A stretch of 64,000 nucleotides of DNA from Chryseobacterium arthrosphaerae (GTDB lineage: Bacteria; Bacteroidota; Bacteroidia; Flavobacteriales; Weeksellaceae): positions 558,001 to 622,000 of the forward strand of contig NZ_MAYG01000001.1 in assembly GCF_001684965.1 (NCBI RefSeq). Direction: 5' to 3'. The translations under genes were made by a program, and so were the position numbers. The notes under the pieces were generated by a model, which saw nothing but the letters and a program-made list of their open reading frames with translations, ran no database searches and had not been told where the DNA came from. This document shows, in pieces, positions 1-64,000 of this stretch (the first letter of the stretch is position 1; each line of letters opens with the position of its first letter).

Positions 1-45
1 ATTAGCAGGGAGCGAGGAGTAAAAGTGCATAGCGGGAATCAGCTC

Positions 46-714
46 CTAATAATTCCTGAGCATATGGATAACCCTTACAAACGGAAAATAAGCAAACCAT
101 TCCTGGAAATAAAAATACATAAGAACTACCGTTCCTGCGCATACAATCACAGGAAGGATATAGGATTCTGCACGGTAAGGAAGTTTCCTGGGAGTAGCTA
201 AAACACTGATGATCATTAAACCCAGAACTCCAACAGCAATAACTCCTATTTCCGGGCTATACCGGGAAAGGGAAAGGGTATCAAAACGGGATTGCAGAAC
301 GTATTTCTGAAACATAAAAAAAGTAAAACCAAATGCCAGAGCAAAGAAAGCGGCAAAATACTTTTTGAGTTTTATTAAATTCAGAAATAACAAAATAGAT
401 CCCGGAACAGTACTGAAAAAAACACTGCTCACCAGAATGGTAGTCCTTGAATACAGCCTGATAGCACCAGGATCGTCCGTAACATGATCTTTCCAGGTTT
501 CTTTTTCTTCCGTAAGTTTGGCTTCCTCTGCATTTCTTTTGTCCTGTATCATTTGCTGAATGGAAGATCTTTCCTGCTCTGTAAAGATTCGGCCCCTTTC
601 TTCTAAAATTTCAAAAGCCATCTGTACCGCTTCCGGAACAAAGCGGTTTCCTTCTTTCAGGTAGTTTTCCAGCTCGGAACCGGAGAGTTTTCTTAAAACA
701 CTTTTATTGACCAT
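46..714 (-). CDS. membrane protein of unknown function
   Basis: About 222 residues from the ATG at 714. An earlier in-frame start would add about 21 residues, but the protein beginning MVNKSVLRKL fits better. The N-terminal third is soluble and charged: an acidic helix (SGSELENYL), then a segment rich in Glu, Lys and Gln. The rest holds about four to five hydrophobic segments, so it is an inner-membrane protein with a cytoplasmic head. I do not recognise a named family. It is last in a minus-strand run behind metG and the small exported protein at 795-1163, so it is probably co-transcribed with them. Function unknown. Confidence 0.6.
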   Translation of the reverse strand: MVNKSVLRKLSGSELENYLKEGNRFVPEAVQMAFEILEERGRIFTEQERSSIQQMIQDKRNAEEAKLTEEKETWKDHVTDDPGAIRLYSRTTILVSSVFFSTVPGSILLFLNLIKLKKYFAAFFALAFGFTFFMFQKYVLQSRFDTLSLSRYSPEIGVIAVGVLGLMIISVLATPRKLPYRAESYILPVIVCAGTVVLMYFYFQEWFAYFPFVRVIHMLRNY

Positions 715-794
715 AGATGAGAGCACAAATATAGAATAAAAGAGAATTGTGGGACAAGCCATAAAAAAGACCGCCATTAAGACGGTCTCCTGTT

Positions 795-1163
795 TTATTT
801 ACAGTATTTTTCTAATAAGCTGTTGAAAACACTCCCTTCTGATATCGATCTGAAAGGCATTTTCTTATGATCAATCAGAGGTTTCTCATCATCTCTGTAA
901 TTGATTTTAACGATCTCATCAGAGGCTGTTTTATCTTTACATTTATATTCCATAAAATATTCTACGGATTCAATAACGGGATCCTGTTTTATGGTATTAA
1001 CAACCTGGATCCAGGAGTAGAAACCATCCTTTGTTTGTTTATCAAATGAATAATTCCATACCGCTCCGGACTGATCGTTTCCTATTTTATGGTATTCACG
1101 CTCTTGTGCATTCAATACTGATGAATATAAAAACAGAATAAAAAGTAACAATATTTTTTTCAT
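795..1163 (-). CDS. small exported protein of unknown function
   Basis: 122 residues. It starts MKKILLLFILFLYSS and has a signal peptide ending near LNAQ (about residue 19), so it should be exported to the periplasm or beyond. There is no lipobox cysteine. The mature part is about 100 residues with Trp and Tyr in a beta-like pattern and two cysteines, one near the C-terminus. It resembles in style the small surface-adhesin-E-like proteins of Gram-negative bacteria, but that is only an impression. It starts 15 bases after the metG stop and is likely in the same transcript. Confidence 0.6.
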   Translation of the reverse strand: MKKILLLFILFLYSSVLNAQEREYHKIGNDQSGAVWNYSFDKQTKDGFYSWIQVVNTIKQDPVIESVEYFMEYKCKDKTASDEIVKINYRDDEKPLIDHKKMPFRSISEGSVFNSLLEKYCK

Positions 1164-1178
1164 GAATGAAAATACTGA

Positions 1179-3215
1179 TTATCCAATCTCAATACCGTTT
1201 TCAACATTGCTGTCATCCGGTGTTACGAAAGATAATTTTCCGTCTGGTTTGGTTGTTAATAATAACATTCCCTGAGATTCAATTCCTCTGATCTTTCTCG
1301 GAGCAAGGTTTAATAAAATCATTACCTGTTTACCGATTATTTCTTCAGGAGTAAAGCTTTCTGCAATTCCAGAAACAACTGTTCTTACGTCTACTCCTGT
1401 ATCTACAGTAAGTTTCAGTAGCTTATCAGCTTTTTCTACTTTTTCAGCTTCTAAAATGGTTGCAGTTCTAAGGTCTACTTTAGTAAAATCATCAAATGTG
1501 ATCTCTTCTTTCATAGGGTTGGCGTTAGGGTTTGTTTTTTTATTGTTTTGTTTGGTATCTTCCAGTTTCTGGATCTGGGCTTCGATTACGCTGTCTTCAA
1601 TTTTAGAGAAAAGAAGAGATGCTTCGTTGATCTTATGTCCGGTTTCAATTAAAACGGATTTAGTTTCTATATCGCTCCAGCTTAATTTTTCTGCATTGAA
1701 CATGTTCAGTAGCTTTTCAGAGCTGAAAGGCATGAATGGTTCACATAATTGTGCTAGAGCAACAGCGATCTGTGCTCCTACAAATAGAGATTGAGCTGCC
1801 TTTTCCGGATTGTCCTTGATGGTTTTCCAAGGCTCTTCAGTCTGAAGATACTGGTTTCCAAATCTTGCAAGGTTCATTAATGCAGATAAAGCATTTCTGA
1901 ATTCATAATGCTCTAAGAATCCTGAAATTTCTGTAGCTGCTTTATTGATCTCTTTTAATTCCGGACTGTTTACGTCTCCCTGAGGAACAACACCGTCGTA
2001 ATATTTATGAATAAGAACTGCAACTCTATTGATAAAGTTTCCAAAGATTCCTACCAATTCTGAATTATTCTTCGTCTGGAAGTCCTTCCATGTAAAGTTA
2101 TTATCCTTAGTTTCAGGTGCTGAAGAAAGCAATGCATATCTTAACACATCCTGCTGACCAGGGAAGTCTTCTACATATTCATGTGCCCATACCGCCCAGT
2201 TTCTTGACGTAGATATCTTATCGTTCTCAAGGTTCAGGAATTCAAAAGCGGGTACATTTTCAGGCATAATATAATCTCCATGAGCTTTCATCATTGAAGG
2301 GAAAATGATGCAGTGGAACACAATATTATCTTTTCCGATGAAGTGTACCAGATCACTGTCTTCACTCTGCCAGTAATCTTTCCAGTTTTTTCCGTTTTTT
2401 TCAGCCCATTCTTTAGTGAATGAAATATATCCTATAGGTGCATCAAACCACACGTAAAGAACTTTTCCTTCTGCATCAGGAAGCGGTACCGGAACTCCCC
2501 AGTTCAAATCTCTGGTCATGGCACGTGGTTTCAGGCCATCATTCAGCCATGATTTTACCTGTCCGTATACATTAGGTTTCCAGTCGTCTTTATGACCTTC
2601 AATGATCCATTCATTCAGGAAATCTTCATATTCATTTAAAGGCAGGTACCAGTTTTTGGTTTCTTTAAGGATCGGGACATTTCCGCTCAGCATAGATTTC
2701 GGATTGATCAGTTCTGAAGGGGAAAGGGTAGAACCGCATTTCTCACACTGGTCACCGTAAGCATTTTCGTTGCCACAGTTAGGACATGTTCCTACAATAT
2801 AGCGGTCAGCAAGGAATTCCCCTGCCTGCTCATCAAAATACTGCTCAGACATCTCTTCCGTGAATTTCCCTTTTTCATATAAAACCTTGAAAAAATCCTG
2901 GCTGGTTTCATAATGGTTCTTGGAAGTTGTTCTTGAATATTCATCGAATGAAATTCCCAGGTCAGCAAAAGACTTTTTAATGATCTCGTGATACTTGTCA
3001 ACGATATCCTGAGGGGTAACCCCTTCTTTTTTTGCTCTTATGGTAATAGGAATTCCGTGCTCATCTGAACCACAGATAAACGCTACATCTTTTCCTGATC
3101 TTCTCTGAAATCTTGCGTAAACATCCGCAGGAATATAAACACCTGCCAAATGCCCTATATGAACCGGCCCGTTTGCATAAGGCAAAGCTGCCGTAATCAT
3201 CTTTCTGTTTGACAT
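1179..3215 (-). CDS. metG: methionyl-tRNA synthetase
   Basis: Charges tRNA-Met with methionine in the cytoplasm. 678 residues, the usual length for the long form. The HIGH signature is at residues 19-22 ([10 protein letters not shown]). A four-cysteine zinc site CPNCG...CEKCG lies near residues 144-160. The KMSKS loop appears as KISTS at residues 333-337. The last ~110 residues, after an Asn/Lys linker, form the EMAP/Trbp111-type tRNA-binding domain ([14 protein letters not shown]), which also serves for dimerisation. A -7 box TATCTTTG lies just upstream. It leads a minus-strand group with two small genes. Identification is secure from the motifs. Confidence 0.98.
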
Positions 3216-3235
3216 TTATAGTAAAGTTTTGACTG

Positions 3236-3243
3236 CAAAGATA
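3236..3243 (-). promoter_or_regulatory. metG promoter, -7 box
   Basis: TATCTTTG on the minus strand matches the Bacteroidota TAnnTTTG box. It sits about 20 bases upstream of the metG ATG. No clear TTTG is visible at the -33 position. Confidence 0.55.
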
Positions 3244-3546
3244 AGGATTATCTCTCGAATACCGCTCTTTGTGGACTTATTATGGCCAAGGTTCGTGTTT
3301 TTTAGTCCTCAATATGAAATTAAGTTAAACGTATGTTTAACTTTTTGTTAATCCGAAACAAATAGTATGCAAAGCATAGCTTCTTGTAAATTATTGAAGC
3401 GTAAATAATTAACTAAAACCTGTTTCGTAATATACATAAATTTATCATAAATTATATTAAAATTATAATAATTCTAATTTTTTTATAAATTGCAAAACTG
3501 GCTTCATGCCAGAATATGACTGAAACGAAACTATAAAAATAAGATT
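3244..3546. other. intergenic region between metG and susC
   Basis: About 300 bases of very AT-rich DNA between divergent genes, with no convincing gene. It must contain the susC promoter, but I could not fix a clean TAnnTTTG box; the nearest approximation is TAAATTGC near 3486. A short perfect hairpin (CTGGC, five-base loop, GCCAG) lies at 3498-3512 in the likely 5' leader of susC. No regulator gene of the SusR or LacI kind is present here. Confidence 0.5.
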
Positions 3547-6390
3547 GTGAAGAATTTTACAACGGTATTAAAAATAGCGCCTGCCTTCTTACTGGCCAGC
3601 ACAGTAATGCACGCGCAGAAACAAGACAGCCTGCCTAAGGAGAAAAAAATCGACGAGGTGGTACTGATCGGGTATGGTGCTAAAAAGAAGTCTGACCTGA
3701 CGGGATCTATCACTGCAGTTTCTGAAAAGGACTTCAATAAAGGAGCCATTGTCTCGGCAGACCAGCTGATCAACGGTAAAGCTCCCGGGGTTAGAATTAC
3801 CAGTGATGGTGGGGCTCCGGATTCGAAACCTAACATCAGGATTAGAGGTGGAGCTTCTCTGACAGCGAATAATAATCCACTTATTGTAATTGATGGAGTT
3901 CCTTTGGATTCATCCAATCCGGCTGGGGTATCCAATCCGCTGTCATTGGTCAATCCGAATGATATTGAATCATTTTCAATATTAAAAGATGCTTCTGCTA
4001 CAGCAATTTACGGTTCCAGAGCTTCCAATGGGGTAATTATCATTACAACAAAGAAAGGATCTTCAGGGAAAATGAGAATTAACTATAGCGGAAATATATC
4101 TATAGGTAAGGTTACAAAAATCATTGATGTAATGGATGGGCCTACTTTTGAAAGGTTCATGAATGAATATAATCCTACTTATGCCAATATGCTGGGGGTT
4201 ACAGAAAATGGGAAGCAGGTCATGTACAATACCAATTGGCAGGATGAAATTTTCAGAACTTCTGTTTCTACAGATCACAACCTGAGTGTAAGATCTAATC
4301 TTTTTAAATCAATTCCGGCCAGATTTTCATTCGGTTATAATAATACACAAGGAATTGTAAAGACAAATGATTATGACAGATACACAGCTTCAATGAAGTT
4401 GAATCCGACTTTGTTAGACAATCATTTGAAAATTGATATTAATATTAAAAATATCATTTCCAAGAAAAATACAATTGATGCTGAAGGAGCTATTGGCGGA
4501 GCAATCACGGCGGATCCTACAAAGCCAATATATAATACAGACGGAAGTTATTACCAGACTTTCAACGGATATGTAATGACCGGGGCAAGAAATCCTGTGG
4601 CTGTATTGATGCAGCGTACAAGACCTGAAGAAGTGCAAAAATTCTTAGGAAATGTTGAGCTTGACTATAAAATGCACTTTTTACCGGATTTAAGAGCGGT
4701 GGTGAACCTGGGGGCTGAATCTTCTTATGCCAAAATCCGTGAAGTATACGGCCAAAATGCTTTACAGTCATACAGGCCTGTTTATCAGGGTGATGTTGCC
4801 GTAGGTGGTGTTTATAATCCTGGGTTGAATTACGGGGAAGATCAGAATATTTTCAACAGGCTTATGGATGCTTATTTGGCATATAGTAAAAAGTTTGATG
4901 ACAAGTTTATCTCGAAGTTTGACATTCAGGGAGGTTACTCTTATCAGAATTTTGATAATAAAGGAAAGAAGCAGTTGTTTAATATGGATTCTCCAACAGG
5001 AATCCGTGAAGAATCTCCTTACAGTAAATATGCCAATAACTACAGAAATGTATTGAATATCCAGTCCTTCTTCGGAAGAGCCAATATTGATATTCAGAAT
5101 AAATATTTATTTACTTTGAGTTACCGTGCTGATGGTTCATCTCTTTTCCCTTCCAATAAAAGATGGGGGCATTTCCCGGCTGCTGCTTTTGCGTGGAAGA
5201 TTAATGATGAAAAGTGGATGGAAAACTCAGGTTTCTCAGAATTGAAGCTGAGATTAGGATGGGGTAAAACAGGACAGCAGGATATCACAGGTTCAGCAGG
5301 ATTCTATCCATACAGTCCTTTATATGAAATCGGAGATATCAGATATTTCTATTTTCCCAGAACGGTTTTATCAAACGGGACAATTATGCCTGAGCTGTAT
5401 ACGGCATTGGCTTATAATCCTAACCTGACATGGGAGAAGACAACAACATATAATGCTGGAATTGATTTTGGTACCAGAAACAGAAGAATATCAGGATCTA
5501 TTGAGTATTATCACAGAAAAACTACTGATTTGTTGGCGCAGGTTCCTTTCCCTTCAGGACAGATGCTGACCAACCAGTTTATTGATAATGTAGGAAGTTT
5601 AACGAATAAAGGTTTTGAAGCTTCTTTCAACGTCACTCCTGTGAAAACTCAGAACCTTAACTGGGATTTGAATGGGAATATCGCATATAATATAGGAAAT
5701 GTAGATGACCTGAAAGGCAGAGATAAAGTTGGAGCTACTGAATCTTCTTTAGCATTTGCAGGAACCGGTGTGATCTTAGCACAGCATGCTGTAGGTCAAC
5801 AGCCATATTCTGCCTGGGTATATCAGCAGGTATATGACAGTGACGGAAGAGTTTTACCAGGGGTCTTTGTAGACAAAAATGGAGATGGAATTATCAATGA
5901 TGCAGATAAATCTTTTGTTCCTTTAAGACCAAAATGGACATTCGGATTCGGAACTTCTGTAAATTATAAGAATTTTGACTTATCAGCAAGTTTCAGAGGA
6001 CAGCTTGGAGGAAAAGTATATTATGCAGCTAGAGTAAACAGAGGTTTTACTGAAGCTTCTAATCCTGTAAACAGTAATAGCTTATATAACGTCCTTAACT
6101 TCTATGACGGAGCTGCAGATCCAAGGTTTAATACTAAGGCAAGTGCAGAAGGATTATCTGATTATAACTTACACGATGCCACATTCCTTCGTTGTGAAAA
6201 TATTACATTAGGATACAGATTTGACAAGTTGTTTAAAGGTACAACATTAAGAATTTATGGCTCTGTCAATAATGCATTTATTATTACCAATAATTATGTA
6301 GGACAGGATCCTGAAAACTTCAATGCGATAGATGCCAATTTCTATCCAAGACCTAGAATATACACATTTGGAGTTAATGTTGATTTTTAA
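3547..6390 (+). CDS. susC: SusC-like TonB-dependent outer-membrane transporter
   Basis: Outer-membrane channel that works with SusD to import oligosaccharides with energy from TonB. 947 residues, starting at a GTG: no ATG precedes the signal peptide MKNFTTVLKI...MHAQ (about 23 residues). Right after it comes the family signature KKIDEVVLIGYG, then the plug with NPLIVIDGVPLDSS and the hallmark DASATAIYGSRASNGVI around residues 147-163. The remainder is the beta-barrel, ending in an aromatic residue (NVDF). The N-terminal carboxypeptidase-regulatory-like domain found in many SusC proteins is absent. It is followed 13 bases later by susD. The downstream GH97 and GH13 genes point to starch or maltodextrin as substrate. 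Confidence 0.95.
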   Translation: MKNFTTVLKIAPAFLLASTVMHAQKQDSLPKEKKIDEVVLIGYGAKKKSDLTGSITAVSEKDFNKGAIVSADQLINGKAPGVRITSDGGAPDSKPNIRIRGGASLTANNNPLIVIDGVPLDSSNPAGVSNPLSLVNPNDIESFSILKDASATAIYGSRASNGVIIITTKKGSSGKMRINYSGNISIGKVTKIIDVMDGPTFERFMNEYNPTYANMLGVTENGKQVMYNTNWQDEIFRTSVSTDHNLSVRSNLFKSIPARFSFGYNNTQGIVKTNDYDRYTASMKLNPTLLDNHLKIDINIKNIISKKNTIDAEGAIGGAITADPTKPIYNTDGSYYQTFNGYVMTGARNPVAVLMQRTRPEEVQKFLGNVELDYKMHFLPDLRAVVNLGAESSYAKIREVYGQNALQSYRPVYQGDVAVGGVYNPGLNYGEDQNIFNRLMDAYLAYSKKFDDKFISKFDIQGGYSYQNFDNKGKKQLFNMDSPTGIREESPYSKYANNYRNVLNIQSFFGRANIDIQNKYLFTLSYRADGSSLFPSNKRWGHFPAAAFAWKINDEKWMENSGFSELKLRLGWGKTGQQDITGSAGFYPYSPLYEIGDIRYFYFPRTVLSNGTIMPELYTALAYNPNLTWEKTTTYNAGIDFGTRNRRISGSIEYYHRKTTDLLAQVPFPSGQMLTNQFIDNVGSLTNKGFEASFNVTPVKTQNLNWDLNGNIAYNIGNVDDLKGRDKVGATESSLAFAGTGVILAQHAVGQQPYSAWVYQQVYDSDGRVLPGVFVDKNGDGIINDADKSFVPLRPKWTFGFGTSVNYKNFDLSASFRGQLGGKVYYAARVNRGFTEASNPVNSNSLYNVLNFYDGAADPRFNTKASAEGLSDYNLHDATFLRCENITLGYRFDKLFKGTTLRIYGSVNNAFIITNNYVGQDPENFNAIDANFYPRPRIYTFGVNVDF

Positions 6391-6403
6391 AATTTGATAC
6401 ACA

Positions 6404-7996
6404 ATGAAACTTAATAAATTTAAAATTATACTATTATCATTCGCACTGATTTCTACAACTTCATGTCTGAATGAATTGAATACAGAGCCTGAATATCTTT
6501 TGACCCTGGAGCAGCTTCTTGAATCACAGCCTAATGCAGCAAATGGTCTTCTGGCTAAGGTATATGCGTCTTTGTCTATGTCCAGTGCAAAAGGACCGGG
6601 AGAGGCAGATATCACCGGGGATGATAAAGGAGAGACGGTATTTCTGAGAGGAATTATCAATCTTGAAGATTTCACGGCAGACGGAATGAAGAACAGATGG
6701 GGAGACAATGGCTTGGATCAGTTGACTACAACGGCTAACTGGACGGCAGATAACAAGTTTTTCAGATATCTTTTCGACAGAGTATATTATACGGTACCTC
6801 AGGCTAATGCATTGATTGATGCTTTCGGTAAAGTAAATATTAATAATAAAGATCAGTATATCAGTGAATTAAGATTTATAAGAGCTTTTTCTTATTACTA
6901 TATGATTGATTGCTTCGGAAAAGGAGTGATTGTTACAGAAAAAGATCTGGCAAATCCGGTTCCAAAAGGTCAGGCATCAAGAAAAGAACTGTTTGATTAT
7001 GTAGAAAGTGAATTGTTGGCTATTGAACCCACTATTGCAAAGACTACAGAATATGGTCACGTAAACAGAGCTACTGTACAGATGTTATTGTCAAGATTAT
7101 ACCTTAACGCTCAGGTGTATACCGGTACAGCAAGATGGAATGATGCAGCTGCTTATGCTAAAAAGGTGATTGATGAAGGTGGCTATTCATTGGAAACTAA
7201 TTATGTTAAAATGTTTTCTGCTGATAATAATACATCATCTGAAATTATTTTTCCTTTAATTGCCGATCCTATCGGTACTCAGAGTTATGGTAACTCTACT
7301 TATATTATTAATGGAAATACAGGTGGAACTCCTTCAACCCTGAACCCGGCTATTCTTGGAATTAAAGGTGACGGATGGGGAGGTCACAGAGCTACAAAAG
7401 CATGGTACGGATTATTTGGAAGCAGCCTTACAGATTACAATGGGGGAAGCTCATCTGCGGTAACCAATACGCTGGATCAGAGAGGGAAACTTTTCTGGCA
7501 GACCGGTCATGAATATGAAATGACTGATTATAAAAAATGGACAGACGGTTATCCTTCCACTAAATTCAGAAACCTGAGAACAACAGGAAGTTCTGAAGCA
7601 ACTGACTTTTCAGGATCGGATTTCCCGGTTTTCAGACTGGCAGAAGCGTATCTTACTTACGCTGAATGTGCTGTAAGAGGTGCATCTACAGCAAATTTAG
7701 GACAAGCACTGACGTATATAAATGAATTAAGAACCAAAAGAACAGCATCTCAGGTTAACGCAGGTAACCTGAGCCTTGATTTCATACTGGCAGAAAGAGG
7801 AAGAGAATTTAATCTTGAAGGGCAGAGAAGAACAGATCTGATCAGATTTGATAAATTTACCGGGGGGTCATATCTATGGCCTTGGAAAGGTGGAGTAAAA
7901 GACGGTACTGCAATTTCTGCTAATTACAATCTTTTCCCGATTCCGAACTCAGCTTTGGCAGCAAATCCTAATCTGACGCAAAATCCTGGCTATTAA
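6404..7996 (+). CDS. susD: SusD-like glycan-binding lipoprotein
   Basis: Surface lipoprotein that caps the SusC channel and binds the incoming glycan. 530 residues. The SPII signal ends with the lipobox STTSC (Cys21). The body shows the TPR-rich SusD fold, including SELRFIRAFSYYYMID and, near the C-terminus, DFILAERGREFNLEGQRRTDLIRF, which is characteristic of SusD/RagB. It ends in the usual LTQNPGY. Spacing to susC is 13 bases and to susE 22 bases, so the three are one operon. Identification as SusD family is secure; the starch specificity is inferred from neighbours. Confidence 0.95.
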   Translation: MKLNKFKIILLSFALISTTSCLNELNTEPEYLLTLEQLLESQPNAANGLLAKVYASLSMSSAKGPGEADITGDDKGETVFLRGIINLEDFTADGMKNRWGDNGLDQLTTTANWTADNKFFRYLFDRVYYTVPQANALIDAFGKVNINNKDQYISELRFIRAFSYYYMIDCFGKGVIVTEKDLANPVPKGQASRKELFDYVESELLAIEPTIAKTTEYGHVNRATVQMLLSRLYLNAQVYTGTARWNDAAAYAKKVIDEGGYSLETNYVKMFSADNNTSSEIIFPLIADPIGTQSYGNSTYIINGNTGGTPSTLNPAILGIKGDGWGGHRATKAWYGLFGSSLTDYNGGSSSAVTNTLDQRGKLFWQTGHEYEMTDYKKWTDGYPSTKFRNLRTTGSSEATDFSGSDFPVFRLAEAYLTYAECAVRGASTANLGQALTYINELRTKRTASQVNAGNLSLDFILAERGREFNLEGQRRTDLIRFDKFTGGSYLWPWKGGVKDGTAISANYNLFPIPNSALAANPNLTQNPGY

Positions 7997-8018
7997 TCTT
8001 TAAAAAAAGAAATTTAAA

Positions 8019-9122
8019 ATGAAACATTTATTTAAAATAGTAGCACTTACCCTTCTTGCTCTTTGGGTTGTTTCCTGTGAAAAAGATGATAATGTAATGC
8101 TGGATGTAACTTCAAATCCCAGTTTGTCTTCAGATGCAACAACTCTTGTGCTGACAAAAGATACGGAAGCTAATAAGGCGGTCAAGTTCAGTTGGGAAAA
8201 TCCGACATTTAATACCCAGGTAGTCGTAAAAGATGCTCTGGAGATTGCAACTGCAGGAAGTAATTTCAAGAACGCATCAAGTGTAAATGTCACTACCTTA
8301 GACAAAGCCGTCACTTATACCGTAGGAGCATTTAATAAAATAATTCTTGATGCCGGGTTCTTACCAGGTAAAGCCAATGAAATTGAAATAAGAATGAAAT
8401 CTTCTGTGGGAAGTATTGTTTTATATTCCAATACAGTGAAAATGACTGTTACTCCTTATCTTACCGAGTTTCCTTCTTTCTATCTTGTAGGAGATGCATC
8501 TGCTGTGGGTTGGAGTGCGGGAAGTGCACAGATGTTATACAAACAGGAAAATATTTCTACAATCTATACCTATCTTGAAAGCGGAAAATCATTCAGGTTT
8601 TTAGGACAGCAGGATTGGGGCCCGAATAATTATAGCTTAGACACTCCGGATACGCAGGCCTCCAACAGATACTTTAAAACATGGTCTTCGAATTTAATAG
8701 CTTCACCCGCTGAAAATATTCAGTTTACCGGAACTTCTGGAATGTATAAGATTACGATTGATGCAGACCTTGCCAAAAAGACAATAGAGGCAGCTCCTTC
8801 TTCAATTAATATCTGGAATCCGGCAAACTTATACCTTGTAGGTTCTGTGAATGGCTGGAATGCCGGAACAGCTATTCCAATGACGAGTCTGGGGAATGGT
8901 AAATTTGAGCACACAATTGCACTTTCTGGTGAAACTCAATTGAAGTTTTTAGGTCAGCAGGCCTGGGCAGAGCTTGAATGGGGAGATATCAAAGCAGATA
9001 GCAATACAGGATATCTGGCCCCTAAAGGTAGCAATGGAAATATTAAATTGACAGGTACAGGAGCAAATTATAAAATCACTGTAGATTTAAAATTAGGTGT
9101 TTACACCATTAAACCGTTATAA
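8019..9122 (+). CDS. susE: SusE/SusF-like starch-binding lipoprotein
   Basis: 367 residues with an SPII signal and lipobox VVSC (Cys20). The N-terminal domain has the SusE Ig-like look (SWENPTF). Two similar carbohydrate-binding modules follow: one beginning FYLVGDASAVGWSAG near residue 155 and one beginning LYLVGSVNGWNAG near residue 270. Each carries the YLVG...W motif and a later FLGQQ.W motif. SusE and SusF proteins hold starch at the cell surface rather than transport it. It is the last gene before a strong terminator, so it closes the susCDE operon. Whether it is closer to SusE or SusF cannot be decided by eye. Confidence 0.88.
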   Translation: MKHLFKIVALTLLALWVVSCEKDDNVMLDVTSNPSLSSDATTLVLTKDTEANKAVKFSWENPTFNTQVVVKDALEIATAGSNFKNASSVNVTTLDKAVTYTVGAFNKIILDAGFLPGKANEIEIRMKSSVGSIVLYSNTVKMTVTPYLTEFPSFYLVGDASAVGWSAGSAQMLYKQENISTIYTYLESGKSFRFLGQQDWGPNNYSLDTPDTQASNRYFKTWSSNLIASPAENIQFTGTSGMYKITIDADLAKKTIEAAPSSINIWNPANLYLVGSVNGWNAGTAIPMTSLGNGKFEHTIALSGETQLKFLGQQAWAELEWGDIKADSNTGYLAPKGSNGNIKLTGTGANYKITVDLKLGVYTIKPL

Positions 9123-9145
9123 TAGATTTAATCTGATATAAAAGC

Positions 9146-9180
9146 AAAGTGCTGCTTTACCGCAGCACTTTATTTATTTT
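9146..9180 (+). terminator. terminator after susE
   Basis: A perfect 10-base-pair stem (AAAGTGCTGC with GCAGCACTTT, loop TTTACC) at 9146-9171 is followed by a T-rich tract. It separates susCDE from the GH97 gene 22 bases on, which then needs its own promoter or partial read-through. Confidence 0.85.
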
Positions 9181-9201
9181 TTAAGTTAATAAATAGTCAT
9201 T

Positions 9202-11358
9202 ATGAAGAAAATTACTGTTGGAGCGCTTTTGCTCTCAATGATGTTTGTAGGGGTGAAAGCCCAATCCTTAAAGTCTCCCGATGGAAAGTTTGAAATGAAT
9301 TTCCAGCTGAAAGAAGGAGTACCTTACTATAACCTGAAATACAACGGGGCAGTAGTGGTTGAAGATTCTAAATTAGGATTGAGATTATTTAAAGACACAG
9401 CCATAAAATTTGCTTCCGAAATTGCCAAACCGGAAGATGCAAAATACGACCTGAACAACGGTTTTGCAAAAGTAGATGAAAAAAGAGACTCTAAAAATGA
9501 GACCTGGCAGCCGGTTCTTGGAGAAAAGAAAAATTATATCAACAACTATAACGAATTGGCACTTACGCTGAATCAGGCTTCCACAGACAGAAGCATTGTA
9601 GTGAAATTCAGATTGTTCAATGACGGTCTTGGATTCAGATATGAATTCCCGCAACAAAAGAACCTTAATTATTTCGTAATCAGAGAAGAAGATTCTGAAA
9701 TTGATTTCCCAACCGATATGAAGGCCTGGTGGATGGTAGCGGATTACGATTCTCAGGAATATCAGTATCAGGAAACCAAAGTTTCTGAAATACCTGCAAA
9801 ATGGACTCAGGCTGCGGACGCCAATGCATCCCAGAAACTGATCAAAAATGCAGTGCAGTCCCCGCTGATGCTGAAAAAAGAAGGAAAAACCCCTTTATAC
9901 ATCAACGTAGCTGAAGCTGCAGTACTGGATTACCCGGCTTCACACCTTGAGGTAGATGCACAGAATTTTAAATTCAAAACACACCTTACTGCAGACAGAC
10001 AGGGAGCAAAAGGATACATCCAAACCCCTTCGGTAACCCCTTGGAGAACGATCATAGTAGCGCCGAAAGCCGAAGAAGTGATGGATTCCAAAATGATCTT
10101 CAACCTGAACGAACCTACAAAATATACCGATACCTCTTACATTCACCCTACAAAATACATGGGTGTCTGGTGGGAAATGATCATCGGAAAATCTCAGTGG
10201 GCTTATTCTACAGCAGAGAATGTTCATTTGGATAAGACAGATTTTACAAAACTGACTCCAAACGGAAAACACGCTGCGAATAATACAAAAGTGAAAGAAT
10301 ATATCGATTTTGCTGCAGAAAACGGATTCCAGGGACTTTTGATTGAAGGTTGGAATATCGGTTGGGAAGACTGGTTCGGTCATTCCAAAGAATTTGTTTT
10401 CGACTTCATTACCCCTTATCCTGATTTTGATATCAAAATGCTGAATGACTATGCCCATTCAAAAGGAATCAAGCTGATCATGCACCATGAAACTTCAGGG
10501 TCTGCAACGAATTATGAAAGATGGGCAGACAAAGCTTTCCAGACGATGAATAAATACGGATATGATGCCGTGAAAACAGGATACGTAGGAGATATTATTC
10601 CAAGAGGAGAACACCATTATTCCCAATGGACGATTAACCATTACTATAGAATTGCTGAAAAAGCCAATGAATATAAGATCATGGTCAATTCTCACGAATC
10701 TGTACGTCCTACAGGAGAAAGCCGTACCTACCCGAACTATATCTCTGCAGAAGCAGCCCGTGGAACGGAATACGAAGCATTCGGAGGAAATAAGCCTGAT
10801 CACCAGACCGTTCTTCCGTTCACAAGATGGATGGGAGGTTCCATGGATTACACTCCGGGAATTTTCCAGACCAAATTAGACTATTACTTCCCTGGAGATA
10901 AACGTTTTGTAAAAACTACTTTGGTAAAGCAGCTTGCATTATATGTAACGATGTATATGCCGTTACAGATGGCAGCGGATCTTCCTGAAAACTATAAAAA
11001 GCACATGGATGCTTTCCAGTTTATCAAAGATGTGGCAGCAGATTGGGATGATACCAGGATCTTATCTGCAGAGCCGGGAGATTATGTCATTACTGCCAGA
11101 AAAGCAAAAGGTACAGAAAACTGGTTCGTAGGGGGGATTACCGATGAGAACAAACGTGAATACACTGTAGATTTCTCATTCCTGGATAAAGGAAAGAAAT
11201 ATGAAGCAACAATCTATGAAGATGGAAAAGATGCTGATTATATCGACAACCCTCAAAGCTATAATATCTACAAGAAAGAGATTACCGGCAAATCAAAAAT
11301 TAATTTTAAAATGGCAAGAAGCGGCGGTTTCGCAATTTCTATCAAGCCTGTAAAATAA
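9202..11358 (+). CDS. susB: GH97 alpha-glucosidase (SusB-like)
   Basis: Releases glucose from alpha-linked malto-oligosaccharides, most likely in the periplasm. 718 residues with a signal peptide ending near VKAQ (about residue 20). The N-terminal beta-sandwich is followed by the (beta/alpha)8 barrel with KYMGVWWEM, LIEGWNIGWEDW and MHHETSG. Candidate catalytic glutamates are Glu430 (HHE), Glu499 (NSHE) and Glu523 (GTE). All three sit a constant nine residues before the numbers I recall for the Bacteroides SusB catalytic residues (439, 508, 532), which argues for the inverting alpha-glucosidase branch of GH97. A C-terminal beta domain ends the protein. It lies between terminators, next to susCDE. 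Confidence 0.93.
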   Translation: MKKITVGALLLSMMFVGVKAQSLKSPDGKFEMNFQLKEGVPYYNLKYNGAVVVEDSKLGLRLFKDTAIKFASEIAKPEDAKYDLNNGFAKVDEKRDSKNETWQPVLGEKKNYINNYNELALTLNQASTDRSIVVKFRLFNDGLGFRYEFPQQKNLNYFVIREEDSEIDFPTDMKAWWMVADYDSQEYQYQETKVSEIPAKWTQAADANASQKLIKNAVQSPLMLKKEGKTPLYINVAEAAVLDYPASHLEVDAQNFKFKTHLTADRQGAKGYIQTPSVTPWRTIIVAPKAEEVMDSKMIFNLNEPTKYTDTSYIHPTKYMGVWWEMIIGKSQWAYSTAENVHLDKTDFTKLTPNGKHAANNTKVKEYIDFAAENGFQGLLIEGWNIGWEDWFGHSKEFVFDFITPYPDFDIKMLNDYAHSKGIKLIMHHETSGSATNYERWADKAFQTMNKYGYDAVKTGYVGDIIPRGEHHYSQWTINHYYRIAEKANEYKIMVNSHESVRPTGESRTYPNYISAEAARGTEYEAFGGNKPDHQTVLPFTRWMGGSMDYTPGIFQTKLDYYFPGDKRFVKTTLVKQLALYVTMYMPLQMAADLPENYKKHMDAFQFIKDVAADWDDTRILSAEPGDYVITARKAKGTENWFVGGITDENKREYTVDFSFLDKGKKYEATIYEDGKDADYIDNPQSYNIYKKEITGKSKINFKMARSGGFAISIKPVK

Positions 11359-11377
11359 TTTGAAGATACACTAAGGT

Positions 11378-11417
11378 GCCCCGGTTCATTGATTATTCAG
11401 TGTCCCGGGGCTACTTT
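11378..11417 (+). terminator. terminator after the GH97 gene
   Basis: GCCCCGG at 11378-11384 pairs with CCGGGGC at 11405-11411, with a 20-base loop, followed by CTTTTTT. It lies between two convergent genes and should end the GH97 transcript. Confidence 0.7.
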
Positions 11418-11466
11418 TTTATTCCATTTCATAAGGAGCAGGTGTTAAGAGATTTCTTTTATTTTC

Positions 11467-12450
11467 TTACTTATCCAATGCTTCCGTATACTCATATTCT
11501 GCTTCAGAAACAAGTTCTTCTTTTTCTGCTGAAGTCTTATTTTTTATTTTCTCGAGATATTCCTTTTGAAACTGCTTCACCGTTTTGCCTGTACCATCAT
11601 GTCTCCATCCCGGAGAATAGAAAAGGTACTTGAGCCGGGTTTTAAAAGAAATGCCGGGCTGCCTCAGATCTTTCCCTATCCTTCGCCATTCATAGAAAAG
11701 GGTGGTTGCAGGATCTTTAGACTCCATTTTAGGATAAATACCATACTTCACGGGAACTTCAGGGTCTTCTTTTTCAAAAGTCCCGAAGATTTTGTCCCAG
11801 ATGATCAGGCCCATTCCCATATTGCGGTCAAGATATTTGATATTGCAGGCATGATGTACCCTGTGATGTGAAGGAGTAACCAGAATGTATTCTAAAAATC
11901 CCATACTTTTAATCGATTGGGTATGCACAAAAGTCCCGTAGATCTGTATGGAAGAATAGGCTACCAGAATATGCCACGGATGAAACCCCATGAAAGCTAA
12001 TGGAGAAAAAAACAGATATCTGTATAAGGGCTGAAATACAGGACTTCTGAATCCCGTACTGATATTGAAATAATCAGAATTGTGATGCGTAATGTGTACC
12101 GCCCAGAATACCCTGGAGTGATGATCCACATAATGATGAACGTAATAAGCAAAATCCTGGGCAAGAAATACCGCAATCCAGTACCATATCCCTTCCTGCC
12201 AGTCAAAAATGCGATGTTGGTAAAAGAACATCATAACAAATAAAGAGAAACCTTTCATGATAATGTCTAACCCGTAGTTGAGCAGGGCGAAAAGAACATT
12301 GGTTGCCACATCTTTCGTCTCATAGATTTTTTCTTTATTAAAGTGGCTGTAAGCCATTTCTATGAAAATAATAGCAGCAAATACAGGGATGGTCCATGTG
12401 TAAACAACATCCGGTCCCTCAGTTTTGAATATATTGCTGAAATTCAACAT
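11467..12450 (-). CDS. fatty acid hydroxylase / sterol desaturase family protein
   Basis: 327-residue integral membrane di-iron enzyme. The histidine clusters of the superfamily are clear: YYVHHYVDHHS, then HITHHN, and later PSHHRVHH. Several hydrophobic helices precede and separate them. Members hydroxylate or desaturate lipids such as fatty acids, sterols and carotenoids, or cleave ether lipids; the substrate here cannot be told. The C-terminal ~80 residues are charged and probably cytoplasmic (LEKIKNKTSAEKEELVS). The gene points against the maltodextrin genes on both sides and has no evident link to them, so it splits the locus. Confidence 0.88.
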   Translation of the reverse strand: MLNFSNIFKTEGPDVVYTWTIPVFAAIIFIEMAYSHFNKEKIYETKDVATNVLFALLNYGLDIIMKGFSLFVMMFFYQHRIFDWQEGIWYWIAVFLAQDFAYYVHHYVDHHSRVFWAVHITHHNSDYFNISTGFRSPVFQPLYRYLFFSPLAFMGFHPWHILVAYSSIQIYGTFVHTQSIKSMGFLEYILVTPSHHRVHHACNIKYLDRNMGMGLIIWDKIFGTFEKEDPEVPVKYGIYPKMESKDPATTLFYEWRRIGKDLRQPGISFKTRLKYLFYSPGWRHDGTGKTVKQFQKEYLEKIKNKTSAEKEELVSEAEYEYTEALDK

Positions 12451-12684
12451 TTTTTCTGTAAAACTAAAAATAAAAGAAATAGAAAGTGTGTTTTCAGTGT
12501 GAATTTTCCGTAAAAACTAAAAAATAATTGAAAATAATTATGATTGAATAGGGGTGAACAGGAACATTGCTGCTTACGATTATATAATAGATAACACCGC
12601 TCTTAAAAAGGGGAAGATTTTTTATTAAAATTCCGTTTCACAGTAGTTTATATGTAAAAATTTAATGCTAAATTGAACTCTATT

Positions 12685-14544
12685 ATGAAGAAAATATGTT
12701 TAGCATTAGCCCTTTCCGTAGCTTCTGCCGCTTTTTCCCAGCAAAACCTGGAAAGAGTAGAGCCGGCCTTCTGGTGGAAAGGGATGAAAAACCCTGAGCT
12801 TCAGATTCTTGTTTACGGGAAAGGGATTGCCAATAATGAGATCAGCCTTTCAGACGGAATATCCATCAAAGGCATTCAGAAAGTAGAAAATCCCAACTAT
12901 GTTTTTATAACGGTCAATACCAGTGAAATCAAGGTCCCGAAGTTTACAATCAATATTAAGAAGAACGGTAAGGATCTCGCCAATTATACCTATGAACTGA
13001 AAGAACGGAATCCGGGATCTGCCGGCCGCGAATCATATACCTCAAAAGATGTGATGTACCTGATCATGCCCGATCGTTTTGCCAATGGCGACGAAAAGAA
13101 TGATTCAAGCCCGGCTTTAACGGAAAAAGCTGATCGTAAATTACCTAACGGAAGACACGGCGGAGATCTTCAGGGGATTATCAATAACCTCGACTATATT
13201 CAGAAACTGGGCGCAACTGCCGTATGGCTGACTCCGGTGAATGAAGATAACGAAAAAGTCTATTCCTATCATGGCTATGCCCAGACCGATCTGTACAAAA
13301 TAGATGCCCGCTACGGAACCAACGAAGACTATAAGACCCTTTCACAGCAACTGAATAAGAGGAATATGAAACTGGTGATGGATTATGTCACCAACCACTG
13401 GGGGGTATCACACTGGATGATCAAAGATCTGCCTTCCAAAGACTGGATTCATTGGTTCAGCGATGGCGAAAACGGTTTCAAAAGATCCAATTATAAAATA
13501 ACTTCTCAATTCGATACCAACGCTTCTGAAATCGATAGAAAATATGCGCTGGACGGATGGTTTGATACCACAATGCCGGACATCAACCAGAAAAATCCGC
13601 TGGTACTGAAATACCTGACCCAAAACGCAATCTGGTGGATTGAATATGCCGAATTGGGAGGTTTCCGTGTGGATACTTATCCTTACAATGACAAAGAAGC
13701 AATGGCAAAATGGGCCAAAGCAATTACCGACGAATATCCGAAATTTAATATTGTAGGCGAAACCTGGTTGTCTACAGCCGGCCATATTTCAGCCTGGCAG
13801 AAAGACTCCAAAACTGGGGAAGCCGCAGGATACAATTCGAATCTGCCTTCCGTAATGGATTTTGTACTGTTTAGCGAAATGCCTAAAGCTCTTCAGGAAG
13901 AAGAAAGCTGGGATAAAGGAATGATAAAGCTTTATGATGCTTTTACAAGCGATTTCCTTTACCCGGACACCCGGAATTTGCTGGTGTTCTTTGAAAATCA
14001 TGATACCGAAAGATGGAACGAGATCTTTAATGCAGACCCCGCTGCTTACAAAATGGGGCTGACACTGATCTCCACTGTGCGCGGAATTCCACAGATCTAC
14101 TACGGGTCAGAAATAGGAATGCGGGGCAATAAGAAAAAAGGAGGAGATGCTGATATCCGAAGGGATTTTCCGGGCGGCTGGAAATCTGATAAACAGAGTG
14201 CCTTCAATCTTTCATCACAAACTCCCGAACAGAAAGAATTCTTCAGTTTTACACAGAAATTACTGAATTGGAGAAAAGGGAAAGACGTAATCCACAACGG
14301 GAAAACTAAAAATTTCGTTCCTAAAGATGGGGTATTTACATATTTCAGATACAATGACAGGGAAAGTGTAATGGTGATCCTGAATAATAATAAAAAAGAC
14401 CAGACGCTGGACCTGAAGTATTTTGAAGAAGCCTTAAAAGGTTTTTCCAAAGGGAAAGAAATTATTTCCGGAAAAGAATTAAACTTACAGAAAGGAATAA
14501 CAATTCCTGCTAAAACTTCGTTGATCATTGAACTTGAAAAATAA
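12685..14544 (+). CDS. GH13 alpha-amylase / neopullulanase-type enzyme
   Basis: Cleaves alpha-glucans or cyclodextrins; SusA-like role. The ATG at 12685 gives 619 residues and a good signal peptide (MKKICLALAL...AFSQQ); a TTG four codons upstream is less likely. The N-terminal domain (VEPAFWWKGMKNPELQI) is of the cyclomaltodextrinase N-terminal type. The GH13 barrel has region I DYVTNH, region II FRVDTY (nucleophile Asp330), region III GETW (acid/base Glu359) and region IV ENHDTE (Asp440), so it should be active. A C-terminal all-beta domain follows. It is six bases from the next gene and co-oriented with the MFS carrier, forming a second maltodextrin operon. Confidence 0.93.
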   Translation: MKKICLALALSVASAAFSQQNLERVEPAFWWKGMKNPELQILVYGKGIANNEISLSDGISIKGIQKVENPNYVFITVNTSEIKVPKFTINIKKNGKDLANYTYELKERNPGSAGRESYTSKDVMYLIMPDRFANGDEKNDSSPALTEKADRKLPNGRHGGDLQGIINNLDYIQKLGATAVWLTPVNEDNEKVYSYHGYAQTDLYKIDARYGTNEDYKTLSQQLNKRNMKLVMDYVTNHWGVSHWMIKDLPSKDWIHWFSDGENGFKRSNYKITSQFDTNASEIDRKYALDGWFDTTMPDINQKNPLVLKYLTQNAIWWIEYAELGGFRVDTYPYNDKEAMAKWAKAITDEYPKFNIVGETWLSTAGHISAWQKDSKTGEAAGYNSNLPSVMDFVLFSEMPKALQEEESWDKGMIKLYDAFTSDFLYPDTRNLLVFFENHDTERWNEIFNADPAAYKMGLTLISTVRGIPQIYYGSEIGMRGNKKKGGDADIRRDFPGGWKSDKQSAFNLSSQTPEQKEFFSFTQKLLNWRKGKDVIHNGKTKNFVPKDGVFTYFRYNDRESVMVILNNNKKDQTLDLKYFEEALKGFSKGKEIISGKELNLQKGITIPAKTSLIIELEK

Positions 14545-14550
14545 CTCTCT

Positions 14551-15072
14551 ATGAAAAAATTAATAGCTGCTCATACATTGATCCTTTTTTTACTTGGGTT
14601 TACAATGGTTTCAGCACAAACCCGAACAACATTTGATAAAGAAAAGAAGGAAATCAGTGCCATGCTCGACGCCTTTAATGAGGCTGCTGCCAAAGCAGAT
14701 TACAATACCTACTTCAGTTACTTTGCCGATGAATCTACCTTTATCGGAACAGATGCTACTGAAATCTGGGATAAAAAAGCATTTATGGTCTGGGCAAAAC
14801 CACATTTCGATAAAAAGAAAACATGGAATTTTACCGCTCTGAAAAGAAATATTTACTTCAGTAAAGACGGGAAGCTTGCATGGTTTGACGAATTGTTGGA
14901 TACCCAGATGAAGATCTGCAGAGGATCAGGAGTCGTAGAAAAAATCAACGGGCAGTGGAAAGTGAAGCAGTATGTGCTTTCCATGACGGTTCCTAATGAC
15001 GTTGTAGACAAAGTGGTTGCTGAAAAAACAGCGCTGGAAGATGTGCTGATCGAGGAATTAAAAACAAAATAA
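14551..15072 (+). CDS. exported NTF2/SnoaL-like protein
   Basis: 173 residues with a signal peptide ending near MVSAQ (about residue 23). The mature protein has the NTF2-like cone-fold pattern of DUF4440/SnoaL proteins: EISAMLDAFNEAAAKADYNTYFSYF, then FIGTDATEIW, and a C-terminal strand with NGQWKVKQYVLSM. Such proteins bind or modify small molecules, but no specific reaction is evident. It lies six bases after the GH13 gene and 13 bases before the sugar carrier, so it belongs to the same transcript. Its role in maltodextrin use is unknown. Confidence 0.8.
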   Translation: MKKLIAAHTLILFLLGFTMVSAQTRTTFDKEKKEISAMLDAFNEAAAKADYNTYFSYFADESTFIGTDATEIWDKKAFMVWAKPHFDKKKTWNFTALKRNIYFSKDGKLAWFDELLDTQMKICRGSGVVEKINGQWKVKQYVLSMTVPNDVVDKVVAEKTALEDVLIEELKTK

Positions 15073-15085
15073 TCATACAACAGCA

Positions 15086-16468
15086 ATGGCTAAAAAAATA
15101 AAACCGGAACTTTCACTTACTCAGATCATCAATATGAGTATGGGATTCTTAGGAATTCAGATGGCTTTTGGATTACAGAACGGAAATGCAAGCCGGATCC
15201 TTGCCAATTTAGGCGCAGATGTTCATGAATTATCATGGTTCTGGCTGGTTGCCCCTGTTACAGGGCTTATTGTACAGCCCATCATCGGGCATATGGGAGA
15301 CAATACATGGAGCCCGTTGGGAAGAAGAAAACCCTACTTTTTAATTGGTGCTGTCCTGTGTGCCATAGGATTGGTATTGCTTCCTAATGCCGCCTCTGTA
15401 ACGCAGATGTTTGCTGCCAGTGCACTTTTATTGGCCGTCATTTTCCTGGCAATGATGGATGCTTCCGTGAATATTGCCATGGAACCCTTCAGGGCTTTGG
15501 TAGGAGATATGCTTCCGAAACATCAGGGAACCATAGGATTTTCAGTACAGACGATCCTGATCGGAGTAGGAGCTGTATTGGGTTCTTACCTTCCGGACTG
15601 GCTCACGAAACTTGGAGTATCCAATGTTGCTCCCAAAGGCTTTGTGGCAGACAACGTGATTTATTCTTTCTATGCAGGAGCAGGATTACTTTTGGCAGCG
15701 ATATTATACACCATCATTACCACCAGGGAATATTCACCGCAGGAGTTTGCAGATTTTGAAGAAGATAAAAAAGAAACTGCAGAGCCTTCTAAATTTTCAG
15801 ATATATTTAAAGACTTTGCCACGATTCCTGCTCAGATGAAAAAGCTGGGAATTGTTCAGTTTTTCTCATGGTTTGCCCTGTTTACCATGTGGGTGTTTAC
15901 TACCAGTGCCCTGGCAACCCATCATTTCGGGCTTTCCCCCGATGATACCCATTCAAAAGCATTCAATGATGCGGGTGACCTTACCGGTAAACTTTTCGGA
16001 ATGTATAATCTGTGGGCCATCCCGTTTGCATTCCTGTTAACACCTATTGCCAAATGGATTGGCAAAAAACAGACCCACGCCCTGGCTTTACTGTGTGGAG
16101 GTTTAGGGTTGATCTCCATGTACTTTATTAAAGATGTCGGCAACCTTTGGATTTCCATGATAGGGTTAGGTTTTGCCTGGGCCAGCATCCTGGCAATGCC
16201 TTATGCGATGTTAATTGAAGTAATCCCGCAAAGAAAAATGGGAGTTTATATGGGGATATTCAATTTCTTCATCGTTATCCCGCAGATTATCAACGGAATT
16301 TTCGGTGGCCCTGTCGTAAGCAATGTTTTCGGAAAAATGGCGATCGATTATGTTGTCGTAGGAGGCGTTTGTATGCTGATAGGAGCCATTGTTACCATGG
16401 TATTCATCAAGTCGGAAGAAGAAACGCCAAAAGAAATTGAAGAAGAAATTAAACAGGTGCATTTTTAA
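15086..16468 (+). CDS. MFS sugar transporter (SLC45/maltose type)
   Basis: 460 residues with about 12 membrane helices. The motif after helix 2, GHMGDNTWSPLGRRKPY, is typical of the GPH/SLC45-like disaccharide carriers that Bacteroidota use to move maltose from periplasm to cytoplasm. It is the last gene of the GH13 operon, which supports maltose or glucose as substrate. The C-terminal tail is short and acidic (EEETPKEIEEEIKQ). The call as an inner-membrane sugar carrier is firm; the exact sugar is inferred from context. Confidence 0.9.
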   Translation: MAKKIKPELSLTQIINMSMGFLGIQMAFGLQNGNASRILANLGADVHELSWFWLVAPVTGLIVQPIIGHMGDNTWSPLGRRKPYFLIGAVLCAIGLVLLPNAASVTQMFAASALLLAVIFLAMMDASVNIAMEPFRALVGDMLPKHQGTIGFSVQTILIGVGAVLGSYLPDWLTKLGVSNVAPKGFVADNVIYSFYAGAGLLLAAILYTIITTREYSPQEFADFEEDKKETAEPSKFSDIFKDFATIPAQMKKLGIVQFFSWFALFTMWVFTTSALATHHFGLSPDDTHSKAFNDAGDLTGKLFGMYNLWAIPFAFLLTPIAKWIGKKQTHALALLCGGLGLISMYFIKDVGNLWISMIGLGFAWASILAMPYAMLIEVIPQRKMGVYMGIFNFFIVIPQIINGIFGGPVVSNVFGKMAIDYVVVGGVCMLIGAIVTMVFIKSEEETPKEIEEEIKQVHF

Positions 16469-16480
16469 AAAGAAAAATCA

Positions 16481-16511
16481 GACCGGATAGATCATGCGGT
16501 TTTATATAAAA
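16481..16511 (+). terminator. weak terminator after the MFS gene
   Basis: ACCGGAT pairs with ATGCGGT around the loop AGATC with one G-G mismatch, and TTTATAT follows. Weak but in the right place. Confidence 0.4.
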
Positions 16512-16533
16512 AAATATTATCAATTCACTAGAG

Positions 16534-16590
16534 GCGGGCTTTAGCCCGCTTTCATATTATAGATACGGCAACGGCTTTAGCCAAAACTTA
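16534..16590. repeat. bipartite palindromic repeat, copy 1
   Basis: First arm GCGGGCTTTAGCCCGC (16534-16549), spacer of about 23 bases, second arm GGCTTTAGCC followed by AAAACTTA (16573-16590). The same two-part unit recurs at 35193-35252 and 44601-44657. It is non-coding and intergenic in each case. Confidence 0.85.
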
Positions 16591-16668
16591 TAATGGCCTT
16601 CTTCAGCCCCAATTTCCTTTCTTATCCTACATCAACATTTTTCAGCCGACATATCCCGTACATTTGTA

Positions 16669-16676
16669 CCATAAAA
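16669..16676 (+). promoter_or_regulatory. pirin gene promoter, -7 box
   Basis: TACATTTG, a full TAnnTTTG match, 11 bases upstream of the pirin ATG. A TTTTTC stretch near 16648 is a plausible -33 partner. Confidence 0.6.
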
Positions 16677-16687
16677 TAATCACAGAA

Positions 16688-17416
16688 ATGAAAACAGTAT
16701 ATCATAAAGCAGATTCAAGAGGCCATGCAAATCATGGTTGGTTAAACTCTTATCACACATTCAGTTTTGCAAATTATCAGAACAGAGACAGAATGAACTT
16801 TGGAGTTTTGAGAGTATTGAACGATGACACCGTTTCTCAGGGAATGGGATTCGGAACACACCCGCACAGGGATATGGAAATTATCTCCATCCCTTTAGAA
16901 GGAGATCTGGAACATAAAGATTCAATGGGTACCACTGCGGTGATCAGAAAAGGAGAAATTCAGGTGATGAGTGCCGGAACCGGGGTAATGCACAGCGAAT
17001 ACAACAAGAATAAAGATGAAGAGGTAAAATTTTTACAGATCTGGGTCTTCCCGAGAGAATTGGATGTTGAGCCGAGATATGATCAGAAAAGCATCAAAGA
17101 AGGAGAGAAGATCAACGGATTCCAGCAGATTTTATCGCCGGATAAAAATGATGACGGCGTATGGATCCATCAGGATGCATGGTTCAACCTGGCCAATTTC
17201 AAAAAAGGAAACGGCAAAAACTATATGCTGAACAAAAAAGGGAACGGGGTTTATGCCTTTGTGTTAAAAGGAAGTGCCAAAGTAGGAGACCGTGTTCTGA
17301 ACGAAAGAGACGGCTTGGGGATCTGGGATACCCAGAGCTTTAATATCGAAGCAGTGGAAGATGCCGAAATATTATTGATGGAAGTCCCAATGGAATTGCC
17401 TTCTTATCTTAAATAA
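16688..17416 (+). CDS. pirin family bicupin protein
   Basis: 242 residues from the ATG at 16688, which follows the -7 box closely; a TTG eight codons upstream overlaps the promoter and is rejected. The first cupin has the metal-binding signature GTHPHRDMEIISI and, later, MSAGTGVMHSE (His, His, His, Glu). The C-terminal cupin is less conserved, as usual. Pirins are cytoplasmic iron-binding proteins. Some, such as YhaK and YhhW, have quercetinase activity, others serve as redox sensors. It stands next to an FMN reductase gene with its own promoter, which suggests a loose redox theme. Confidence 0.92.
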   Translation: MKTVYHKADSRGHANHGWLNSYHTFSFANYQNRDRMNFGVLRVLNDDTVSQGMGFGTHPHRDMEIISIPLEGDLEHKDSMGTTAVIRKGEIQVMSAGTGVMHSEYNKNKDEEVKFLQIWVFPRELDVEPRYDQKSIKEGEKINGFQQILSPDKNDDGVWIHQDAWFNLANFKKGNGKNYMLNKKGNGVYAFVLKGSAKVGDRVLNERDGLGIWDTQSFNIEAVEDAEILLMEVPMELPSYLK

Positions 17417-17421
17417 AAAAC

Positions 17422-17486
17422 TAAATTTGTATCCTTAAAATTAAAAGAGTGTGAAACTGCTGCCTAATACCAGGCAGCAATTTCAT
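17422..17486 (+). promoter_or_regulatory. FMN reductase promoter and 5' leader hairpin
   Basis: TAAATTTG at 17422-17429 is a full -7 box. The ~80-base leader then contains a strong stem-loop: TGCTGCCT (17458-17465) with AGGCAGCA (17472-17479), extended by GTGAAA with TTTCAT around one mismatch. No T-run follows, so this is not a normal terminator. Confidence 0.55.
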
Positions 17487-17508
17487 ACCATAAAAAATAA
17501 TACTATAT

Positions 17509-18060
17509 ATGAAAATTTTAGCAATAGCAGGAAGTAACTCGGAAGCTTCAATGAACAAACAGTTGGTGGCGTATGCTTCAACATTATTTGAAAATGCAGA
17601 AGTAGAAGTAATTGATTTAAATCCTTTCGAAATGCCAATCTACAAACATGAAAGAGAATTAGCAGGTGGTGTACCGCAGGAAGCCCATGATTTTGCCGCT
17701 AAGATTGACAGCGCAAACGTACTCTTGGTTTCTTTGGGAGAGCACAACGGAACCTATTCTACGGCATTCAAAAATGTATTCGACTGGGTATCCAGAATCA
17801 AAGACAGAACCGTATGGAACGAAGTACCCATGTTGCTGATGTCTACATCGCCGGGAGGCAGAGGCGGAGCAGGAGTTTTGGAAGCAGCATCCAAGCGTTT
17901 CCCTTTCCATGGTGGAAATGTGGTGGAAACTTTTTCACTTCCTTTCTTCAATGACAACTTTGATAAAGCCACTCAGACAATTTCTAATGAAGAGAAAAAC
18001 AACGAGTTAAAAGAAAAAATCAAGAAGATTGCAGCCATCGAAACCATCCTTGAAAAATAG
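17509..18060 (+). CDS. NADPH-dependent FMN reductase family protein
   Basis: 183-residue flavodoxin-like flavoprotein. The N-terminal strand and phosphate loop MKILAIAGSNSEASMNKQL bind FMN phosphate. The middle motif EHNGTYSTAFKNVFDW is the family's flavin-ring loop, and SPGGRGG lies near residue 115. Members reduce FMN, quinones, azo compounds or chromate using NAD(P)H. Substrate is unknown. It has its own promoter and a long 5' leader with a hairpin, so it is probably transcribed alone. Confidence 0.9.
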   Translation: MKILAIAGSNSEASMNKQLVAYASTLFENAEVEVIDLNPFEMPIYKHERELAGGVPQEAHDFAAKIDSANVLLVSLGEHNGTYSTAFKNVFDWVSRIKDRTVWNEVPMLLMSTSPGGRGGAGVLEAASKRFPFHGGNVVETFSLPFFNDNFDKATQTISNEEKNNELKEKIKKIAAIETILEK

Positions 18061-18062
18061 AA

Positions 18063-18093
18063 TTTGAATATTCATTTAAAATTACTATTTTTG
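18063..18093 (+). promoter_or_regulatory. promoter of the mini-unit upstream of purM
   Basis: TTTG at 18063-18066 and TATTTTTG at 18086-18093, 19 bases apart, match the Bacteroidota -33/-7 consensus very well. Transcription should begin near 18100. Confidence 0.75.
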
Positions 18094-18107
18094 CAAAAAG
18101 AAAAGAG

Positions 18108-18182
18108 ATGAAAATTCAGACCTCCTATAAACAATGTTTTTCTCATAAAGGGAAAATTGTGGGCTCTGAAATTCTGAGATAA
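18108..18182 (+). CDS. possible 24-residue leader peptide or structured small RNA
   Basis: ATG at 18108, eight codons or fewer after the predicted transcription start, opens a 24-residue frame (MKIQTSYKQC...GSEILR) ending in TAA. A terminator begins eight bases after the stop. The same stretch can fold: TTCAGA (18115-18120) pairs with TCTGAA (18165-18170), and inside it ACAAT (18131-18135) pairs with ATTGT (18156-18160). I do not recognise the peptide or the RNA. Translation, RNA function, or both are possible; it lies upstream of purM. Confidence 0.4.
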   Translation: MKIQTSYKQCFSHKGKIVGSEILR

Positions 18183-18189
18183 AATAACG

Positions 18190-18225
18190 GCCGATAATCT
18201 GCAAAGATTGTCGGCTTTTTTGTTT
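18190..18225 (+). terminator. terminator or attenuator before purM
   Basis: GCCGATAATCT (18190-18200), loop GCAA, AGATTGTCGGC (18205-18215): an 11-pair stem with one G-U, followed by TTTTTTGTTTT. It ends the mini-unit that begins at 18063, or works as an attenuator for purM. Confidence 0.9.
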
Positions 18226-18271
18226 TCCAAATCGAATATAAAAAGTAATTGAAATATTAAAAGATAAGAGA

Positions 18272-18331
18272 AGCCAGACATCAGGTATAAGACCATACAT
18301 CATCTGAAATCTAATATCTAAAAATCTAAGC
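18272..18331. repeat. degenerate ATCTGA-type intergenic repeat
   Basis: Contains GACATCAG, ATCTGAAATCTAATATC and similar words. They recur, partly inverted, in the gap between purM and purN (19330-19402). No coding potential is seen. Confidence 0.4.
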
Positions 18332-18335
18332 AGAC

Positions 18336-19328
18336 ATGAGCAACACTTACAAATCAGCAGGAGTAGACAAAGAAGAAGGATACAAAACGGTTGACAAGAT
18401 CAAAAAAGCGGTTGGTGAAACCCACAATTCCAATGTATTGAACCATTTGGGAAGCTTTGGAGCTTTCTATGAGATCGGCGGATACAAAAATCCGGTTCTT
18501 GTTTCAGGAACAGATGGAGTAGGTACCAAGCTGAAAGTAGCTTTGGATACCAAAAAATATGACTCTATCGGGATCGACTGTTTTGCAATGTGTGCCAACG
18601 ATATTCTTTGCCACGGCGCTAAACCTTTATTTTTCCTGGATTATCTGGCTTGCGGAAAACTTGATTCTGAAATCGCTGCTGAAATCGTTCTGGGAATGGT
18701 AAACGCATGTAAGGACAACAACTGTGCACTGATTGGTGGAGAAACTGCTGAAATGCCGGGGATGTACCAGCCGGGAGATTATGATGTTGCAGGATTCTGT
18801 GTAGGAATCGTGGAAAAAGACCAGATCATTGACGGATCTGCAATTAAAGCCGGTAACAGAATTATCGCATTGCCAAGCTCAGGATTTCATTCCAACGGAT
18901 TCTCTTTAGTAAGAAAAGTATTCCCGAACTTCGAAGAAGAGTTTGAAGGGAAACCTCTATACGAAACACTTTTGGTACCTACCAGATTATATTATAAAGA
19001 TATTCATAAAGTATTGGAAGAAGTAAAAGTAAGCGGAATTGCTCACATTACAGGAGGAGGTCTTTATGAAAACGTTCCGAGAATCATCCCTGAAGGACTT
19101 TGTGCTTCTATTGACGCTTCTGCTATCAGAATTCCAAGTGTAATGCTTGAACTGGAAAAAAGAGGAGCAATCGCACGTGAAGAAATGTTCGGTACATTCA
19201 ACATGGGAGTAGGAATGGTGATTGTAGTAGATGCACAGCACGCTGAAAAAGTATTACACCTTTTAGATGATGCTTACGAAATCGGAGAAATTACGGAAGG
19301 AGCTGAAAAAATTGATTTGAAATTTTAA
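18336..19328 (+). CDS. purM: phosphoribosylformylglycinamidine cyclo-ligase (AIR synthetase)
   Basis: Closes FGAM to AIR using ATP in purine synthesis, in the cytoplasm. 330 residues, slightly shorter than the ~345 usual in enterobacteria. Family signatures visible: FGAFYEI near the N-terminus, LVSGTDGVGTKLKVA (residues 55-69), GGETAEMPGMY and GFHSNGFSLVRK. It heads the purine cluster and is preceded by a terminator/attenuator and a repeat, so its own promoter is probably in 18226-18335. Confidence 0.97.
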   Translation: MSNTYKSAGVDKEEGYKTVDKIKKAVGETHNSNVLNHLGSFGAFYEIGGYKNPVLVSGTDGVGTKLKVALDTKKYDSIGIDCFAMCANDILCHGAKPLFFLDYLACGKLDSEIAAEIVLGMVNACKDNNCALIGGETAEMPGMYQPGDYDVAGFCVGIVEKDQIIDGSAIKAGNRIIALPSSGFHSNGFSLVRKVFPNFEEEFEGKPLYETLLVPTRLYYKDIHKVLEEVKVSGIAHITGGGLYENVPRIIPEGLCASIDASAIRIPSVMLELEKRGAIAREEMFGTFNMGVGMVIVVDAQHAEKVLHLLDDAYEIGEITEGAEKIDLKF

Positions 19329-19329
19329 A

Positions 19330-19402
19330 TGACATCAGATTTCAGATACCAGGCATCAGGCTGTAAGTCTGTACCCCCTCAATCTGACATCTAACATCTG
19401 AA
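19330..19402. repeat. degenerate ATCTGA-type intergenic repeat, second copy
   Basis: Fills the purM-purN gap. Words such as GACATCAGATTTCAGAT and ATCTGACATCTAACATC resemble those at 18272-18331 and can pair with each other as an imperfect hairpin. Confidence 0.4.
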
Positions 19403-19404
19403 TA

Positions 19405-19968
19405 ATGAAGAACATCGTTGTACTCGTATCCGGTTCAGGAACCAATCTGCAGAGAATCATTGATACTATTGAAGCTGGAGAAATCCGGAATGCAAAAGTA
19501 AGTCTGGTGGTTGCTGACAGAGAATGTTTCGGACTGGAGAGAGCGAAAAATCATCATATAGAAAACATACTCATTCCGAGAGGAAAGAACTTCAGCAGCG
19601 AATTGGCAAAAGTAATCCCGCAGGATACCGATCTGATTGTATTGGCAGGATTCCTGTCTATTCTGAAACCTGAGTTCTGTGAAAACTGGAATGGTAAAAT
19701 CATCAATATTCATCCTGCACTGCTTCCGAAATTCGGAGGAAAAGGAATGTGGGGAATGAACGTTCACAATGCTGTTATTGAAGCTAAAGAAACAGAAAGT
19801 GGGGCGACTGTACATTTTGTAACATCTGGCATTGATGAGGGAGAAGCTATTCTTCAGAAATCTTTTGAAGTAACCGCTGATGATACTCCTGAAACACTTG
19901 CTCAGAAAGTTCACCAGATTGAATATGAGATATTTCCTTTAGCGATCAATAAGGTCCTGGGAAACTGA
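19405..19968 (+). CDS. purN: phosphoribosylglycinamide formyltransferase
   Basis: Transfers the formyl group of 10-formyl-THF to GAR. 187 residues, the normal size. The N-terminal VLVSGSGTNLQRI binds the phosphate. The catalytic Asn and His are in IINIHPALLPKF, and the catalytic Asp is in the FVTSGIDEGEAI segment. It starts 76 bases after purM, separated by a repeat, and is probably co-transcribed with it. Confidence 0.96.
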   Translation: MKNIVVLVSGSGTNLQRIIDTIEAGEIRNAKVSLVVADRECFGLERAKNHHIENILIPRGKNFSSELAKVIPQDTDLIVLAGFLSILKPEFCENWNGKIINIHPALLPKFGGKGMWGMNVHNAVIEAKETESGATVHFVTSGIDEGEAILQKSFEVTADDTPETLAQKVHQIEYEIFPLAINKVLGN

Positions 19969-19987
19969 GAATAATTGTAAATCATAT

Positions 19988-20815
19988 ATGAATAAAACAG
20001 TTTTAATAGCATTATTAATGTCAATAACATTGTCTTCCTGTACTTCTAATGAGGATTCTCAAGAGGTAAATATAGGAGTTAATGTTCATGATTTAATGCC
20101 TGATAAACTATTGAAGTCAATTGTAGGATTTGACGAAGATGAGCCTAATCCACCACATGATTATTATCAATTGTTCACCTATGATAGCCAGGGGAAACTA
20201 ATAAAAACCTACAAGGATTATGGGTATATATATCCAATATATACTAATCTGTCATATATGGGAAATATAGTTGTTGTAGAAAATAAAAGTAATGATGGCA
20301 GTTTAGTTGTTTCTAAAAATATTATATATACTTTAAATTCCAATGGAAAGGTTATTGAAAAATATATTCCTGTTTCGAATGGAGGTAATGTTTACGATGT
20401 AAGAAAATATTTTTACGAGTATAATTCTGATGGTAAATTGTCTAAAATTACATTGAAATATCCCAATATTACTCCTGGAACTCCAAATTATCCTTCGCTT
20501 GGCTTTTTAGAAAAAGTTGATATTTTTATATATGAAGGGGCAAATTTGAAGAAAATAGTAAGTCAGTATTTGCATAATTATAATGAAAATAATAGCATTA
20601 GAACAGAGATTACTTTTTTGGATTATGATAATGCTAAAAATCCTTTTAAAAGGTTAGGCTTGTTAGATACTTATTTTTATCGCAGTCTTTCAGAAAATAA
20701 TTATCGTGAGATTAAAACTGAAGTATATGATGAAAATAATGTGAAATGGGGAGAAAATGGAGGCAAGTGGAAGTTTTCCTATGATCAAAATAATAATATG
20801 ATATTAAAGTTTTAA
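19988..20815 (+). CDS. AT-rich lipoprotein of unknown function
   Basis: 275 residues with an SPII signal and lipobox LSSC (Cys18). After the lipidation site comes a stretch rich in Asp, Glu and Pro, then loosely repeated strands of the kind YDSQGKLIKTYKDYG, YEYNSDGKLSKITLKY and FSYDQNNNMILKF. These resemble the YD/RHS-like beta repeats seen in many Bacteroidota lipoproteins. It is clearly more AT-rich than purN and purH on either side (many ATA and TTA codons), so it looks like an inserted accessory gene. No function can be assigned. Confidence 0.75.
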   Translation: MNKTVLIALLMSITLSSCTSNEDSQEVNIGVNVHDLMPDKLLKSIVGFDEDEPNPPHDYYQLFTYDSQGKLIKTYKDYGYIYPIYTNLSYMGNIVVVENKSNDGSLVVSKNIIYTLNSNGKVIEKYIPVSNGGNVYDVRKYFYEYNSDGKLSKITLKYPNITPGTPNYPSLGFLEKVDIFIYEGANLKKIVSQYLHNYNENNSIRTEITFLDYDNAKNPFKRLGLLDTYFYRSLSENNYREIKTEVYDENNVKWGENGGKWKFSYDQNNNMILKF

Positions 20816-20925
20816 AGATCAGCTTTAATAGTAAAAAAAATCTAAGTAAAATAAAAGTAAGTTCGGAGGTGAAAGACCCGGACACAGTTTGAAATAGCTG
20901 TAAAAAGTAAAAAATTGAAAGTAAA

Positions 20926-22443
20926 ATGAGTAAAAAGAGAGTTTTAATCAGTGTTTCTGACAAAAGTGGATTAACAGAATTCGCACAGTTTTTGGAAGCT
21001 CAGAATTATGAGTTGATCTCCACAGGAGGAACGTTCAAACATTTGAAAGACGCTGGTTTAAATCCTATTCAGATTGATGAGGTAACCGATTTTCCTGAAA
21101 TGCTGGACGGAAGAGTGAAAACATTACACCCGAAAGTTCACGGAGGACTTCTTGCTGTACGTGCCAATGAAGAGCACATGAAAACCGTTCAGGAGCACGG
21201 GATCGGATTGATCGACATGGTGATCGTAAACCTTTACCCTTTCTTTGAAAATGTAAACAAAGACATTTCCTTACATGAGAAAGTAGAGTTTATCGATATC
21301 GGTGGTCCTTCAATGCTTCGTTCTGCAGCAAAAAACTTTGATTCTGTGACGGTAATTACTGATGTGGAAGATTATACAACAGTAAAACTGGAAATGGAGC
21401 AAAACGGGGATACATACATTGAAACCCGTAAAAAGCTTGCAGGAAAAGTATTCAACCTTACTTCAGCTTATGATGCTGCTATTTCAAGAATGCTTTTAGA
21501 CGAGGAATATCCTACGTATTTAAATGCTTCCTACAAAAAAGTTTCTGACCTGAGATATGGTGAAAACCCTCATCAGACAGCAGCGTACTACGTTTCTACT
21601 TTCGAGAACGGAGCAATGAAAGACTTCGAACAGCTTGGAGGTAAAGAGCTTTCTTTCAATAACCTTCGTGATATGGACCTTTGCTGGAAAGTAGTAAACG
21701 AGTTCAAAGAAGAGATGGCTTGTTGTGCCGTAAAACATTCTACACCTTGTGGAGTAGCGATCGGAACTACAGCATTGGAAACTTACCAGAAGACCTTCGA
21801 ATGTGATCCGGTTTCCATCTTTGGCGGAATTGTTGCAATGAACTATAAAATCGATGCGGTAACAGCAGAAGAATTAAACAAAACATTCCTTGAGATCGTA
21901 ATGGCTCCGGAATTCGATGAGGAAGCTCTTGAAATTTTAAGAAAAAAGAAAAACCTAAGAATCATCAGAATTGTAAATCCTGTTTCTGACAAACAGACCT
22001 GGGTGAAAGTAGACGGTGGAATCCTGGTTCAGGATAACGACCTTCATTTCTCTGATGATATCAAAGTAGTTACACAGGTACAGCCTACGGAAGAGCAGAA
22101 AAAAGCATTGCTTTTCTCTCAGAGAGTCGTAAAATATGTGAAGTCTAACGCTATTGTTGTTTCCAACGGAATCCAGGCATTCGGGATCGGTGGCGGACAG
22201 GTCAACAGAATCTGGGCTACCCAGCAGGCGATTGAAAGAGCAAAAGAGAAATTCTCCGGAGACTTGGTATTGGCTTCAGATGCATTTTTCCCTTTCCGTG
22301 ATGTGGTAGATTTCTGCGCTCAGGAAGGCATCAAGGCAATTATTCAGCCGGGTGGAAGTGTAAAAGATCAGGATAGTATAGAAGCTGCAAATGAGCACGG
22401 TATCCCAATGATGTTTACAGGAGTAAGACACTTTTTCCACTAA
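20926..22443 (+). CDS. purH: bifunctional AICAR formyltransferase / IMP cyclohydrolase
   Basis: Catalyses the last two steps to IMP. 505 residues. The N-terminal MGS-like cyclohydrolase domain (to about residue 190) has [15 protein letters not shown] and [13 protein letters not shown]. The transformylase domain has [26 protein letters not shown] (the Lys-His pair) and a C-terminal [14 protein letters not shown]. The 110 bases upstream contain a modest hairpin (20861-20883) but no obvious promoter. It follows the AT-rich lipoprotein gene and precedes purD. Confidence 0.97.
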
Positions 22444-22496
22444 TTAAAATAGAATTAAAAAATAATAAGGGATTGTATTTTTAGCATTCAAAATTA

Positions 22497-22504
22497 TATA
22501 TTTG
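22497..22504 (+). promoter_or_regulatory. purD promoter, -7 box
   Basis: TATATTTG, a full TAnnTTTG match, 28 bases upstream of the purD ATG; ATTG at 22472-22475 is a possible -33 element. Confidence 0.6.
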
Positions 22505-22532
22505 TAAATTAAGACTAGATAATAAATAAAGT

Positions 22533-23771
22533 ATGAGAATATTAATCATAGGTGAAGGCGGTAGAGAATCTGCTTTAGCAGCTAAGCTTCAGAATGACCC
22601 GAGAATTTCTAAAATGTTTTTCGCCAACGGGAATGCTACTACCGATGTAATAGGGAAAAATGTTCATTTATCAGAAATCAAAGAACTTAGAGATTTCGCT
22701 ATTAAAGAAAAAGTTGATCTTACGATCGTAGGTCCTGAAGCTCCGTTGGTAGCTGGTTTAAAGGATGAGTTTAAAAAACACGATCTTAAAGTTTTCGGCC
22801 CTACTCAGAAAGTGGCAAGCCTGGAAGGAAGTAAGGCTTTTTCTAAGAAATTTATGCAGACCTATGATATCAAAACAGCTAAAGCTGTAGTATTTGATTC
22901 ATATAACGAAGCTAAAGAATACGTTCAGACACAGCAGTATCCTTTAGTGATCAAGGCCAGCGGTTTGGCAGGCGGTAAAGGAGTTGTTATCTGTGACACC
23001 CTTGAAGAAGCTGAAGCTACGATTCATGATTTTATGATCAGAAGAATCTATGGAGATGCCGGTATCCGTTTAGTTATCGAAGAATATTTACAAGGTTTTG
23101 AAGCTTCTATCATTGCTTTTTCTAATGGTGAAAAACTTTTCCCATGTGTAGCGGCAAAAGACTATAAAAAAGCCGGAAACGGTGATTCAGGACCGAATAC
23201 AGGAGGTATGGGATCTGTGGCACCAAGCCCGGAATTCACTCAGGAACACTATGCAGACTTCGAGCAGAATATCCTTGAGCCTACCATCAAAGGTCTTAAA
23301 GCAGAAGGATTCAGCTTCAAGGGAATCATCTTCTTCGGACTGATGGTAACTAAGAACGGTGCCTACCTTCTTGAATACAACATGAGATTCGGAGATCCTG
23401 AAACTCAGGTGTTGATGGCGCTTATGGAAAACAATCTTTTAGACGTGATCCAGGACTGTATGGAAGGAAAAGATATTGAGCTTAAATTTAAAGACGAAAA
23501 AGCAGTTTGTCTGGTAATGTGCTCAGGAGGATATCCTAGAAACATCGAAACAGGGTTCGAAATTACAGGAGAAGATAAAGTAAAACACAGTAAACTATTA
23601 TACGCAGGTGCTGTCAGAAAAGGAGACAAAGTGGTTTCCAACGGTGGTAGAGTTCTCAACATTGTAGCTACAGGTGCTACTTTCGAAGATGCCCGCAAAA
23701 AGGTTTACGAAGACGCAGGTCACGTACATTTCGATTACGGCTTCTACAGAGAAGACATCGGAAAGTTTTAA
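22533..23771 (+). CDS. purD: phosphoribosylamine-glycine ligase (GAR synthetase)
   Basis: Joins glycine to phosphoribosylamine using ATP. 412 residues with an ATP-grasp fold. Seen: the N-terminal MRILIIGEGGRESALA, TIVGPEAPLVAGL, the ATP-binding VIKASGLAGGKGVVI and NTGGMGSVAPSP. The C-terminal B-like domain includes HVHFDYGFYREDIG. It has its own -7 box and its own terminator, so it can be expressed independently of purH and guaA. Confidence 0.97.
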   Translation: MRILIIGEGGRESALAAKLQNDPRISKMFFANGNATTDVIGKNVHLSEIKELRDFAIKEKVDLTIVGPEAPLVAGLKDEFKKHDLKVFGPTQKVASLEGSKAFSKKFMQTYDIKTAKAVVFDSYNEAKEYVQTQQYPLVIKASGLAGGKGVVICDTLEEAEATIHDFMIRRIYGDAGIRLVIEEYLQGFEASIIAFSNGEKLFPCVAAKDYKKAGNGDSGPNTGGMGSVAPSPEFTQEHYADFEQNILEPTIKGLKAEGFSFKGIIFFGLMVTKNGAYLLEYNMRFGDPETQVLMALMENNLLDVIQDCMEGKDIELKFKDEKAVCLVMCSGGYPRNIETGFEITGEDKVKHSKLLYAGAVRKGDKVVSNGGRVLNIVATGATFEDARKKVYEDAGHVHFDYGFYREDIGKF

Positions 23772-23782
23772 TAAAAATCACG

Positions 23783-23816
23783 AAAAAAGATTTGGAGCCA
23801 TTCCAAGTCTTTTTTT
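23783..23816 (+). terminator. terminator after purD
   Basis: AAAAAAGATTTGGA (23783-23796) pairs with TCCAAGTCTTTTTT (23802-23815) with one G-U pair and the five-base loop GCCAT. A run of T closes it. Confidence 0.9.
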
Positions 23817-23825
23817 GTAAAACAG

Positions 23826-23925
23826 TTAAGTAAGCAGTAAGCTGTATGCTAAAGGCAGTAAGCTTATTGTATTATAAAACAGCTTACTGCCTAAAGCTTA
23901 TTGCTTGAAGCCATTAAATTAATTA
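23826..23925. repeat. palindromic intergenic repeat between purD and guaA
   Basis: GGCAGTAAGCT at 23854-23864 is perfectly inverted as AGCTTACTGCC at 23881-23891. Further partial copies of CAGTAAGCT and AAGCTTATTG flank these, so the whole stretch is nested hairpins. Non-coding. Confidence 0.6.
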
Positions 23926-23945
23926 TCATTTATCAATTATCAAAA

Positions 23946-25475
23946 ATGAACAACGGTATTATTATTTTAGATTTCGGATCCCAGTACAACCAGCTTATCG
24001 GAAGAAGAATCCGTGAGATGGGGGTATATTCTGAAATCTTACCTTACAATACACCATTACAAGATATTTTAGCAAAACAGCCGAAAGGAATTATCCTTTC
24101 CGGCGGACCGAGCTCTGTGAACGCAGAAAATGCCCACTTGGTTGAAAAAGCCTTATATGAGCAGGGAGTTCCTGTTTTGGGAATCTGCTACGGAATGCAG
24201 ATGACCGCTCACCTTTTAGGAGGAAAAGTAAACAAAGGGGAAAAAGGAGAGTACGGAAAAGCTAATCTTGAGATCGTTAAGGAAAGCTCTTTATTGAAAG
24301 GTGTTACCCAGAACTCTGTAGTTTGGATGAGCCACTTTGACGAAGTAGGAGAGCTGCCTGCAGGCTTTGAGTTGAATGCAAAATCCGGAGTGATTGCTTC
24401 TATCTCCAATGAAGATCAGAAAATCTACTGTGTTCAGTTCCACCCTGAAGTTTCTCATACGGAAGAAGGAGGAAAAATGCTTGAAAATTTCGTTTTCGGA
24501 ATCTGTAATGCAGAGAAAAACTGGAAACTGACAAACTATATCGAAAAAACAGTTGAAGAAATCCGTGAGAAAGTAGGAGACAATAAAGTGATCCTTGGAC
24601 TTTCCGGTGGTGTTGACTCTTCTGTAGCGGCTGTTCTGATCCATAAAGCAATCGGGGATCAGTTGACTTGTATCTTCGTAGATACGGGATTATTGAGAAA
24701 GGATGAAGGTAAAAAAGTAATGGACCAGTATGGAGAACATTTCCATATGAACATTAAAATGGTGGATGCTAAAGAAAGGTTCCTTTCAAAATTAGCAGGA
24801 GTAGATGATCCTGAAGCGAAGAGAAAGATCATCGGAAACGAGTTTATCCATGTTTTTGATGAAGAATCCCATAAAATTGAAGGCGCTAAATTCCTTGCAC
24901 AGGGTACCATTTATCCTGATGTTATCGAAAGCCAGTCTGTTAACGGGCCATCTGCAGTGATCAAATCTCACCATAACGTTGGAGGACTTCCTGAAGATAT
25001 GGAATTCGAATTACTGGAGCCGTTAAGAGAGCTTTTCAAGGACGAAGTAAGAAAAGTAGGAGAAGAATTGGGAATTCCTCACCATTTGGTATACAGACAC
25101 CCGTTCCCTGGACCTGGACTGGGAATCAGAGTATTGGGAGCTGTAGACGCTGAAAAAGTAAGAATCCTTCAGGAAGCTGATGATATCTTCATCGAGGAAC
25201 TGTACAAAAATGACCTTTATGAAAAAGTATCTCAGGCTTTCGTAGTGCTTCTTCCTGTAAAATCTGTAGGAGTAATGGGTGACGAAAGAACTTATGAGTA
25301 CACAGCAGTAGTACGTTCTGCCAACACCATCGACTTTATGACGGCAACGTGGAGCAGACTTCCTTACGAGTTCCTAGATACTGTTTCCAGCAGAATCATC
25401 AACGAAGTAAGAGGAATCAACAGAGTAGCTTACGATATTTCAAGCAAACCACCTGCAACCATTGAGTGGGAATAA
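23946..25475 (+). CDS. guaA: GMP synthase (glutamine-hydrolysing)
   Basis: Converts XMP to GMP with ammonia from glutamine. The ATG at 23946 gives 509 residues starting MNNGIIILDFGSQY, the normal start; an upstream TTG would add 15 unconserved residues. The class I amidotransferase domain has the nucleophile Cys81 in GICYGMQM and the His-Glu pair in FHPEVSHTEEG. The PP-loop LGLSGGVDSSVAA follows. The C-terminal dimerisation domain ends in the expected KPPATIEWE. It has its own terminator. Confidence 0.98.
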   Translation: MNNGIIILDFGSQYNQLIGRRIREMGVYSEILPYNTPLQDILAKQPKGIILSGGPSSVNAENAHLVEKALYEQGVPVLGICYGMQMTAHLLGGKVNKGEKGEYGKANLEIVKESSLLKGVTQNSVVWMSHFDEVGELPAGFELNAKSGVIASISNEDQKIYCVQFHPEVSHTEEGGKMLENFVFGICNAEKNWKLTNYIEKTVEEIREKVGDNKVILGLSGGVDSSVAAVLIHKAIGDQLTCIFVDTGLLRKDEGKKVMDQYGEHFHMNIKMVDAKERFLSKLAGVDDPEAKRKIIGNEFIHVFDEESHKIEGAKFLAQGTIYPDVIESQSVNGPSAVIKSHHNVGGLPEDMEFELLEPLRELFKDEVRKVGEELGIPHHLVYRHPFPGPGLGIRVLGAVDAEKVRILQEADDIFIEELYKNDLYEKVSQAFVVLLPVKSVGVMGDERTYEYTAVVRSANTIDFMTATWSRLPYEFLDTVSSRIINEVRGINRVAYDISSKPPATIEWE

Positions 25476-25497
25476 TTTAGACTTGAATTTCATATAT

Positions 25498-25530
25498 AAA
25501 TCCTGCCCGTTTGGGTGGGATTTTTTTATA
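25498..25530 (+). terminator. terminator after guaA
   Basis: AAATCCTGCCC pairs with GGGTGGGATTT (one C-A or T-G-type mismatch pair region), then TTTTTATA. It lies between convergent genes. Confidence 0.75.
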
Positions 25531-25573
25531 TTCAATACCTGTTCAAATGTTCTTGTAAATGACGATTACTTTA

Positions 25574-25933
25574 TTATTCAATAGGGAGATGATGTAGCTT
25601 TAAAAATGAGAGTTTATCCCAGTATCCTCTCTGAAATATGATTTTATCGTTTTTTACATGAAAAAAACCACATCCGCGAAGTCCGAGAGGGTCCTTCCAT
25701 TCCATTATAGTCCACTCTCCATCTTCAAAAATATTTTCTACGTTGCAAACCATTTTAGCAGTTGCAAATTCATTTACAAACATTTCATAAATAGCGGCCT
25801 TACCTACTACCGGCTCATTTGAAACCTGATGGTTTACTGCGTCTTCTGCATATAGTTCCGCAATACCAGCTGCGTCAGCTGCATTAAAGTTATCAATCCA
25901 TTCTTTCAGAACTTCTTTAGGGGTCATAGTCAT
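25574..25933 (-). CDS. SnoaL/NTF2-like protein
   Basis: 119 residues, cytoplasmic (no signal peptide). The SnoaL-like fold is shown by EVLKEWIDNFNAADAAGIAE, LYAEDAVNHQV, VVGKAAIYEMF and a C-terminal beta hairpin with GFFHVKNDKIIFQRGYWD. Proteins of this kind are small hydrolases, isomerases or of unknown role; many carry a catalytic Asp/His pair, and NHQ here would be a candidate. The gene stands alone, convergent with guaA. No specific reaction can be given. Confidence 0.85.
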   Translation of the reverse strand: MTMTPKEVLKEWIDNFNAADAAGIAELYAEDAVNHQVSNEPVVGKAAIYEMFVNEFATAKMVCNVENIFEDGEWTIMEWKDPLGLRGCGFFHVKNDKIIFQRGYWDKLSFLKLHHLPIE

Positions 25934-26244
25934 TTGGGTTTTATTGTTCGGTATTTATCCAGAATTTCTTTTACATTATATATCTGGCTTCAAGAAGAAC
26001 AAATTATTAATTTAATCATAAAGCTATTAAAAAAAATGTTGTTTAAGGCTTATAATGAGAGCCTTTATTCATTAATTATTGTATCGGAGTAAAAATATTA
26101 AAATAAATATAAGGCTTACTGACATCCATGTATATGGTTTCATATAGAAATGAAAAATGCAATGTGACGGAGTTTACAATCCCGTCTAAAAGGGAAGTTT
26201 ATAAGTTGCAAAATTTTCCTTAAATTTAAGTAAAATTACATCAG
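25934..26244. other. intergenic region upstream of the GNAT-nitrilase gene
   Basis: About 310 AT-rich bases between divergent genes, with no gene seen. There is a small hairpin at 26046-26067 (AAGGCT with AGCCTT) and another formed by GACGG and CCGTC near 26164-26190. TAAATTTA at about 26222-26229 is a one-mismatch -7 box 15 bases before the start of the plus-strand gene. Confidence 0.45.
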
Positions 26245-27747
26245 ATGCAAATAGAAACAAGACCCCTGAACGTTCAGGATTATGATGAACTGGCACAAAC
26301 AATGAAAAGGGCTTATCCGCAAATGTCCGAATCAATATGGTCTAAGAAAAGTATTGAAAAACTCACGAGAATGTTTCCGGATGGCCAGATTTGTATTACA
26401 GTAGACGGAAAACTGGCTGCAGTGGCGCTGTCTATTATTGTGAATTATGACGAATTCGGGGATGATCATACCTATAGTGATATTACTGGAAATTATACCT
26501 TCAATACCCACACTTCAAAAGGAAATGTTTTATATGGAATAGAGGTTTTTGTAGATCCCGAATTCAGAGAACTGCGTCTGGGAAGAAGATTGTACGATGC
26601 CAGAAAAGAATTGTGCGAATTATTAAATTTAAAATCAATCATTCTGGGCGGAAGAATCCCGAACTATCATAAATACAGCCATGAGCTTTCTCCAAGAGAA
26701 TATATTCGAAAGGTGAGGGATAAAGAAATTTATGATCCTGTACTGTCTTTTCAGCTTTCAAATAATTTCCTGCCGATCAGAGTACTGAAAAAATACCTTC
26801 CCGAAGATGAAGCTTCACAGGAGAATGCAGTTCTTTTGCAGTGGAATAATATCTATTACAGCAAAAACCCGAATACCATGCAGGACAGCATCATCCGCCT
26901 GGGATTGGTACAATGGCAGATGAGGCATTTTAAAGATATAGACGCTTTTTATGAGCAGGTGGAATTCTTTGTGAATGTAATGGGAGACTATAAATCAGAC
27001 TTCGTGCTGTTCCCGGAACTCTTCAACACCCCTCTGCTGGCTCCCTTCAATAACCTTTCGGAAAGAGACAGTATGATAGAACTGGCAAAACTTACTGAAG
27101 ATATCAAAGAAAGAATTTCAGAGCTGGCCATCAGTTACAACGTGAATATTATTTCCGGAAGTATGCCTGTTTTTGAAAACAATGAATTGTATAATGTGAG
27201 CTATCTCCTTCACCGTGACGGCCGTATGGATGAATACAGAAAAATTCATATCACCCCGAATGAAAAGAGATATTACGGAATGAAAGGCGGTAATGAAATC
27301 AAAGTATTTGATACCGACTGTGGTAAAATAGGCCTGGTCATCTGTTATGACGTAGAGTTCCCGGAGTTACCAAGAATCCTCGCTGATCAGGGGATGAAAA
27401 TCCTGTTTGTTCCTTACCTGACAGATACCCAGAATGCTTATATGAGAGTTCGCCATTGCGCTGCTGCAAGAGCAATAGAAAACGAATGTTATGTGGCTAT
27501 TGCCGGCTGCGTAGGGAACCTCCCGAAAGTGAACAATATGGATATCCAGTTCGGGCAGGCTGCGGTATTTACCCCTTCAGATTTTGCTTTCCCTTCCAAT
27601 GCTGTAAAAGGAGAAGCCACTCCCAATACCGAAATGACCTTAATTGTAGACGTAGATCTGAATCTGCTGAAAGACCTTCATCATAACGGTTCCGTTCAGG
27701 TGATGAAAGACCGCCGGAAAGACCTTTATGATACTTACCTTAAATAA
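26245..27747 (+). CDS. fused GNAT acetyltransferase / carbon-nitrogen hydrolase
   Basis: 500-residue two-domain protein. Residues 1 to about 210 form a GNAT-like domain with GIEVFVDPEFRELRLGRRLY (acetyl-CoA binding loop). Residues ~220-500 form a nitrilase-superfamily domain with the full triad: Glu258 (LFPELF), Lys333 (YRKIHITP) and Cys367 (VICYDVEFPE). The hydrolase domain should therefore cleave an amide. This fusion is a known arrangement in Bacteroidota and other bacteria, but the substrate is not known. It stands alone with a long upstream region and no clear operon partner. Confidence 0.9.
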   Translation: MQIETRPLNVQDYDELAQTMKRAYPQMSESIWSKKSIEKLTRMFPDGQICITVDGKLAAVALSIIVNYDEFGDDHTYSDITGNYTFNTHTSKGNVLYGIEVFVDPEFRELRLGRRLYDARKELCELLNLKSIILGGRIPNYHKYSHELSPREYIRKVRDKEIYDPVLSFQLSNNFLPIRVLKKYLPEDEASQENAVLLQWNNIYYSKNPNTMQDSIIRLGLVQWQMRHFKDIDAFYEQVEFFVNVMGDYKSDFVLFPELFNTPLLAPFNNLSERDSMIELAKLTEDIKERISELAISYNVNIISGSMPVFENNELYNVSYLLHRDGRMDEYRKIHITPNEKRYYGMKGGNEIKVFDTDCGKIGLVICYDVEFPELPRILADQGMKILFVPYLTDTQNAYMRVRHCAAARAIENECYVAIAGCVGNLPKVNNMDIQFGQAAVFTPSDFAFPSNAVKGEATPNTEMTLIVDVDLNLLKDLHHNGSVQVMKDRRKDLYDTYLK

Positions 27748-27828
27748 GATTTCTGATTTAATATGATTAAAGCCGGGAGCTGAAAGTTTTGAAAGCTATC
27801 AGCTTCCAGCTTTCCTAACCTGAGTCTG

Positions 27829-27862
27829 AAAAACAAAAAAGAGCAGATAAATTCTGCTCTTT
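27829..27862 (-). terminator. terminator of cysteine-rich peptide gene 1
   Basis: On the minus strand AAAGAGCAG, loop AATTTAT, CTGCTCTTT (27838-27862) is followed by TTTGTTTTTC. It starts 21 bases after the peptide stop codon. Confidence 0.85.
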
Positions 27863-27883
27863 AATAATAATATGGCGTTTTTC

Positions 27884-28048
27884 CTACATGTATTCCGGAC
27901 AGATTACAGCAGGACAGTAATAGCCCGGGCATAAAGGTCTTCCATCCTTAGGGCAGCACTCGTAGGTGCAGCCACTGATGATAAGGCCGTTTCCTGAGAC
28001 TTTTTTTAATTGCTCTCTTGAAAGTCTGTTGTTACGTACATTTTTCAT
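27884..28048 (-). CDS. GG-leader six-cysteine peptide 1 (putative bacteriocin-like)
   Basis: 54 residues. The N-terminal half starts MKNVRNNRLSREQLKKVSG, which looks like a double-glycine-type leader (basic start, then LSREQLK, then a Gly-rich end). The probable cleavage point is after IISG at residue 26. The core has six cysteines at 27, 31, 32, 40, 45 and 50, with ECCP, KDGRP, and then CP recurring every five residues. Two paralogues lie directly upstream on the same strand. No C39-peptidase ABC exporter or modifying enzyme is in this window, so toxicity, signalling or another role cannot be decided. It has its own terminator. Confidence 0.8.
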   Translation of the reverse strand: MKNVRNNRLSREQLKKVSGNGLIISGCTYECCPKDGRPLCPGYYCPAVICPEYM

Positions 28049-28223
28049 GTTGAATATTTTTGATTAGTTTTAATAGTGTACTATAAAAACGATGTCTTAT
28101 CAGGTTTATTGTGGTAAAAACAAAGAAAGAATATACTCTGTAAAATGCTTAATGGAACATAGTGCCCTGCCATCGGAAAAATAATATTCTCTGCTCCTTG
28201 TGGGCGTTGCGTTAAGGTTTATA

Positions 28224-28257
28224 TAACAAAACAGAATACCCGGGAGCATTCTGTTTT
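28224..28257 (-). terminator. terminator of cysteine-rich peptide gene 2
   Basis: Minus strand: AAAACAGAAT, loop GCTCCCGGGT, ATTCTGTTTT (28228-28257), a perfect 10-pair stem ending in T's and GTTATAT. It starts 27 bases after the stop of peptide 2. Confidence 0.85.
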
Positions 28258-28283
28258 TATTTACCTAAAATTTAATGATTATC

Positions 28284-28451
28284 TTATACATACTGTGGGC
28301 AAAGAACGTCAGGGCAGATAAGTCCCGGACATGAAGGTCTTCCGTCAGTAGGACAGCACTCGTATGAGCAGTTGCCACCGATGATAATACCATTCCCTGA
28401 AACCTTTTTTAACTGAGCTCTCGAAAGTTTGCTTTTGTGTAAATTTTTCAT
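28284..28451 (-). CDS. GG-leader six-cysteine peptide 2 (putative bacteriocin-like)
   Basis: 55 residues, starting MKNLHKSKLSRAQLKKVSG. Likely cleavage after the Gly-Gly at residues 25-26 gives a 29-residue core NCSYECCP... Cysteines are at 28, 32, 33, 41, 46 and 51, in the same pattern as its neighbours. The core ends DVLCPQYV. It differs from peptide 3 at about 14 positions in all, more in the leader start and the C-terminal half of the core than around ECCPTDGRP. It has its own terminator, and its 5' leader resembles those of peptides 1 and 3, so the unit was duplicated with its upstream region. Confidence 0.82.
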   Translation of the reverse strand: MKNLHKSKLSRAQLKKVSGNGIIIGGNCSYECCPTDGRPSCPGLICPDVLCPQYV

Positions 28452-28530
28452 GCTGATTTTTTTGATTGGTTTAATAGTACTTAATTACAAACAGCATACA
28501 CTGTACCCTGTTTTTACCTTAAATTTAATC

Positions 28531-28698
28531 CTATAAATACTGAGGGCAAACTACAGCTGGGCAGATCAGTCTTGGACATCTTGGTCTTCCGTCAGTTGGA
28601 CAGCATTCATTTGAACAGCTGCCACCGATGATAATACCGCTTCCTGAAATTCCTTTTAATTGTTCTCTTGAAAGTTTGCTGTTACGTAAATTTTTCAT
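28531..28698 (-). CDS. GG-leader six-cysteine peptide 3 (putative bacteriocin-like)
   Basis: 55 residues, starting MKNLRNSKLSREQLKGISG. Likely cleavage after Gly-Gly at 25-26 gives a core SCSNECCP... with cysteines at 28, 32, 33, 41, 46 and 51 and the ending CPQYL. It is the first of the three on the minus strand. Upstream, TATATTTA near 28740 is a one-mismatch -7 box. Between it and peptide 2 only a weak six-pair hairpin (28489-28513) is found, so read-through into peptide 2 is possible. Positively charged leader and Cys-Pro-rich core are shared by all three. Confidence 0.82.
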   Translation of the reverse strand: MKNLRNSKLSREQLKGISGSGIIIGGSCSNECCPTDGRPRCPRLICPAVVCPQYL

Positions 28699-28829
28699 GT
28701 TGTAAATACTTTTTGGTTTGTTTTAATGTTTTGTACATTGTAAATATAGAAAAATATACGATATGTTGTAGTGTTTTCTTATTATGATTGAATTTATTAT
28801 TCTAAAATACTGATATCGTGTTGATATTT

Positions 28830-29048
28830 TTAATTTTTAATCTCTGTGCACTTTGCTTTGGCAATGACATCATCAATCCTATTGTTGCCTAGCTGCTTAC
28901 TTTTCAATAAACTTTTACAGGCTTTTTCTTTCTGTCCTGATGATAATAATACTTCTCCCTGATAATTTTTGGATCTAATGCGAGAACTTTGTCCGAATAT
29001 AATGAAAAATAGGAATGCTTTTTGGAGTAAATTGCACTTATTATTAAT
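28830..29048 (-). pseudogene. frameshifted C-terminal remnant of a TPR-like protein
   Basis: Minus strand. One frame reads LYSDKVLALDPK, a typical TPR helix, and then goes out of frame. The next frame carries on as NYQGEVLLSSGQKEKACK and SLLKSKQLGN, and ends CTEIKN-stop at 28830. Adding a single A in the A-run at the junction restores DPKNYQGE, so one base was lost. No ATG, GTG or TTG start precedes it, and it abuts the ubiB-family gene start. It is therefore a truncated, frameshifted leftover. The cysteines and TPR style resemble the exported TPR proteins common in this group. Confidence 0.6.
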
Positions 29049-29053
29049 AGACT

Positions 29054-30703
29054 ATGTTTGACAAGCAGCAAAGAAAACTGAAAAGATCCGCCAGACTGAT
29101 ATCCGTATTGAGTAAATATGGTTTTAAAGACCTTCTGGCAAGGATGAACGGAGGAAATAAACAGGAAGAAACTTCAGGAAATCCGGATGAAATTATTTCC
29201 AAAGGCACCGTCTATGAAAGGATCAGACTGGCTCTTGAAGAACTGGGACCTACCTTTGTAAAGCTTGGACAGACCTTCAGCAGCCGGGAAGACCTTTTGC
29301 CGCCCGAACTGATCCAGGAGCTTCAGAAACTTCAGGATAAGGTGGAAACTGTAGATATGGATGTAGAGGAAGCATTGGAAAATGAATTCAATATTTCCGT
29401 GAAAGACCATTTCCTGGAGATTGAGAAGGAGCCTTTGGCTACTGCTTCTATTGCACAGGTGTATAAGGCTGTTTTAAAAGACGGCAGCCCGGTCATCCTG
29501 AAGCTCAGAAAACCGGATGTACAGTCTGTGATAGAAGATGATCTGCTCCTGATCAAAGACCTTGAAAAACTCTTGTCTGCCTATTCGGAAATAGGAGAGA
29601 AGCTTAATCTGAAGCAGGCGATTTCCACTTTTGAAAAATCATTGCTGGAGGAAGTATCCCTCATCAACGAAAAAAACAATATTCAGCAGTTCCGTCTTAA
29701 TTTTAAAAACAATAAGGAAACTTACGTTCCAAAAGTTTACGAAGAATTTTCCAACAACAATATCCTTTGTATGGAATTCATTGATGGAATAAAAGTCACG
29801 GATAAATCCATTCTTTTAGCCAATGGTATTGATCCTGTAAAAGTTTCTGAAACCGGATTGAGGCTCTTTGTATCCCAGATTTTAGATTACGGATTCTTTC
29901 ACGCCGATCCGCATGCCGGAAATATCCTGGTAAAAAAAGACGGTAAAATTGTTTTTATTGATTTCGGGGCCGTAGGAAAAATCCAGCCTAATGATAAAGA
30001 AATCCTTGAAAATCTGATCGTAAGCTTTGTTGCCAAAAATTCCCATAAAATAGTCCGTTATCTGAAGAAAATGGCTGTGAGCTACGAAATTCCCGATGAA
30101 AGAAGATTCGAAAATGATGTGGAAGATATCCTGAACTTTGTTCACAGTTCTTCATTACAGGAAATCAATGTACAGGTGATCATCAACAAAATGAAGGATA
30201 TTTTAAAGGACAACAGGCTGTACATGCCGGATTATTTTTACCTCCTGTTCAAAGGAATAAGCCTGATAGAAGGTGTAGGGAGAAACATCAATCCTGACCT
30301 TGATATCGTAAAGAGCCTTCATCCTTATACCAAAAAGATATTCACCAAAAAGATCAGCCCGAAAAATATTTTAAAGACAGGAATGGACCGGATGATGAAC
30401 TTCACGGACAACGTTGATGAAATTCCAAAAGAGCTCCGTTCCGTTCTTCAGAAGCTGGATGAAAATAAATTTACCGTCTCCAGCGAGATCAAGAATATAG
30501 AAAAAACGAATCAGCTGATTAAATCCAGTGTGATCAACCTTATTTTAGCGATGATTCTCGGAGCCAATATCATTGCCACCGCTATAGTTTTTGCTTCCGA
30601 ATCCGGCCCGAGAATAGGAGAATTGTCTCTGGTTGCTATCTTAGGATTTGTCTTTTCAGTTATTTTAGTTTTGATACTTTTGCTGAGAGTAACGAGAAAA
30701 TAG
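29054..30703 (+). CDS. UbiB/AarF-family atypical kinase
   Basis: 549 residues. Hallmarks of the ABC1/ADCK/UbiB family: the KxGQ-type motif FVKLGQTFSSR, the Ala-rich loop ATASIAQVYKA that replaces the usual P-loop, VILKLRKPDV with the ATP lysine, and the catalytic FHADPHAGNIL followed by FIDFGAVG. Two hydrophobic segments at the C-terminus anchor it in the membrane. Relatives support quinone synthesis or lipid homeostasis through ATPase activity. Flavobacteria make menaquinone, so an exact role is open. It is transcribed away from the peptide genes. Confidence 0.93.
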   Translation: MFDKQQRKLKRSARLISVLSKYGFKDLLARMNGGNKQEETSGNPDEIISKGTVYERIRLALEELGPTFVKLGQTFSSREDLLPPELIQELQKLQDKVETVDMDVEEALENEFNISVKDHFLEIEKEPLATASIAQVYKAVLKDGSPVILKLRKPDVQSVIEDDLLLIKDLEKLLSAYSEIGEKLNLKQAISTFEKSLLEEVSLINEKNNIQQFRLNFKNNKETYVPKVYEEFSNNNILCMEFIDGIKVTDKSILLANGIDPVKVSETGLRLFVSQILDYGFFHADPHAGNILVKKDGKIVFIDFGAVGKIQPNDKEILENLIVSFVAKNSHKIVRYLKKMAVSYEIPDERRFENDVEDILNFVHSSSLQEINVQVIINKMKDILKDNRLYMPDYFYLLFKGISLIEGVGRNINPDLDIVKSLHPYTKKIFTKKISPKNILKTGMDRMMNFTDNVDEIPKELRSVLQKLDENKFTVSSEIKNIEKTNQLIKSSVINLILAMILGANIIATAIVFASESGPRIGELSLVAILGFVFSVILVLILLLRVTRK

Positions 30704-30812
30704 TGCATTCGAAGAAATCCGGAAGAATAATTTAGGGAACTTATACTGTATTTACAGTCCTGATCCCGGACCTCGCATCATGCACTTAAAATCACACCCC
30801 AAAAAAATAACT

Positions 30813-31322
30813 ATGAAAAAACTGATTATACCCATTGTACTGTTCTCCGGTTCATTCATGATGGGCCAGGAAGAAAAACAGGAAAAGATCCTGGGAGACT
30901 TTGATGGAAACGGAACAAAAGAATATGTTGATGCAAAAGTCACCGATTGCAGTGACGAATGTGACGGAAAATGTGAAACCACGATCTATTTCAGCGATAA
31001 AACTATAAAACCTTTCACGATTGCCCCTGCTAAAGGCGGTGCTGTATACAATCTGGGAGATCTGAATGGTGACGGGAAAGATGATATCGGTTTTTTTCCC
31101 AACTGGTGTACAAGCTGCTGGCATCCTTTCTATGTCTATACTTTAAGTAAAACAGGCTGGAAACCTCTGGTACCTTCTATTGCCACCCATTGTAATCAGT
31201 GGGAAGCAGACCGGTTTCCCATCAGAAAAGACCCGAAAAAGAAAGGAAATGTTATCATCACAACCAGCAAATGGGAAAATGAAGATATTAAAGTTATCAG
31301 CAAAAGTGTGAAAGTGAACTAA
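30813..31322 (+). CDS. exported protein with EF-hand-like calcium loops
   Basis: 169 residues from the ATG at 30813; an in-frame ATG at 30780 adds 11 residues that do not fit a signal peptide. The signal peptide ends near FMMGQ. Two acidic loops resemble FG-GAP/VCBS or dockerin calcium sites: DFDGNGTKEY near residue 31 and DLNGDGKDDIGFF near residue 84. There are several cysteines (CSDECDGKCET, CTSCWH), probably disulfide-bonded. It likely sits in the periplasm or on the surface. Function unknown. Confidence 0.7.
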   Translation: MKKLIIPIVLFSGSFMMGQEEKQEKILGDFDGNGTKEYVDAKVTDCSDECDGKCETTIYFSDKTIKPFTIAPAKGGAVYNLGDLNGDGKDDIGFFPNWCTSCWHPFYVYTLSKTGWKPLVPSIATHCNQWEADRFPIRKDPKKKGNVIITTSKWENEDIKVISKSVKVN

Positions 31323-31389
31323 AAAGCTGAAAAAAATTCAACATACAAAGCTTCATGTTTCCGGCAAAAGTTTAAAAAATTAATTTGCC

Positions 31390-31397
31390 TATCTTTG
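31390..31397 (+). promoter_or_regulatory. helicase promoter, -7 box close to the start
   Basis: TATCTTTG, a full TAnnTTTG match, only four bases before the helicase ATG. This implies a leaderless or nearly leaderless mRNA. Confidence 0.6.
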
Positions 31398-31401
31398 CAA
31401 A

Positions 31402-32754
31402 ATGGAAAAACTCACTTTTGCGGATTTTGACCTTCCGGTTAAAATTCTTGATGTTTTAGCGGATCTGGAATTATTTGAGCCTACTCCCATTCAGGAGAAG
31501 AGTCTGAAGCCTATCCTTTCCGGTAGGGATGTAATGGGAATTGCACAGACCGGAACCGGGAAAACATTAGCTTACCTTCTGCCCGTTCTGAAAACATGGA
31601 AATACAGTAAAACAGGAAATCCAACTGTTTTGGTGCTTGTTCCTACAAGGGAACTGGTAGTTCAGGTAACGGAAATCCTTGAGAAGCTTACAGAAAACAT
31701 CACCGCAAGAGTTATCGGTATATATGGTGGTAAGAATATCAATACTCAAAAACTGTTATTCAATGACGGATGTGATATATTGGTAGGAACTCCGGGAAGA
31801 GTGATGGACCTTTCCATAGACAATGCCATCTCTCTGAAAGAAGTTCAGAAACTGATCATTGATGAATTTGATGAAATGCTGAACCTGGGTTTCAGGCCAC
31901 AGCTGACTCACATTTTTGAAATGATGAAAGAGAAAAGGCAGAATATTCTGTTTTCTGCAACGATGACGGAAGCTGTAGATGAAATGCTGGACGAATATTT
32001 TGCAAGCCCGGTAGAAATTTCATTGGCAAAATCCGGAACACCGCTTGAGAAAATTGAACAGACTGCTTATAAAGTTGAAAACTTCAATACGAAGATCAAT
32101 TTATTGGAATACCTGTTGAAGAACAATGCGGATATGTCTAAGGTGTTGATCTTCAATAACAATAAAAAACATGCCGATCTTCTTTTTACCAAAATTGATG
32201 AACTTTTCCCTGAACAGTTCGATGTGATCCACTCCAATAAATCACAGAATTACAGGTTGAAGGCTATGAAAAGCTTTGAAAATGAAGAGATCAGAGGTCT
32301 GATTACTACAGACGTAATGGCGAGAGGACTTGATATCTCCAATATTACTCACGTGATCAACTTTGAAACTCCTGATATTCCTGAGCAGTATATTCACAGA
32401 ATCGGTAGAACGGGTAGAGCAGATAAAGATGGAAAAGCCATTACTTTTGTGACCAAAAAGGAAGAACCTTTAATCCTTGACATTGAATTGCTGATGGATA
32501 AGGAATTAAAGTTCAATGATTTCCCTGGAGAGGTTAAAATTAACCCGAACAAGATTGCTTCTGAAAAAGATGAAGTGATCATGAAAAACCCTGCACAGGT
32601 AAAACTGAATGAAGGTGGAGGCGCTTTCCACGAGAAAAAAGCCAAAAACATGAAAGAAAACTGGGGCGGGCCTTCCAAAAGAAAAGCACCTAAAAAGTTC
32701 GGAGCTAACAGGGCACAGCAAAAAGCGATTTCTAAATCGAAGAAAAAGAAATAA
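31402..32754 (+). CDS. DEAD-box RNA helicase (DEFD variant)
   Basis: 450 residues. Q motif near residue 27 (PTPIQEKSL), motif I AQTGTGKT, motif Ib TPGR, motif III SAT (LFSATM), and motif VI HRIGRTGRA are all present. Motif II reads IDEFDEMLNLGF, so the box is DEFD instead of DEAD; both acidic residues for Mg and hydrolysis are kept, so activity is expected. The C-terminal tail is basic (KRKAPKKFGANRAQQKAIS) and suits RNA binding. Such RhlE-like enzymes act in ribosome assembly or RNA turnover, often at low temperature. It shares a bidirectional terminator with the next gene. Confidence 0.94.
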   Translation: MEKLTFADFDLPVKILDVLADLELFEPTPIQEKSLKPILSGRDVMGIAQTGTGKTLAYLLPVLKTWKYSKTGNPTVLVLVPTRELVVQVTEILEKLTENITARVIGIYGGKNINTQKLLFNDGCDILVGTPGRVMDLSIDNAISLKEVQKLIIDEFDEMLNLGFRPQLTHIFEMMKEKRQNILFSATMTEAVDEMLDEYFASPVEISLAKSGTPLEKIEQTAYKVENFNTKINLLEYLLKNNADMSKVLIFNNNKKHADLLFTKIDELFPEQFDVIHSNKSQNYRLKAMKSFENEEIRGLITTDVMARGLDISNITHVINFETPDIPEQYIHRIGRTGRADKDGKAITFVTKKEEPLILDIELLMDKELKFNDFPGEVKINPNKIASEKDEVIMKNPAQVKLNEGGGAFHEKKAKNMKENWGGPSKRKAPKKFGANRAQQKAISKSKKKK

Positions 32755-32756
32755 AA

Positions 32757-32787
32757 TAAAAAAACTCCCATCGGGAGTTTTTTTATT
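32757..32787. terminator. bidirectional terminator
   Basis: AAAACTCCC (32761-32769), short loop ATC, GGGAGTTTT (32773-32781), flanked by A-rich and T-rich runs. It serves the convergent helicase and TPR genes. Confidence 0.88.
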
Positions 32788-33759
32788 TTATTCAAAATTA
32801 AGTTTATTACTTTTCAAAATTTCTTTAAACTTATCAAGTTTATTTTCTTCCTTCATTTTTTTGTAGATGTACCCTATAATGGTTTCGGCATCTGATCTGT
32901 AAGGAGATTTTTGCTCTATGTAAATAGAATAGGCCTTGCATATATAATTCAGTGCTTTTTCATTATCCTTTAAATACTCATAATAGATCTGCCCGATTCC
33001 ATAATATACTTCCGGATCCCCGGGGTATATCTTATCGAAGTCAGAATAAGCATCTATAGCTTTCTGATATTCCTTTTTGTAGATATAGGTAATCGCTATA
33101 TTCTGTAAAGGCATTTTACCTTTGGGATCAATAGCTAATGACTTTTTATAAGCTTCCAGCGCCTTGTCATAGTCCCCGGTTCTTCTATAGCAGATTCCCA
33201 GATTATCCCAGGCATAGACGAACTTTGGGTCTTTTTCCAGAGCCGATTTATAATTTTTAATCGCCTCTTTCCAATCTTCTTTTTCCGAAGCCTGTATTGC
33301 TTTTTTATAAAAATCGTGAGCTATAGGGTCATTTGAGATTTTATCATGTTTACTTTCAGCAGTGGTGGCAAGTTCTCTGGCCGTATTACAGTTTTTCATC
33401 AAATAAGCTTCAATCTCATAATAAGCTTTTTTATATTCATCTGACTCAGGATTGGAATTAATAGTCACATTTACTTTCTTATTTTTAATGTTGTCCTGTT
33501 CAATATGTGTATTAGCCTGGCTCAGGCCTTTACTCAGCATATAAGGTAGCACTTTTGGATCAATGCATGAGTGAACTTCTTGATTGATCGCTTCCCTTGT
33601 TTTATTGTAAGAATTAATAGAGTCAATACATTTGCAGCTTGTCTCTGAAACTTCTTTTAAAATCTGCTTTGTATCGGGTAGCTTAGCGTCCTGTTTCTGA
33701 GCCAAAGTCAGTATGCAAATGAAAATTGAAAATAGAATGGTTAGTCGTTTTTTTATCAT
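32788..33759 (-). CDS. exported TPR-repeat protein
   Basis: 323 residues with a signal peptide ending near LTLAQ. An N-terminal Cys-containing segment (SETSCKCIDSINSYN...HSCI) is followed by four or so TPR units from about residue 145: DFYKKAIQASEKEDWKEAIK, YAWDNLGICYRRTGDYDKAL, MPLQNIAITYIYKKEYQKAI and EVYYGIGQIYYEYLKDNEKAL. TPRs mediate protein contacts in the periplasm. No partner can be named. It ends at the bidirectional terminator and starts nine bases after the SGNH hydrolase gene, so the two are one transcript. Confidence 0.85.
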   Translation of the reverse strand: MIKKRLTILFSIFICILTLAQKQDAKLPDTKQILKEVSETSCKCIDSINSYNKTREAINQEVHSCIDPKVLPYMLSKGLSQANTHIEQDNIKNKKVNVTINSNPESDEYKKAYYEIEAYLMKNCNTARELATTAESKHDKISNDPIAHDFYKKAIQASEKEDWKEAIKNYKSALEKDPKFVYAWDNLGICYRRTGDYDKALEAYKKSLAIDPKGKMPLQNIAITYIYKKEYQKAIDAYSDFDKIYPGDPEVYYGIGQIYYEYLKDNEKALNYICKAYSIYIEQKSPYRSDAETIIGYIYKKMKEENKLDKFKEILKSNKLNFE

Positions 33760-33768
33760 GGTTGTAGT

Positions 33769-34425
33769 TTATTTTAAATAAGGATAGATCACCTTAGTCC
33801 AGATTTTATATCCTTCCGGTTTAAAGTGAAGCATATCTTCTACAAAGATGTCTTTTCTAACGTTTCCGTTGGAATCTTCCATAGCTTTGGTAACATCAAT
33901 GAATTCTGCATGAGGTTCTTTTTTCATAAAAGCAGCAATCTTTTTATTGGCAATTTTCATTTGCGGCCAGATCACTTCTCTGCTCGGAGAATACTTGATG
34001 GATATATAATCCACTTCGATATTGGGAAATCTCTCCCTTATTTTTTTGTAAAAACTTTTGTACCTGTCAACTACCACCTGAGCTTTCAGCTGATGATTGT
34101 CTGCAAAGTCGTTTTCACCACAATAAATAATGATCTGCTTCGGCTGATAAGGAGCTAAAAGATCGTCAGCAAAATCATTCAGGTCTGTAAGTCTGGATCC
34201 TCCGAATCCTCTGTTGATAATGGTTTTATCGGGAAAATAATCTGCGATGTCAGTCCATTTGGTAAATGATGAGCTTCCCAGGAATAATATGGCATCTTTA
34301 GGAGGCGGGTTTTGCTGATCCTGTTTTTTGAATTCCTGAATGTCCTGCCAGAACATCGGTTTTTTTTCCTGAGAAAAGGCAATGGTAAAATACAGCAGTA
34401 GAAATGCTGATAGAATCTTCTTCAT
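33769..34425 (-). CDS. SGNH/GDSL-family hydrolase
   Basis: 218 residues with a signal peptide ending near IAFSQ. Block I is FLGSSSFTKW (nucleophile in GSS), block II is NRGFGGSRL (oxyanion Gly), block III is GENDFAD (Asn), and block V is DMLHFKPEGY (Asp and His). All four catalytic blocks are in place. Members are esterases, lipases or carbohydrate acetylesterases, here in the periplasm or secreted. Substrate unknown. It is upstream of the TPR gene in the same direction, with a nine-base gap, and behind a terminator that isolates it from the lipoprotein gene. Confidence 0.9.
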   Translation of the reverse strand: MKKILSAFLLLYFTIAFSQEKKPMFWQDIQEFKKQDQQNPPPKDAILFLGSSSFTKWTDIADYFPDKTIINRGFGGSRLTDLNDFADDLLAPYQPKQIIIYCGENDFADNHQLKAQVVVDRYKSFYKKIRERFPNIEVDYISIKYSPSREVIWPQMKIANKKIAAFMKKEPHAEFIDVTKAMEDSNGNVRKDIFVEDMLHFKPEGYKIWTKVIYPYLK

Positions 34426-34459
34426 TATATTCAGTTTTAAATTTGAGATAAAAGTAATA

Positions 34460-34487
34460 AAAAACTCCCGGTTAAAAGGGAGTTTTT
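34460..34487 (-). terminator. terminator after the lipocalin-like lipoprotein gene
   Basis: Minus strand: AAAAACTCCC, loop of eight, GGGAGTTTTTT (34460-34487), then TATTAC. It lies 10 bases after the stop codon. Confidence 0.85.
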
Positions 34488-34496
34488 ATAGTTGAT

Positions 34497-34955
34497 TTAT
34501 CTTTTATAGGTAATATAGGTGTAGTCCGGAACTTTATCTCCATTCATATCCATCAGCCCGGATTGCTGAACCATTTTTAAATCCTTGCTTGTGAGTACTT
34601 CAATTTTAAAGTCTACAGAGCCTTCACCACCAAGTTTGATTCCTATCACTTTAGTTCCTGCATCATAAGTATATCTTCCTTCCGTTTTTGTATCCAGCTG
34701 GCAGTCTGTACCTGTCCCTGTATATGCTGTATAGCTCACGTAATAGTCTGTTTTTAAATATAATGTGTTCTTAGCTTCACATCCTGTAAGTACCTCAGTC
34801 TTAAGCACAGTTTTATCTTTCCCGGAAATTAGTTCCCTTTTAACTTCCTTCCAGTCTCCCTGCATGATTTCCATATCGTAAGCTTCAAGATTTTCATCTT
34901 TACAAGAAGTAAGTGCCAGGGCTGAAAAGGCAAATAAAAGTAGCTGTTTTTTCAT
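34497..34955 (-). CDS. lipocalin-like lipoprotein
   Basis: 152 residues from the ATG at 34955; a GTG two codons earlier overlaps the promoter box and is less likely. SPII signal with lipobox LTSC. The body has MQGDWKEVKRELIS, YLKTDYYVSYTAY, and GRYTYDAGTKVIGI, the layout of small lipocalin-like domains found in Bacteroidota lipoproteins. An acidic loop DMNGDKVPDY near the C-terminus may bind calcium. Ligand unknown. Flanked by a terminator downstream and a -7 box immediately upstream, it is monocistronic. Confidence 0.75.
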   Translation of the reverse strand: MKKQLLLFAFSALALTSCKDENLEAYDMEIMQGDWKEVKRELISGKDKTVLKTEVLTGCEAKNTLYLKTDYYVSYTAYTGTGTDCQLDTKTEGRYTYDAGTKVIGIKLGGEGSVDFKIEVLTSKDLKMVQQSGLMDMNGDKVPDYTYITYKR

Positions 34956-34960
34956 TTTCA

Positions 34961-34968
34961 CAAATTTA
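34961..34968 (-). promoter_or_regulatory. lipoprotein promoter, -7 box close to the start
   Basis: TAAATTTG on the minus strand, five bases before the ATG at 34955. Leaderless mRNA is suggested. Confidence 0.5.
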
Positions 34969-35108
34969 AGAATATGCTAAAATATAAATAAATTTGAAAT
35001 ATCCGTAATGAAATTACTGTTTTTTAAACAAATGTTTATAAATAAGAGCTTTCTGAAAAAAGAATATGAGATTTTTAAAGGTGTCTGGCTTTAGAAAAGA
35101 ATATTGTT

Positions 35109-35136
35109 TACAAGATACAAGATACAAGATACAAGA
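35109..35136. repeat. heptamer tandem repeat (TACAAGA x4)
   Basis: Four perfect head-to-tail copies of TACAAGA, in an intergenic stretch. Such short tandem arrays can vary in copy number. Confidence 0.9.
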
Positions 35137-35192
35137 TATTGCCGTTAAACAATTTTTAGTCTTATAACCATCAGGATATCAACATCAATAGG

Positions 35193-35252
35193 AGCGGGCT
35201 TTAGCCCGCTCAACTATAATAATTTAATCTCTAAGGCTTTAGCCAAAACTTA
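35193..35252. repeat. bipartite palindromic repeat, copy 2
   Basis: AGCGGGCTTTAGCCCGCT (35193-35210), 24-base spacer, GGCTTTAGCC then AAAACTTA (35235-35252). Nearly identical in both arms to copy 1 at 16534. Confidence 0.88.
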
Positions 35253-35295
35253 AGAGAATGAATCTCAAATTTACAACTTCAAATTTCAAATCTAA

Positions 35296-36459
35296 TTAAT
35301 AGCTCATTTCCACAATCTTATAAGCATCCTTTGGAGTCAGCTTTTTATACTCTCCAAGGCCAAGCCAGTTTCTGTCTGTAAAAGCTTTTTCCACTTTTTC
35401 TGCAGTACCTTTATACTCCTCCGTATATTCAGAAAGTCTGGTTTTGATATGAAGGCTGTGGAAGAACTCTTCAAGCTTTTTGATTCCTGATTCTGCTTTT
35501 TCTTCTATCGTTCCCTCTTTGATTCCCCAGACTCTCTCTGCATATTGAGCCAGTTTTCCTTTTTTATCCTCAAAATTATAGCGGTAGTGGGACGGAGCAA
35601 TAATTGCCAGCGTTCTTGCATGGTCTATACCGAAATAAGCAGTTAATTCGTGCCCCATAGCGTGTACTGCCCAGTCAGTGATTACACCTTTCTGGATAAG
35701 TCCGTTCAGGGCCATTGTACAGCACCACATAAAGTTTCCGGCTGCATCGTAGTTGAAGTCATCTGCCAGCACTTTTGGAGCCGTTTCCTGAAGGCTTATC
35801 AGGATACTTTCCGCAATTCTTTCCTGAAGATCAGCAGAAGAAGGAGCGGTCATATATTGTTCCAATACGTGGGTGTAGGCATCCGTAATTCCGTTGACGA
35901 TCTGATTTTTAGGAATTGACCGGATCACTTCCGGATCCAGCACAGAAAACTGAGGGAAAAGTCCGGGACCTCCTGAAGACAGTTTTTCGTTTGTTTCCCT
36001 TCTTGAGATCACATATCCCGAATTCATTTCCGAACCGGTTGCAGGAAGTGTTAAGATACTTCCGAACGGCATTCCTTCGCCTTCAAAAGTTCTTACCTGT
36101 TTTCTCAGGATATCCCATGGCTCACCATCATAGTGGGCCGCTGCAGAGATGAATTTGGTTCCGTCAATGACGGATCCGCCTCCTACGGCAAGAAGATAAG
36201 TGATATTATTTTCTTTGATAAAGCTTATGGCATTGATCAGCACTTCGTATTCCGGGTTGGCAGGAACTCCTCCGAATTCATAAACGGTATGATCTTTCAA
36301 AGCTGCTTTTACCTGGTCATAGACTCCGTTGTTTTTGATGCTTCCGCCTCCGTAGATCATTAATATTCTGGCATCTGTAGGGATTTCATTGGGAATTTTA
36401 GCGATTTCACCTTTTCCGAAAAGTATTTTAGTTGGGTTTTTGAACTCGAAATTAAGCAT
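35296..36459 (-). CDS. iron-containing alcohol dehydrogenase (YqhD-like)
   Basis: 387 residues, the same length as E. coli YqhD. Start MLNFEFKNPTKILFGKGEI; NAD(P) loop AVGGGSVIDGTKFI; and the metal-binding helix WAVHAMGHELTAYFGIDHA with the conserved histidines. YqhD-type enzymes reduce toxic short-chain aldehydes with NADPH, so a role in aldehyde detoxification is likely. A -7 box lies upstream. The HxlR-type regulator gene is next upstream on the same strand, about 180 bases away, and may act on it, though that is inference. Confidence 0.93.
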   Translation of the reverse strand: MLNFEFKNPTKILFGKGEIAKIPNEIPTDARILMIYGGGSIKNNGVYDQVKAALKDHTVYEFGGVPANPEYEVLINAISFIKENNITYLLAVGGGSVIDGTKFISAAAHYDGEPWDILRKQVRTFEGEGMPFGSILTLPATGSEMNSGYVISRRETNEKLSSGGPGLFPQFSVLDPEVIRSIPKNQIVNGITDAYTHVLEQYMTAPSSADLQERIAESILISLQETAPKVLADDFNYDAAGNFMWCCTMALNGLIQKGVITDWAVHAMGHELTAYFGIDHARTLAIIAPSHYRYNFEDKKGKLAQYAERVWGIKEGTIEEKAESGIKKLEEFFHSLHIKTRLSEYTEEYKGTAEKVEKAFTDRNWLGLGEYKKLTPKDAYKIVEMSY

Positions 36460-36480
36460 TGTTCTAAATTTATTTTAATC

Positions 36481-36488
36481 CAAATTTA
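36481..36488 (-). promoter_or_regulatory. alcohol dehydrogenase promoter, -7 box
   Basis: TAAATTTG on the minus strand, 21 bases upstream of the ATG. It gives this gene a promoter separate from that of the HxlR gene. Confidence 0.55.
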
Positions 36489-36636
36489 CGGAATGAAAAA
36501 AGAATATTGAGTTAATGAAATTTTAAAATTCTATGATTAATTTTCATGAAAGCTATCATACACATCAGTAGTACAGAATGAAGATACTTTAAAAAATAAT
36601 ATGAGTTTTTACACCTTCATCACTTCCTTCTTTCCA

Positions 36637-37047
36637 CTAAATATTCCCGGAGAGATAATCTTTGGCTCTTTTTATAAAACCTTCTTTATCCCTTTTAATA
36701 TCTTCCAGGAGCTTTTTTCTCTCTTCAGGAATAGTAAGGTACTGATCACCCCAGAGATTGATCTCAACAATCACGGGAATAAGATCTATGCCTTTTTGTG
36801 TCAGAAAATAGATGATCTTCAGTTTGTTATCAGGATGGTCTTTTTTATCAATAATTCCATGGTCCAATAAATTCTGAAGTCTGGAAGCCAGAATATTGGT
36901 GGCTATTTTTTCATCGGCTTTCAGAAAGTCTCCATAAGTACATTCTTTTTTCAGCATGAGATCACGGATGATCAGCAGGGACCATTTATCACCCCACATT
37001 TCCAGTGAGCAGCTGATAGGACAGTCGGATCTTTTTTTGCTCATCAA
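36637..37047 (-). CDS. HxlR-family transcriptional regulator
   Basis: 136 residues with the winged helix-turn-helix of HxlR proteins: CPISCSLEMWGDKWSLLIIR, then KIATNILASRLQNLLDHGII and FLTQKGIDLIPVI. The N-terminal Cys (CPIS) is the position used for aldehyde or redox sensing in several relatives such as HypR and YodB. It is divergent from lpd; the 97-base gap contains an inverted repeat of TTGCAA half-sites (37066-37114) that looks like its operator. It may therefore control lpd, itself and perhaps the YqhD-like gene in response to reactive aldehydes or oxidants. Confidence 0.92.
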   Translation of the reverse strand: MMSKKRSDCPISCSLEMWGDKWSLLIIRDLMLKKECTYGDFLKADEKIATNILASRLQNLLDHGIIDKKDHPDNKLKIIYFLTQKGIDLIPVIVEINLWGDQYLTIPEERKKLLEDIKRDKEGFIKRAKDYLSGNI

Positions 37048-37065
37048 TACGAATTTTAAAATAAT

Positions 37066-37114
37066 ACTTGCAAATTGAAAGTGTTTAATTTAAATTTGCT
37101 TTTGTTTTGCAAGT
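37066..37114. promoter_or_regulatory. putative HxlR operator (ACTTGCAAA inverted repeat)
   Basis: ACTTGCAAA at 37066-37074 is inverted as TTTGCAAGT at 37106-37114. The half-sites flank the lpd -7 box and lie upstream of the HxlR gene, so binding could repress both. Confidence 0.55.
37091..37098 (+). promoter_or_regulatory. lpd promoter, -7 box
   Basis: TAAATTTG, full TAnnTTTG match, 46 bases before the lpd ATG and inside the inverted repeat. Confidence 0.55.
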
Positions 37115-37144
37115 AAATTTAATCATAAAAAATTAATAAATCAA

Positions 37145-38545
37145 ATGGAACATTATGATATTGCCGTGATAGGTTCAGGCCCCGGCGGATATGTAGCTGC
37201 TGTAAGAAGCGCACAATTGGGCTATAAAACAGTCATTATAGAAAAATATGATACACTGGGCGGAACCTGTACCAATGTGGGGTGTATACCAACAAAAGCA
37301 TTGTTGGACAGTACTCATCACTACTCAGAAGCCAGGCATAAACTGAAAGACCATGGGATCAGTCTTGAACAGGTAAATCTGGATTTCACTCAGATGTACA
37401 GGCGAAAAACAGAGGTTGTTTCAAAAAATACAGCCGGACTCGACTTTCTGATGAATAAAAATAAGATTATCCGTTTGAAAGGAACGGCCTGTTTTGAAAG
37501 CAATACAGTATTGAAAATCTTTAATGATAAGGAAACCGTCAGTATTACTGCTGAAAATTATATCATTGCAACCGGATCGAAACCCTCAACAATTCCGGGA
37601 GTGGAAATCGATAAAAAAAGAATCATTACTTCCACTGAAGCGTTGTCTTTACAGGAAAAACCCCAATCTATCGTAATCATTGGCGGAGGTGTAATAGGAG
37701 TGGAGATGGCTTCTGTTTTCAACAGGATAGGAACCCGGGTAACCATTCTGGAATATGCAGACCACCTGATTGCTGCTATGGACCATGAATTAGGGAAAAA
37801 TCTTCAGAAAATCCTGAAAAAAGAAGGAGTGGATATCCGTCTCAATCATGCCGTTTATAAAACTGAAAGTTCAGATTCTGCAGCCAAAGTCTTCTTTAAA
37901 GATGAAACCGGAAAAGAAGCCGTGATGGAAGCCGAATATATTCTGGTCGCTGTAGGAAGAGCTCCTTATATAAAAGGTCTGGGGCTTGAAAATACAGGGG
38001 TGGAAATTGATGACCGCGGATTTATTAAAGTGAATGAAAGCTGCCGGACTTCAGTTCCTTCTATTTATGCCATTGGTGATGTTATTGGTGGAGCAATGCT
38101 CGCCCATAAGGCAGAAGAAGAGGGAGTGTTGGTTGCAGAAACAATCAGCGGGCAGAAACGTCATATTCATTACAGCCGTATTCCTTCTGTAGTCTATACA
38201 TGGCCGGAAGTGGCTTCTGTAGGGCATTCTGAAGAATATTTAAAGAGAAATAATATTCTGTATAAGGCAGGGAAGTTTCCGTTTTCTGCAAGTGCCAGAG
38301 CCAGGGCTTCAATGGATTTGGAGGGCTTTGCCAAAGTTCTGGTTGATCCGAAATATGGTGAAGTGCTGGGCGTTCATATTATTGGAGCCAGAGCGGCAGA
38401 CCTCATTGCACAAGGCGTCATTGCTCAGGAATATGAAGTAACAGCTGAAGATATGTTCCGTATTTCCTATGCACACCCAACCTATTCCGAAGCGTTAAAA
38501 GAAGCTTACCTGATTGCCTCCGGACAAGGCGCAATTAATATCTAA
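37145..38545 (+). CDS. lpdA: dihydrolipoyl dehydrogenase
   Basis: E3 flavoenzyme that reoxidises dihydrolipoamide of the 2-oxoacid dehydrogenase complexes. 466 residues. FAD loop IGSGPGGYVAA, redox disulfide GGTCTNVGCIPTKALL, NAD loop IIGGGVIGVEMAS, and the C-terminal AHPTYSEA with the active-site His and Glu. No E1 or E2 genes are nearby, and the gene faces a divergent HxlR regulator, so this is likely an extra, stress-inducible copy rather than the only E3. That last point is inference. Confidence 0.95.
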   Translation: MEHYDIAVIGSGPGGYVAAVRSAQLGYKTVIIEKYDTLGGTCTNVGCIPTKALLDSTHHYSEARHKLKDHGISLEQVNLDFTQMYRRKTEVVSKNTAGLDFLMNKNKIIRLKGTACFESNTVLKIFNDKETVSITAENYIIATGSKPSTIPGVEIDKKRIITSTEALSLQEKPQSIVIIGGGVIGVEMASVFNRIGTRVTILEYADHLIAAMDHELGKNLQKILKKEGVDIRLNHAVYKTESSDSAAKVFFKDETGKEAVMEAEYILVAVGRAPYIKGLGLENTGVEIDDRGFIKVNESCRTSVPSIYAIGDVIGGAMLAHKAEEEGVLVAETISGQKRHIHYSRIPSVVYTWPEVASVGHSEEYLKRNNILYKAGKFPFSASARARASMDLEGFAKVLVDPKYGEVLGVHIIGARAADLIAQGVIAQEYEVTAEDMFRISYAHPTYSEALKEAYLIASGQGAINI

Positions 38546-38565
38546 AGAAATAATATTAAAATTTA

Positions 38566-38697
38566 AACCATTAAGATTTTTTAAGCAGGTAAGAATAGTT
38601 AAGGGAATAACTAAAGCTATTTTATGTGGCTCGGCGTTTCATTTTTCCGTTAAAGAAGGATCTTATTATCCTTACTTTCTTCAAAATCTTGATGGTT
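38566..38697. mobile_element. MITE-like palindromic element
   Basis: 132-base non-coding stretch whose ends are inverted repeats over about 38 bases: AACCATTAAGATTTT at the left, CAAAATCTTGATGGTT at the right, and matching inner parts (GGTAAGAAT with CCTTACTTT). There is no transposase. It fits a miniature inverted-repeat element or a palindromic repeat unit and lies just after lpd. Confidence 0.6.
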
Positions 38698-38786
38698 AAA
38701 AATATAAGATCATCAATTGTATCGCAGATAAAATCTTCGTGCCTTAAAGACAGTAAGATTGTAAATTAATTTGCGCCCCTGCGTTT

Positions 38787-39395
38787 TCAAAAATTAAAAG
38801 AACAGTTCTCATCTTTAGCAAACACGCCATTGCTTTTTGCTGCCAGCTTTCCGGTTTTTCTGTTGATTTTAATTAAAAAAGACTCTTTTACAGCAGGACA
38901 CCCTTTTGACTGCATCAGATACATGGAGATATAGCGGTCTTCAATTTTGTAAGTTCCGGAAAAACGATTACCCGTATCTACCCGATAACCATAAGTCTGG
39001 GCCAGTAAAATAGCTTCCGGAAGATTGTCTACAGTTCCGATAAAATCTCTCAGCTGCTGCTCATTGGAAAAATAAACAGCCCTCTCATTTTTACAGGCAA
39101 GAATATATGAAAAACAGTTGTTTCCAATACATTTCTGAAAAAAACCTTTTTCCGGAACAGGTTCATTGATGGTCATGAAATCAGGAGCCTGGCTTTCATA
39201 GATCACAGCTTTTTCATAATCAGGATCATTACTGAGAACACGCCAGTAAGCATAGTCTTTATCGGGAACGATGAAAGGGTAAAGGTAGTCTGTCGTATCC
39301 AGGATATCAGGAATTTTTTTATAATCATCAGGAACCTTGATCTGGCTGTAAAACAGATGGGAGAAGATCAGGGAAAATGTGATGATAACTTTCAT
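38787..39395 (-). CDS. exported protein of unknown function
   Basis: 202 residues with a signal peptide ending near LFYSQ. No lipobox. The mature part has one Cys pair in CIGNNCF, two more cysteines near the C-terminus (KGCPAV, ENCSF), and many Tyr and Asp residues; disulfides are likely. YISMYLMQSKGCPAV and FLIKINRKTGKLAAK look like beta strands. I do not recognise a family. It lies downstream of the lipoprotein gene at 39431, same strand, 35-base gap. Confidence 0.65.
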   Translation of the reverse strand: MKVIITFSLIFSHLFYSQIKVPDDYKKIPDILDTTDYLYPFIVPDKDYAYWRVLSNDPDYEKAVIYESQAPDFMTINEPVPEKGFFQKCIGNNCFSYILACKNERAVYFSNEQQLRDFIGTVDNLPEAILLAQTYGYRVDTGNRFSGTYKIEDRYISMYLMQSKGCPAVKESFLIKINRKTGKLAAKSNGVFAKDENCSFNF

Positions 39396-39430
39396 AGGAG
39401 AATGGGTTTACAGTGCAAATGTAAAGAGAA

Positions 39431-39835
39431 TTATTGCAATACAATTCTGTAATAGCCTTTTTCATCTTTTACATCAATTCCAATGCCTGTAAACGTTAAT
39501 TTATTGATTTGAAAACCATCACAGCCTCCGTTAAATTCTGATGACTGGATTGAAAAATCAAGGTTTTTAATATTAGAATAAAATTTATATTTTTTTGTTC
39601 CGTTATAAGCCCCTACATTTTCTAAAATAACCCTGTTCTCAGATGTTTTGGTTAATTCTACATTAACATTATTTTCGTCCTGAACAGAATAGGAGGTTAA
39701 TGTCCCGTTGGTAATAAGATTTTCATTATTGGAATTGGTGAACTCAAAAACAATGGGTTGTGGTGCATTGTAACAGTCTTTTTCACAAGAGATGAACAGA
39801 AGCAGTATAAGTAAGAAAGTAAATATTTTTTTCAT
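39431..39835 (-). CDS. small lipoprotein of unknown function
   Basis: 134 residues with an SPII signal and lipobox FISC (Cys17). After lipidation the sequence continues EKDCYNAPQPIVFEFTNSNN, then beta-rich segments with a central Cys (FNGGCDGFQ). Related in style to small Bacteroidota lipoproteins with unknown ligands. It is upstream of the exported protein at 38787-39395 and may share a transcript with it. No function is assigned. Confidence 0.65.
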   Translation of the reverse strand: MKKIFTFLLILLLFISCEKDCYNAPQPIVFEFTNSNNENLITNGTLTSYSVQDENNVNVELTKTSENRVILENVGAYNGTKKYKFYSNIKNLDFSIQSSEFNGGCDGFQINKLTFTGIGIDVKDEKGYYRIVLQ

Positions 39836-39911
39836 AGATTGTAACTGATGTGAAGAGTAAAATTAATGAATAATATTTTGTAGTCAAAATTATACTATAC
39901 TGATGTGAAAT

Positions 39912-40493
39912 TTATAAAAACTTCATCGGATATTTCACCGTAATATTCCCATGGGAAATTTTCTTCAGTTTTGATTCCATCATTTTTTTTGTCAGAGGTT
40001 TCAGGTGGTCGGTATATAAAATTCCCAATGTATGGTCGTATTCATGCTGGATGATTCTTGCCGTAAGACCGGAAAAGGTTTTGTTCTGCATCATGAAATC
40101 TCTGTCCAGGTATTCAATAGTAATTTTCCAGGGTCTTTCCACCTTTTGTGAAAGTCCGGGAATGCTCAGGCATCCTTCGTAATCGTGCCAGGTTTCTTCA
40201 GAAGAATAGATGATTCTTGCATTGATGAAAGTTTCTTTTATTCCTTTATCATTTTTTTCAAAATACAGAATCTGATCTTCCATATCAAGGTTTTCATAAA
40301 TAATCTGGCTGTCGACGATGAAAAGCTGTAAAGGATTTCCGATCTGGGAAGAGGAGAGGCCGCAGCCATTGGCATTTTCCATACTGTTCCACATATCATC
40401 AATAAGTTTTTGGATCTCCGGAGTATTGCCTTCGGTTTTTAAGCATTTTTGCTTTAAAATAGGATTTCCATACGCTATAATAGGTAAATTCAT
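39912..40493 (-). CDS. def: peptide deformylase (divergent paralogue)
   Basis: Removes the formyl group from nascent proteins; metal hydrolase. 193 residues. Motif 1 reads GCGLSSSQIG where the usual form is GxGLAAPQIG. Motif 2 is EGCLSIPG, with the metal Cys, and motif 3 is QHEYDH (HExxH), so all metal ligands and the catalytic Glu are kept. The altered motif 1 suggests a second, non-housekeeping deformylase, as several Bacteroidota have. It stands 57 bases downstream of the Crp/Fnr regulator gene in the same direction. Confidence 0.9.
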   Translation of the reverse strand: MNLPIIAYGNPILKQKCLKTEGNTPEIQKLIDDMWNSMENANGCGLSSSQIGNPLQLFIVDSQIIYENLDMEDQILYFEKNDKGIKETFINARIIYSSEETWHDYEGCLSIPGLSQKVERPWKITIEYLDRDFMMQNKTFSGLTARIIQHEYDHTLGILYTDHLKPLTKKMMESKLKKISHGNITVKYPMKFL

Positions 40494-40550
40494 TGTCTTC
40501 GGTTTCCTGCAAAGTTCAGCAGAAGAGAAAAGATATACAATGAACCTATG

Positions 40551-41117
40551 TTAATTAATCTGTCTTCTGATCCTGCTTAAAGCCTGCGGAGTAATGCCGA
40601 TATACGATGCTATATATTTCAGAGGAACGCGCCTCAAAAGTTCCGGCTGTTCTGTGAACAACCTTAAATACCGCTCTTTAGCCGTAAACTTCAGCAGGGA
40701 AAGCTCTCTTTTATTTTTAGCCAGAAACAGCTTTTCGGAAGCAAAACGCCCCAGATGATTACCCACATGGGTGTTGTCGTAAACTTTCTGCAGGTCATCA
40801 TGAGAGATCTGCCATACTGTGGTTTCCGCTAATGCCTGCATTTCATATTCAGAAGGAGTCCGGGTAAGGAAAGAATCATAGGCACAGGTAAATTCTTTCT
40901 CAAAACTGAAACTGAAAGTATAGCCATATTCATCATCCGGAAGATAAAACCTTACCAGCCCGGATTCTATAAAAGATAAAAAGTTTTCAGTGTTGCCCTG
41001 TTGAGTGATGATCTCGTTTTTAGCATATACTTTTCTGTGAAAATGCCCTGCTATAAATGCCCATTCCGATTCCTGAAGTTTGACGATCTGTTCGTAATAT
41101 TCTCTGATATACCCCAT
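40551..41117 (-). CDS. Crp/Fnr-family transcriptional regulator
   Basis: 188 residues: an N-terminal cyclic-nucleotide-binding-like beta barrel (FHRKVYAKNEIITQQGNTEN, FIESGLVRFYL), a dimerisation helix, and a short C-terminal helix-turn-helix (LKYIASYIGITPQALSRIRR). No cysteines for an iron-sulfur cluster are seen, so it is not a classical Fnr. This short Flavobacteriia type usually has no clear cAMP pocket. Targets are unknown; the deformylase gene just downstream may be one. Confidence 0.9.
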   Translation of the reverse strand: MGYIREYYEQIVKLQESEWAFIAGHFHRKVYAKNEIITQQGNTENFLSFIESGLVRFYLPDDEYGYTFSFSFEKEFTCAYDSFLTRTPSEYEMQALAETTVWQISHDDLQKVYDNTHVGNHLGRFASEKLFLAKNKRELSLLKFTAKERYLRLFTEQPELLRRVPLKYIASYIGITPQALSRIRRQIN

Positions 41118-41191
41118 AGGATTGTGTATGATCAGGTAAAGGTAAGGAAAATCAAATTTTTGTAACAGAAAGACATTTCATCATTAAAGAT

Positions 41192-41902
41192 TTAATGTAC
41201 CATATGTTCCACAAAAGGAACAATTCTGTTATGGTGAATCCTTCCTTTGATATATACCTGATCCCCGTCCTGAAAAACATATTCGCTGACCAGAATATTG
41301 TTTAAACCACTGGTTCCCAGAAAAGAACTGATCCATGGATGCCGGCCTTTGAGTAAAGATACCTTGGGGTTTTCAGTGGGTTGGTAATTTTGTAGATAAT
41401 AAGGTGTTTTATAATTGGTGGCATAAACTTTTTGGGTAAAATGGTTCTGGTCGATCATACCATCCGCCATCCATAATTTAAAATCGATGTCATATAATTT
41501 TCCGTCCACAGATACCTGAGTGCCTTTCGGATATCCTGCAATAATACTGTAGTCAAAAGTTTCATAAATTTCTACCGGATCTTTACTTTGCAGGGCAGTA
41601 CCTACCCGCAGGGCATAAAATGCTGCTTCTTTTCCGGATAAAGGAGCTTTTACCGTTGTATTCGTATGGATGGTACATTTCAGTCCCGGCAACGCTGCTA
41701 TCTCCTCCATGTGCTGGCTATATTCTTCATCCTGATCCATTGAACCAAGGCTGGAGATCAGAGAACCCAATACCATCATTGAAGAAATGCAGATGAATAT
41801 AAAAACAGCAGAAACGATAAGGAAGATCTTTAAGGATTTCCTATGAACCGGTGCCCCGTTCGTTTTAATATTCACATTGGCGTTGAAATTGAATTTGATC
41901 AT
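41192..41902 (-). CDS. single-pass membrane protein, possible GIDE-like domain
   Basis: 236 residues. One membrane helix near residues 23-50 follows a short basic N-terminus. The rest resembles a beta-rich domain with CTIHTNTTVKAPLSGKEAAFYALRV, which recalls the core of the GIDE-type domain (APLSG, then a Tyr in a strand), and a C-terminal DQVYIKGRI strand. The GIDE-like reading is tentative. It is on the opposite strand to ppc and has no evident partners. Function unknown. Confidence 0.55.
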   Translation of the reverse strand: MIKFNFNANVNIKTNGAPVHRKSLKIFLIVSAVFIFICISSMMVLGSLISSLGSMDQDEEYSQHMEEIAALPGLKCTIHTNTTVKAPLSGKEAAFYALRVGTALQSKDPVEIYETFDYSIIAGYPKGTQVSVDGKLYDIDFKLWMADGMIDQNHFTQKVYATNYKTPYYLQNYQPTENPKVSLLKGRHPWISSFLGTSGLNNILVSEYVFQDGDQVYIKGRIHHNRIVPFVEHMVH

Positions 41903-42016
41903 AAGAATTCAGATGGATGCCAAAACTAGGTAATTTTCCAAAGCAAAAGCGAATTTTTTTTGTATATCATTCCTTAATTTTTGTCATTTGTCAATTCAAC
42001 TCATCCTAAAATCACT

Positions 42017-42024
42017 TACATTTG
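42017..42024 (+). promoter_or_regulatory. ppc promoter, -7 box close to the start
   Basis: TACATTTG, full TAnnTTTG match, five bases before the ATG at 42030, again suggesting a leaderless mRNA. Confidence 0.55.
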
Positions 42025-42029
42025 TGAGT

Positions 42030-44564
42030 ATGAGACACGACCAACGCACAGAAAAATTCAGGCAGATCGTGGAAAATAAATTCCAGATCTACAATTCATT
42101 ATTTATGAGCCTGCCTTATGATAAAATGACGAATATCGGGATGCTTCTTCCGTTTCTTTGTGAAGAAAGTAAAATAGGCTATGAAGCCGGCAAGACACCC
42201 GAAGAAATCGTTGAAGAATTTTTTAAAAACCATACGGATCTTCAGACGGAAGAGCAGAAACTCGAACTGCTTTTTAAGATCATCCAATATATAGAAAGAC
42301 AGGTAGTACTGTTTGACAGTATTGAAGATGCAGCCTTCCCGAATCTTCATTCTGAAAGTGACAGCGGAACCGTTACCAATCTTTTTGAGCGCTCTTTTCA
42401 GGACCATAAGATTGAAAAGGTACGGGAGAAATTAAAAGATTTTAGTGTAAAGGTGGTGTTTACCGCACACCCGACCCAGTTTTATCCAAGCTCGGTTCAA
42501 AGAATCATTCAGGATTTAAGAGGAGCAATTACCAGTGATTCTGTGACCCAGATCGATATGCTTCTGCAGCAGCTTGGGAAAACCCCTTTTGTGAATAAAG
42601 AAAAACCTACTCCTATAGATGAAGCACTCAGCATCATTTCCTACTTGAGATATGTATATTATGATACGATTGGCGAACTGTTTACGAAAATTAAAAAGAC
42701 TTTCGGAAACGGGCATTTCCATCTTCATGAAGATATTATCCAGCTTGGATTCTGGCCGGGAGGTGACAGAGACGGAAATCCTTTTGTAACGGCAGATGTT
42801 ACCAGAAGAGTGGCGGAAGAGCTTCGTTCAGCCATCCTCAAATCTTATTACAGTCACCTGAAATACATCAGAAGGAGATTAAGTTTCCGTGGCGTGGCTG
42901 AAGTTTTGACACAACTGAGCGAGGAGCTGTATGCTGCTATTTTTGATGGAAAAACCATCACAGCAGAAAATATCCTGAAAAAAGCAGATGAGGCGGAAAA
43001 AATCCTGATCAACGATCATAATTCTCTGTTTCTGGATCTCCTAGTAAACTTCAAAGACCGTGTGAAGATCTTCGGAACCCACTTTGCAACATTGGATATC
43101 CGCCAGGATAGCAGAATTCATCAGAAAGTGATTGATGAGGTCTTTGCTAAACTCTATGGAAATGAAGAAGCTACCCAGGAAGAAAAATTCAGTAAGCTGA
43201 TTCAGGTTTCAGAGAAAGTGAATGCCGATGATTTTGAAGATATTGTAAAAGATACCTTACTGACGGTTTCCCAGGTTTCAGAAATTCAGAAACTGAATGG
43301 GTTGAGAGGGATGAACCGTTATATCATCTCCAATTCCGATGCTGTAAAAGATGTAATGAATGTGTACGCATTCTTTACAATCTGTGGGTATAAAGATGAA
43401 GACATCAATATGGACATCGTTCCGCTTTTTGAAACAATGGAAGGCCTTGCCAATGCCGAACATGTCATGAATGAGCTGTATCAGCATCCGGTCTATAAAA
43501 AGCACCTTGAAAAAAGAGGAAACCAGCAGACCATTATGCTTGGGTTCTCCGATGGTACCAAAGACGGAGGATATTTAAAGGCCAACTGGGAGATTTATAA
43601 GGCAAAAGAAGTCCTGACCAGACTTTCAGAACAGAATAATATCAAAGTGGTATTCTTCGATGGAAGAGGAGGGCCACCGGCAAGAGGGGGAGGAAAGACC
43701 CACGATTTCTATGCTTCTCAGGGAAAAACCATTGCCAATAACAAAATTGAGCTGACGATCCAGGGGCAGACCATTACCAGTATCTTCGGAAATAAAGAAC
43801 AGGCAAAATATAACTTTGAGCAGCTCCTGACAGCCGGAGTTGAAAATGATGTGTTTAAGAATGCCAAAAAAGAGCTTACAGAGAAAGAAAGAGCCTTAAT
43901 TATAGAGCTGGCAGATATCAGCTATCAGAAATACTCGGATCTGAAAGCCCATCCGATGTTTGTACCTTATCTTCAGGAAATGAGTACTCTGGAATATTAC
44001 GGGAAAACGAATATAGGAAGCCGTCCGTCCAAGAGAGGAAACGGAAGTGAATTGAAATTTGAAGACCTGAGAGCCATTCCGTTTGTAGGATCATGGTCAC
44101 AGCTGAAGCAGAATGTACCTGGGTTTTTCGGTTTTGGATATGCGATGCAGAAGATGAAAGAGCAGGGTAGGTTTGAGGAGGTGAGAGAACTTTACAAAGG
44201 TTCTGATTTCTTTAAAACATTAGTTCTGAATTCTATGATGAGTATGAACAAGTCTTATTTTCCCCTGACGTATTATATCAGAAACAATCCGAAATTCGGG
44301 GCATTCTGGAATGTACTCTTCGATGAATATGAGCTGTCCAGAGAAATCATGCTGGAACTTACAGGTTTCAAAATGCTTCAGGAAGAAGATCCTTTATCCA
44401 GAAAATCGGTGAAGATCCGTGAGAAGATTGTACTTCCGTTACTGAGTATTCAGCAATATGCATTAATGAAGATTCAGAAAGGAGAAGGAAATAAAGAGGC
44501 TTATGAAAAGCTGGTCACAAGATCATTGTTCGGAAATATCAATGCAAGCAGAAATTCAGCATAA
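42030..44564 (+). CDS. ppc: phosphoenolpyruvate carboxylase
   Basis: Carboxylates PEP to oxaloacetate, refilling the TCA cycle. The ATG at 42030 (MRHDQRTEKF) gives 844 residues; an upstream ATG would precede the -7 box. Key motifs: VVFTAHPTQ with the catalytic His, FWPGGDRDGNPFV, MLGFSDGTKDGGYL (GFSDG for GYSDS of E. coli), and VVFFDGRGGPPARGGG. The signature NIGSRPSKR and the C-terminal region are also present. Length is a little shorter than the 880-970 typical of other bacteria, as common for Bacteroidota. Confidence 0.96.
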   Translation: MRHDQRTEKFRQIVENKFQIYNSLFMSLPYDKMTNIGMLLPFLCEESKIGYEAGKTPEEIVEEFFKNHTDLQTEEQKLELLFKIIQYIERQVVLFDSIEDAAFPNLHSESDSGTVTNLFERSFQDHKIEKVREKLKDFSVKVVFTAHPTQFYPSSVQRIIQDLRGAITSDSVTQIDMLLQQLGKTPFVNKEKPTPIDEALSIISYLRYVYYDTIGELFTKIKKTFGNGHFHLHEDIIQLGFWPGGDRDGNPFVTADVTRRVAEELRSAILKSYYSHLKYIRRRLSFRGVAEVLTQLSEELYAAIFDGKTITAENILKKADEAEKILINDHNSLFLDLLVNFKDRVKIFGTHFATLDIRQDSRIHQKVIDEVFAKLYGNEEATQEEKFSKLIQVSEKVNADDFEDIVKDTLLTVSQVSEIQKLNGLRGMNRYIISNSDAVKDVMNVYAFFTICGYKDEDINMDIVPLFETMEGLANAEHVMNELYQHPVYKKHLEKRGNQQTIMLGFSDGTKDGGYLKANWEIYKAKEVLTRLSEQNNIKVVFFDGRGGPPARGGGKTHDFYASQGKTIANNKIELTIQGQTITSIFGNKEQAKYNFEQLLTAGVENDVFKNAKKELTEKERALIIELADISYQKYSDLKAHPMFVPYLQEMSTLEYYGKTNIGSRPSKRGNGSELKFEDLRAIPFVGSWSQLKQNVPGFFGFGYAMQKMKEQGRFEEVRELYKGSDFFKTLVLNSMMSMNKSYFPLTYYIRNNPKFGAFWNVLFDEYELSREIMLELTGFKMLQEEDPLSRKSVKIREKIVLPLLSIQQYALMKIQKGEGNKEAYEKLVTRSLFGNINASRNSA

Positions 44565-44600
44565 ATTTATTGAATACGGATTCTACGGTAATATAAACAG

Positions 44601-44657
44601 GAATGGGCTTTAGTCCATTCTTTTTTATTAAATAAACCATTGGCTTTAGCCAAAACA
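44601..44657. repeat. bipartite palindromic repeat, copy 3
   Basis: GAATGGGCTTTAGTCCATTC (44601-44620), 21-base spacer, GGCTTTAGCC then AAAACA (44642-44657). First arm has changed as a pair on both sides (compensating changes) relative to copies 1 and 2, so the hairpin is kept. Confidence 0.82.
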
Positions 44658-44724
44658 TAGTAAACCTCCCGTCCATTAAACAAATTGAATACGGCTCAGT
44701 TTGTCCAATGGACGAGAGAAAAAA

Positions 44725-46329
44725 TTATTCTTTTATAAACTTTTCATAATAAACTTTACCCTGAGTCTGAATTTTCAGATAATATACTCCTTTTGCAAAG
44801 TCATCAACTTTTACAGCTTTCCGGTTGCTGTTTTTTCTGATAAGTCTTCCCAGATTGTCATACACTTCAAGAGCCTGGATGTCATTTTCTGACACTACAG
44901 TCAGAATATTTTTAACAGGATTCGGGAATAAGGTCAAACGGTCTTTTTTTACAGTTTCAGAAGTATTGAGCACTGCGTTATACACGTTTCCGAAATTGAG
45001 AATGCCATATCCCATCTGATCGTTATGATTAGGATAAAGAGAAGCTGTTTGTCTCAGCCTGCTTCTGATCTGTTCCCGGTTCATCGTCGGGAAAGCCTGG
45101 ATAAAGCATGCCACACCTCCGGCTGCAATCGGAGTAGAAATAGAAGTTCCGTTTACAATGATTGTAGTATTATCATAAACCGTTGTAGTAAAGGTTCCCT
45201 GGGCACTTCCGTCCGGTTTTACCACTCCCAGTGAATTAGGCCCGAAAGAGGAGAAATCCGAAGCATTTCCAGCAGAATCTACAGAACCGATAGAAAAAAC
45301 TTTGGCATTGTCCGACGGCGTTGTAAGGTAATGCCATGGCTGTGTTCCTGAATTTCCGGCAGCCGCAAGTACAAAGATGCCTTTATTAGCTGCAATCTCG
45401 GCTCCACGGGCAATGAAGGAGGTATTTCCGTTCATATCTGCATAAGTATAATTGTACCGGGTATCATCAAAAACATGGTATCCAAGAGATGAAGTAATAA
45501 TATCTACGCCTTTTCTGTCTGCTTCTTCAGCGGCTTCAATCCAGTAGATCTCTTCTTCAGGGACTTCAACCGCAGCATTTTCACTGCGGTAAAGGTAGAA
45601 ATCAGCATCGGGTGCAGCTCCTACAAAGGTGTTTTCAATAAAACCGCCGATTGCTCCCAGCACCACGCTGCCATGAGTACTCAGAGAAGTATTATAGATA
45701 TCTCCGGTTTTCGCAACGAAATCATAGGCGGCCTTTATCTGATTGCCGTTCCATAATCTTGAAAAAGCAGCTCCGGTATTTACGGTAGGAAATCCTGCAT
45801 CAATAACGGCAATAGAAACGCCCGTTCCGGTATATCCTGCCAGGTGAAGCGGACGTATATTCACCTGGTCGATCTGTGCAGAACCTGATCCGTAATTAAA
45901 ATTTGTCAGAATTTTGTTAAGACTTGTATCGTCCTTCCATTTGCTAGGTGCTTTTTTAAGCCCCGTTGAATTGCTGTTCCTCGCAAAACTTTCCACAGAA
46001 TGTACAAAAGGCTGGGCCTGCAGCTGTGCTTTCTGCGCAGGAGTGGCATTGACCGCAGCACCATTGAGCCATTTGGAATAATCGGTAACCGTAAACCCTA
46101 AATTCTGTAAGTTTTGAAGGTATGAAGGTTCAATAGGAGCATCCTGATCATTCAGCGGAATTCCCAGGGCTGTGCGCCTGTTAAGCGACTTTTGGGAAAG
46201 TTCCGAGAGCGGATTGGCATAGAATGCGGCTTTATTGGGCTTGTCTGTGAAATAGACAAAAACAAGTTCAGTTTGTGCAGATACACTGAGGTAACCTGTT
46301 AGGAAACAAAAGAGTAAAAGTTTTTTCAT
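44725..46329 (-). CDS. secreted subtilisin-family (S8) serine protease with T9SS tail
   Basis: 534 residues with a signal peptide ending near SVSAQ. The catalytic triad is Asp177 (VIDAGFP), His219 (STHGSVV) and Ser396 (NGTSISTP). An N-terminal inhibitor-like region (residues ~20-140) precedes the protease. After about residue 455 comes a type IX secretion C-terminal domain: LTLFPNPVKNILTVVS, LEVYDNLGRLIRK and AKGVYYLKIQTQGKVYYEKF. It should be exported across the outer membrane by the T9SS and released or held at the surface. The gene is divergent from the nucleotide-sugar cluster and independent of it. Confidence 0.94.
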   Translation of the reverse strand: MKKLLLFCFLTGYLSVSAQTELVFVYFTDKPNKAAFYANPLSELSQKSLNRRTALGIPLNDQDAPIEPSYLQNLQNLGFTVTDYSKWLNGAAVNATPAQKAQLQAQPFVHSVESFARNSNSTGLKKAPSKWKDDTSLNKILTNFNYGSGSAQIDQVNIRPLHLAGYTGTGVSIAVIDAGFPTVNTGAAFSRLWNGNQIKAAYDFVAKTGDIYNTSLSTHGSVVLGAIGGFIENTFVGAAPDADFYLYRSENAAVEVPEEEIYWIEAAEEADRKGVDIITSSLGYHVFDDTRYNYTYADMNGNTSFIARGAEIAANKGIFVLAAAGNSGTQPWHYLTTPSDNAKVFSIGSVDSAGNASDFSSFGPNSLGVVKPDGSAQGTFTTTVYDNTTIIVNGTSISTPIAAGGVACFIQAFPTMNREQIRSRLRQTASLYPNHNDQMGYGILNFGNVYNAVLNTSETVKKDRLTLFPNPVKNILTVVSENDIQALEVYDNLGRLIRKNSNRKAVKVDDFAKGVYYLKIQTQGKVYYEKFIKE

Positions 46330-46417
46330 ATGATTAATTTGTATAAAGATAAAAACAAAATCAATAAAATTTTTGATAGGATATTAAATTCCTTATTTTT
46401 ACAGAAATATTTGTTAT

Positions 46418-47542
46418 ATGAAAAAAATTCAGATGGTTGACTTGCAAAGTCAGTATTACAAAATAAAGAATGATGTAGACAATGCGGTTTTAAATGTAAT
46501 GGATTCGGCGGCATTCATCAACGGTCCTGAAGTAAAGTCTTTCCAGAATGAATTGGAGTCTTATTTAGACGTAAAACACGTGATTCCTTGTGCCAATGGT
46601 ACAGATGCATTACAGATTGCCCTGATGGCTTTAGATCTGAAAGAAGGAGACGAGATCATCACTGCAGATTTTACTTTTGCGGCTACTGTAGAAGTAATTC
46701 ACCTGCTTAAATTAAAATCAGTACTGGTAGATGTGGATTATGATACCTTCACTATTTCTACAGAACAGATTAAAAAAGCGATTACGCCAAGAACAAAAGC
46801 GATCATTCCTGTACATATTTTTGGGCAGTGCGCCAATATGGAAGAGATTTTGAAAATTGCTGAAGAGCACAATTTATACGTAATTGAAGACAATGCTCAG
46901 GCAATCGGTTCAGAATATACATTCTCTGACGGAAGTGTAAAACAGGCCGGAACAATGGCTACTGTGGGTACAACCTCTTTCTTCCCGTCGAAAAACCTTG
47001 GATGCTATGGAGATGGTGGTGCAATCTTTACCAATAATGACGAATTGGCACACCGTTTAAGAGGGATCGTCAACCACGGAATGTACGAAAGATACTATCA
47101 TGATGAGGTAGGTGTGAACTCCCGTTTAGACAGTATTCAGGCAGCTGTTTTAAGAAAAAAACTTCCACACCTTGACTCTTATAACGAAGCAAGAAGAAAA
47201 GCTGCAGATTACTATGATGAAGCATTCGCCGGAAACCCGAATATTCTTACTCCGAAAAGATCAGAAAACTCTACCCACGTATTCCACCAGTATACTTTAA
47301 GAATTCTGAATGGAAAGCGTAATGAACTTCAGAAATTTTTAACGGAAAAAGAAATTCCTGCAATGATCTACTATCCGGTAGCACTGAGAAAGCAGAAGGC
47401 TTACTTCCAGGAAAGCAACGCTGCAGACTTTGTGAATACAGACAAACTTCTGGATCAGGTGATTTCTTTACCGATGCATACGGAATTAGACGAAGAGCAG
47501 CTGAAGTATATTACGGATGCAGTGCTTGAGTTTATGAAATAA
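46418..47542 (+). CDS. DegT/DnrJ/EryC1/StrS-family sugar aminotransferase
   Basis: 374-residue PLP enzyme that aminates a keto-sugar nucleotide. Markers: VIPCANGTDALQIAL, IIPVHIFGQCAN, IEDNAQAIGS, and SFFPSKNLGCYGDGGA with the PLP lysine. It probably makes an amino sugar for the O-antigen or capsule. It leads a run of four genes with galE and a cytidylyltransferase-like gene, and its stop codon overlaps the next start. The exact sugar cannot be told. Confidence 0.93.
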   Translation: MKKIQMVDLQSQYYKIKNDVDNAVLNVMDSAAFINGPEVKSFQNELESYLDVKHVIPCANGTDALQIALMALDLKEGDEIITADFTFAATVEVIHLLKLKSVLVDVDYDTFTISTEQIKKAITPRTKAIIPVHIFGQCANMEEILKIAEEHNLYVIEDNAQAIGSEYTFSDGSVKQAGTMATVGTTSFFPSKNLGCYGDGGAIFTNNDELAHRLRGIVNHGMYERYYHDEVGVNSRLDSIQAAVLRKKLPHLDSYNEARRKAADYYDEAFAGNPNILTPKRSENSTHVFHQYTLRILNGKRNELQKFLTEKEIPAMIYYPVALRKQKAYFQESNAADFVNTDKLLDQVISLPMHTELDEEQLKYITDAVLEFMK

Positions 47543-47976
47543 TGAAAAATACAATATTTAAATATAGAATAATTGGAATCGTCATATTGGTATTTCAGTT
47601 GCTTTTATTTTTGTTTTTTGGCTTTGGCACTTACAGGTCTTTTTCAGAAATCAGTACAGAGAGGATCTTTTCAACAGAAAACTTTATTTTTCTCTTTACC
47701 CTGACGGTATTTATAAGTGCATTTTTAAGTCTGACAGCATTCTATAAAAGGAGAAAAGTTATTCTATATTTAAATATAAACTATATTTTAGTTTTATCGT
47801 TTTTTATTTTTGAATATATAAAGTTTATGATCGAAACCTCGTTTGAGGAGGTTGATGTTTTAATATTATTTCTGATTTTTTCTATTACATCAGCCTTTCT
47901 TTTGATGACAAATATTTTTAAAAATAAAAAAGTACAATTTTTAGAATTAGAAGATATAGGAAAACACAAAGATTAA
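47542..47976 (+). CDS. small four-helix membrane protein
   Basis: 144 residues with four hydrophobic helices, e.g. IIGIVILVFQLLLFLFFGFG and FIFLFTLTVFISAFLSL, and a charged tail. The start codon overlaps the stop of the aminotransferase gene (TAATG), so translation is coupled. It is very AT-rich and unlike its neighbours. It resembles no family I recognise; in this position it might be part of a polysaccharide machinery, but it could equally be a passenger. Confidence 0.65.
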   Translation: MKNTIFKYRIIGIVILVFQLLLFLFFGFGTYRSFSEISTERIFSTENFIFLFTLTVFISAFLSLTAFYKRRKVILYLNINYILVLSFFIFEYIKFMIETSFEEVDVLILFLIFSITSAFLLMTNIFKNKKVQFLELEDIGKHKD

Positions 47977-47983
47977 AAATAAA

Positions 47984-49006
47984 ATGGCAATACTTGTTAC
48001 CGGAGGACTTGGATACATTGGTTCCCACACTGTAGTAGAACTTCTCAATAACGGCTTTGAAGTGGTTATTGTAGATGATTTATCCAACTCAGAAAGGTTT
48101 ATTTTAAATAATATTGAGGAAATTACAGGCAAAAAGCCGGTTTTTTATCCTTTTGACCTGAGAAGAAAAGAACTTCTCAGCCAGGTTTTTGATGCCCATC
48201 AGATTGACGGGTGCATCAATTTTGCTGCTTCTAAAGCCGTGGGCGAGAGCCAGGTGAAGCCTGTGGATTATTATGAAAATAATCTATTCTCCCTTATCAA
48301 TATCCTTCAGGAATTTAAAGAAAGGGAAATATCTAATTTTATTTTCAGCTCATCCTGTACGGTTTACGGGCAGGCAGATACAATGCCAATTGACGAAAGT
48401 ACTCCTTTGAAAATGCCGGAAAGCGTATACGGAAAGACCAAACAGATGGGGGAAGAAATCCTGATCGATTTTGCAAAGGCCTATCACCGGAAAATATCGT
48501 TACTGAGATACTTCAACCCGATTGGGGCACATCCGTCTGCAAAGATCGGAGAATTGCCTTCGGGAATTCCTAATAATTTAGTACCTTACGTTATGCAAAC
48601 GGCGGCTGGAATCCGTGAGAAACTAAGCGTATGGGGTAATGATTATGATACAGAAGACGGAACCCCGATCCGTGACTATATTTATGTGGTTGATCTGGCA
48701 AAAGCGCACGTGGCAGCATTAAAAAAGCTGATGAAAGACCCGTCCTCGGATGCTGTGATCGATACCTATAACCTGGGAACAGGAAAAGGCTCATCAGTAT
48801 TGGAGGTTATCAGGGCATTTGAAGAGGCAAATGGAGTAGAGGTGCCTTATCAGATCTGTGCCAGAAGGGAAGGCGATATTACCATTGCCTATGCAGACCC
48901 GCAGAAAGCCGAAAAAGAGCTTCACTGGAAATCTGAAACTTCCCTGGAAGAATCTTTAAGAACAGTTTGGGAATGGCAGAAGTACCTGAATACCAGAAAT
49001 TCATAA
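47984..49006 (+). CDS. galE: UDP-glucose 4-epimerase
   Basis: Interconverts UDP-glucose and UDP-galactose. 340 residues. NAD-binding GGLGYIGSHT, the TGxxx tail, catalytic Ser-x-Tyr-x3-Lys shown by SSSCTVYGQ and YGKTK, and RYFNPIGAHPSA. It lies eight bases after the membrane-protein gene and supplies sugar for surface polysaccharide, consistent with the aminotransferase upstream. Confidence 0.95.
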   Translation: MAILVTGGLGYIGSHTVVELLNNGFEVVIVDDLSNSERFILNNIEEITGKKPVFYPFDLRRKELLSQVFDAHQIDGCINFAASKAVGESQVKPVDYYENNLFSLINILQEFKEREISNFIFSSSCTVYGQADTMPIDESTPLKMPESVYGKTKQMGEEILIDFAKAYHRKISLLRYFNPIGAHPSAKIGELPSGIPNNLVPYVMQTAAGIREKLSVWGNDYDTEDGTPIRDYIYVVDLAKAHVAALKKLMKDPSSDAVIDTYNLGTGKGSSVLEVIRAFEEANGVEVPYQICARREGDITIAYADPQKAEKELHWKSETSLEESLRTVWEWQKYLNTRNS

Positions 49007-49126
49007 AACAGACAATTTAAAAACAACGATAAAACAAATTACAAAATATCTTCCCTGAATCTCCGGCCTTTTATGCATTTAAAAGAACCTTTGTTCCGGC
49101 GAAATTTTAATTAATTTTATATTAAT

Positions 49127-49579
49127 ATGAAGACACAAAGAATAGGTATTACATTTTCCTCATTTGATTTATTACATGCAGGGCACATCAAAATGCTTGA
49201 AGAAGCTAAGACCGTATGTGATTATTTAATCGTAGGACTTCAGATTGACCCGTCTCACGATCGTCCCAACAAAAACAAACCGAGCCAGACGATTGTAGAA
49301 CGTTATATTCAGCTGAAAGCAGTAAATGCTGTAGACGAGATCATTCCGTATTATACAGAAGAAGACCTGCTGGATATTTTAAAATCATTCGTTATTGATG
49401 TAAGGATCATTGGTGACGATTATATGGACAGAGACTTTACAGGTAAGCAATACTGTGAAGAAAAAGGAATTGAGATCTTTTATAACAAAAGAGATCACAG
49501 GTTTTCCACCAGCGACCTGAGAAAAAGAATTTACGAAGCTGAAAAAGAGAAATACTCCAAAGCAGAACAGGTAAAATAA
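49127..49579 (+). CDS. cytidylyltransferase-like nucleotidyltransferase
   Basis: 150 residues of the HIGH-type nucleotidyltransferase family. HxGH motif LLHAGHIKML near residue 16, SRP-like DPSHDRPNKNKP, and the C-terminal HRFSTSDLR for the ISSTxxR site. Similar to TagD/glycerol-3-phosphate cytidylyltransferase and to the RfaE2-like sugar adenylyltransferases. The substrate may be glycerol-phosphate or a sugar phosphate. It has 120 bases ahead of it after galE and a strong terminator behind. Confidence 0.85.
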   Translation: MKTQRIGITFSSFDLLHAGHIKMLEEAKTVCDYLIVGLQIDPSHDRPNKNKPSQTIVERYIQLKAVNAVDEIIPYYTEEDLLDILKSFVIDVRIIGDDYMDRDFTGKQYCEEKGIEIFYNKRDHRFSTSDLRKRIYEAEKEKYSKAEQVK

Positions 49580-49594
49580 GAACAATAAAAAATA

Positions 49595-49628
49595 AAAAAA
49601 TCCCGAAAATTAATTTTCGGGATTTTTT
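49595..49628. terminator. bidirectional terminator
   Basis: A perfect 34-base palindrome with 16-base arms (AAAAAATCCCGAAAAT, TA, then its complement). It serves the cytidylyltransferase-like gene and the convergent receptor gene. Confidence 0.93.
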
Positions 49629-49634
49629 ATTGTA

Positions 49635-52241
49635 TTACATTGGACCGCCTTGCTGATCATCACCGGCCTCATTGGCATTGATGTCTTTTTTCTTTTTAGG
49701 CTGTTCTATCTTTTCACCCTGCTTAAATCTGTAGGTTAATGAAATAGAAAACTGCCTTGGCTGCCACTGCATATAATTTCTACGGGTATAATCACTGTTG
49801 AAGCTGTAAACTTCTCTGCTTCTTGTATTGAAGATATCCTGGATATTGAAGGAAATTGTTCCGTCTCCTTTCCAGATGGTTTTGGAAGCTCCAAGGTTCA
49901 GGGCATACATATCCTGTGTATCCTGGTTGGCCGATTTCTGTGCCCCTCTATAGAATCCCTGTAACTGTACACTTAAAGTTTTATCAAGCTTGAAGGTTGT
50001 GTTAAGACGGGCTCTGGTAGAAAAACCGCTTCCGGTAAAATTCATATCACCTACTTTGGCATTACCATTCTTGTCCTTCGCATCATAATAAGCAATTCCG
50101 GTGGTTTTATATCCGAACATATCCAAACTACCCATTATTTTTAACCATGCGAAAGGATCATACGTGAAGTTAAGGTCTAAACCATAACGGTCATCATTAC
50201 CAAGGTTGATAGGTTTCGTATAGAAAACACTCTTACTTTCATCCGGTCTGTACACAAGCATTTTGGTATCATCCGTGGCATGTCTGTAGTACAGGGTAGG
50301 GTTTACCGTGAATTTCTTTCTGGTGATGTTATAACCTACCTCAAATGAGTCTACATAAGACGGGTTCAGGTCAATATTCCCTTCAAAAATATTCTGGCTG
50401 TTGCTGTAATTGGGGAAAGGAACCATGAAGAATGACCTTGGTCTGTCAATTCTTCTGGAATAGTTGACCAAAATCTGATTGTTCTTAGATACATCATAGC
50501 TTAAGAAAACACTCGGGAACAGATTGTTGTAATTCTTTGTTTTGTTCAAAGGTTCTTTTTCCGGGTTTTGGCTGATGTAATTGATCTTCACATTGGAAAG
50601 CTCATCCCTTAATCCAAGCTGATAGGCAAAATTTCCGATCTTACTTTTAAACTGCAGATAAAATGCATTGAAAGTCTCCCTGTAATCCGTATTGTTATTA
50701 AAATCCGAAATAAAAGGGTTGTTTGAAGTACTGCTTACAAAATTGTCATACTTATTGTCGTTGATGTCTATTCTGTATCCTGCTTCAAGCTTAGATTTCT
50801 CACCTATTGGAAGTTCATAATCGGCTTTTCCTATAACCGTTTTGCTTACAGAATGTCTTCTGGTCACATCGTGGATGTCAGGCAGAAGGTCATTTGTTTC
50901 CAGAATGTCTGCATTGTTGTTGCTTCTGTTTCTCTGTAAACTCAATGATACGGATAAGTTCTGACCTTTATCATCAAATTTATGATCCAATCCCAGATCT
51001 CCCTGGAATGCCAGGTTGTTGAAGACACTCTTGGAATCTCTCAGCCCGAAAGGGTTTAACAGCTTCCAGGTTCCCGCTACACCTTCTGGATCAGAAGAAT
51101 CTTTAAAGAAACGGTGAAAACTTTCTTCCGTATTCAGCAGTTCATTTCCATCCCCTTCAAATGTTCTTACCAAACCTGTTAGGTTGATCGACGTTTTTTC
51201 AGACAGATCATGCACAAAACCGGCACTTACGTTATAATTTTTGTTATAGGTTTTATTCGTGGAATTTTGCAGCTGATGAAGAAGAACATCGTTAGGCTGT
51301 TCACCTTTTACGATTTTCGGGAAATTAATGCTGTGGTAAGTCGTTTCAGAATTATTTTTTGTCTTATTTTCAGTGTAACCGCCGCCGCCGTTCAGAAACC
51401 AGGTCCAGTTGTTTTTTCTCCAGCTCAAATTGGTGTTAAGGGAGGTTCTCGGGAAATATCCCAACGATCCTACAACACTACCGTTGAATCCTACTTTCTT
51501 GCTCTTTTTAAGGATAATATTCAGAATTCCCGAAGTTCCGCTGGCTTCAAATTTAGAAGAAGGGTTGGTGATCACTTCAATTCTTTCAATCTGATCTGCC
51601 GGAATACTCTGCAAAGCATTGGCGCCGTCATCAATTCCCAGAAGGGCAGAAGGTTTCCCGTTGATCAGGAATTTTACATTGGTGCTTCCTCTCATGGAAA
51701 CCGTTCCGTCAGTATCCACAGAAACCGAAGGAACATTCGTAAGGACATCCTGAAGGCTTCCTCCTTTACTTACAATATCCTGTGAAGGATCATATGTTTT
51801 TTTATCAAGCTCTACCTTGTAAGGCTTTGCTGCAGATGCCGTAATAACGACTCCCTGAATCTCTTTGGTTTTGCCATCAATAGTAGTTGTAGCTTCAGGT
51901 TCTATAGATAATGCACCAATATTACCTGCTGCAGTAATATTTTTGCTGACCACACTTTTCTTGTAGTCAATAGCCTCTACTGTAATGTCGTAATCTCCGG
52001 GAGCAAGCTGAAGTTTGTACTGCCCCTTTTCATCAGTAAGAACCGCGTCACTCAACGCAGTGTTGGCCTTATTGCTGAAAGTAACGGAGGCATAAGGAAC
52101 CGGCTGGTTCTTCTTATTGACAATCGTTCCCGAAACGCCTGCTTTCTCCTGGGCAAAGGCCATAGCCGCTGCCGAAAGTACCAAGGTAAGCCCTAAAGTT
52201 TTTCTGGTGAAAATACCGACAATTTCTGTCTTATTCTTCAT
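49635..52241 (-). CDS. TonB-dependent-type outer-membrane beta-barrel protein
   Basis: 868 residues. The signal peptide is followed by a carboxypeptidase-regulatory-like domain (VSGTIVNKKNQPVPYASVTF, residues ~30-115), then a plug-like domain (VVITASAAKPYKVELDKK, LTNVPSVSVDTDGTVSMRGS, ITNPSSKFEASGTSGILNIILKK) and a long C-terminal barrel ending in beta strands (QFSISLTYRF). This belongs to the outer membrane beta-barrel family related to TonB receptors, with a Pro/Lys-rich tail (IEQPKKKKDINANE). It may import a nutrient or siderophore. No adjacent SusD gene is present, so it is not a SusCD pair. Confidence 0.9.
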   Translation of the reverse strand: MKNKTEIVGIFTRKTLGLTLVLSAAAMAFAQEKAGVSGTIVNKKNQPVPYASVTFSNKANTALSDAVLTDEKGQYKLQLAPGDYDITVEAIDYKKSVVSKNITAAGNIGALSIEPEATTTIDGKTKEIQGVVITASAAKPYKVELDKKTYDPSQDIVSKGGSLQDVLTNVPSVSVDTDGTVSMRGSTNVKFLINGKPSALLGIDDGANALQSIPADQIERIEVITNPSSKFEASGTSGILNIILKKSKKVGFNGSVVGSLGYFPRTSLNTNLSWRKNNWTWFLNGGGGYTENKTKNNSETTYHSINFPKIVKGEQPNDVLLHQLQNSTNKTYNKNYNVSAGFVHDLSEKTSINLTGLVRTFEGDGNELLNTEESFHRFFKDSSDPEGVAGTWKLLNPFGLRDSKSVFNNLAFQGDLGLDHKFDDKGQNLSVSLSLQRNRSNNNADILETNDLLPDIHDVTRRHSVSKTVIGKADYELPIGEKSKLEAGYRIDINDNKYDNFVSSTSNNPFISDFNNNTDYRETFNAFYLQFKSKIGNFAYQLGLRDELSNVKINYISQNPEKEPLNKTKNYNNLFPSVFLSYDVSKNNQILVNYSRRIDRPRSFFMVPFPNYSNSQNIFEGNIDLNPSYVDSFEVGYNITRKKFTVNPTLYYRHATDDTKMLVYRPDESKSVFYTKPINLGNDDRYGLDLNFTYDPFAWLKIMGSLDMFGYKTTGIAYYDAKDKNGNAKVGDMNFTGSGFSTRARLNTTFKLDKTLSVQLQGFYRGAQKSANQDTQDMYALNLGASKTIWKGDGTISFNIQDIFNTRSREVYSFNSDYTRRNYMQWQPRQFSISLTYRFKQGEKIEQPKKKKDINANEAGDDQQGGPM

Positions 52242-52374
52242 AGGTTATTTTTTTGTATAAAATCGTGAAAGGATAACCCTTAATATTTTGAATTTCTATA
52301 TCAACCTGATTTTCAAAATATTATGATTTGTTTATTGTTTTTTAGCTGTATAAAATTTTAGGTGCCTGCTAAAC

Positions 52375-53400
52375 TTATTTTATATTCCTGGAGTTGAGCC
52401 AGTCCTGATAAGCTTTTGCATTTACAGCATGCTCTTCAGCACTAGCCGTAAACTTATGATATCCGAATCTTGCAGGATCGGCACACATGAATATATAATT
52501 GTTGTTTTCCGCATTCAAAACAGCATCTACCGAATTTTTATCTACCACACAGATCGGTCCCGGAGGAATTCCTGCATTAGCATAAGTGTTGTACGGCGAT
52601 GGCGTAGACAGATGCTTATATAATACTCTTTTTATAGGTTCTTTAAAATTAGTCTGTTTATTGATTGCATAGATCACCGTGGGATCAGACTGAAGTTTCA
52701 TTCCTTTTCTGTAACGGTTCAGGTATAACCCGGCAATCGTCTTCATTTCATCTTTTTTTCCTCCGGATTCTTTATAAACAATGGAAGCCAGTGCATAGAT
52801 CTGGTCTCTTGTAAGACCGGACTGCTGCTCCTTATTCTTTCTTTCACCGGTCCAGAAACTATTGTACTGATCTTCGAATTTTGCAAAAAATTCTCTCGGA
52901 CTTACTGTCCAGAAAAAATTATACGTATCGATGAAAAAATATTTCTTTAAATCTTCAACATTTTTATACCCCTTCGCCTGGGCAACAACATCCAGATCAT
53001 TTACGAAATGTAATGAATCAATCTCCGTTTTTTTGCTCACCTTTCCGATCATCTGATACATATCTCCAAAATCCCCGATTCTGAAAGAATTTGCAGTCTG
53101 GTTACCTGCTTTGATCATATTCACAAGGTCCGTATTTCCTGTTCCGCTTTTGATCTGGTAACGCCCCGCTTTGAAATTGGCAGGAAGACCTTTGTCCTTA
53201 GCGACCGCCTCAAAAGATTCCTTATCCTTAATATAGGGGGCAACAGAATCAAGGATCTGTTTGAAACCCGCATTGTGGGGGATCAGAACATAGCCTTCTT
53301 TTTCTACGTTATTCCCGAAGTATTTATTATAAAATCTCAAACCAAAAAATCCTGCGACTACAAAAACCAGCAGAATGATAATGAGAATAGCTTTTTTCAT
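52375..53400 (-). CDS. mltG: endolytic murein transglycosylase MltG
   Basis: Cuts nascent glycan strands in the periplasm and so sets peptidoglycan strand length. 341 residues with one N-terminal membrane helix (ILIIILLVFVVAGFFGLRFY). LysM-like part follows, then the YceG signature ASIVYKESGGKKDEM with the catalytic Glu, LYLNRYRKGMKLQSDPTVIYA, and the closing NTYANAGIPPGPI. It lies 33 bases after dapF in the same direction, probably in one transcript. Confidence 0.94.
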   Translation of the reverse strand: MKKAILIIILLVFVVAGFFGLRFYNKYFGNNVEKEGYVLIPHNAGFKQILDSVAPYIKDKESFEAVAKDKGLPANFKAGRYQIKSGTGNTDLVNMIKAGNQTANSFRIGDFGDMYQMIGKVSKKTEIDSLHFVNDLDVVAQAKGYKNVEDLKKYFFIDTYNFFWTVSPREFFAKFEDQYNSFWTGERKNKEQQSGLTRDQIYALASIVYKESGGKKDEMKTIAGLYLNRYRKGMKLQSDPTVIYAINKQTNFKEPIKRVLYKHLSTPSPYNTYANAGIPPGPICVVDKNSVDAVLNAENNNYIFMCADPARFGYHKFTASAEEHAVNAKAYQDWLNSRNIK

Positions 53401-53433
53401 TCTTATTAAATGTTGATTAAAAGTCTTCTGTTT

Positions 53434-54201
53434 TTAAAGAATATCTGTTTTACCTCTAAAAACCTGCTTTGCAGGGCCCTCCAGCCATATGTTCTGGAAA
53501 GAATCTCCGTTTTTTTCAGCATATACCTTAAGGTTACCCCCCAAAGTTTTAACTTTTACAGAGGTTAGATGGTGCTTTTGAAGAAAAGTTAAAGCGGAAG
53601 CCGTAACTCCTGTCCCGCAACTGTAAGTTTCGTCCTCAACGCCTCGTTCATAGGTTCTTACAAAAATTTCCTGATCCGAAATTTTTTCCACAAAGTTCAC
53701 ATTGATCCCTTTTTCTCTGTAATTTTCAGAATTTCTGATCCCGTTTCCTTCGGTATACACGTTATAATCCGAAAGATTTTCTACATATTTTACATAATGA
53801 GGAGATCCGGTGTTCAGCACAAAATCATTTCCGTCGTGAGAAATCGTATCTACATTGATCATTTTCAGTTTAATGATTCCGTTGTGTACTTCTGCTTCAT
53901 GTTCTCCGTCTATCGCCATGAACTTACATTTATCCTCAAAAATATCCAGGAAAAAAGCAAAAGCTACCAGGCATCTTCCTCCGTTTCCGCACATTGTACT
54001 CTCTCCGCCGTCAGAATTGTAGTAGACCATTTTAAAATCATAATCCGGATCATTTTCAAGCAGGATAAGCCCGTCAGCTCCTATCCCAAAACGTCTGTCA
54101 CATAGTTTTTCAATGATTGTTTTATCTTTTGGAAACTGAAGGTCACGGTTGTCTACCATCACAAAATCATTTCCTGTTCCCTGATATTTATAGAATTCCA
54201 T
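53434..54201 (-). CDS. dapF: diaminopimelate epimerase
   Basis: Converts LL- to meso-diaminopimelate for lysine and peptidoglycan. The ATG at 54201 gives 255 residues starting MEFYKYQGTGNDF, the conserved start; an earlier start would add nine unconserved residues. Both active-site cysteines are seen: STMCGNGGRCL and TYSCGTGVTAS. Length is at the short end for the family (about 275). It precedes mltG, so both serve the cell wall. Confidence 0.96.
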   Translation of the reverse strand: MEFYKYQGTGNDFVMVDNRDLQFPKDKTIIEKLCDRRFGIGADGLILLENDPDYDFKMVYYNSDGGESTMCGNGGRCLVAFAFFLDIFEDKCKFMAIDGEHEAEVHNGIIKLKMINVDTISHDGNDFVLNTGSPHYVKYVENLSDYNVYTEGNGIRNSENYREKGINVNFVEKISDQEIFVRTYERGVEDETYSCGTGVTASALTFLQKHHLTSVKVKTLGGNLKVYAEKNGDSFQNIWLEGPAKQVFRGKTDIL

Positions 54202-54225
54202 ACTTTTTTTGTCTAAATGAAGCAG

Positions 54226-54233
54226 CAAAATTA
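54226..54233 (-). promoter_or_regulatory. dapF promoter, -7 box
   Basis: TAATTTTG on the minus strand, a TAnnTTTG match 24 bases before the ATG at 54201. Confidence 0.5.
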
Positions 54234-54301
54234 ATATATTTAAAATGAAAAACGAACAGTGTTAACTGTTCGTTTCCTTATTTATAATCGTTTTATCTAA
54301 A

Positions 54302-54970
54302 TTATCTGAAGCCTCTTCCGCTGCTCTGTCTGTTGGCATCGCTGCTTTGGCTGCTTGAGCTGTTTCTGAACCCGCTGGATGATTCTGATCTCGTACTGCT
54401 TTCGCTGTTTCTGAATCCGCCACTGTTCTGGTTTCTGAACCCGCCACTGTTTTGGTTGTTCTGAGAACCGCTGCTTTGGTTTCTGAATCCGCTGTTACCG
54501 CTGCTGTTCTGATTTCTGAACCCGCCACTGTTTTGGTTATTCTGATTTCCCTGGCTGTTCTGGTTTCTGAACCCGCTGTTATTATTGGAGTTTCTGTTAT
54601 TATTGAATCCCCCGCTATTATTATTGTATGATCCGTTATTATTCCTGAAACCGTTGTTAGGTCTCTGGGTGGTGGTTGTGGAAGACCTTCTTTCCACATA
54701 CACTTTTCTTCTGGAGTTGTTGTAACTGTCATAATAGTAAGGAATACCATTATCATAATAATAATTAATATTATTTCTATAGTAATAGCCGTCATTACCC
54801 CAATATCCTCCGCTTCCATAATATCCGGAAGGAGCATAGTAGTATCCGTTATTATAATAAGGATCACCATAACCATAGCCATTATTGGCGTATCCGTCTG
54901 AATATGCTAAACAAGAAGTTAAACTGCTAATAGCAAAAATACTGAGTGCTATTTTTAATAAATTTTTCAT
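54302..54970 (-). CDS. Asn/Gly/Tyr-rich repeat lipoprotein
   Basis: 222 residues. SPII signal with lipobox LTSC (Cys20). Residues ~23-80 are rich in Tyr and Gly (YYNNGYYYAPSGYYGSGGYW). A short basic stretch (RRKVYVERRSS) follows, and the remainder is a low-complexity Asn/Ser/Gly region with GFRN repeated seven times (as GFRNQN, GFRNNN, GFRNSE and so on) before the final GFR. It is probably surface-exposed, unfolded and adhesive or matrix-like, but function is unknown. Its start overlaps the pnuC stop (ATGA), so the two are translationally coupled. Confidence 0.72.
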   Translation of the reverse strand: MKNLLKIALSIFAISSLTSCLAYSDGYANNGYGYGDPYYNNGYYYAPSGYYGSGGYWGNDGYYYRNNINYYYDNGIPYYYDSYNNSRRKVYVERRSSTTTTQRPNNGFRNNNGSYNNNSGGFNNNRNSNNNSGFRNQNSQGNQNNQNSGGFRNQNSSGNSGFRNQSSGSQNNQNSGGFRNQNSGGFRNSESSTRSESSSGFRNSSSSQSSDANRQSSGRGFR

Positions 54971-55644
54971 GACTTTATTGTACTTTTTTCTTTAAAACTT
55001 TTTTTCCAATTGACGTATCCTAAGATAGCCATTATAGTAAATACCAAATATTGAACCGAAGTGATACCAAGTCCCTTAAAAATCATCATCGGGATGCAAA
55101 TAAGATCTCCGATAATCCAGAAAATCCAGTTCTCTATGCGCTGTTTGGCCATAAACCACATTCCTGCTAAAAATATGGAAGTTGTGAAAACATCCATCCA
55201 ATTGGCCCAGTCCAGATGATACAGTCCAAGATTAGCGCCCTCCATGGAAAATTTATTATCTATATAAGGTTTGTAGTAGTAAATAAGGGTAACCAATGCT
55301 AAACTGAGTACAAAAAGAATGCCTGCATACAGCCATTCTTTCCTGGTAGCCCATGTAACGTCTACGTGTATATGATCTTCTGAGTTCTTTGCCCATAAAA
55401 TCCAGCCATAGACACTCATTACCGTATAATATACATTGATCAGGCAATCTCCCAGTAATCCGAAATTAAAAAGAATGTATACATAGATCAGGGTTGAAAT
55501 AATGCCGGTAGGATATACCCATATATTTTTTTTTATGGAAAAATATACGCTCAAAGTTCCGAAAACAGCACCTGCCGTTTCCAGCATAATTTGTAAAGAA
55601 TCGTAGCTTTCATAAGGCTTTACAAAAAGATCATATAAATTCAT
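54967..55644 (-). CDS. pnuC: PnuC-family vitamin transporter
   Basis: 225 residues from the ATG at 55644; an in-frame TTG six codons upstream overlaps the -7 box. About seven membrane helices. Family features: YPTGIISTLIYVYILF, YYTVMSVYGWILWAK and the C-terminal WIIGDLICIPMMI with the conserved Asp and Trp. PnuC proteins take up nicotinamide riboside, or thiamine or riboflavin in relatives. No riboswitch sequence fits in the short upstream gap, so the substrate is left open. Confidence 0.85.
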   Translation of the reverse strand: MNLYDLFVKPYESYDSLQIMLETAGAVFGTLSVYFSIKKNIWVYPTGIISTLIYVYILFNFGLLGDCLINVYYTVMSVYGWILWAKNSEDHIHVDVTWATRKEWLYAGILFVLSLALVTLIYYYKPYIDNKFSMEGANLGLYHLDWANWMDVFTTSIFLAGMWFMAKQRIENWIFWIIGDLICIPMMIFKGLGITSVQYLVFTIMAILGYVNWKKSFKEKSTIKS

Positions 55645-55649
55645 GCGAT

Positions 55650-55657
55650 CAAAAATA
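55650..55657 (-). promoter_or_regulatory. pnuC promoter, -7 box close to the start
   Basis: TATTTTTG on the minus strand, five bases before the ATG at 55644. A second TATTTTTG lies ten bases further upstream (55660-55667) and could be the real box, leaving a short leader. Confidence 0.5.
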
Positions 55658-55808
55658 AGCAAAAATATGGACTTTTTAAAATGGATTAAATAATATGTTG
55701 TTTGGGTTTTTGAGATATTAATGTAAAATAAATCATGAAAGTTTAACGATAAACGTGAGAGTTCCTAAATTTTTTATATTTTCGTGAATCCTTAATAAAT
55801 AAAAAAAC

Positions 55809-57326
55809 ATGTCGAAAATTTGGGTTAAAAAACCACTAAGTGCCTATGAGGCAGATATGAAGAAAAGTGAGCTGAAAAAAGTCCTTGGAAAATGGAGTTT
55901 AACAGCAATTGGAGTGGGAGCTATCATTGGTGGTGGAATTTTTGTTCTTACCGGAACCGGAGCCTATTACCACGCAGGTCCAGCACTTGCAATTTCCTTT
56001 ATCATAGCAGGTATTGCCTGCGTTTTTGCAGCATTATGTTATGCAGAATTTGCATCGATTATTCCTGTAGAAGGTTCAGCGTATGCGTATGCGTATGGAA
56101 CAGTAGGAGAGATTTTTGCCTGGGCAATGGGGTGGTGTCTCATCCTGGAGTATGCTATGGCCAGTATGGCAGTCTCGGTAAGCTGGTCCGGCTATTTTAA
56201 TAAATTTCTGAAGATATTCAATATTCACTTACCGGCGTATCTTACTTCGGACCCGGCAAGTTATACCGGTGACGGTTTCTCTATGAACCTGCCTGCATTT
56301 ATCCTTGTTCTATTGATTACAGCTTTACTGGTAAAAGGAACTAAAGAAGCAGCGGGTGCCAATAACCTGATCGTTCTGATGAAAACTTCTGCGGTTATTT
56401 TCGTGATCATAGCAGGGGTTTATATTATCTTTTCGAATACTGACCTTTATAATGCAGTGGACGGAGTAAAAAACTGGAAGCCGTTTATTCCTGATCAGAT
56501 CAGAATCAAGAATTCTGAAGGTGATATGGTCTCTGCCTATGGGATCAAAGGGATCATTTCCGGAGCAGCAGCAATTTTCTTTGCCTATATCGGTTTTGAT
56601 GCTGTTTCTACCCAGGCAGGAGAGGCAATCAATCCTAAAAAGGATGTACCTTTTGCTATTATTGCTTCATTATTGATCTGTACTGCTTTATATATCTGTG
56701 TATCTCTTGTATTGACAGGAATGATGCATTATACCGACTTCAATCCGGAAGGAAAATATCCTGATGCGATCAAAGCACCTGTAGCCTATGCATTTGAAAT
56801 TGCAGGAAAACACTGGGCAAGTAATGTGGTAACAATCGCTGCTACGGTAGGATTGATTTCTGTAGTAATGGTAATGATGATGGGACAGTCCAGAATCTTC
56901 ATCGGTATGGCAAAAGACGGATTGATTCCTAAGTTCTTCGGGGAGCTTCATCCTAAAACAAAGACTCCTTACAAGGGAATTATTCTGTTGGGAATTGTCG
57001 TAGCGTTCATTGCGGCCTTTACTCCAATTTCCACTCTTGCAGATATGACGAGCTTCGGAACCCTGTTTGCATTTACACTGGTATGTATCGCTGTTTGGGT
57101 AATGAGAAAGAAAGAACCTGCACTGATCAGACCTTTCAAGGTTCCTGCTTATAAAGTGGTAGTAGCATTGGGGGTAATCATCAATCTTTATCTGATTTTT
57201 AACTTAAGTGCCCATGCATTGGAACTTTCTGCGGTATGGTTATTCTTAGGTGGTTTAGTGTATTTCCTTTATGGAAAATCAAACAGTAAACTTAATAATC
57301 CGGAAAAATATAAAAACGTAGACTAA
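55809..57326 (+). CDS. APC-family amino acid permease
   Basis: 505 residues with 12 or more membrane helices. The first helix carries GVGAIIGGGIFVLTG, the APC substrate-binding signature, followed by GSAYAYAYGTVGEI. The cytoplasmic loop IGFDAVSTQAGEAINPKKDVP is typical of the cationic-amino-acid (CAT/YfnA-like) subgroup. It imports amino acids across the inner membrane. It is monocistronic, ended by a strong terminator. Confidence 0.94.
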   Translation: MSKIWVKKPLSAYEADMKKSELKKVLGKWSLTAIGVGAIIGGGIFVLTGTGAYYHAGPALAISFIIAGIACVFAALCYAEFASIIPVEGSAYAYAYGTVGEIFAWAMGWCLILEYAMASMAVSVSWSGYFNKFLKIFNIHLPAYLTSDPASYTGDGFSMNLPAFILVLLITALLVKGTKEAAGANNLIVLMKTSAVIFVIIAGVYIIFSNTDLYNAVDGVKNWKPFIPDQIRIKNSEGDMVSAYGIKGIISGAAAIFFAYIGFDAVSTQAGEAINPKKDVPFAIIASLLICTALYICVSLVLTGMMHYTDFNPEGKYPDAIKAPVAYAFEIAGKHWASNVVTIAATVGLISVVMVMMMGQSRIFIGMAKDGLIPKFFGELHPKTKTPYKGIILLGIVVAFIAAFTPISTLADMTSFGTLFAFTLVCIAVWVMRKKEPALIRPFKVPAYKVVVALGVIINLYLIFNLSAHALELSAVWLFLGGLVYFLYGKSNSKLNNPEKYKNVD

Positions 57327-57336
57327 ATCAATATAT

Positions 57337-57360
57337 AAACCGCTTCGGCGGTTTTTTTGT
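57337..57360 (+). terminator. terminator after the APC permease gene
   Basis: AAACCGC, loop TTCG, GCGGTTT (57337-57354), then TTTTG. A stable UUCG tetraloop hairpin with a T-run. Confidence 0.93.
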
Positions 57361-57379
57361 TCTTAAAAAGCAGGAGCTT

Positions 57380-58393
57380 ATGAAAAAAATACTTTCCATT
57401 ATATTCCTTTCTGCAGGAATAGGCGCATTTTCTCAACAGGTAGAAAATATTGAAACGATCCTAAATGATAAAATAAGCATCAGAGCGATTGAGCTGTATG
57501 ATCATAAGGTCTGGTACAGTGGTACGGATGCTAAATTCGGTTTTGTGGATCTTAAAGATTATAAAAACCAGAAGCAGATCAGGCTTTCGGACGAAAAACT
57601 TGAGTTCCGTACTCTGGGTCAGAGTAAAACTTCCTTCTATGCCATCAATATCGGAAGTCCGGGCCGTTTCTTTACAATAGACAAAAAGGACATGAAGTCA
57701 CAGGTTGTCTTCACAGATACCTCCCAAACCGCTTTTTATGATGCTTTACATTTTGTGAACGATAAGTTGGGATATACATTCAGTGATGCAGACAAGGATA
57801 ATTTACTGAAGCTTGCCGTTTACAGAAATGGCAGCTGGAGTATGCTGAAAAGTGATTTGAAACTGAATGAAGGAGAAGCCGCTTTTGCTGCCAGTAATAC
57901 CAATATTTCTTCTACCCGGAAATACCTGTGGATTGCGACAGGGGGTAAAGCTTCAAGAATTTTAAGGATGGACCTGAAGAATGAAAAAATTGAAGTGTTC
58001 AATACCCCGTTTATTCAGGGAGAATCTTCACAGGGAATGTATTCCATTGATTTTAATGATGACCATTTCGGAATTGCAGCAGGAGGTGATTATACAAAGC
58101 AGGAAGCCAATATCAACAATATTGCAACAACCCATGATGGAGGTAAAACATGGCAGATTCAGGCTTCAGGACAGAATGCAGGATATACGACCTGTGTGAA
58201 AATCAAGCCGGGCTCAAAAGGAAAAGAAATCATTGCTGTAGGCGACCGGCACATCAGTTATTCTTCTGATTTCGGAAAAACGTGGAAGAAAATTTCAGAT
58301 GAAAAAGGTTTTTTTGTCTGTGAATGGATAGATGCCAATAGGATTGTAGCTGCTGGCAATGGAAAGATTTCAGTAGTGAAATTAAAATTTTAA
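57380..58393 (+). CDS. exported BNR/YCF48-like repeat protein
   Basis: 337 residues with a signal peptide ending near GAFSQ. The mature protein is a beta-propeller-like fold with BNR or sortilin-type turns HDGGKTWQIQ near residue 253 and SDFGKTWKKIS near residue 300. Similar proteins are annotated as oxidoreductase or photosystem-assembly-like, but no enzyme motif is seen here. It may bind proteins or glycans in the periplasm. Stands alone behind a terminator. Confidence 0.78.
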   Translation: MKKILSIIFLSAGIGAFSQQVENIETILNDKISIRAIELYDHKVWYSGTDAKFGFVDLKDYKNQKQIRLSDEKLEFRTLGQSKTSFYAINIGSPGRFFTIDKKDMKSQVVFTDTSQTAFYDALHFVNDKLGYTFSDADKDNLLKLAVYRNGSWSMLKSDLKLNEGEAAFAASNTNISSTRKYLWIATGGKASRILRMDLKNEKIEVFNTPFIQGESSQGMYSIDFNDDHFGIAAGGDYTKQEANINNIATTHDGGKTWQIQASGQNAGYTTCVKIKPGSKGKEIIAVGDRHISYSSDFGKTWKKISDEKGFFVCEWIDANRIVAAGNGKISVVKLKF

Positions 58394-58465
58394 ATAATAT
58401 GGATAGAAATTATCATTATTGAGGAAAGGTATTGATAATGCGTATTTAGACTCATTATAAAATAC

Positions 58466-58487
58466 AACCTAATATAATTCATAGGTT
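58466..58487. promoter_or_regulatory. possible operator upstream of hemN
   Basis: AACCTA (58466-58471) is inverted as TAGGTT (58482-58487) with a 10-base centre. It lies 20 bases upstream of the hemN -7 box and could bind a dimeric regulator. It does not match the Fnr consensus. Confidence 0.3.
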
Positions 58488-58506
58488 ATATTTCACAACT
58501 AATGGT

Positions 58507-58514
58507 TAATTTTG
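58507..58514 (+). promoter_or_regulatory. hemN promoter, -7 box
   Basis: TAATTTTG, a TAnnTTTG match about 57 bases before the hemN ATG, with TTTCAC near 58490 as a weak -33 partner. Confidence 0.5.
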
Positions 58515-58571
58515 CAGGACGAAATTTTAATTATGTTAAATTTCATCATCTGATCAATTTAATTTTTCAAA

Positions 58572-59930
58572 ATGAACTCTTTAATAGATAAATATAATAT
58601 CCCTGGACCTCGTTACACCTCTTATCCGACCGTTCCTTACTGGGATGAAACTACATTTTCACCGGAACAATGGAAGGAAACCGTGATCAGGTCTTTTCAT
58701 GAAACCAATGCGGAGGAGGGGATTTCTATTTATATCCATTTGCCTTTTTGTGAGGCGTTATGTACATTCTGTGCATGTCATAAAAGAATTACGAAGCAGC
58801 ATAGCGTTGAAGTTCCTTATCTGGAAAGCGTATTAAAAGAATGGAAACTTTACCTTGAGCTTTTCGATGAAAGGCCCAGGCTGAAAGAACTTCACCTGGG
58901 GGGCGGTACACCAACATTTTTCTCTCCTGAAAACTTAAGAACTTTGCTGGAGGGTATTTTTTCAACCGTAGATATTGCAGAACATCCTGAATTCTCTTTT
59001 GAAGGCCACCCGAATAACACCACCAGGGAACATCTTCAGACTTTGTATGATCTTGGTTTCAGAAGGGTGAGCTTTGGGGTACAGGATTACGATCCTAAAG
59101 TACAGAAAGCGATCAACAGAATCCAGCCTTTTGAAAATGTGAAAAACGTGACGGAATGGGCAAAAGAAATCGGTTACAGAGGTATCAGTCATGATCTGGT
59201 CTTCGGTCTTCCGCATCAGACCTGGGAAGCAATGGAACATACCATCAGAAAAACGATGGAACTGAAACCGGACAGACTTGCTTTCTATTCTTATGCACAC
59301 GTTCCATGGGTGAAAGGAGTAGGGCAAAGAGGATTTGATGAAAATGACCTGCCAAGCGGGGAAGAAAAGAGACGTCTGTATGAAGATGGTAAAAAACTGC
59401 TTCAGGATCTGGGATATATTGAGGTTGGAATGGATCATTTCTCTCTGGAACATGATGATTTATACCAGTCTCTGATCCACAAAAAACTTCACAGAAACTT
59501 TATGGGCTATACTTCAAGCAATACCCAACTGATGGTAGGACTGGGGATGTCTGCGATCTCAGATTCCTGGTATGCTTTTGCCCAGAATGTAAAAACCGTG
59601 GAAGAATACCAGAAAATGGTGGAAGAAGGCAAGATTCCTGTAGTGAAAGGCCATGTACTGAATGAAGAAGACCTGGTGGTAAGAAGACATATTCTGAACC
59701 TGATGTGCCAGCTTGAAACGACTTTCAATGAAACCAATTCATTCCCGGAGCTTGAAAATGCATTAGATATGCTGAAAGAGATGGAAAATGACGGTTTAGT
59801 TGAAATCAATGGGCATGAAATAAAAATTACAGAAGCAGGAAGAGCCTTCACCAGAAATGTTGCAATGGTTTTCGACCTGAGAATGATGAGAAATAAACCG
59901 GAAACGAGAATTTTCTCCATGACGATATAA
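58572..59930 (+). CDS. hemN: oxygen-independent coproporphyrinogen III oxidase
   Basis: Radical-SAM enzyme that decarboxylates coproporphyrinogen III for haem synthesis without oxygen. 452 residues. The cluster motif is FCEALCTFCACHK (CxxxCxxC plus the extra Cys of HemN). Other signatures: NIPGPRYTSYPTVPYW near the N-terminus, LHLGGGTPTFF and RVSFGVQDYDPKVQ. The length and the N-terminal PRYTSYP agree with true HemN rather than HemW. It has its own promoter region and a strong terminator. Confidence 0.96.
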   Translation: MNSLIDKYNIPGPRYTSYPTVPYWDETTFSPEQWKETVIRSFHETNAEEGISIYIHLPFCEALCTFCACHKRITKQHSVEVPYLESVLKEWKLYLELFDERPRLKELHLGGGTPTFFSPENLRTLLEGIFSTVDIAEHPEFSFEGHPNNTTREHLQTLYDLGFRRVSFGVQDYDPKVQKAINRIQPFENVKNVTEWAKEIGYRGISHDLVFGLPHQTWEAMEHTIRKTMELKPDRLAFYSYAHVPWVKGVGQRGFDENDLPSGEEKRRLYEDGKKLLQDLGYIEVGMDHFSLEHDDLYQSLIHKKLHRNFMGYTSSNTQLMVGLGMSAISDSWYAFAQNVKTVEEYQKMVEEGKIPVVKGHVLNEEDLVVRRHILNLMCQLETTFNETNSFPELENALDMLKEMENDGLVEINGHEIKITEAGRAFTRNVAMVFDLRMMRNKPETRIFSMTI

Positions 59931-59934
59931 AAAC

Positions 59935-59967
59935 AAAAGCGGTTCAACAATGAACCGCTTTTTTATT
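59935..59967 (+). terminator. terminator after hemN
   Basis: AAAAGCGGTTCA (59935-59946), loop ACAA, TGAACCGCTTTT (59951-59962), then TTTATTT. Perfect 12-pair stem; the A-rich left side makes it bidirectional in principle. Confidence 0.93.
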
Positions 59968-60036
59968 TGCTTTAACATTTTCGATCGCAACGGCACTTCG
60001 TCGAGCAGCGGGTGTGTTCTTAACTGCTAACAAATC

Positions 60037-61413
60037 CTACTTAATGACAATTTTCTGGCTGTAAGATTTCAGATCACCGGATTTTACATTGATAAAATAA
60101 ACACCGGCAGCTATTCCGGAAATATCAATGCTTTTACCGCTGGTAACCTGACCGGTTTCCAGAACTTTTCTTCCTTCTGCACTGATGATCTCAGCTGTTA
60201 TTTTTTTATCTTTTATGCCCTTGATGAAGATTTCTTTCGAGGCCGGATTGGGATAGATTTTCACGGTGGCTAAAGGATCATTTTCCTTTGTTGATAGCGT
60301 TCCGGTTGTAATTTTAAAAATTTTCCCGCTATTCACTGCGGCTACATACAGTTCTTTTTGTGAATCCTGTCCGAAAGTGGAGAAGTTATTCCCGCTGTAG
60401 GCAGAAGTCCAGGTTATGGTATTGTTGCTGTCCAGAATTCCGATCTGTGTGGAGCAGTAATCTGCAAAAAAATATTTCCCCTGAAGAGCAGGATATTGGG
60501 TTCCCCTGTAGACGTAGCCTCCCGTGATGGAGCATTTATTTCCGGAATGGTCGTAAACTGCAATCGGGAATGTCATCGTAGACTGGGCAGGACATCCCGC
60601 TGTATTGTAAGCATTATTTCCTTCATAGCAGCGCCAGCCATAATTTATACCTGCCTGTGTAATGGGCATTTTGTTGATCTCTTCTATGTTTTCCTGTCCC
60701 ACATCAGCAATCATCGCATTTCCTGTAGTGAGATCAAAGGAATACTTCCAGGCGTTTCGGAGTCCGTAAGCCCATATTTCATCGGCTCCGTCTACCCCGG
60801 CACCCGCAAAAGGATTGTCAGGAGGGATGTTGTAAGGAGTAGGATCAGTGGCATCCACATCTATCCGCAGCATTTTTCCCAGCAGTGAATTTTTATTTTG
60901 GGCATTATTGTTGGGGTCTCCGCCGCTTCCACCGTCTCCTGTGATGATCCACAATTTTCCGTCAGGCGCAAAATGAATGCTTCCGCCGTTATGGTTGGCA
61001 AAAGGTTTGGGGATATTCAGCAGGATCTTTTCAGAACTGGCATTGGCTACATTGGGATCTGTGGAGCTTACACTGTATCTTGCCACGATAATATTTCCGG
61101 CAGGGTTGTTATAATACACAAAAAAATACCCGTTGACAGAGTATTGTGGATGGAATGCAAGCCCGAGAAGTCCTCTTTCACCACCAAAATTAATCTTGGA
61201 CGAAATATTCAGGAAATTGGTGGCATTAACGGTCCCATTGGGTTGAATAATCTTAATAATTCCGTTTTGCTGAACGACAAACAGACGGCTGTCATTTGCG
61301 TTGGTAATCTCTACAGGACTGGTCAGTCCGCTCACAAATTCTTCCAGATTAATGCTTTGGGCATTACCGATTAAGGAAGAAAAAATACTGATGCAAAAAA
61401 GTAGTTTTTTCAT
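60037..61413 (-). CDS. PQQ-dependent sugar dehydrogenase-like protein with T9SS tail
   Basis: 458 residues with a signal peptide ending near IGNAQ. The beta-propeller of soluble glucose/sorbosone dehydrogenases is seen in NFGGERGLLGLAFHPQY, NHNGGSIHFAPDGKLWIITGDGG and NYGWRCYEG. After about residue 380 a type IX secretion domain follows: VKIYPNPASKEIFIKG, AEIISAEGRKVLE and AAGVYFINVKSGD. So it is exported across the outer membrane by the T9SS. PQQ use is inferred from the fold; it may instead be a lectin-like propeller. Confidence 0.92.
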   Translation of the reverse strand: MKKLLFCISIFSSLIGNAQSINLEEFVSGLTSPVEITNANDSRLFVVQQNGIIKIIQPNGTVNATNFLNISSKINFGGERGLLGLAFHPQYSVNGYFFVYYNNPAGNIIVARYSVSSTDPNVANASSEKILLNIPKPFANHNGGSIHFAPDGKLWIITGDGGSGGDPNNNAQNKNSLLGKMLRIDVDATDPTPYNIPPDNPFAGAGVDGADEIWAYGLRNAWKYSFDLTTGNAMIADVGQENIEEINKMPITQAGINYGWRCYEGNNAYNTAGCPAQSTMTFPIAVYDHSGNKCSITGGYVYRGTQYPALQGKYFFADYCSTQIGILDSNNTITWTSAYSGNNFSTFGQDSQKELYVAAVNSGKIFKITTGTLSTKENDPLATVKIYPNPASKEIFIKGIKDKKITAEIISAEGRKVLETGQVTSGKSIDISGIAAGVYFINVKSGDLKSYSQKIVIK

Positions 61414-61592
61414 AATATTTTGATAGTTAAGGTGTTGAAATATGAATGAAAATTTTATACCAATCAGTTTTTGCAGACTTTATGATGATACTGTCAAATA
61501 ATTGTTAAATCTTAAATAGAAATCAGAATACCAATATATCTGAAAATAAACCATTTCTGTTGTTAAAAATTCATAAAATACAAGAAAATCAT

Positions 61593-61600
61593 TATATTTG
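61593..61600 (+). promoter_or_regulatory. secDF promoter, -7 box
   Basis: TATATTTG, a full TAnnTTTG match, 29 bases before the secDF ATG. Confidence 0.6.
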
Positions 61601-61629
61601 CCGACTTAATTTAACGTAGTTATAACAAA

Positions 61630-64000
61630 ATGCAAGGAAAAGGACTTATTACAATTGTTGCTATTGTCCTGGGGTTGATCTGCTTAAACGAGCTATTGCC
61701 AACCTGGTACACCAGCAAAATTGAATCGCAGATTGAAGCTGCGAAAGGAAACGAGAAAGAGATCAAACGAATCAAGGAAGATACTCTTAATCTTGGGTAT
61801 ACAAAGCTTTATTATTCTAAAGCGAAGGACAAGGAAATGAAACTGGGTCTTGACTTAAAAGGAGGGATCAACGTTCTGTTGGAAATCAACCAGAGAGATC
61901 TGGTAAATGATTTGACCAATTATTCTACCAACCCTGTTCTTATTGAGGCTTTAAACAAGACTGATGAAGCTCAGAAAAACTCAACAAAATCTTACATCGA
62001 CAATTTCTTTGAACAGTTCGATGCGGTAAACAAAGCAAAAGGAACAAACCTGAAGCTTGCTGATCCGGAACTTTTCGGAAATACAAACCTGTCTGAAATC
62101 AAGTACAACACTACTGATGAGCAGGTAAAAAGTATTATAAAGAGAAGAATCGATCTTTCTGTAGGAACAGCTTTCGAGGTAATCAGAACGAGAATTGACA
62201 AGCTTGGAGCCATCCAGCCAAACGTTCAGAGAGTACCTGGTACAGCGAGAATTTCTGTGGAAATGCCTGGTATGAAAGATATTGACAAAGTGAAGAAAAT
62301 GCTTCAGACTTCTGCAAAACTTCAATTCTGGGAAGTACAGCAGGTTCCTGAAATTGCACCTTATTTCCAGACTTTGACAACTATGGTTGCTGCAAAAGGA
62401 GATTCTATGGGAGTAGCAAAGAATGTAAACTTCATGAATCTTTTACAGCTTGACAAATTAAGAACAAATGGTGTTGCCAATGTAAAACTATCTGATACTG
62501 CTGTTGTAAATAAAATTTTAAACAGCAAAGTAGGACAGGCTTTACGTCCGGCCAACATTAAATATACACAGTTCATGTGGGGTTACAAACCTGAAGCTAC
62601 AAGTCCTGATGATTTGGTATTGTATGCAATCAGAAGTAACATTAACCAGAAAGCTCCGGTAGACGGTGCCGTAGAAACTGCAAACATCAGCTATGACGAA
62701 CTTGGAAGAATAGTGGTAGACATGCAGATGGATTCTAAAGGTGCTAAAGAATGGAAAACTTTAACGGAGAAAAACGTTGGAAAACCAGTAGCTGTAACAC
62801 TTGATAACAGAGTATACACTGCTCCAAACGTTGTAGGTGCTATTCCTAACGGGAGAACTCAAATCTCTGGTAACTTCTCTCAGGAAGAAGCTAAAGAATT
62901 GGTTGACGTTTTAGGTGCTGGTAAATTACCTGCAGGGGCAAAAGTAGTTCAGGCTACTCAGGTAGGTCCGTCTCTTGGGCAGGAATCTATCAATGCCGGT
63001 ATGATTTCATTTGCGATCGCATTCTTAATTATTATTGTTTATATCATTTTCTATTACGGTGGTGCCGGTGTGTACGCTGTAATTGCGATGGTAATCAACT
63101 TATTCTATATTTTCGGAATTATGGATTCCGGAGACTTTACGCTGACTCTTCCTGGTATCGCAGGTATCGTATTGACGATGGCGATGGCGGTAGATACCAA
63201 CGTAATTATCTATGAAAGAACGAAAGAAGAACTATTTGCCGGTAAGAGCATCCTGGAAGCTTATAAAGACGGTTTCAAACATGCATTAAGTGCAATTATT
63301 GACGGTCACTCAACTACGTTACTGACTGCGGTAGTATTATTCTTCTTCGGAACAGGGCCTATTAAAGGATTTGCTTTGACACTGATGATCGGTATTATCA
63401 TGACATTGTTCACCTCTGTATTGTTATCAAGAGTAATGATCTTCAGCAGACTGAATAAAGGGAAGAGCCTTTCTGTATGGACTCCGCCTACGAAAAACCT
63501 ATTCAGAAATACATGGATCGATTTCATCGGAAAGAGAAAATATGCTTATATCATTTCTGCGGTATTGACTGTAGTGTGTATTATTTCTATGGTTACTCAC
63601 GGGTTCAAGTACGGTATCGACTTTACAGGAGGTAGAAACTATGTGGTAAGATTTGATAAAGAAGTAAATGCTAATGACGTTGAAGAGAAGCTTGTAAAAC
63701 TTTTCAAAACCGAAGATGGGAAAAACTCTTCTGTAGAAGCTAAGACTTTCGGAAACTCGAACCAGTTGAAGATTTCTACAGATTACCTTATCGAAGATGA
63801 GTCTTTAAAAGCTGACCAGACGATTGAACAAAAACTATACGAAGGATTAAAAGGAGAGCTTCCTGCTAATATTACCCTGAATGATTTCAAATCTGCGGAT
63901 AAAGACCATGCAGGAATTATTTCTTCTGAAAAAGTAGGACCTACAGTGGCTGATGATATTCAGACGCACGGTATTCTTGCTGTAGTAGCAGCATTGGCCG
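61630..64000 (+). CDS. secDF: SecDF protein-export membrane protein (fused, cut by window end)
   Basis: Uses the proton gradient to help the Sec translocon finish export. The frame opens at ATG 61630 and runs without a stop to the window edge (790 codons), so it is partial. SecD part: N-terminal helix, LGLDLKGGIN motif from residue 72, a large periplasmic domain, and six membrane helices with GMAMAVDTNV-like AMAVDTNVIIYER (Asp522, the proton-path aspartate). A SecF part follows in the same frame with YGIDFTGG near residues 661-668. Fusion of SecD and SecF is normal for Bacteroidota. Confidence 0.96.
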   Translation, partial: MQGKGLITIVAIVLGLICLNELLPTWYTSKIESQIEAAKGNEKEIKRIKEDTLNLGYTKLYYSKAKDKEMKLGLDLKGGINVLLEINQRDLVNDLTNYSTNPVLIEALNKTDEAQKNSTKSYIDNFFEQFDAVNKAKGTNLKLADPELFGNTNLSEIKYNTTDEQVKSIIKRRIDLSVGTAFEVIRTRIDKLGAIQPNVQRVPGTARISVEMPGMKDIDKVKKMLQTSAKLQFWEVQQVPEIAPYFQTLTTMVAAKGDSMGVAKNVNFMNLLQLDKLRTNGVANVKLSDTAVVNKILNSKVGQALRPANIKYTQFMWGYKPEATSPDDLVLYAIRSNINQKAPVDGAVETANISYDELGRIVVDMQMDSKGAKEWKTLTEKNVGKPVAVTLDNRVYTAPNVVGAIPNGRTQISGNFSQEEAKELVDVLGAGKLPAGAKVVQATQVGPSLGQESINAGMISFAIAFLIIIVYIIFYYGGAGVYAVIAMVINLFYIFGIMDSGDFTLTLPGIAGIVLTMAMAVDTNVIIYERTKEELFAGKSILEAYKDGFKHALSAIIDGHSTTLLTAVVLFFFGTGPIKGFALTLMIGIIMTLFTSVLLSRVMIFSRLNKGKSLSVWTPPTKNLFRNTWIDFIGKRKYAYIISAVLTVVCIISMVTHGFKYGIDFTGGRNYVVRFDKEVNANDVEEKLVKLFKTEDGKNSSVEAKTFGNSNQLKISTDYLIEDESLKADQTIEQKLYEGLKGELPANITLNDFKSADKDHAGIISSEKVGPTVADDIQTHGILAVVAALA

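Follow-up and report, generated by a model that had tools for sequence, protein, structure and literature searches.

Three adjacent small genes of Chryseobacterium arthrosphaerae lie within the window (the whole stretch of 64,000 nucleotides of DNA that was analysed). They are read here as a conserved branch of scattered, exported, disulfide-bonded peptides that share one trans-acting machine and are bacteroidetocin-like in logic; we put the probability of this reading at about two in three. The three products would be precursors of small exported peptides whose six cysteines most likely form three disulfide bonds. A C39 peptidase ABC exporter (PCAT) from another contig, working with an HlyD-type adaptor, would recognise the leader of ~20 residues and cleave behind Gly-Ser or Gly-Asn. 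Oxidation of the cysteines would take place outside the cytoplasm and would fall to a VKOR-thioredoxin protein whose gene lies near that of the exporter. The same machine may serve ~55 candidate leader peptides across the genome, nearly all of them with an even number of core cysteines. The genes, their conservation, the parity of the cysteines, the gene contexts and the co-occurrence are observations; cleavage, export, formation of disulfides and the sharing of one machine are inferred from them.

The peptide genes and their surroundings

The genes, here called pep1 (28531..28698), pep2 (28284..28451) and pep3 (27884..28048), all lie on the minus strand and are open reading frames of 55, 55 and 54 codons. 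The initial annotation had described them as three adjacent genes of 54–55 codons with the same plan (six cysteines, ECCP, DGRP and a CP every five residues); every one of these features is present in all three, and that the three reading frames are genuine genes is confirmed. In each precursor residues 1–20 are the leader, which is basic (positions 28639-28698, 28392-28451 and 27989-28048, respectively), and 34–35 residues remain after residue 20. The six-cysteine core begins at residue 21 in pep1, and that of pep3 is of the CTYECCP..LCPGYYCPAV type. Identity to pep1 is 76% for pep2 and 67% for pep3. Common to the three are M1-K-N, L9-S-R, L14-K, S18-G19, C28, ECCP and DGRP, and CP occurs in each at 41, 46 and 51, a spacing of five residues.

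The genes sit between two genes on the plus strand that belong to a conserved flank outside the system, as indicated by synteny. One, at 26245..27747, encodes a carbon–nitrogen hydrolase whose N terminus is GNAT-like (the score for Pfam PF00795 exceeds the cut-off; for PF00583 the total score is at the cut-off, with no single stretch passing alone). The other, at 29054..30703, encodes an ABC1/AarF-like kinase (Pfam PF03109). No exporter or modification gene was found among the scanned neighbours of the peptides. Directly after pep3, at 27838..27862 on the minus strand, lies an intrinsic-terminator-like hairpin with a 10-pair stem and a T-rich tail; it is only suggestive of a terminator, with one such hairpin in the region and a mean of 0.7 (sd 0.9) in shuffles. 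A Bacteroidota promoter motif occurred in 0 of 142 distinct upstream stretches, and sigma-70-like matches upstream were at chance level (five found, 4.9 in shuffles). An A/T-rich block (ctatatttac...tacaaa...ttaaaac) lies ~45 bp upstream of pep1 and is similar in several orthologues; no promoter motif was identified in it.

The window peptides matched no Pfam or PHROGs family, and a profile search of the PDB with them gave nothing at E <= 10. An AlphaFold prediction of the peptide from 25 sequences gave a poor model, with a mean pLDDT of 54.6 and values of 68 and 65 for blocks 31–40 and 41–50, respectively.

Leader and predicted cleavage site

In substrates of C39 peptidases of the double-glycine type, the leader is hydrophobic at −4, −7 and −12 and has Gly at −2. 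The cleavage register was taken from the NCBIfam leader model NF047798 (leader_Chryseo), which places L14 at −7 and I/V17 at −4; pep1–pep3 follow the pattern with I/V17, L14, L9 and G19. Gly at −1, a further criterion for C39 substrates, is absent, the residue being S20 in pep1 and N20 in pep2 and pep3. The expected cleavage site, as predicted from this register, is G19-S20 in pep1 and G19-N20 in pep2 and pep3, not Gly-Gly, and the double-glycine cleavage at the Gly-rich end that had been proposed is not upheld. The Gly-Gly at residues 25–26 of pep1 and pep2 lies outside the leader register.

Scores against NF047798 were 20.7, 17.2 and 15.9 bits for pep1, pep2 and pep3, all under the cut-off of 23.5, and in all three the match ends at position 17 of the 18 in the model, one short of its final Gly. 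Alignment A2 has 25 members, each of which matches NF047798 at E <= 0.1, the best homologue at E = 2.8e-10. G19 (−2) is invariant in 125/125 distinct peptides. The residue at −1 is S in 72, N in 24, A in 18, G in eight and K in one of the 123 distinct peptides that have a residue there. A Gly-Asn cleavage site, as in those 24 of 123, is to our knowledge unusual; this and the lack of a Gly-Gly site speak against the preferred reading.

Conservation of the core

A set of 144 of 206 matches (>= 80 bits, 48–66 residues), corresponding to 125 distinct peptides, was retained for the analysis of conservation, and the same filter was used for the number of copies per locus. Six cysteines, R11, G19, P34, G37, V49 and P52 are invariant in 125/125 distinct peptides. 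Over 62 disjoint pairs of copies, dN/dS was 0.154 (0.124–0.190) for the core (dN 0.069, dS 0.450) and 0.34 (0.27–0.42) for the leader (dN 0.087, dS 0.255). The core is under purifying selection: its side chains are constrained across the genus and synonymous changes dominate. Since the leader dS is low, the leader dN/dS is inflated; the core is therefore at least as constrained as the leader, and the leader ratio is not to be read as relaxation. The earlier picture of conserved leaders and cysteines beside variable core side chains is not supported, and free variation of the cores is rejected on the core dN/dS of about 0.15.

Two smaller observations were made on these genes. The leader falls below the core in synonymous divergence (0.255 against 0.450), which suggests constraint on the start of the mRNA. 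In locus L064 the peptide gene is present both intact and, next to the intact copy, in a frameshifted form (near 1155-1300), and internal stops also occur in the matches of some relatives.

Distribution and genomic contexts

The A1 profile, built from the three window peptides, matched 39 proteins of a protein database at E <= 1 and, with the own genome included, 139 of 173 Chryseobacterium genomes at E <= 1e-5; the family is therefore not a chance one. (The match to pep1 in the own genome has E = 1.8e-36, the profile itself containing the window peptides.) Homologues with the same cysteine pattern thus exist, and the refuting condition of the initial annotation, that there be none anywhere, does not hold. 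Named sources among the 39 proteins are Chryseobacterium, and most of the entries are called 'hypothetical', with some called 'bacteriocin' or 'bacteriocin-like'. In a family-wide sample, 126/296 genomes from 3/33 genera matched at E <= 1e-3. Four genomes of one further genus (g23) match with E values of 4e-16 to 4e-15; in 12-kb stretches from that genus tblastn gave no match of more than 150 residues to either of the two window neighbours, to VKOR or to PCAT. The third genus is represented by a single weak match (3.9e-4).

Gene contexts were compared in 128 loci (that of the window and 127 others). These loci were picked from profile matches, so the proportions hold for this sample. One or both of the window neighbours are present in 109/128 loci: both in 95, only the ABC1 kinase in 12 and only the hydrolase in two. 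Wherever both are present (95/95), they enclose the peptide genes, which run on the opposite strand. Copies per window-type locus (n = 109) number one in 95, two in 11 and three in three.

A VKOR and/or PCAT match, counted without a length filter, replaces the window neighbours in 18/128 loci, and one of the 128 has none of these genes. Under a stricter filter (>= 55% identity over >= 300 residues) a full-length VKOR-thioredoxin gene lies 0.1–1.3 kb from the peptide in 17/128 loci. In 13 of these 17 a PCAT gene 88–91% identical to that of the own genome lies within 5 kb, so that 13 of the 128 loci, in other species, pair the peptide with both VKOR and PCAT. The other four have no PCAT inside the stretch examined. 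The best PCAT listed for a genome lies 154 kb (G142), 23 kb (G118) or 12 kb (G030) from VKOR, or on another contig (G111). One locus (L088) has only PCAT, 12 kb from the peptide. In VKOR-linked loci the peptide is often preceded by a Gly-Gly paralogue whose core is related and of the CCPPPG type. In the own genome a paralogue of this kind (C1:710361-710486) lies beside a four-cysteine peptide (the two together at C1:710361-710655; L004, L026), and a similar gene pair adjoins the VKOR gene in several other species.

In a tree of the peptide copies, those of VKOR loci and remote copies are not cleanly separated: the most recent common ancestor of the 17 VKOR tips holds 35 tips, with a support of 0.25, a point against the preferred reading. 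pep2 falls in a clade with eight copies of other loci (support 0.81), and pep3 groups with copies of L070, L051 and L058 (support 0.94).

For the final role of the window peptides our first guess, a tentative one, is a secreted antibacterial of bacteroidetocin type; we place it ahead of a conserved extracellular signal or envelope factor. In this serious alternative, to which we give a somewhat lower chance, the peptides leave the cell by the same route but are not toxins, and would serve the genus as a conserved signal outside the cell, as an envelope factor or in the handling of metals. It agrees with the core dN/dS of 0.15 across the genus, the profile match in 139/173 genomes, the window-type neighbours in 109/128 loci and the scanned neighbours, which hold no exporter or modification gene. 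Against it, tandem copies with differing side chains occur in 14/109 window-type loci (filtered copies), and bacteroidetocin loci likewise have no obvious immunity gene in the available text of PMC6671954, so that the absence of an immunity gene here is no argument against a toxin.

Leader peptides across the genome and cysteine parity

With a limit of E <= 10 the leader model gives 57 matches in the own genome, of which 30 exceed the cut-off. Two lie in long reading frames and were excluded, and 52 of the remaining 55 peptides were recovered. Core boundaries were cut by pattern, and a few cores may start slightly off. The cysteine content is 13.6% in the own cores and 0.7–0.8% in long open reading frames. 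The number of core cysteines is even (2, 4, 6 or 8) in 49 peptides and odd in three (n = 52), or 38 versus 3 when counted by core cluster.

In other genomes 203 distinct peptides were found using a leader pattern that recovers 39/52 of the own peptides. The 133 that were A1-like were removed before parity was counted. Of the 70 that remained, among them one frameshifted A1 copy counted as odd, 64 have an even and six an odd number (27 versus 2 by cluster).

As a control, long open reading frames with 2–10 cysteines were counted: 18 even and 14 odd in the window, 103 even and 71 odd in the sampled loci. The latter proportion (103/174, 59% even) is itself above half (p = 0.02), perhaps owing to repeated orthologues. 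Against this 103/71 control the excess of even counts among leader peptides gave p = 5e-7 for the own genome and 3e-7 for the others, and 2e-5 and 3e-4, respectively, by cluster. Cysteine parity offers a simple sequence test with which further systems of this kind could be found.

Candidate export and oxidation machinery

The initial annotation took the peptides to be precursors of double-glycine type which, with no adjoining exporter, would rely on machinery elsewhere, and suggested that an exporter of PCAT type be sought in the rest of the genome. Such a gene is present. Three C39 matches were obtained with Pfam in the own genome, two over the cut-off and one weak. The candidate exporter lies on another contig (C32:39227-39592), near a VKOR + Thioredoxin_4 gene and an HlyD_3 (HlyD-type adaptor) gene, and is flanked by leader peptides, one over and one below the leader cut-off. 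Read by eye, its C39 domain holds DCGPTC, NHFVVVY and ISDPSYG, in which DCGPTC and the His and Asp are presumably placed as in C39 motifs. The VKOR-thioredoxin protein has cysteines at 175, 188, 255, 258, 367 and 370. A C39-like leader-binding domain at its N terminus was considered and dropped (Pfam E = 0.15, hhalign probability 0.25%). Among the matches listed for both genes, VKOR and PCAT start <= 8 kb apart in 134/141 genomes; among the same matches, the other seven have them on different contigs (four genomes) or 12, 23 and 154 kb apart (three genomes).

The exporter on contig C12 was rejected as a partner of the window peptides, since it is of NHLP type by score (TIGR03796, NHLP exporter, 1049 bits; cut-off 853) and has an NHLP-leader-like precursor nearby (46.8 bits, just under the cut-off of 50.9). 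At this locus (L080:2328-11276) both NHLP ABC exporters and HlyD are over their cut-offs.

Just upstream of the VKOR-thioredoxin gene and C39 exporter on C32, at L079:1955-4130, lie a grasp-with-spasm ATP-grasp and a SPASM maturase, with TIGR04192 and TIGR04193 over their cut-offs. With this cassette beside it, the exporter may mainly serve graspetides. It is also conceivable that a different enzyme acts on the cores, these very maturases being one example, and that disulfides are secondary or absent; the position of the TIGR04192 and TIGR04193 proteins speaks for this, but an even cysteine count in 49/52 leader peptides and the two genes that flank the window peptides, a CN hydrolase and an ABC1 kinase, speak against it, and we regard it as improbable.

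Co-occurrence of leader and VKOR-thioredoxin

Genomes were scored with thresholds of E <= 1e-20 for VKOR, 5e-4 for the leader and 1e-5 for A1; phylogeny is ignored in all p values of this section. Within the genus, leader and VKOR occur together in 159 genomes, VKOR only in three, leader only in one and neither in ten (p = 6e-13). The A1 profile matches 139/162 VKOR-positive and 0/11 VKOR-negative genomes of the genus (p = 4e-9). In other genera of the family (147 genomes, part of the 296-genome sample and counted by hand) the corresponding numbers are ten with both, three with VKOR only, five with leader only and 129 with neither (p = 8e-10). Leader and VKOR-thioredoxin thus co-occur both inside and outside the genus, with exceptions that speak against the preferred reading.

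In one such genome, G068, four leaders score over the cut-off but no C39 or VKOR match was found; three of its leader peptides were read out (L288, L296 and L298) and have 4, 6 and 6 core cysteines. VKOR without a leader at E <= 5e-4 was found in G088, G137 and G029. A weaker leader match in G088 belongs to a peptide with six core cysteines, G137 has weak leader matches only, and G029, in which the VKOR match is weak, has no leader match at E <= 1.

That the window peptides bind zinc or another metal in the cytoplasm, the likeness to the leader being merely a shared N terminus, would suit the CP-containing cysteine motifs and CC pairs, which metal-binding peptides also carry, but is very unlikely given this co-occurrence, the cysteine parity, a leader that recurs in ~50 further candidate peptides of this genome, grouped into 41 core clusters, and the position of the peptide beside VKOR and exporter genes in relatives.

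For the preferred reading of exported disulfide-bonded peptides, a broader form can be drawn: a genome-wide disulfide peptidome in Chryseobacterium and some relatives, in which one PCAT and one VKOR-thioredoxin process dozens of unlinked peptides with unrelated cores, the window peptides being a strongly conserved branch with a fixed extracellular target and not an arms-race toxin. We hold this to be slightly short of an even chance. If it is true, a single deletion of the exporter or of VKOR-thioredoxin would halt the export of dozens of peptides, so that the role of this large and mostly uncharacterised set could be tested directly. The system would then also parallel, in bacteria, the repertoires of disulfide-rich peptides in venoms and plants, and could supply stable scaffolds.

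Comparison with known systems

The nearest parallel is with the bacteroidetocins (class IIf bacteriocins), in which, according to the available part of PMC6671954, one short locus without an obvious immunity gene encodes a four-cysteine peptide together with a thiol oxidoreductase and a PCAT. Compared by that description, the two systems have in common the occurrence in Bacteroidota, a double-glycine leader, a cysteine-containing core, a PCAT and a thiol oxidoreductase (here as candidates), and no obvious immunity gene (PMC6671954, available part). Bacteroidetocins have a 42-residue core with four cysteines and a compact locus of four genes (peptide, oxidoreductase, transmembrane protein and PCAT) in the same account (PMC6671954). 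The window peptides differ in having six cysteines, scattered genes, many peptides, a machine in trans and a constrained core. A PCAT gene and a thiol oxidoreductase gene are both present in the own genome, in trans, and may act on the window peptides. A compact bacteroidetocin-type locus is absent, the window genes lying where they do between the CN hydrolase and the ABC1 kinase.

Prochlorosins also have many precursors with a common leader and one machine, a lanthipeptide synthetase; the window system resembles them in the many precursors for one machine and differs in the predicted formation of disulfides. Clusters of sublancin-type glycocins encode a PCAT, thiol-disulfide oxidoreductases, a glycosyltransferase and a single precursor. 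The likeness to these lies in the C39 exporter and the disulfide-forming enzymes, whereas the window genes have no adjoining glycosyltransferase.

In ATP-grasp loci a C39 exporter, a SPASM maturase and HlyD are among the most frequent companion families, and the chryseoviridin graspetides share both the genus and the exporter type with the window peptides (PMC8939145, available part). In contrast to graspetides, the window genes have no maturase as a direct neighbour and encode a cysteine ladder instead.

The available part of PMC10352776 contains nothing on VKOR or thioredoxin, and among the matches listed from the open-licence PMC literature there is no description of this peptide system. 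The suggestion of an undescribed system holds only in part: similar peptides are, as the initial annotation had surmised, already labelled bacteriocin-like, since some homologues carry such names and two NCBIfam models already exist. The peptides are thus already labelled, through a leader and a distant relative, but not described among the literature matches listed. NF047798, 'bacteriocin-like protein', has the same leader, with the window peptides under its cut-off. NF047792 (CCPGW family putative bacteriocin) is a distant relative whose match covers the leader and a large part of the core: pep1, pep2 and pep3 score 8.4, 16.1 and 16.4 bits, respectively, against a cut-off of 80, and 19/25 members of A2 match it at E <= 0.1, the best at 2.9e-8.
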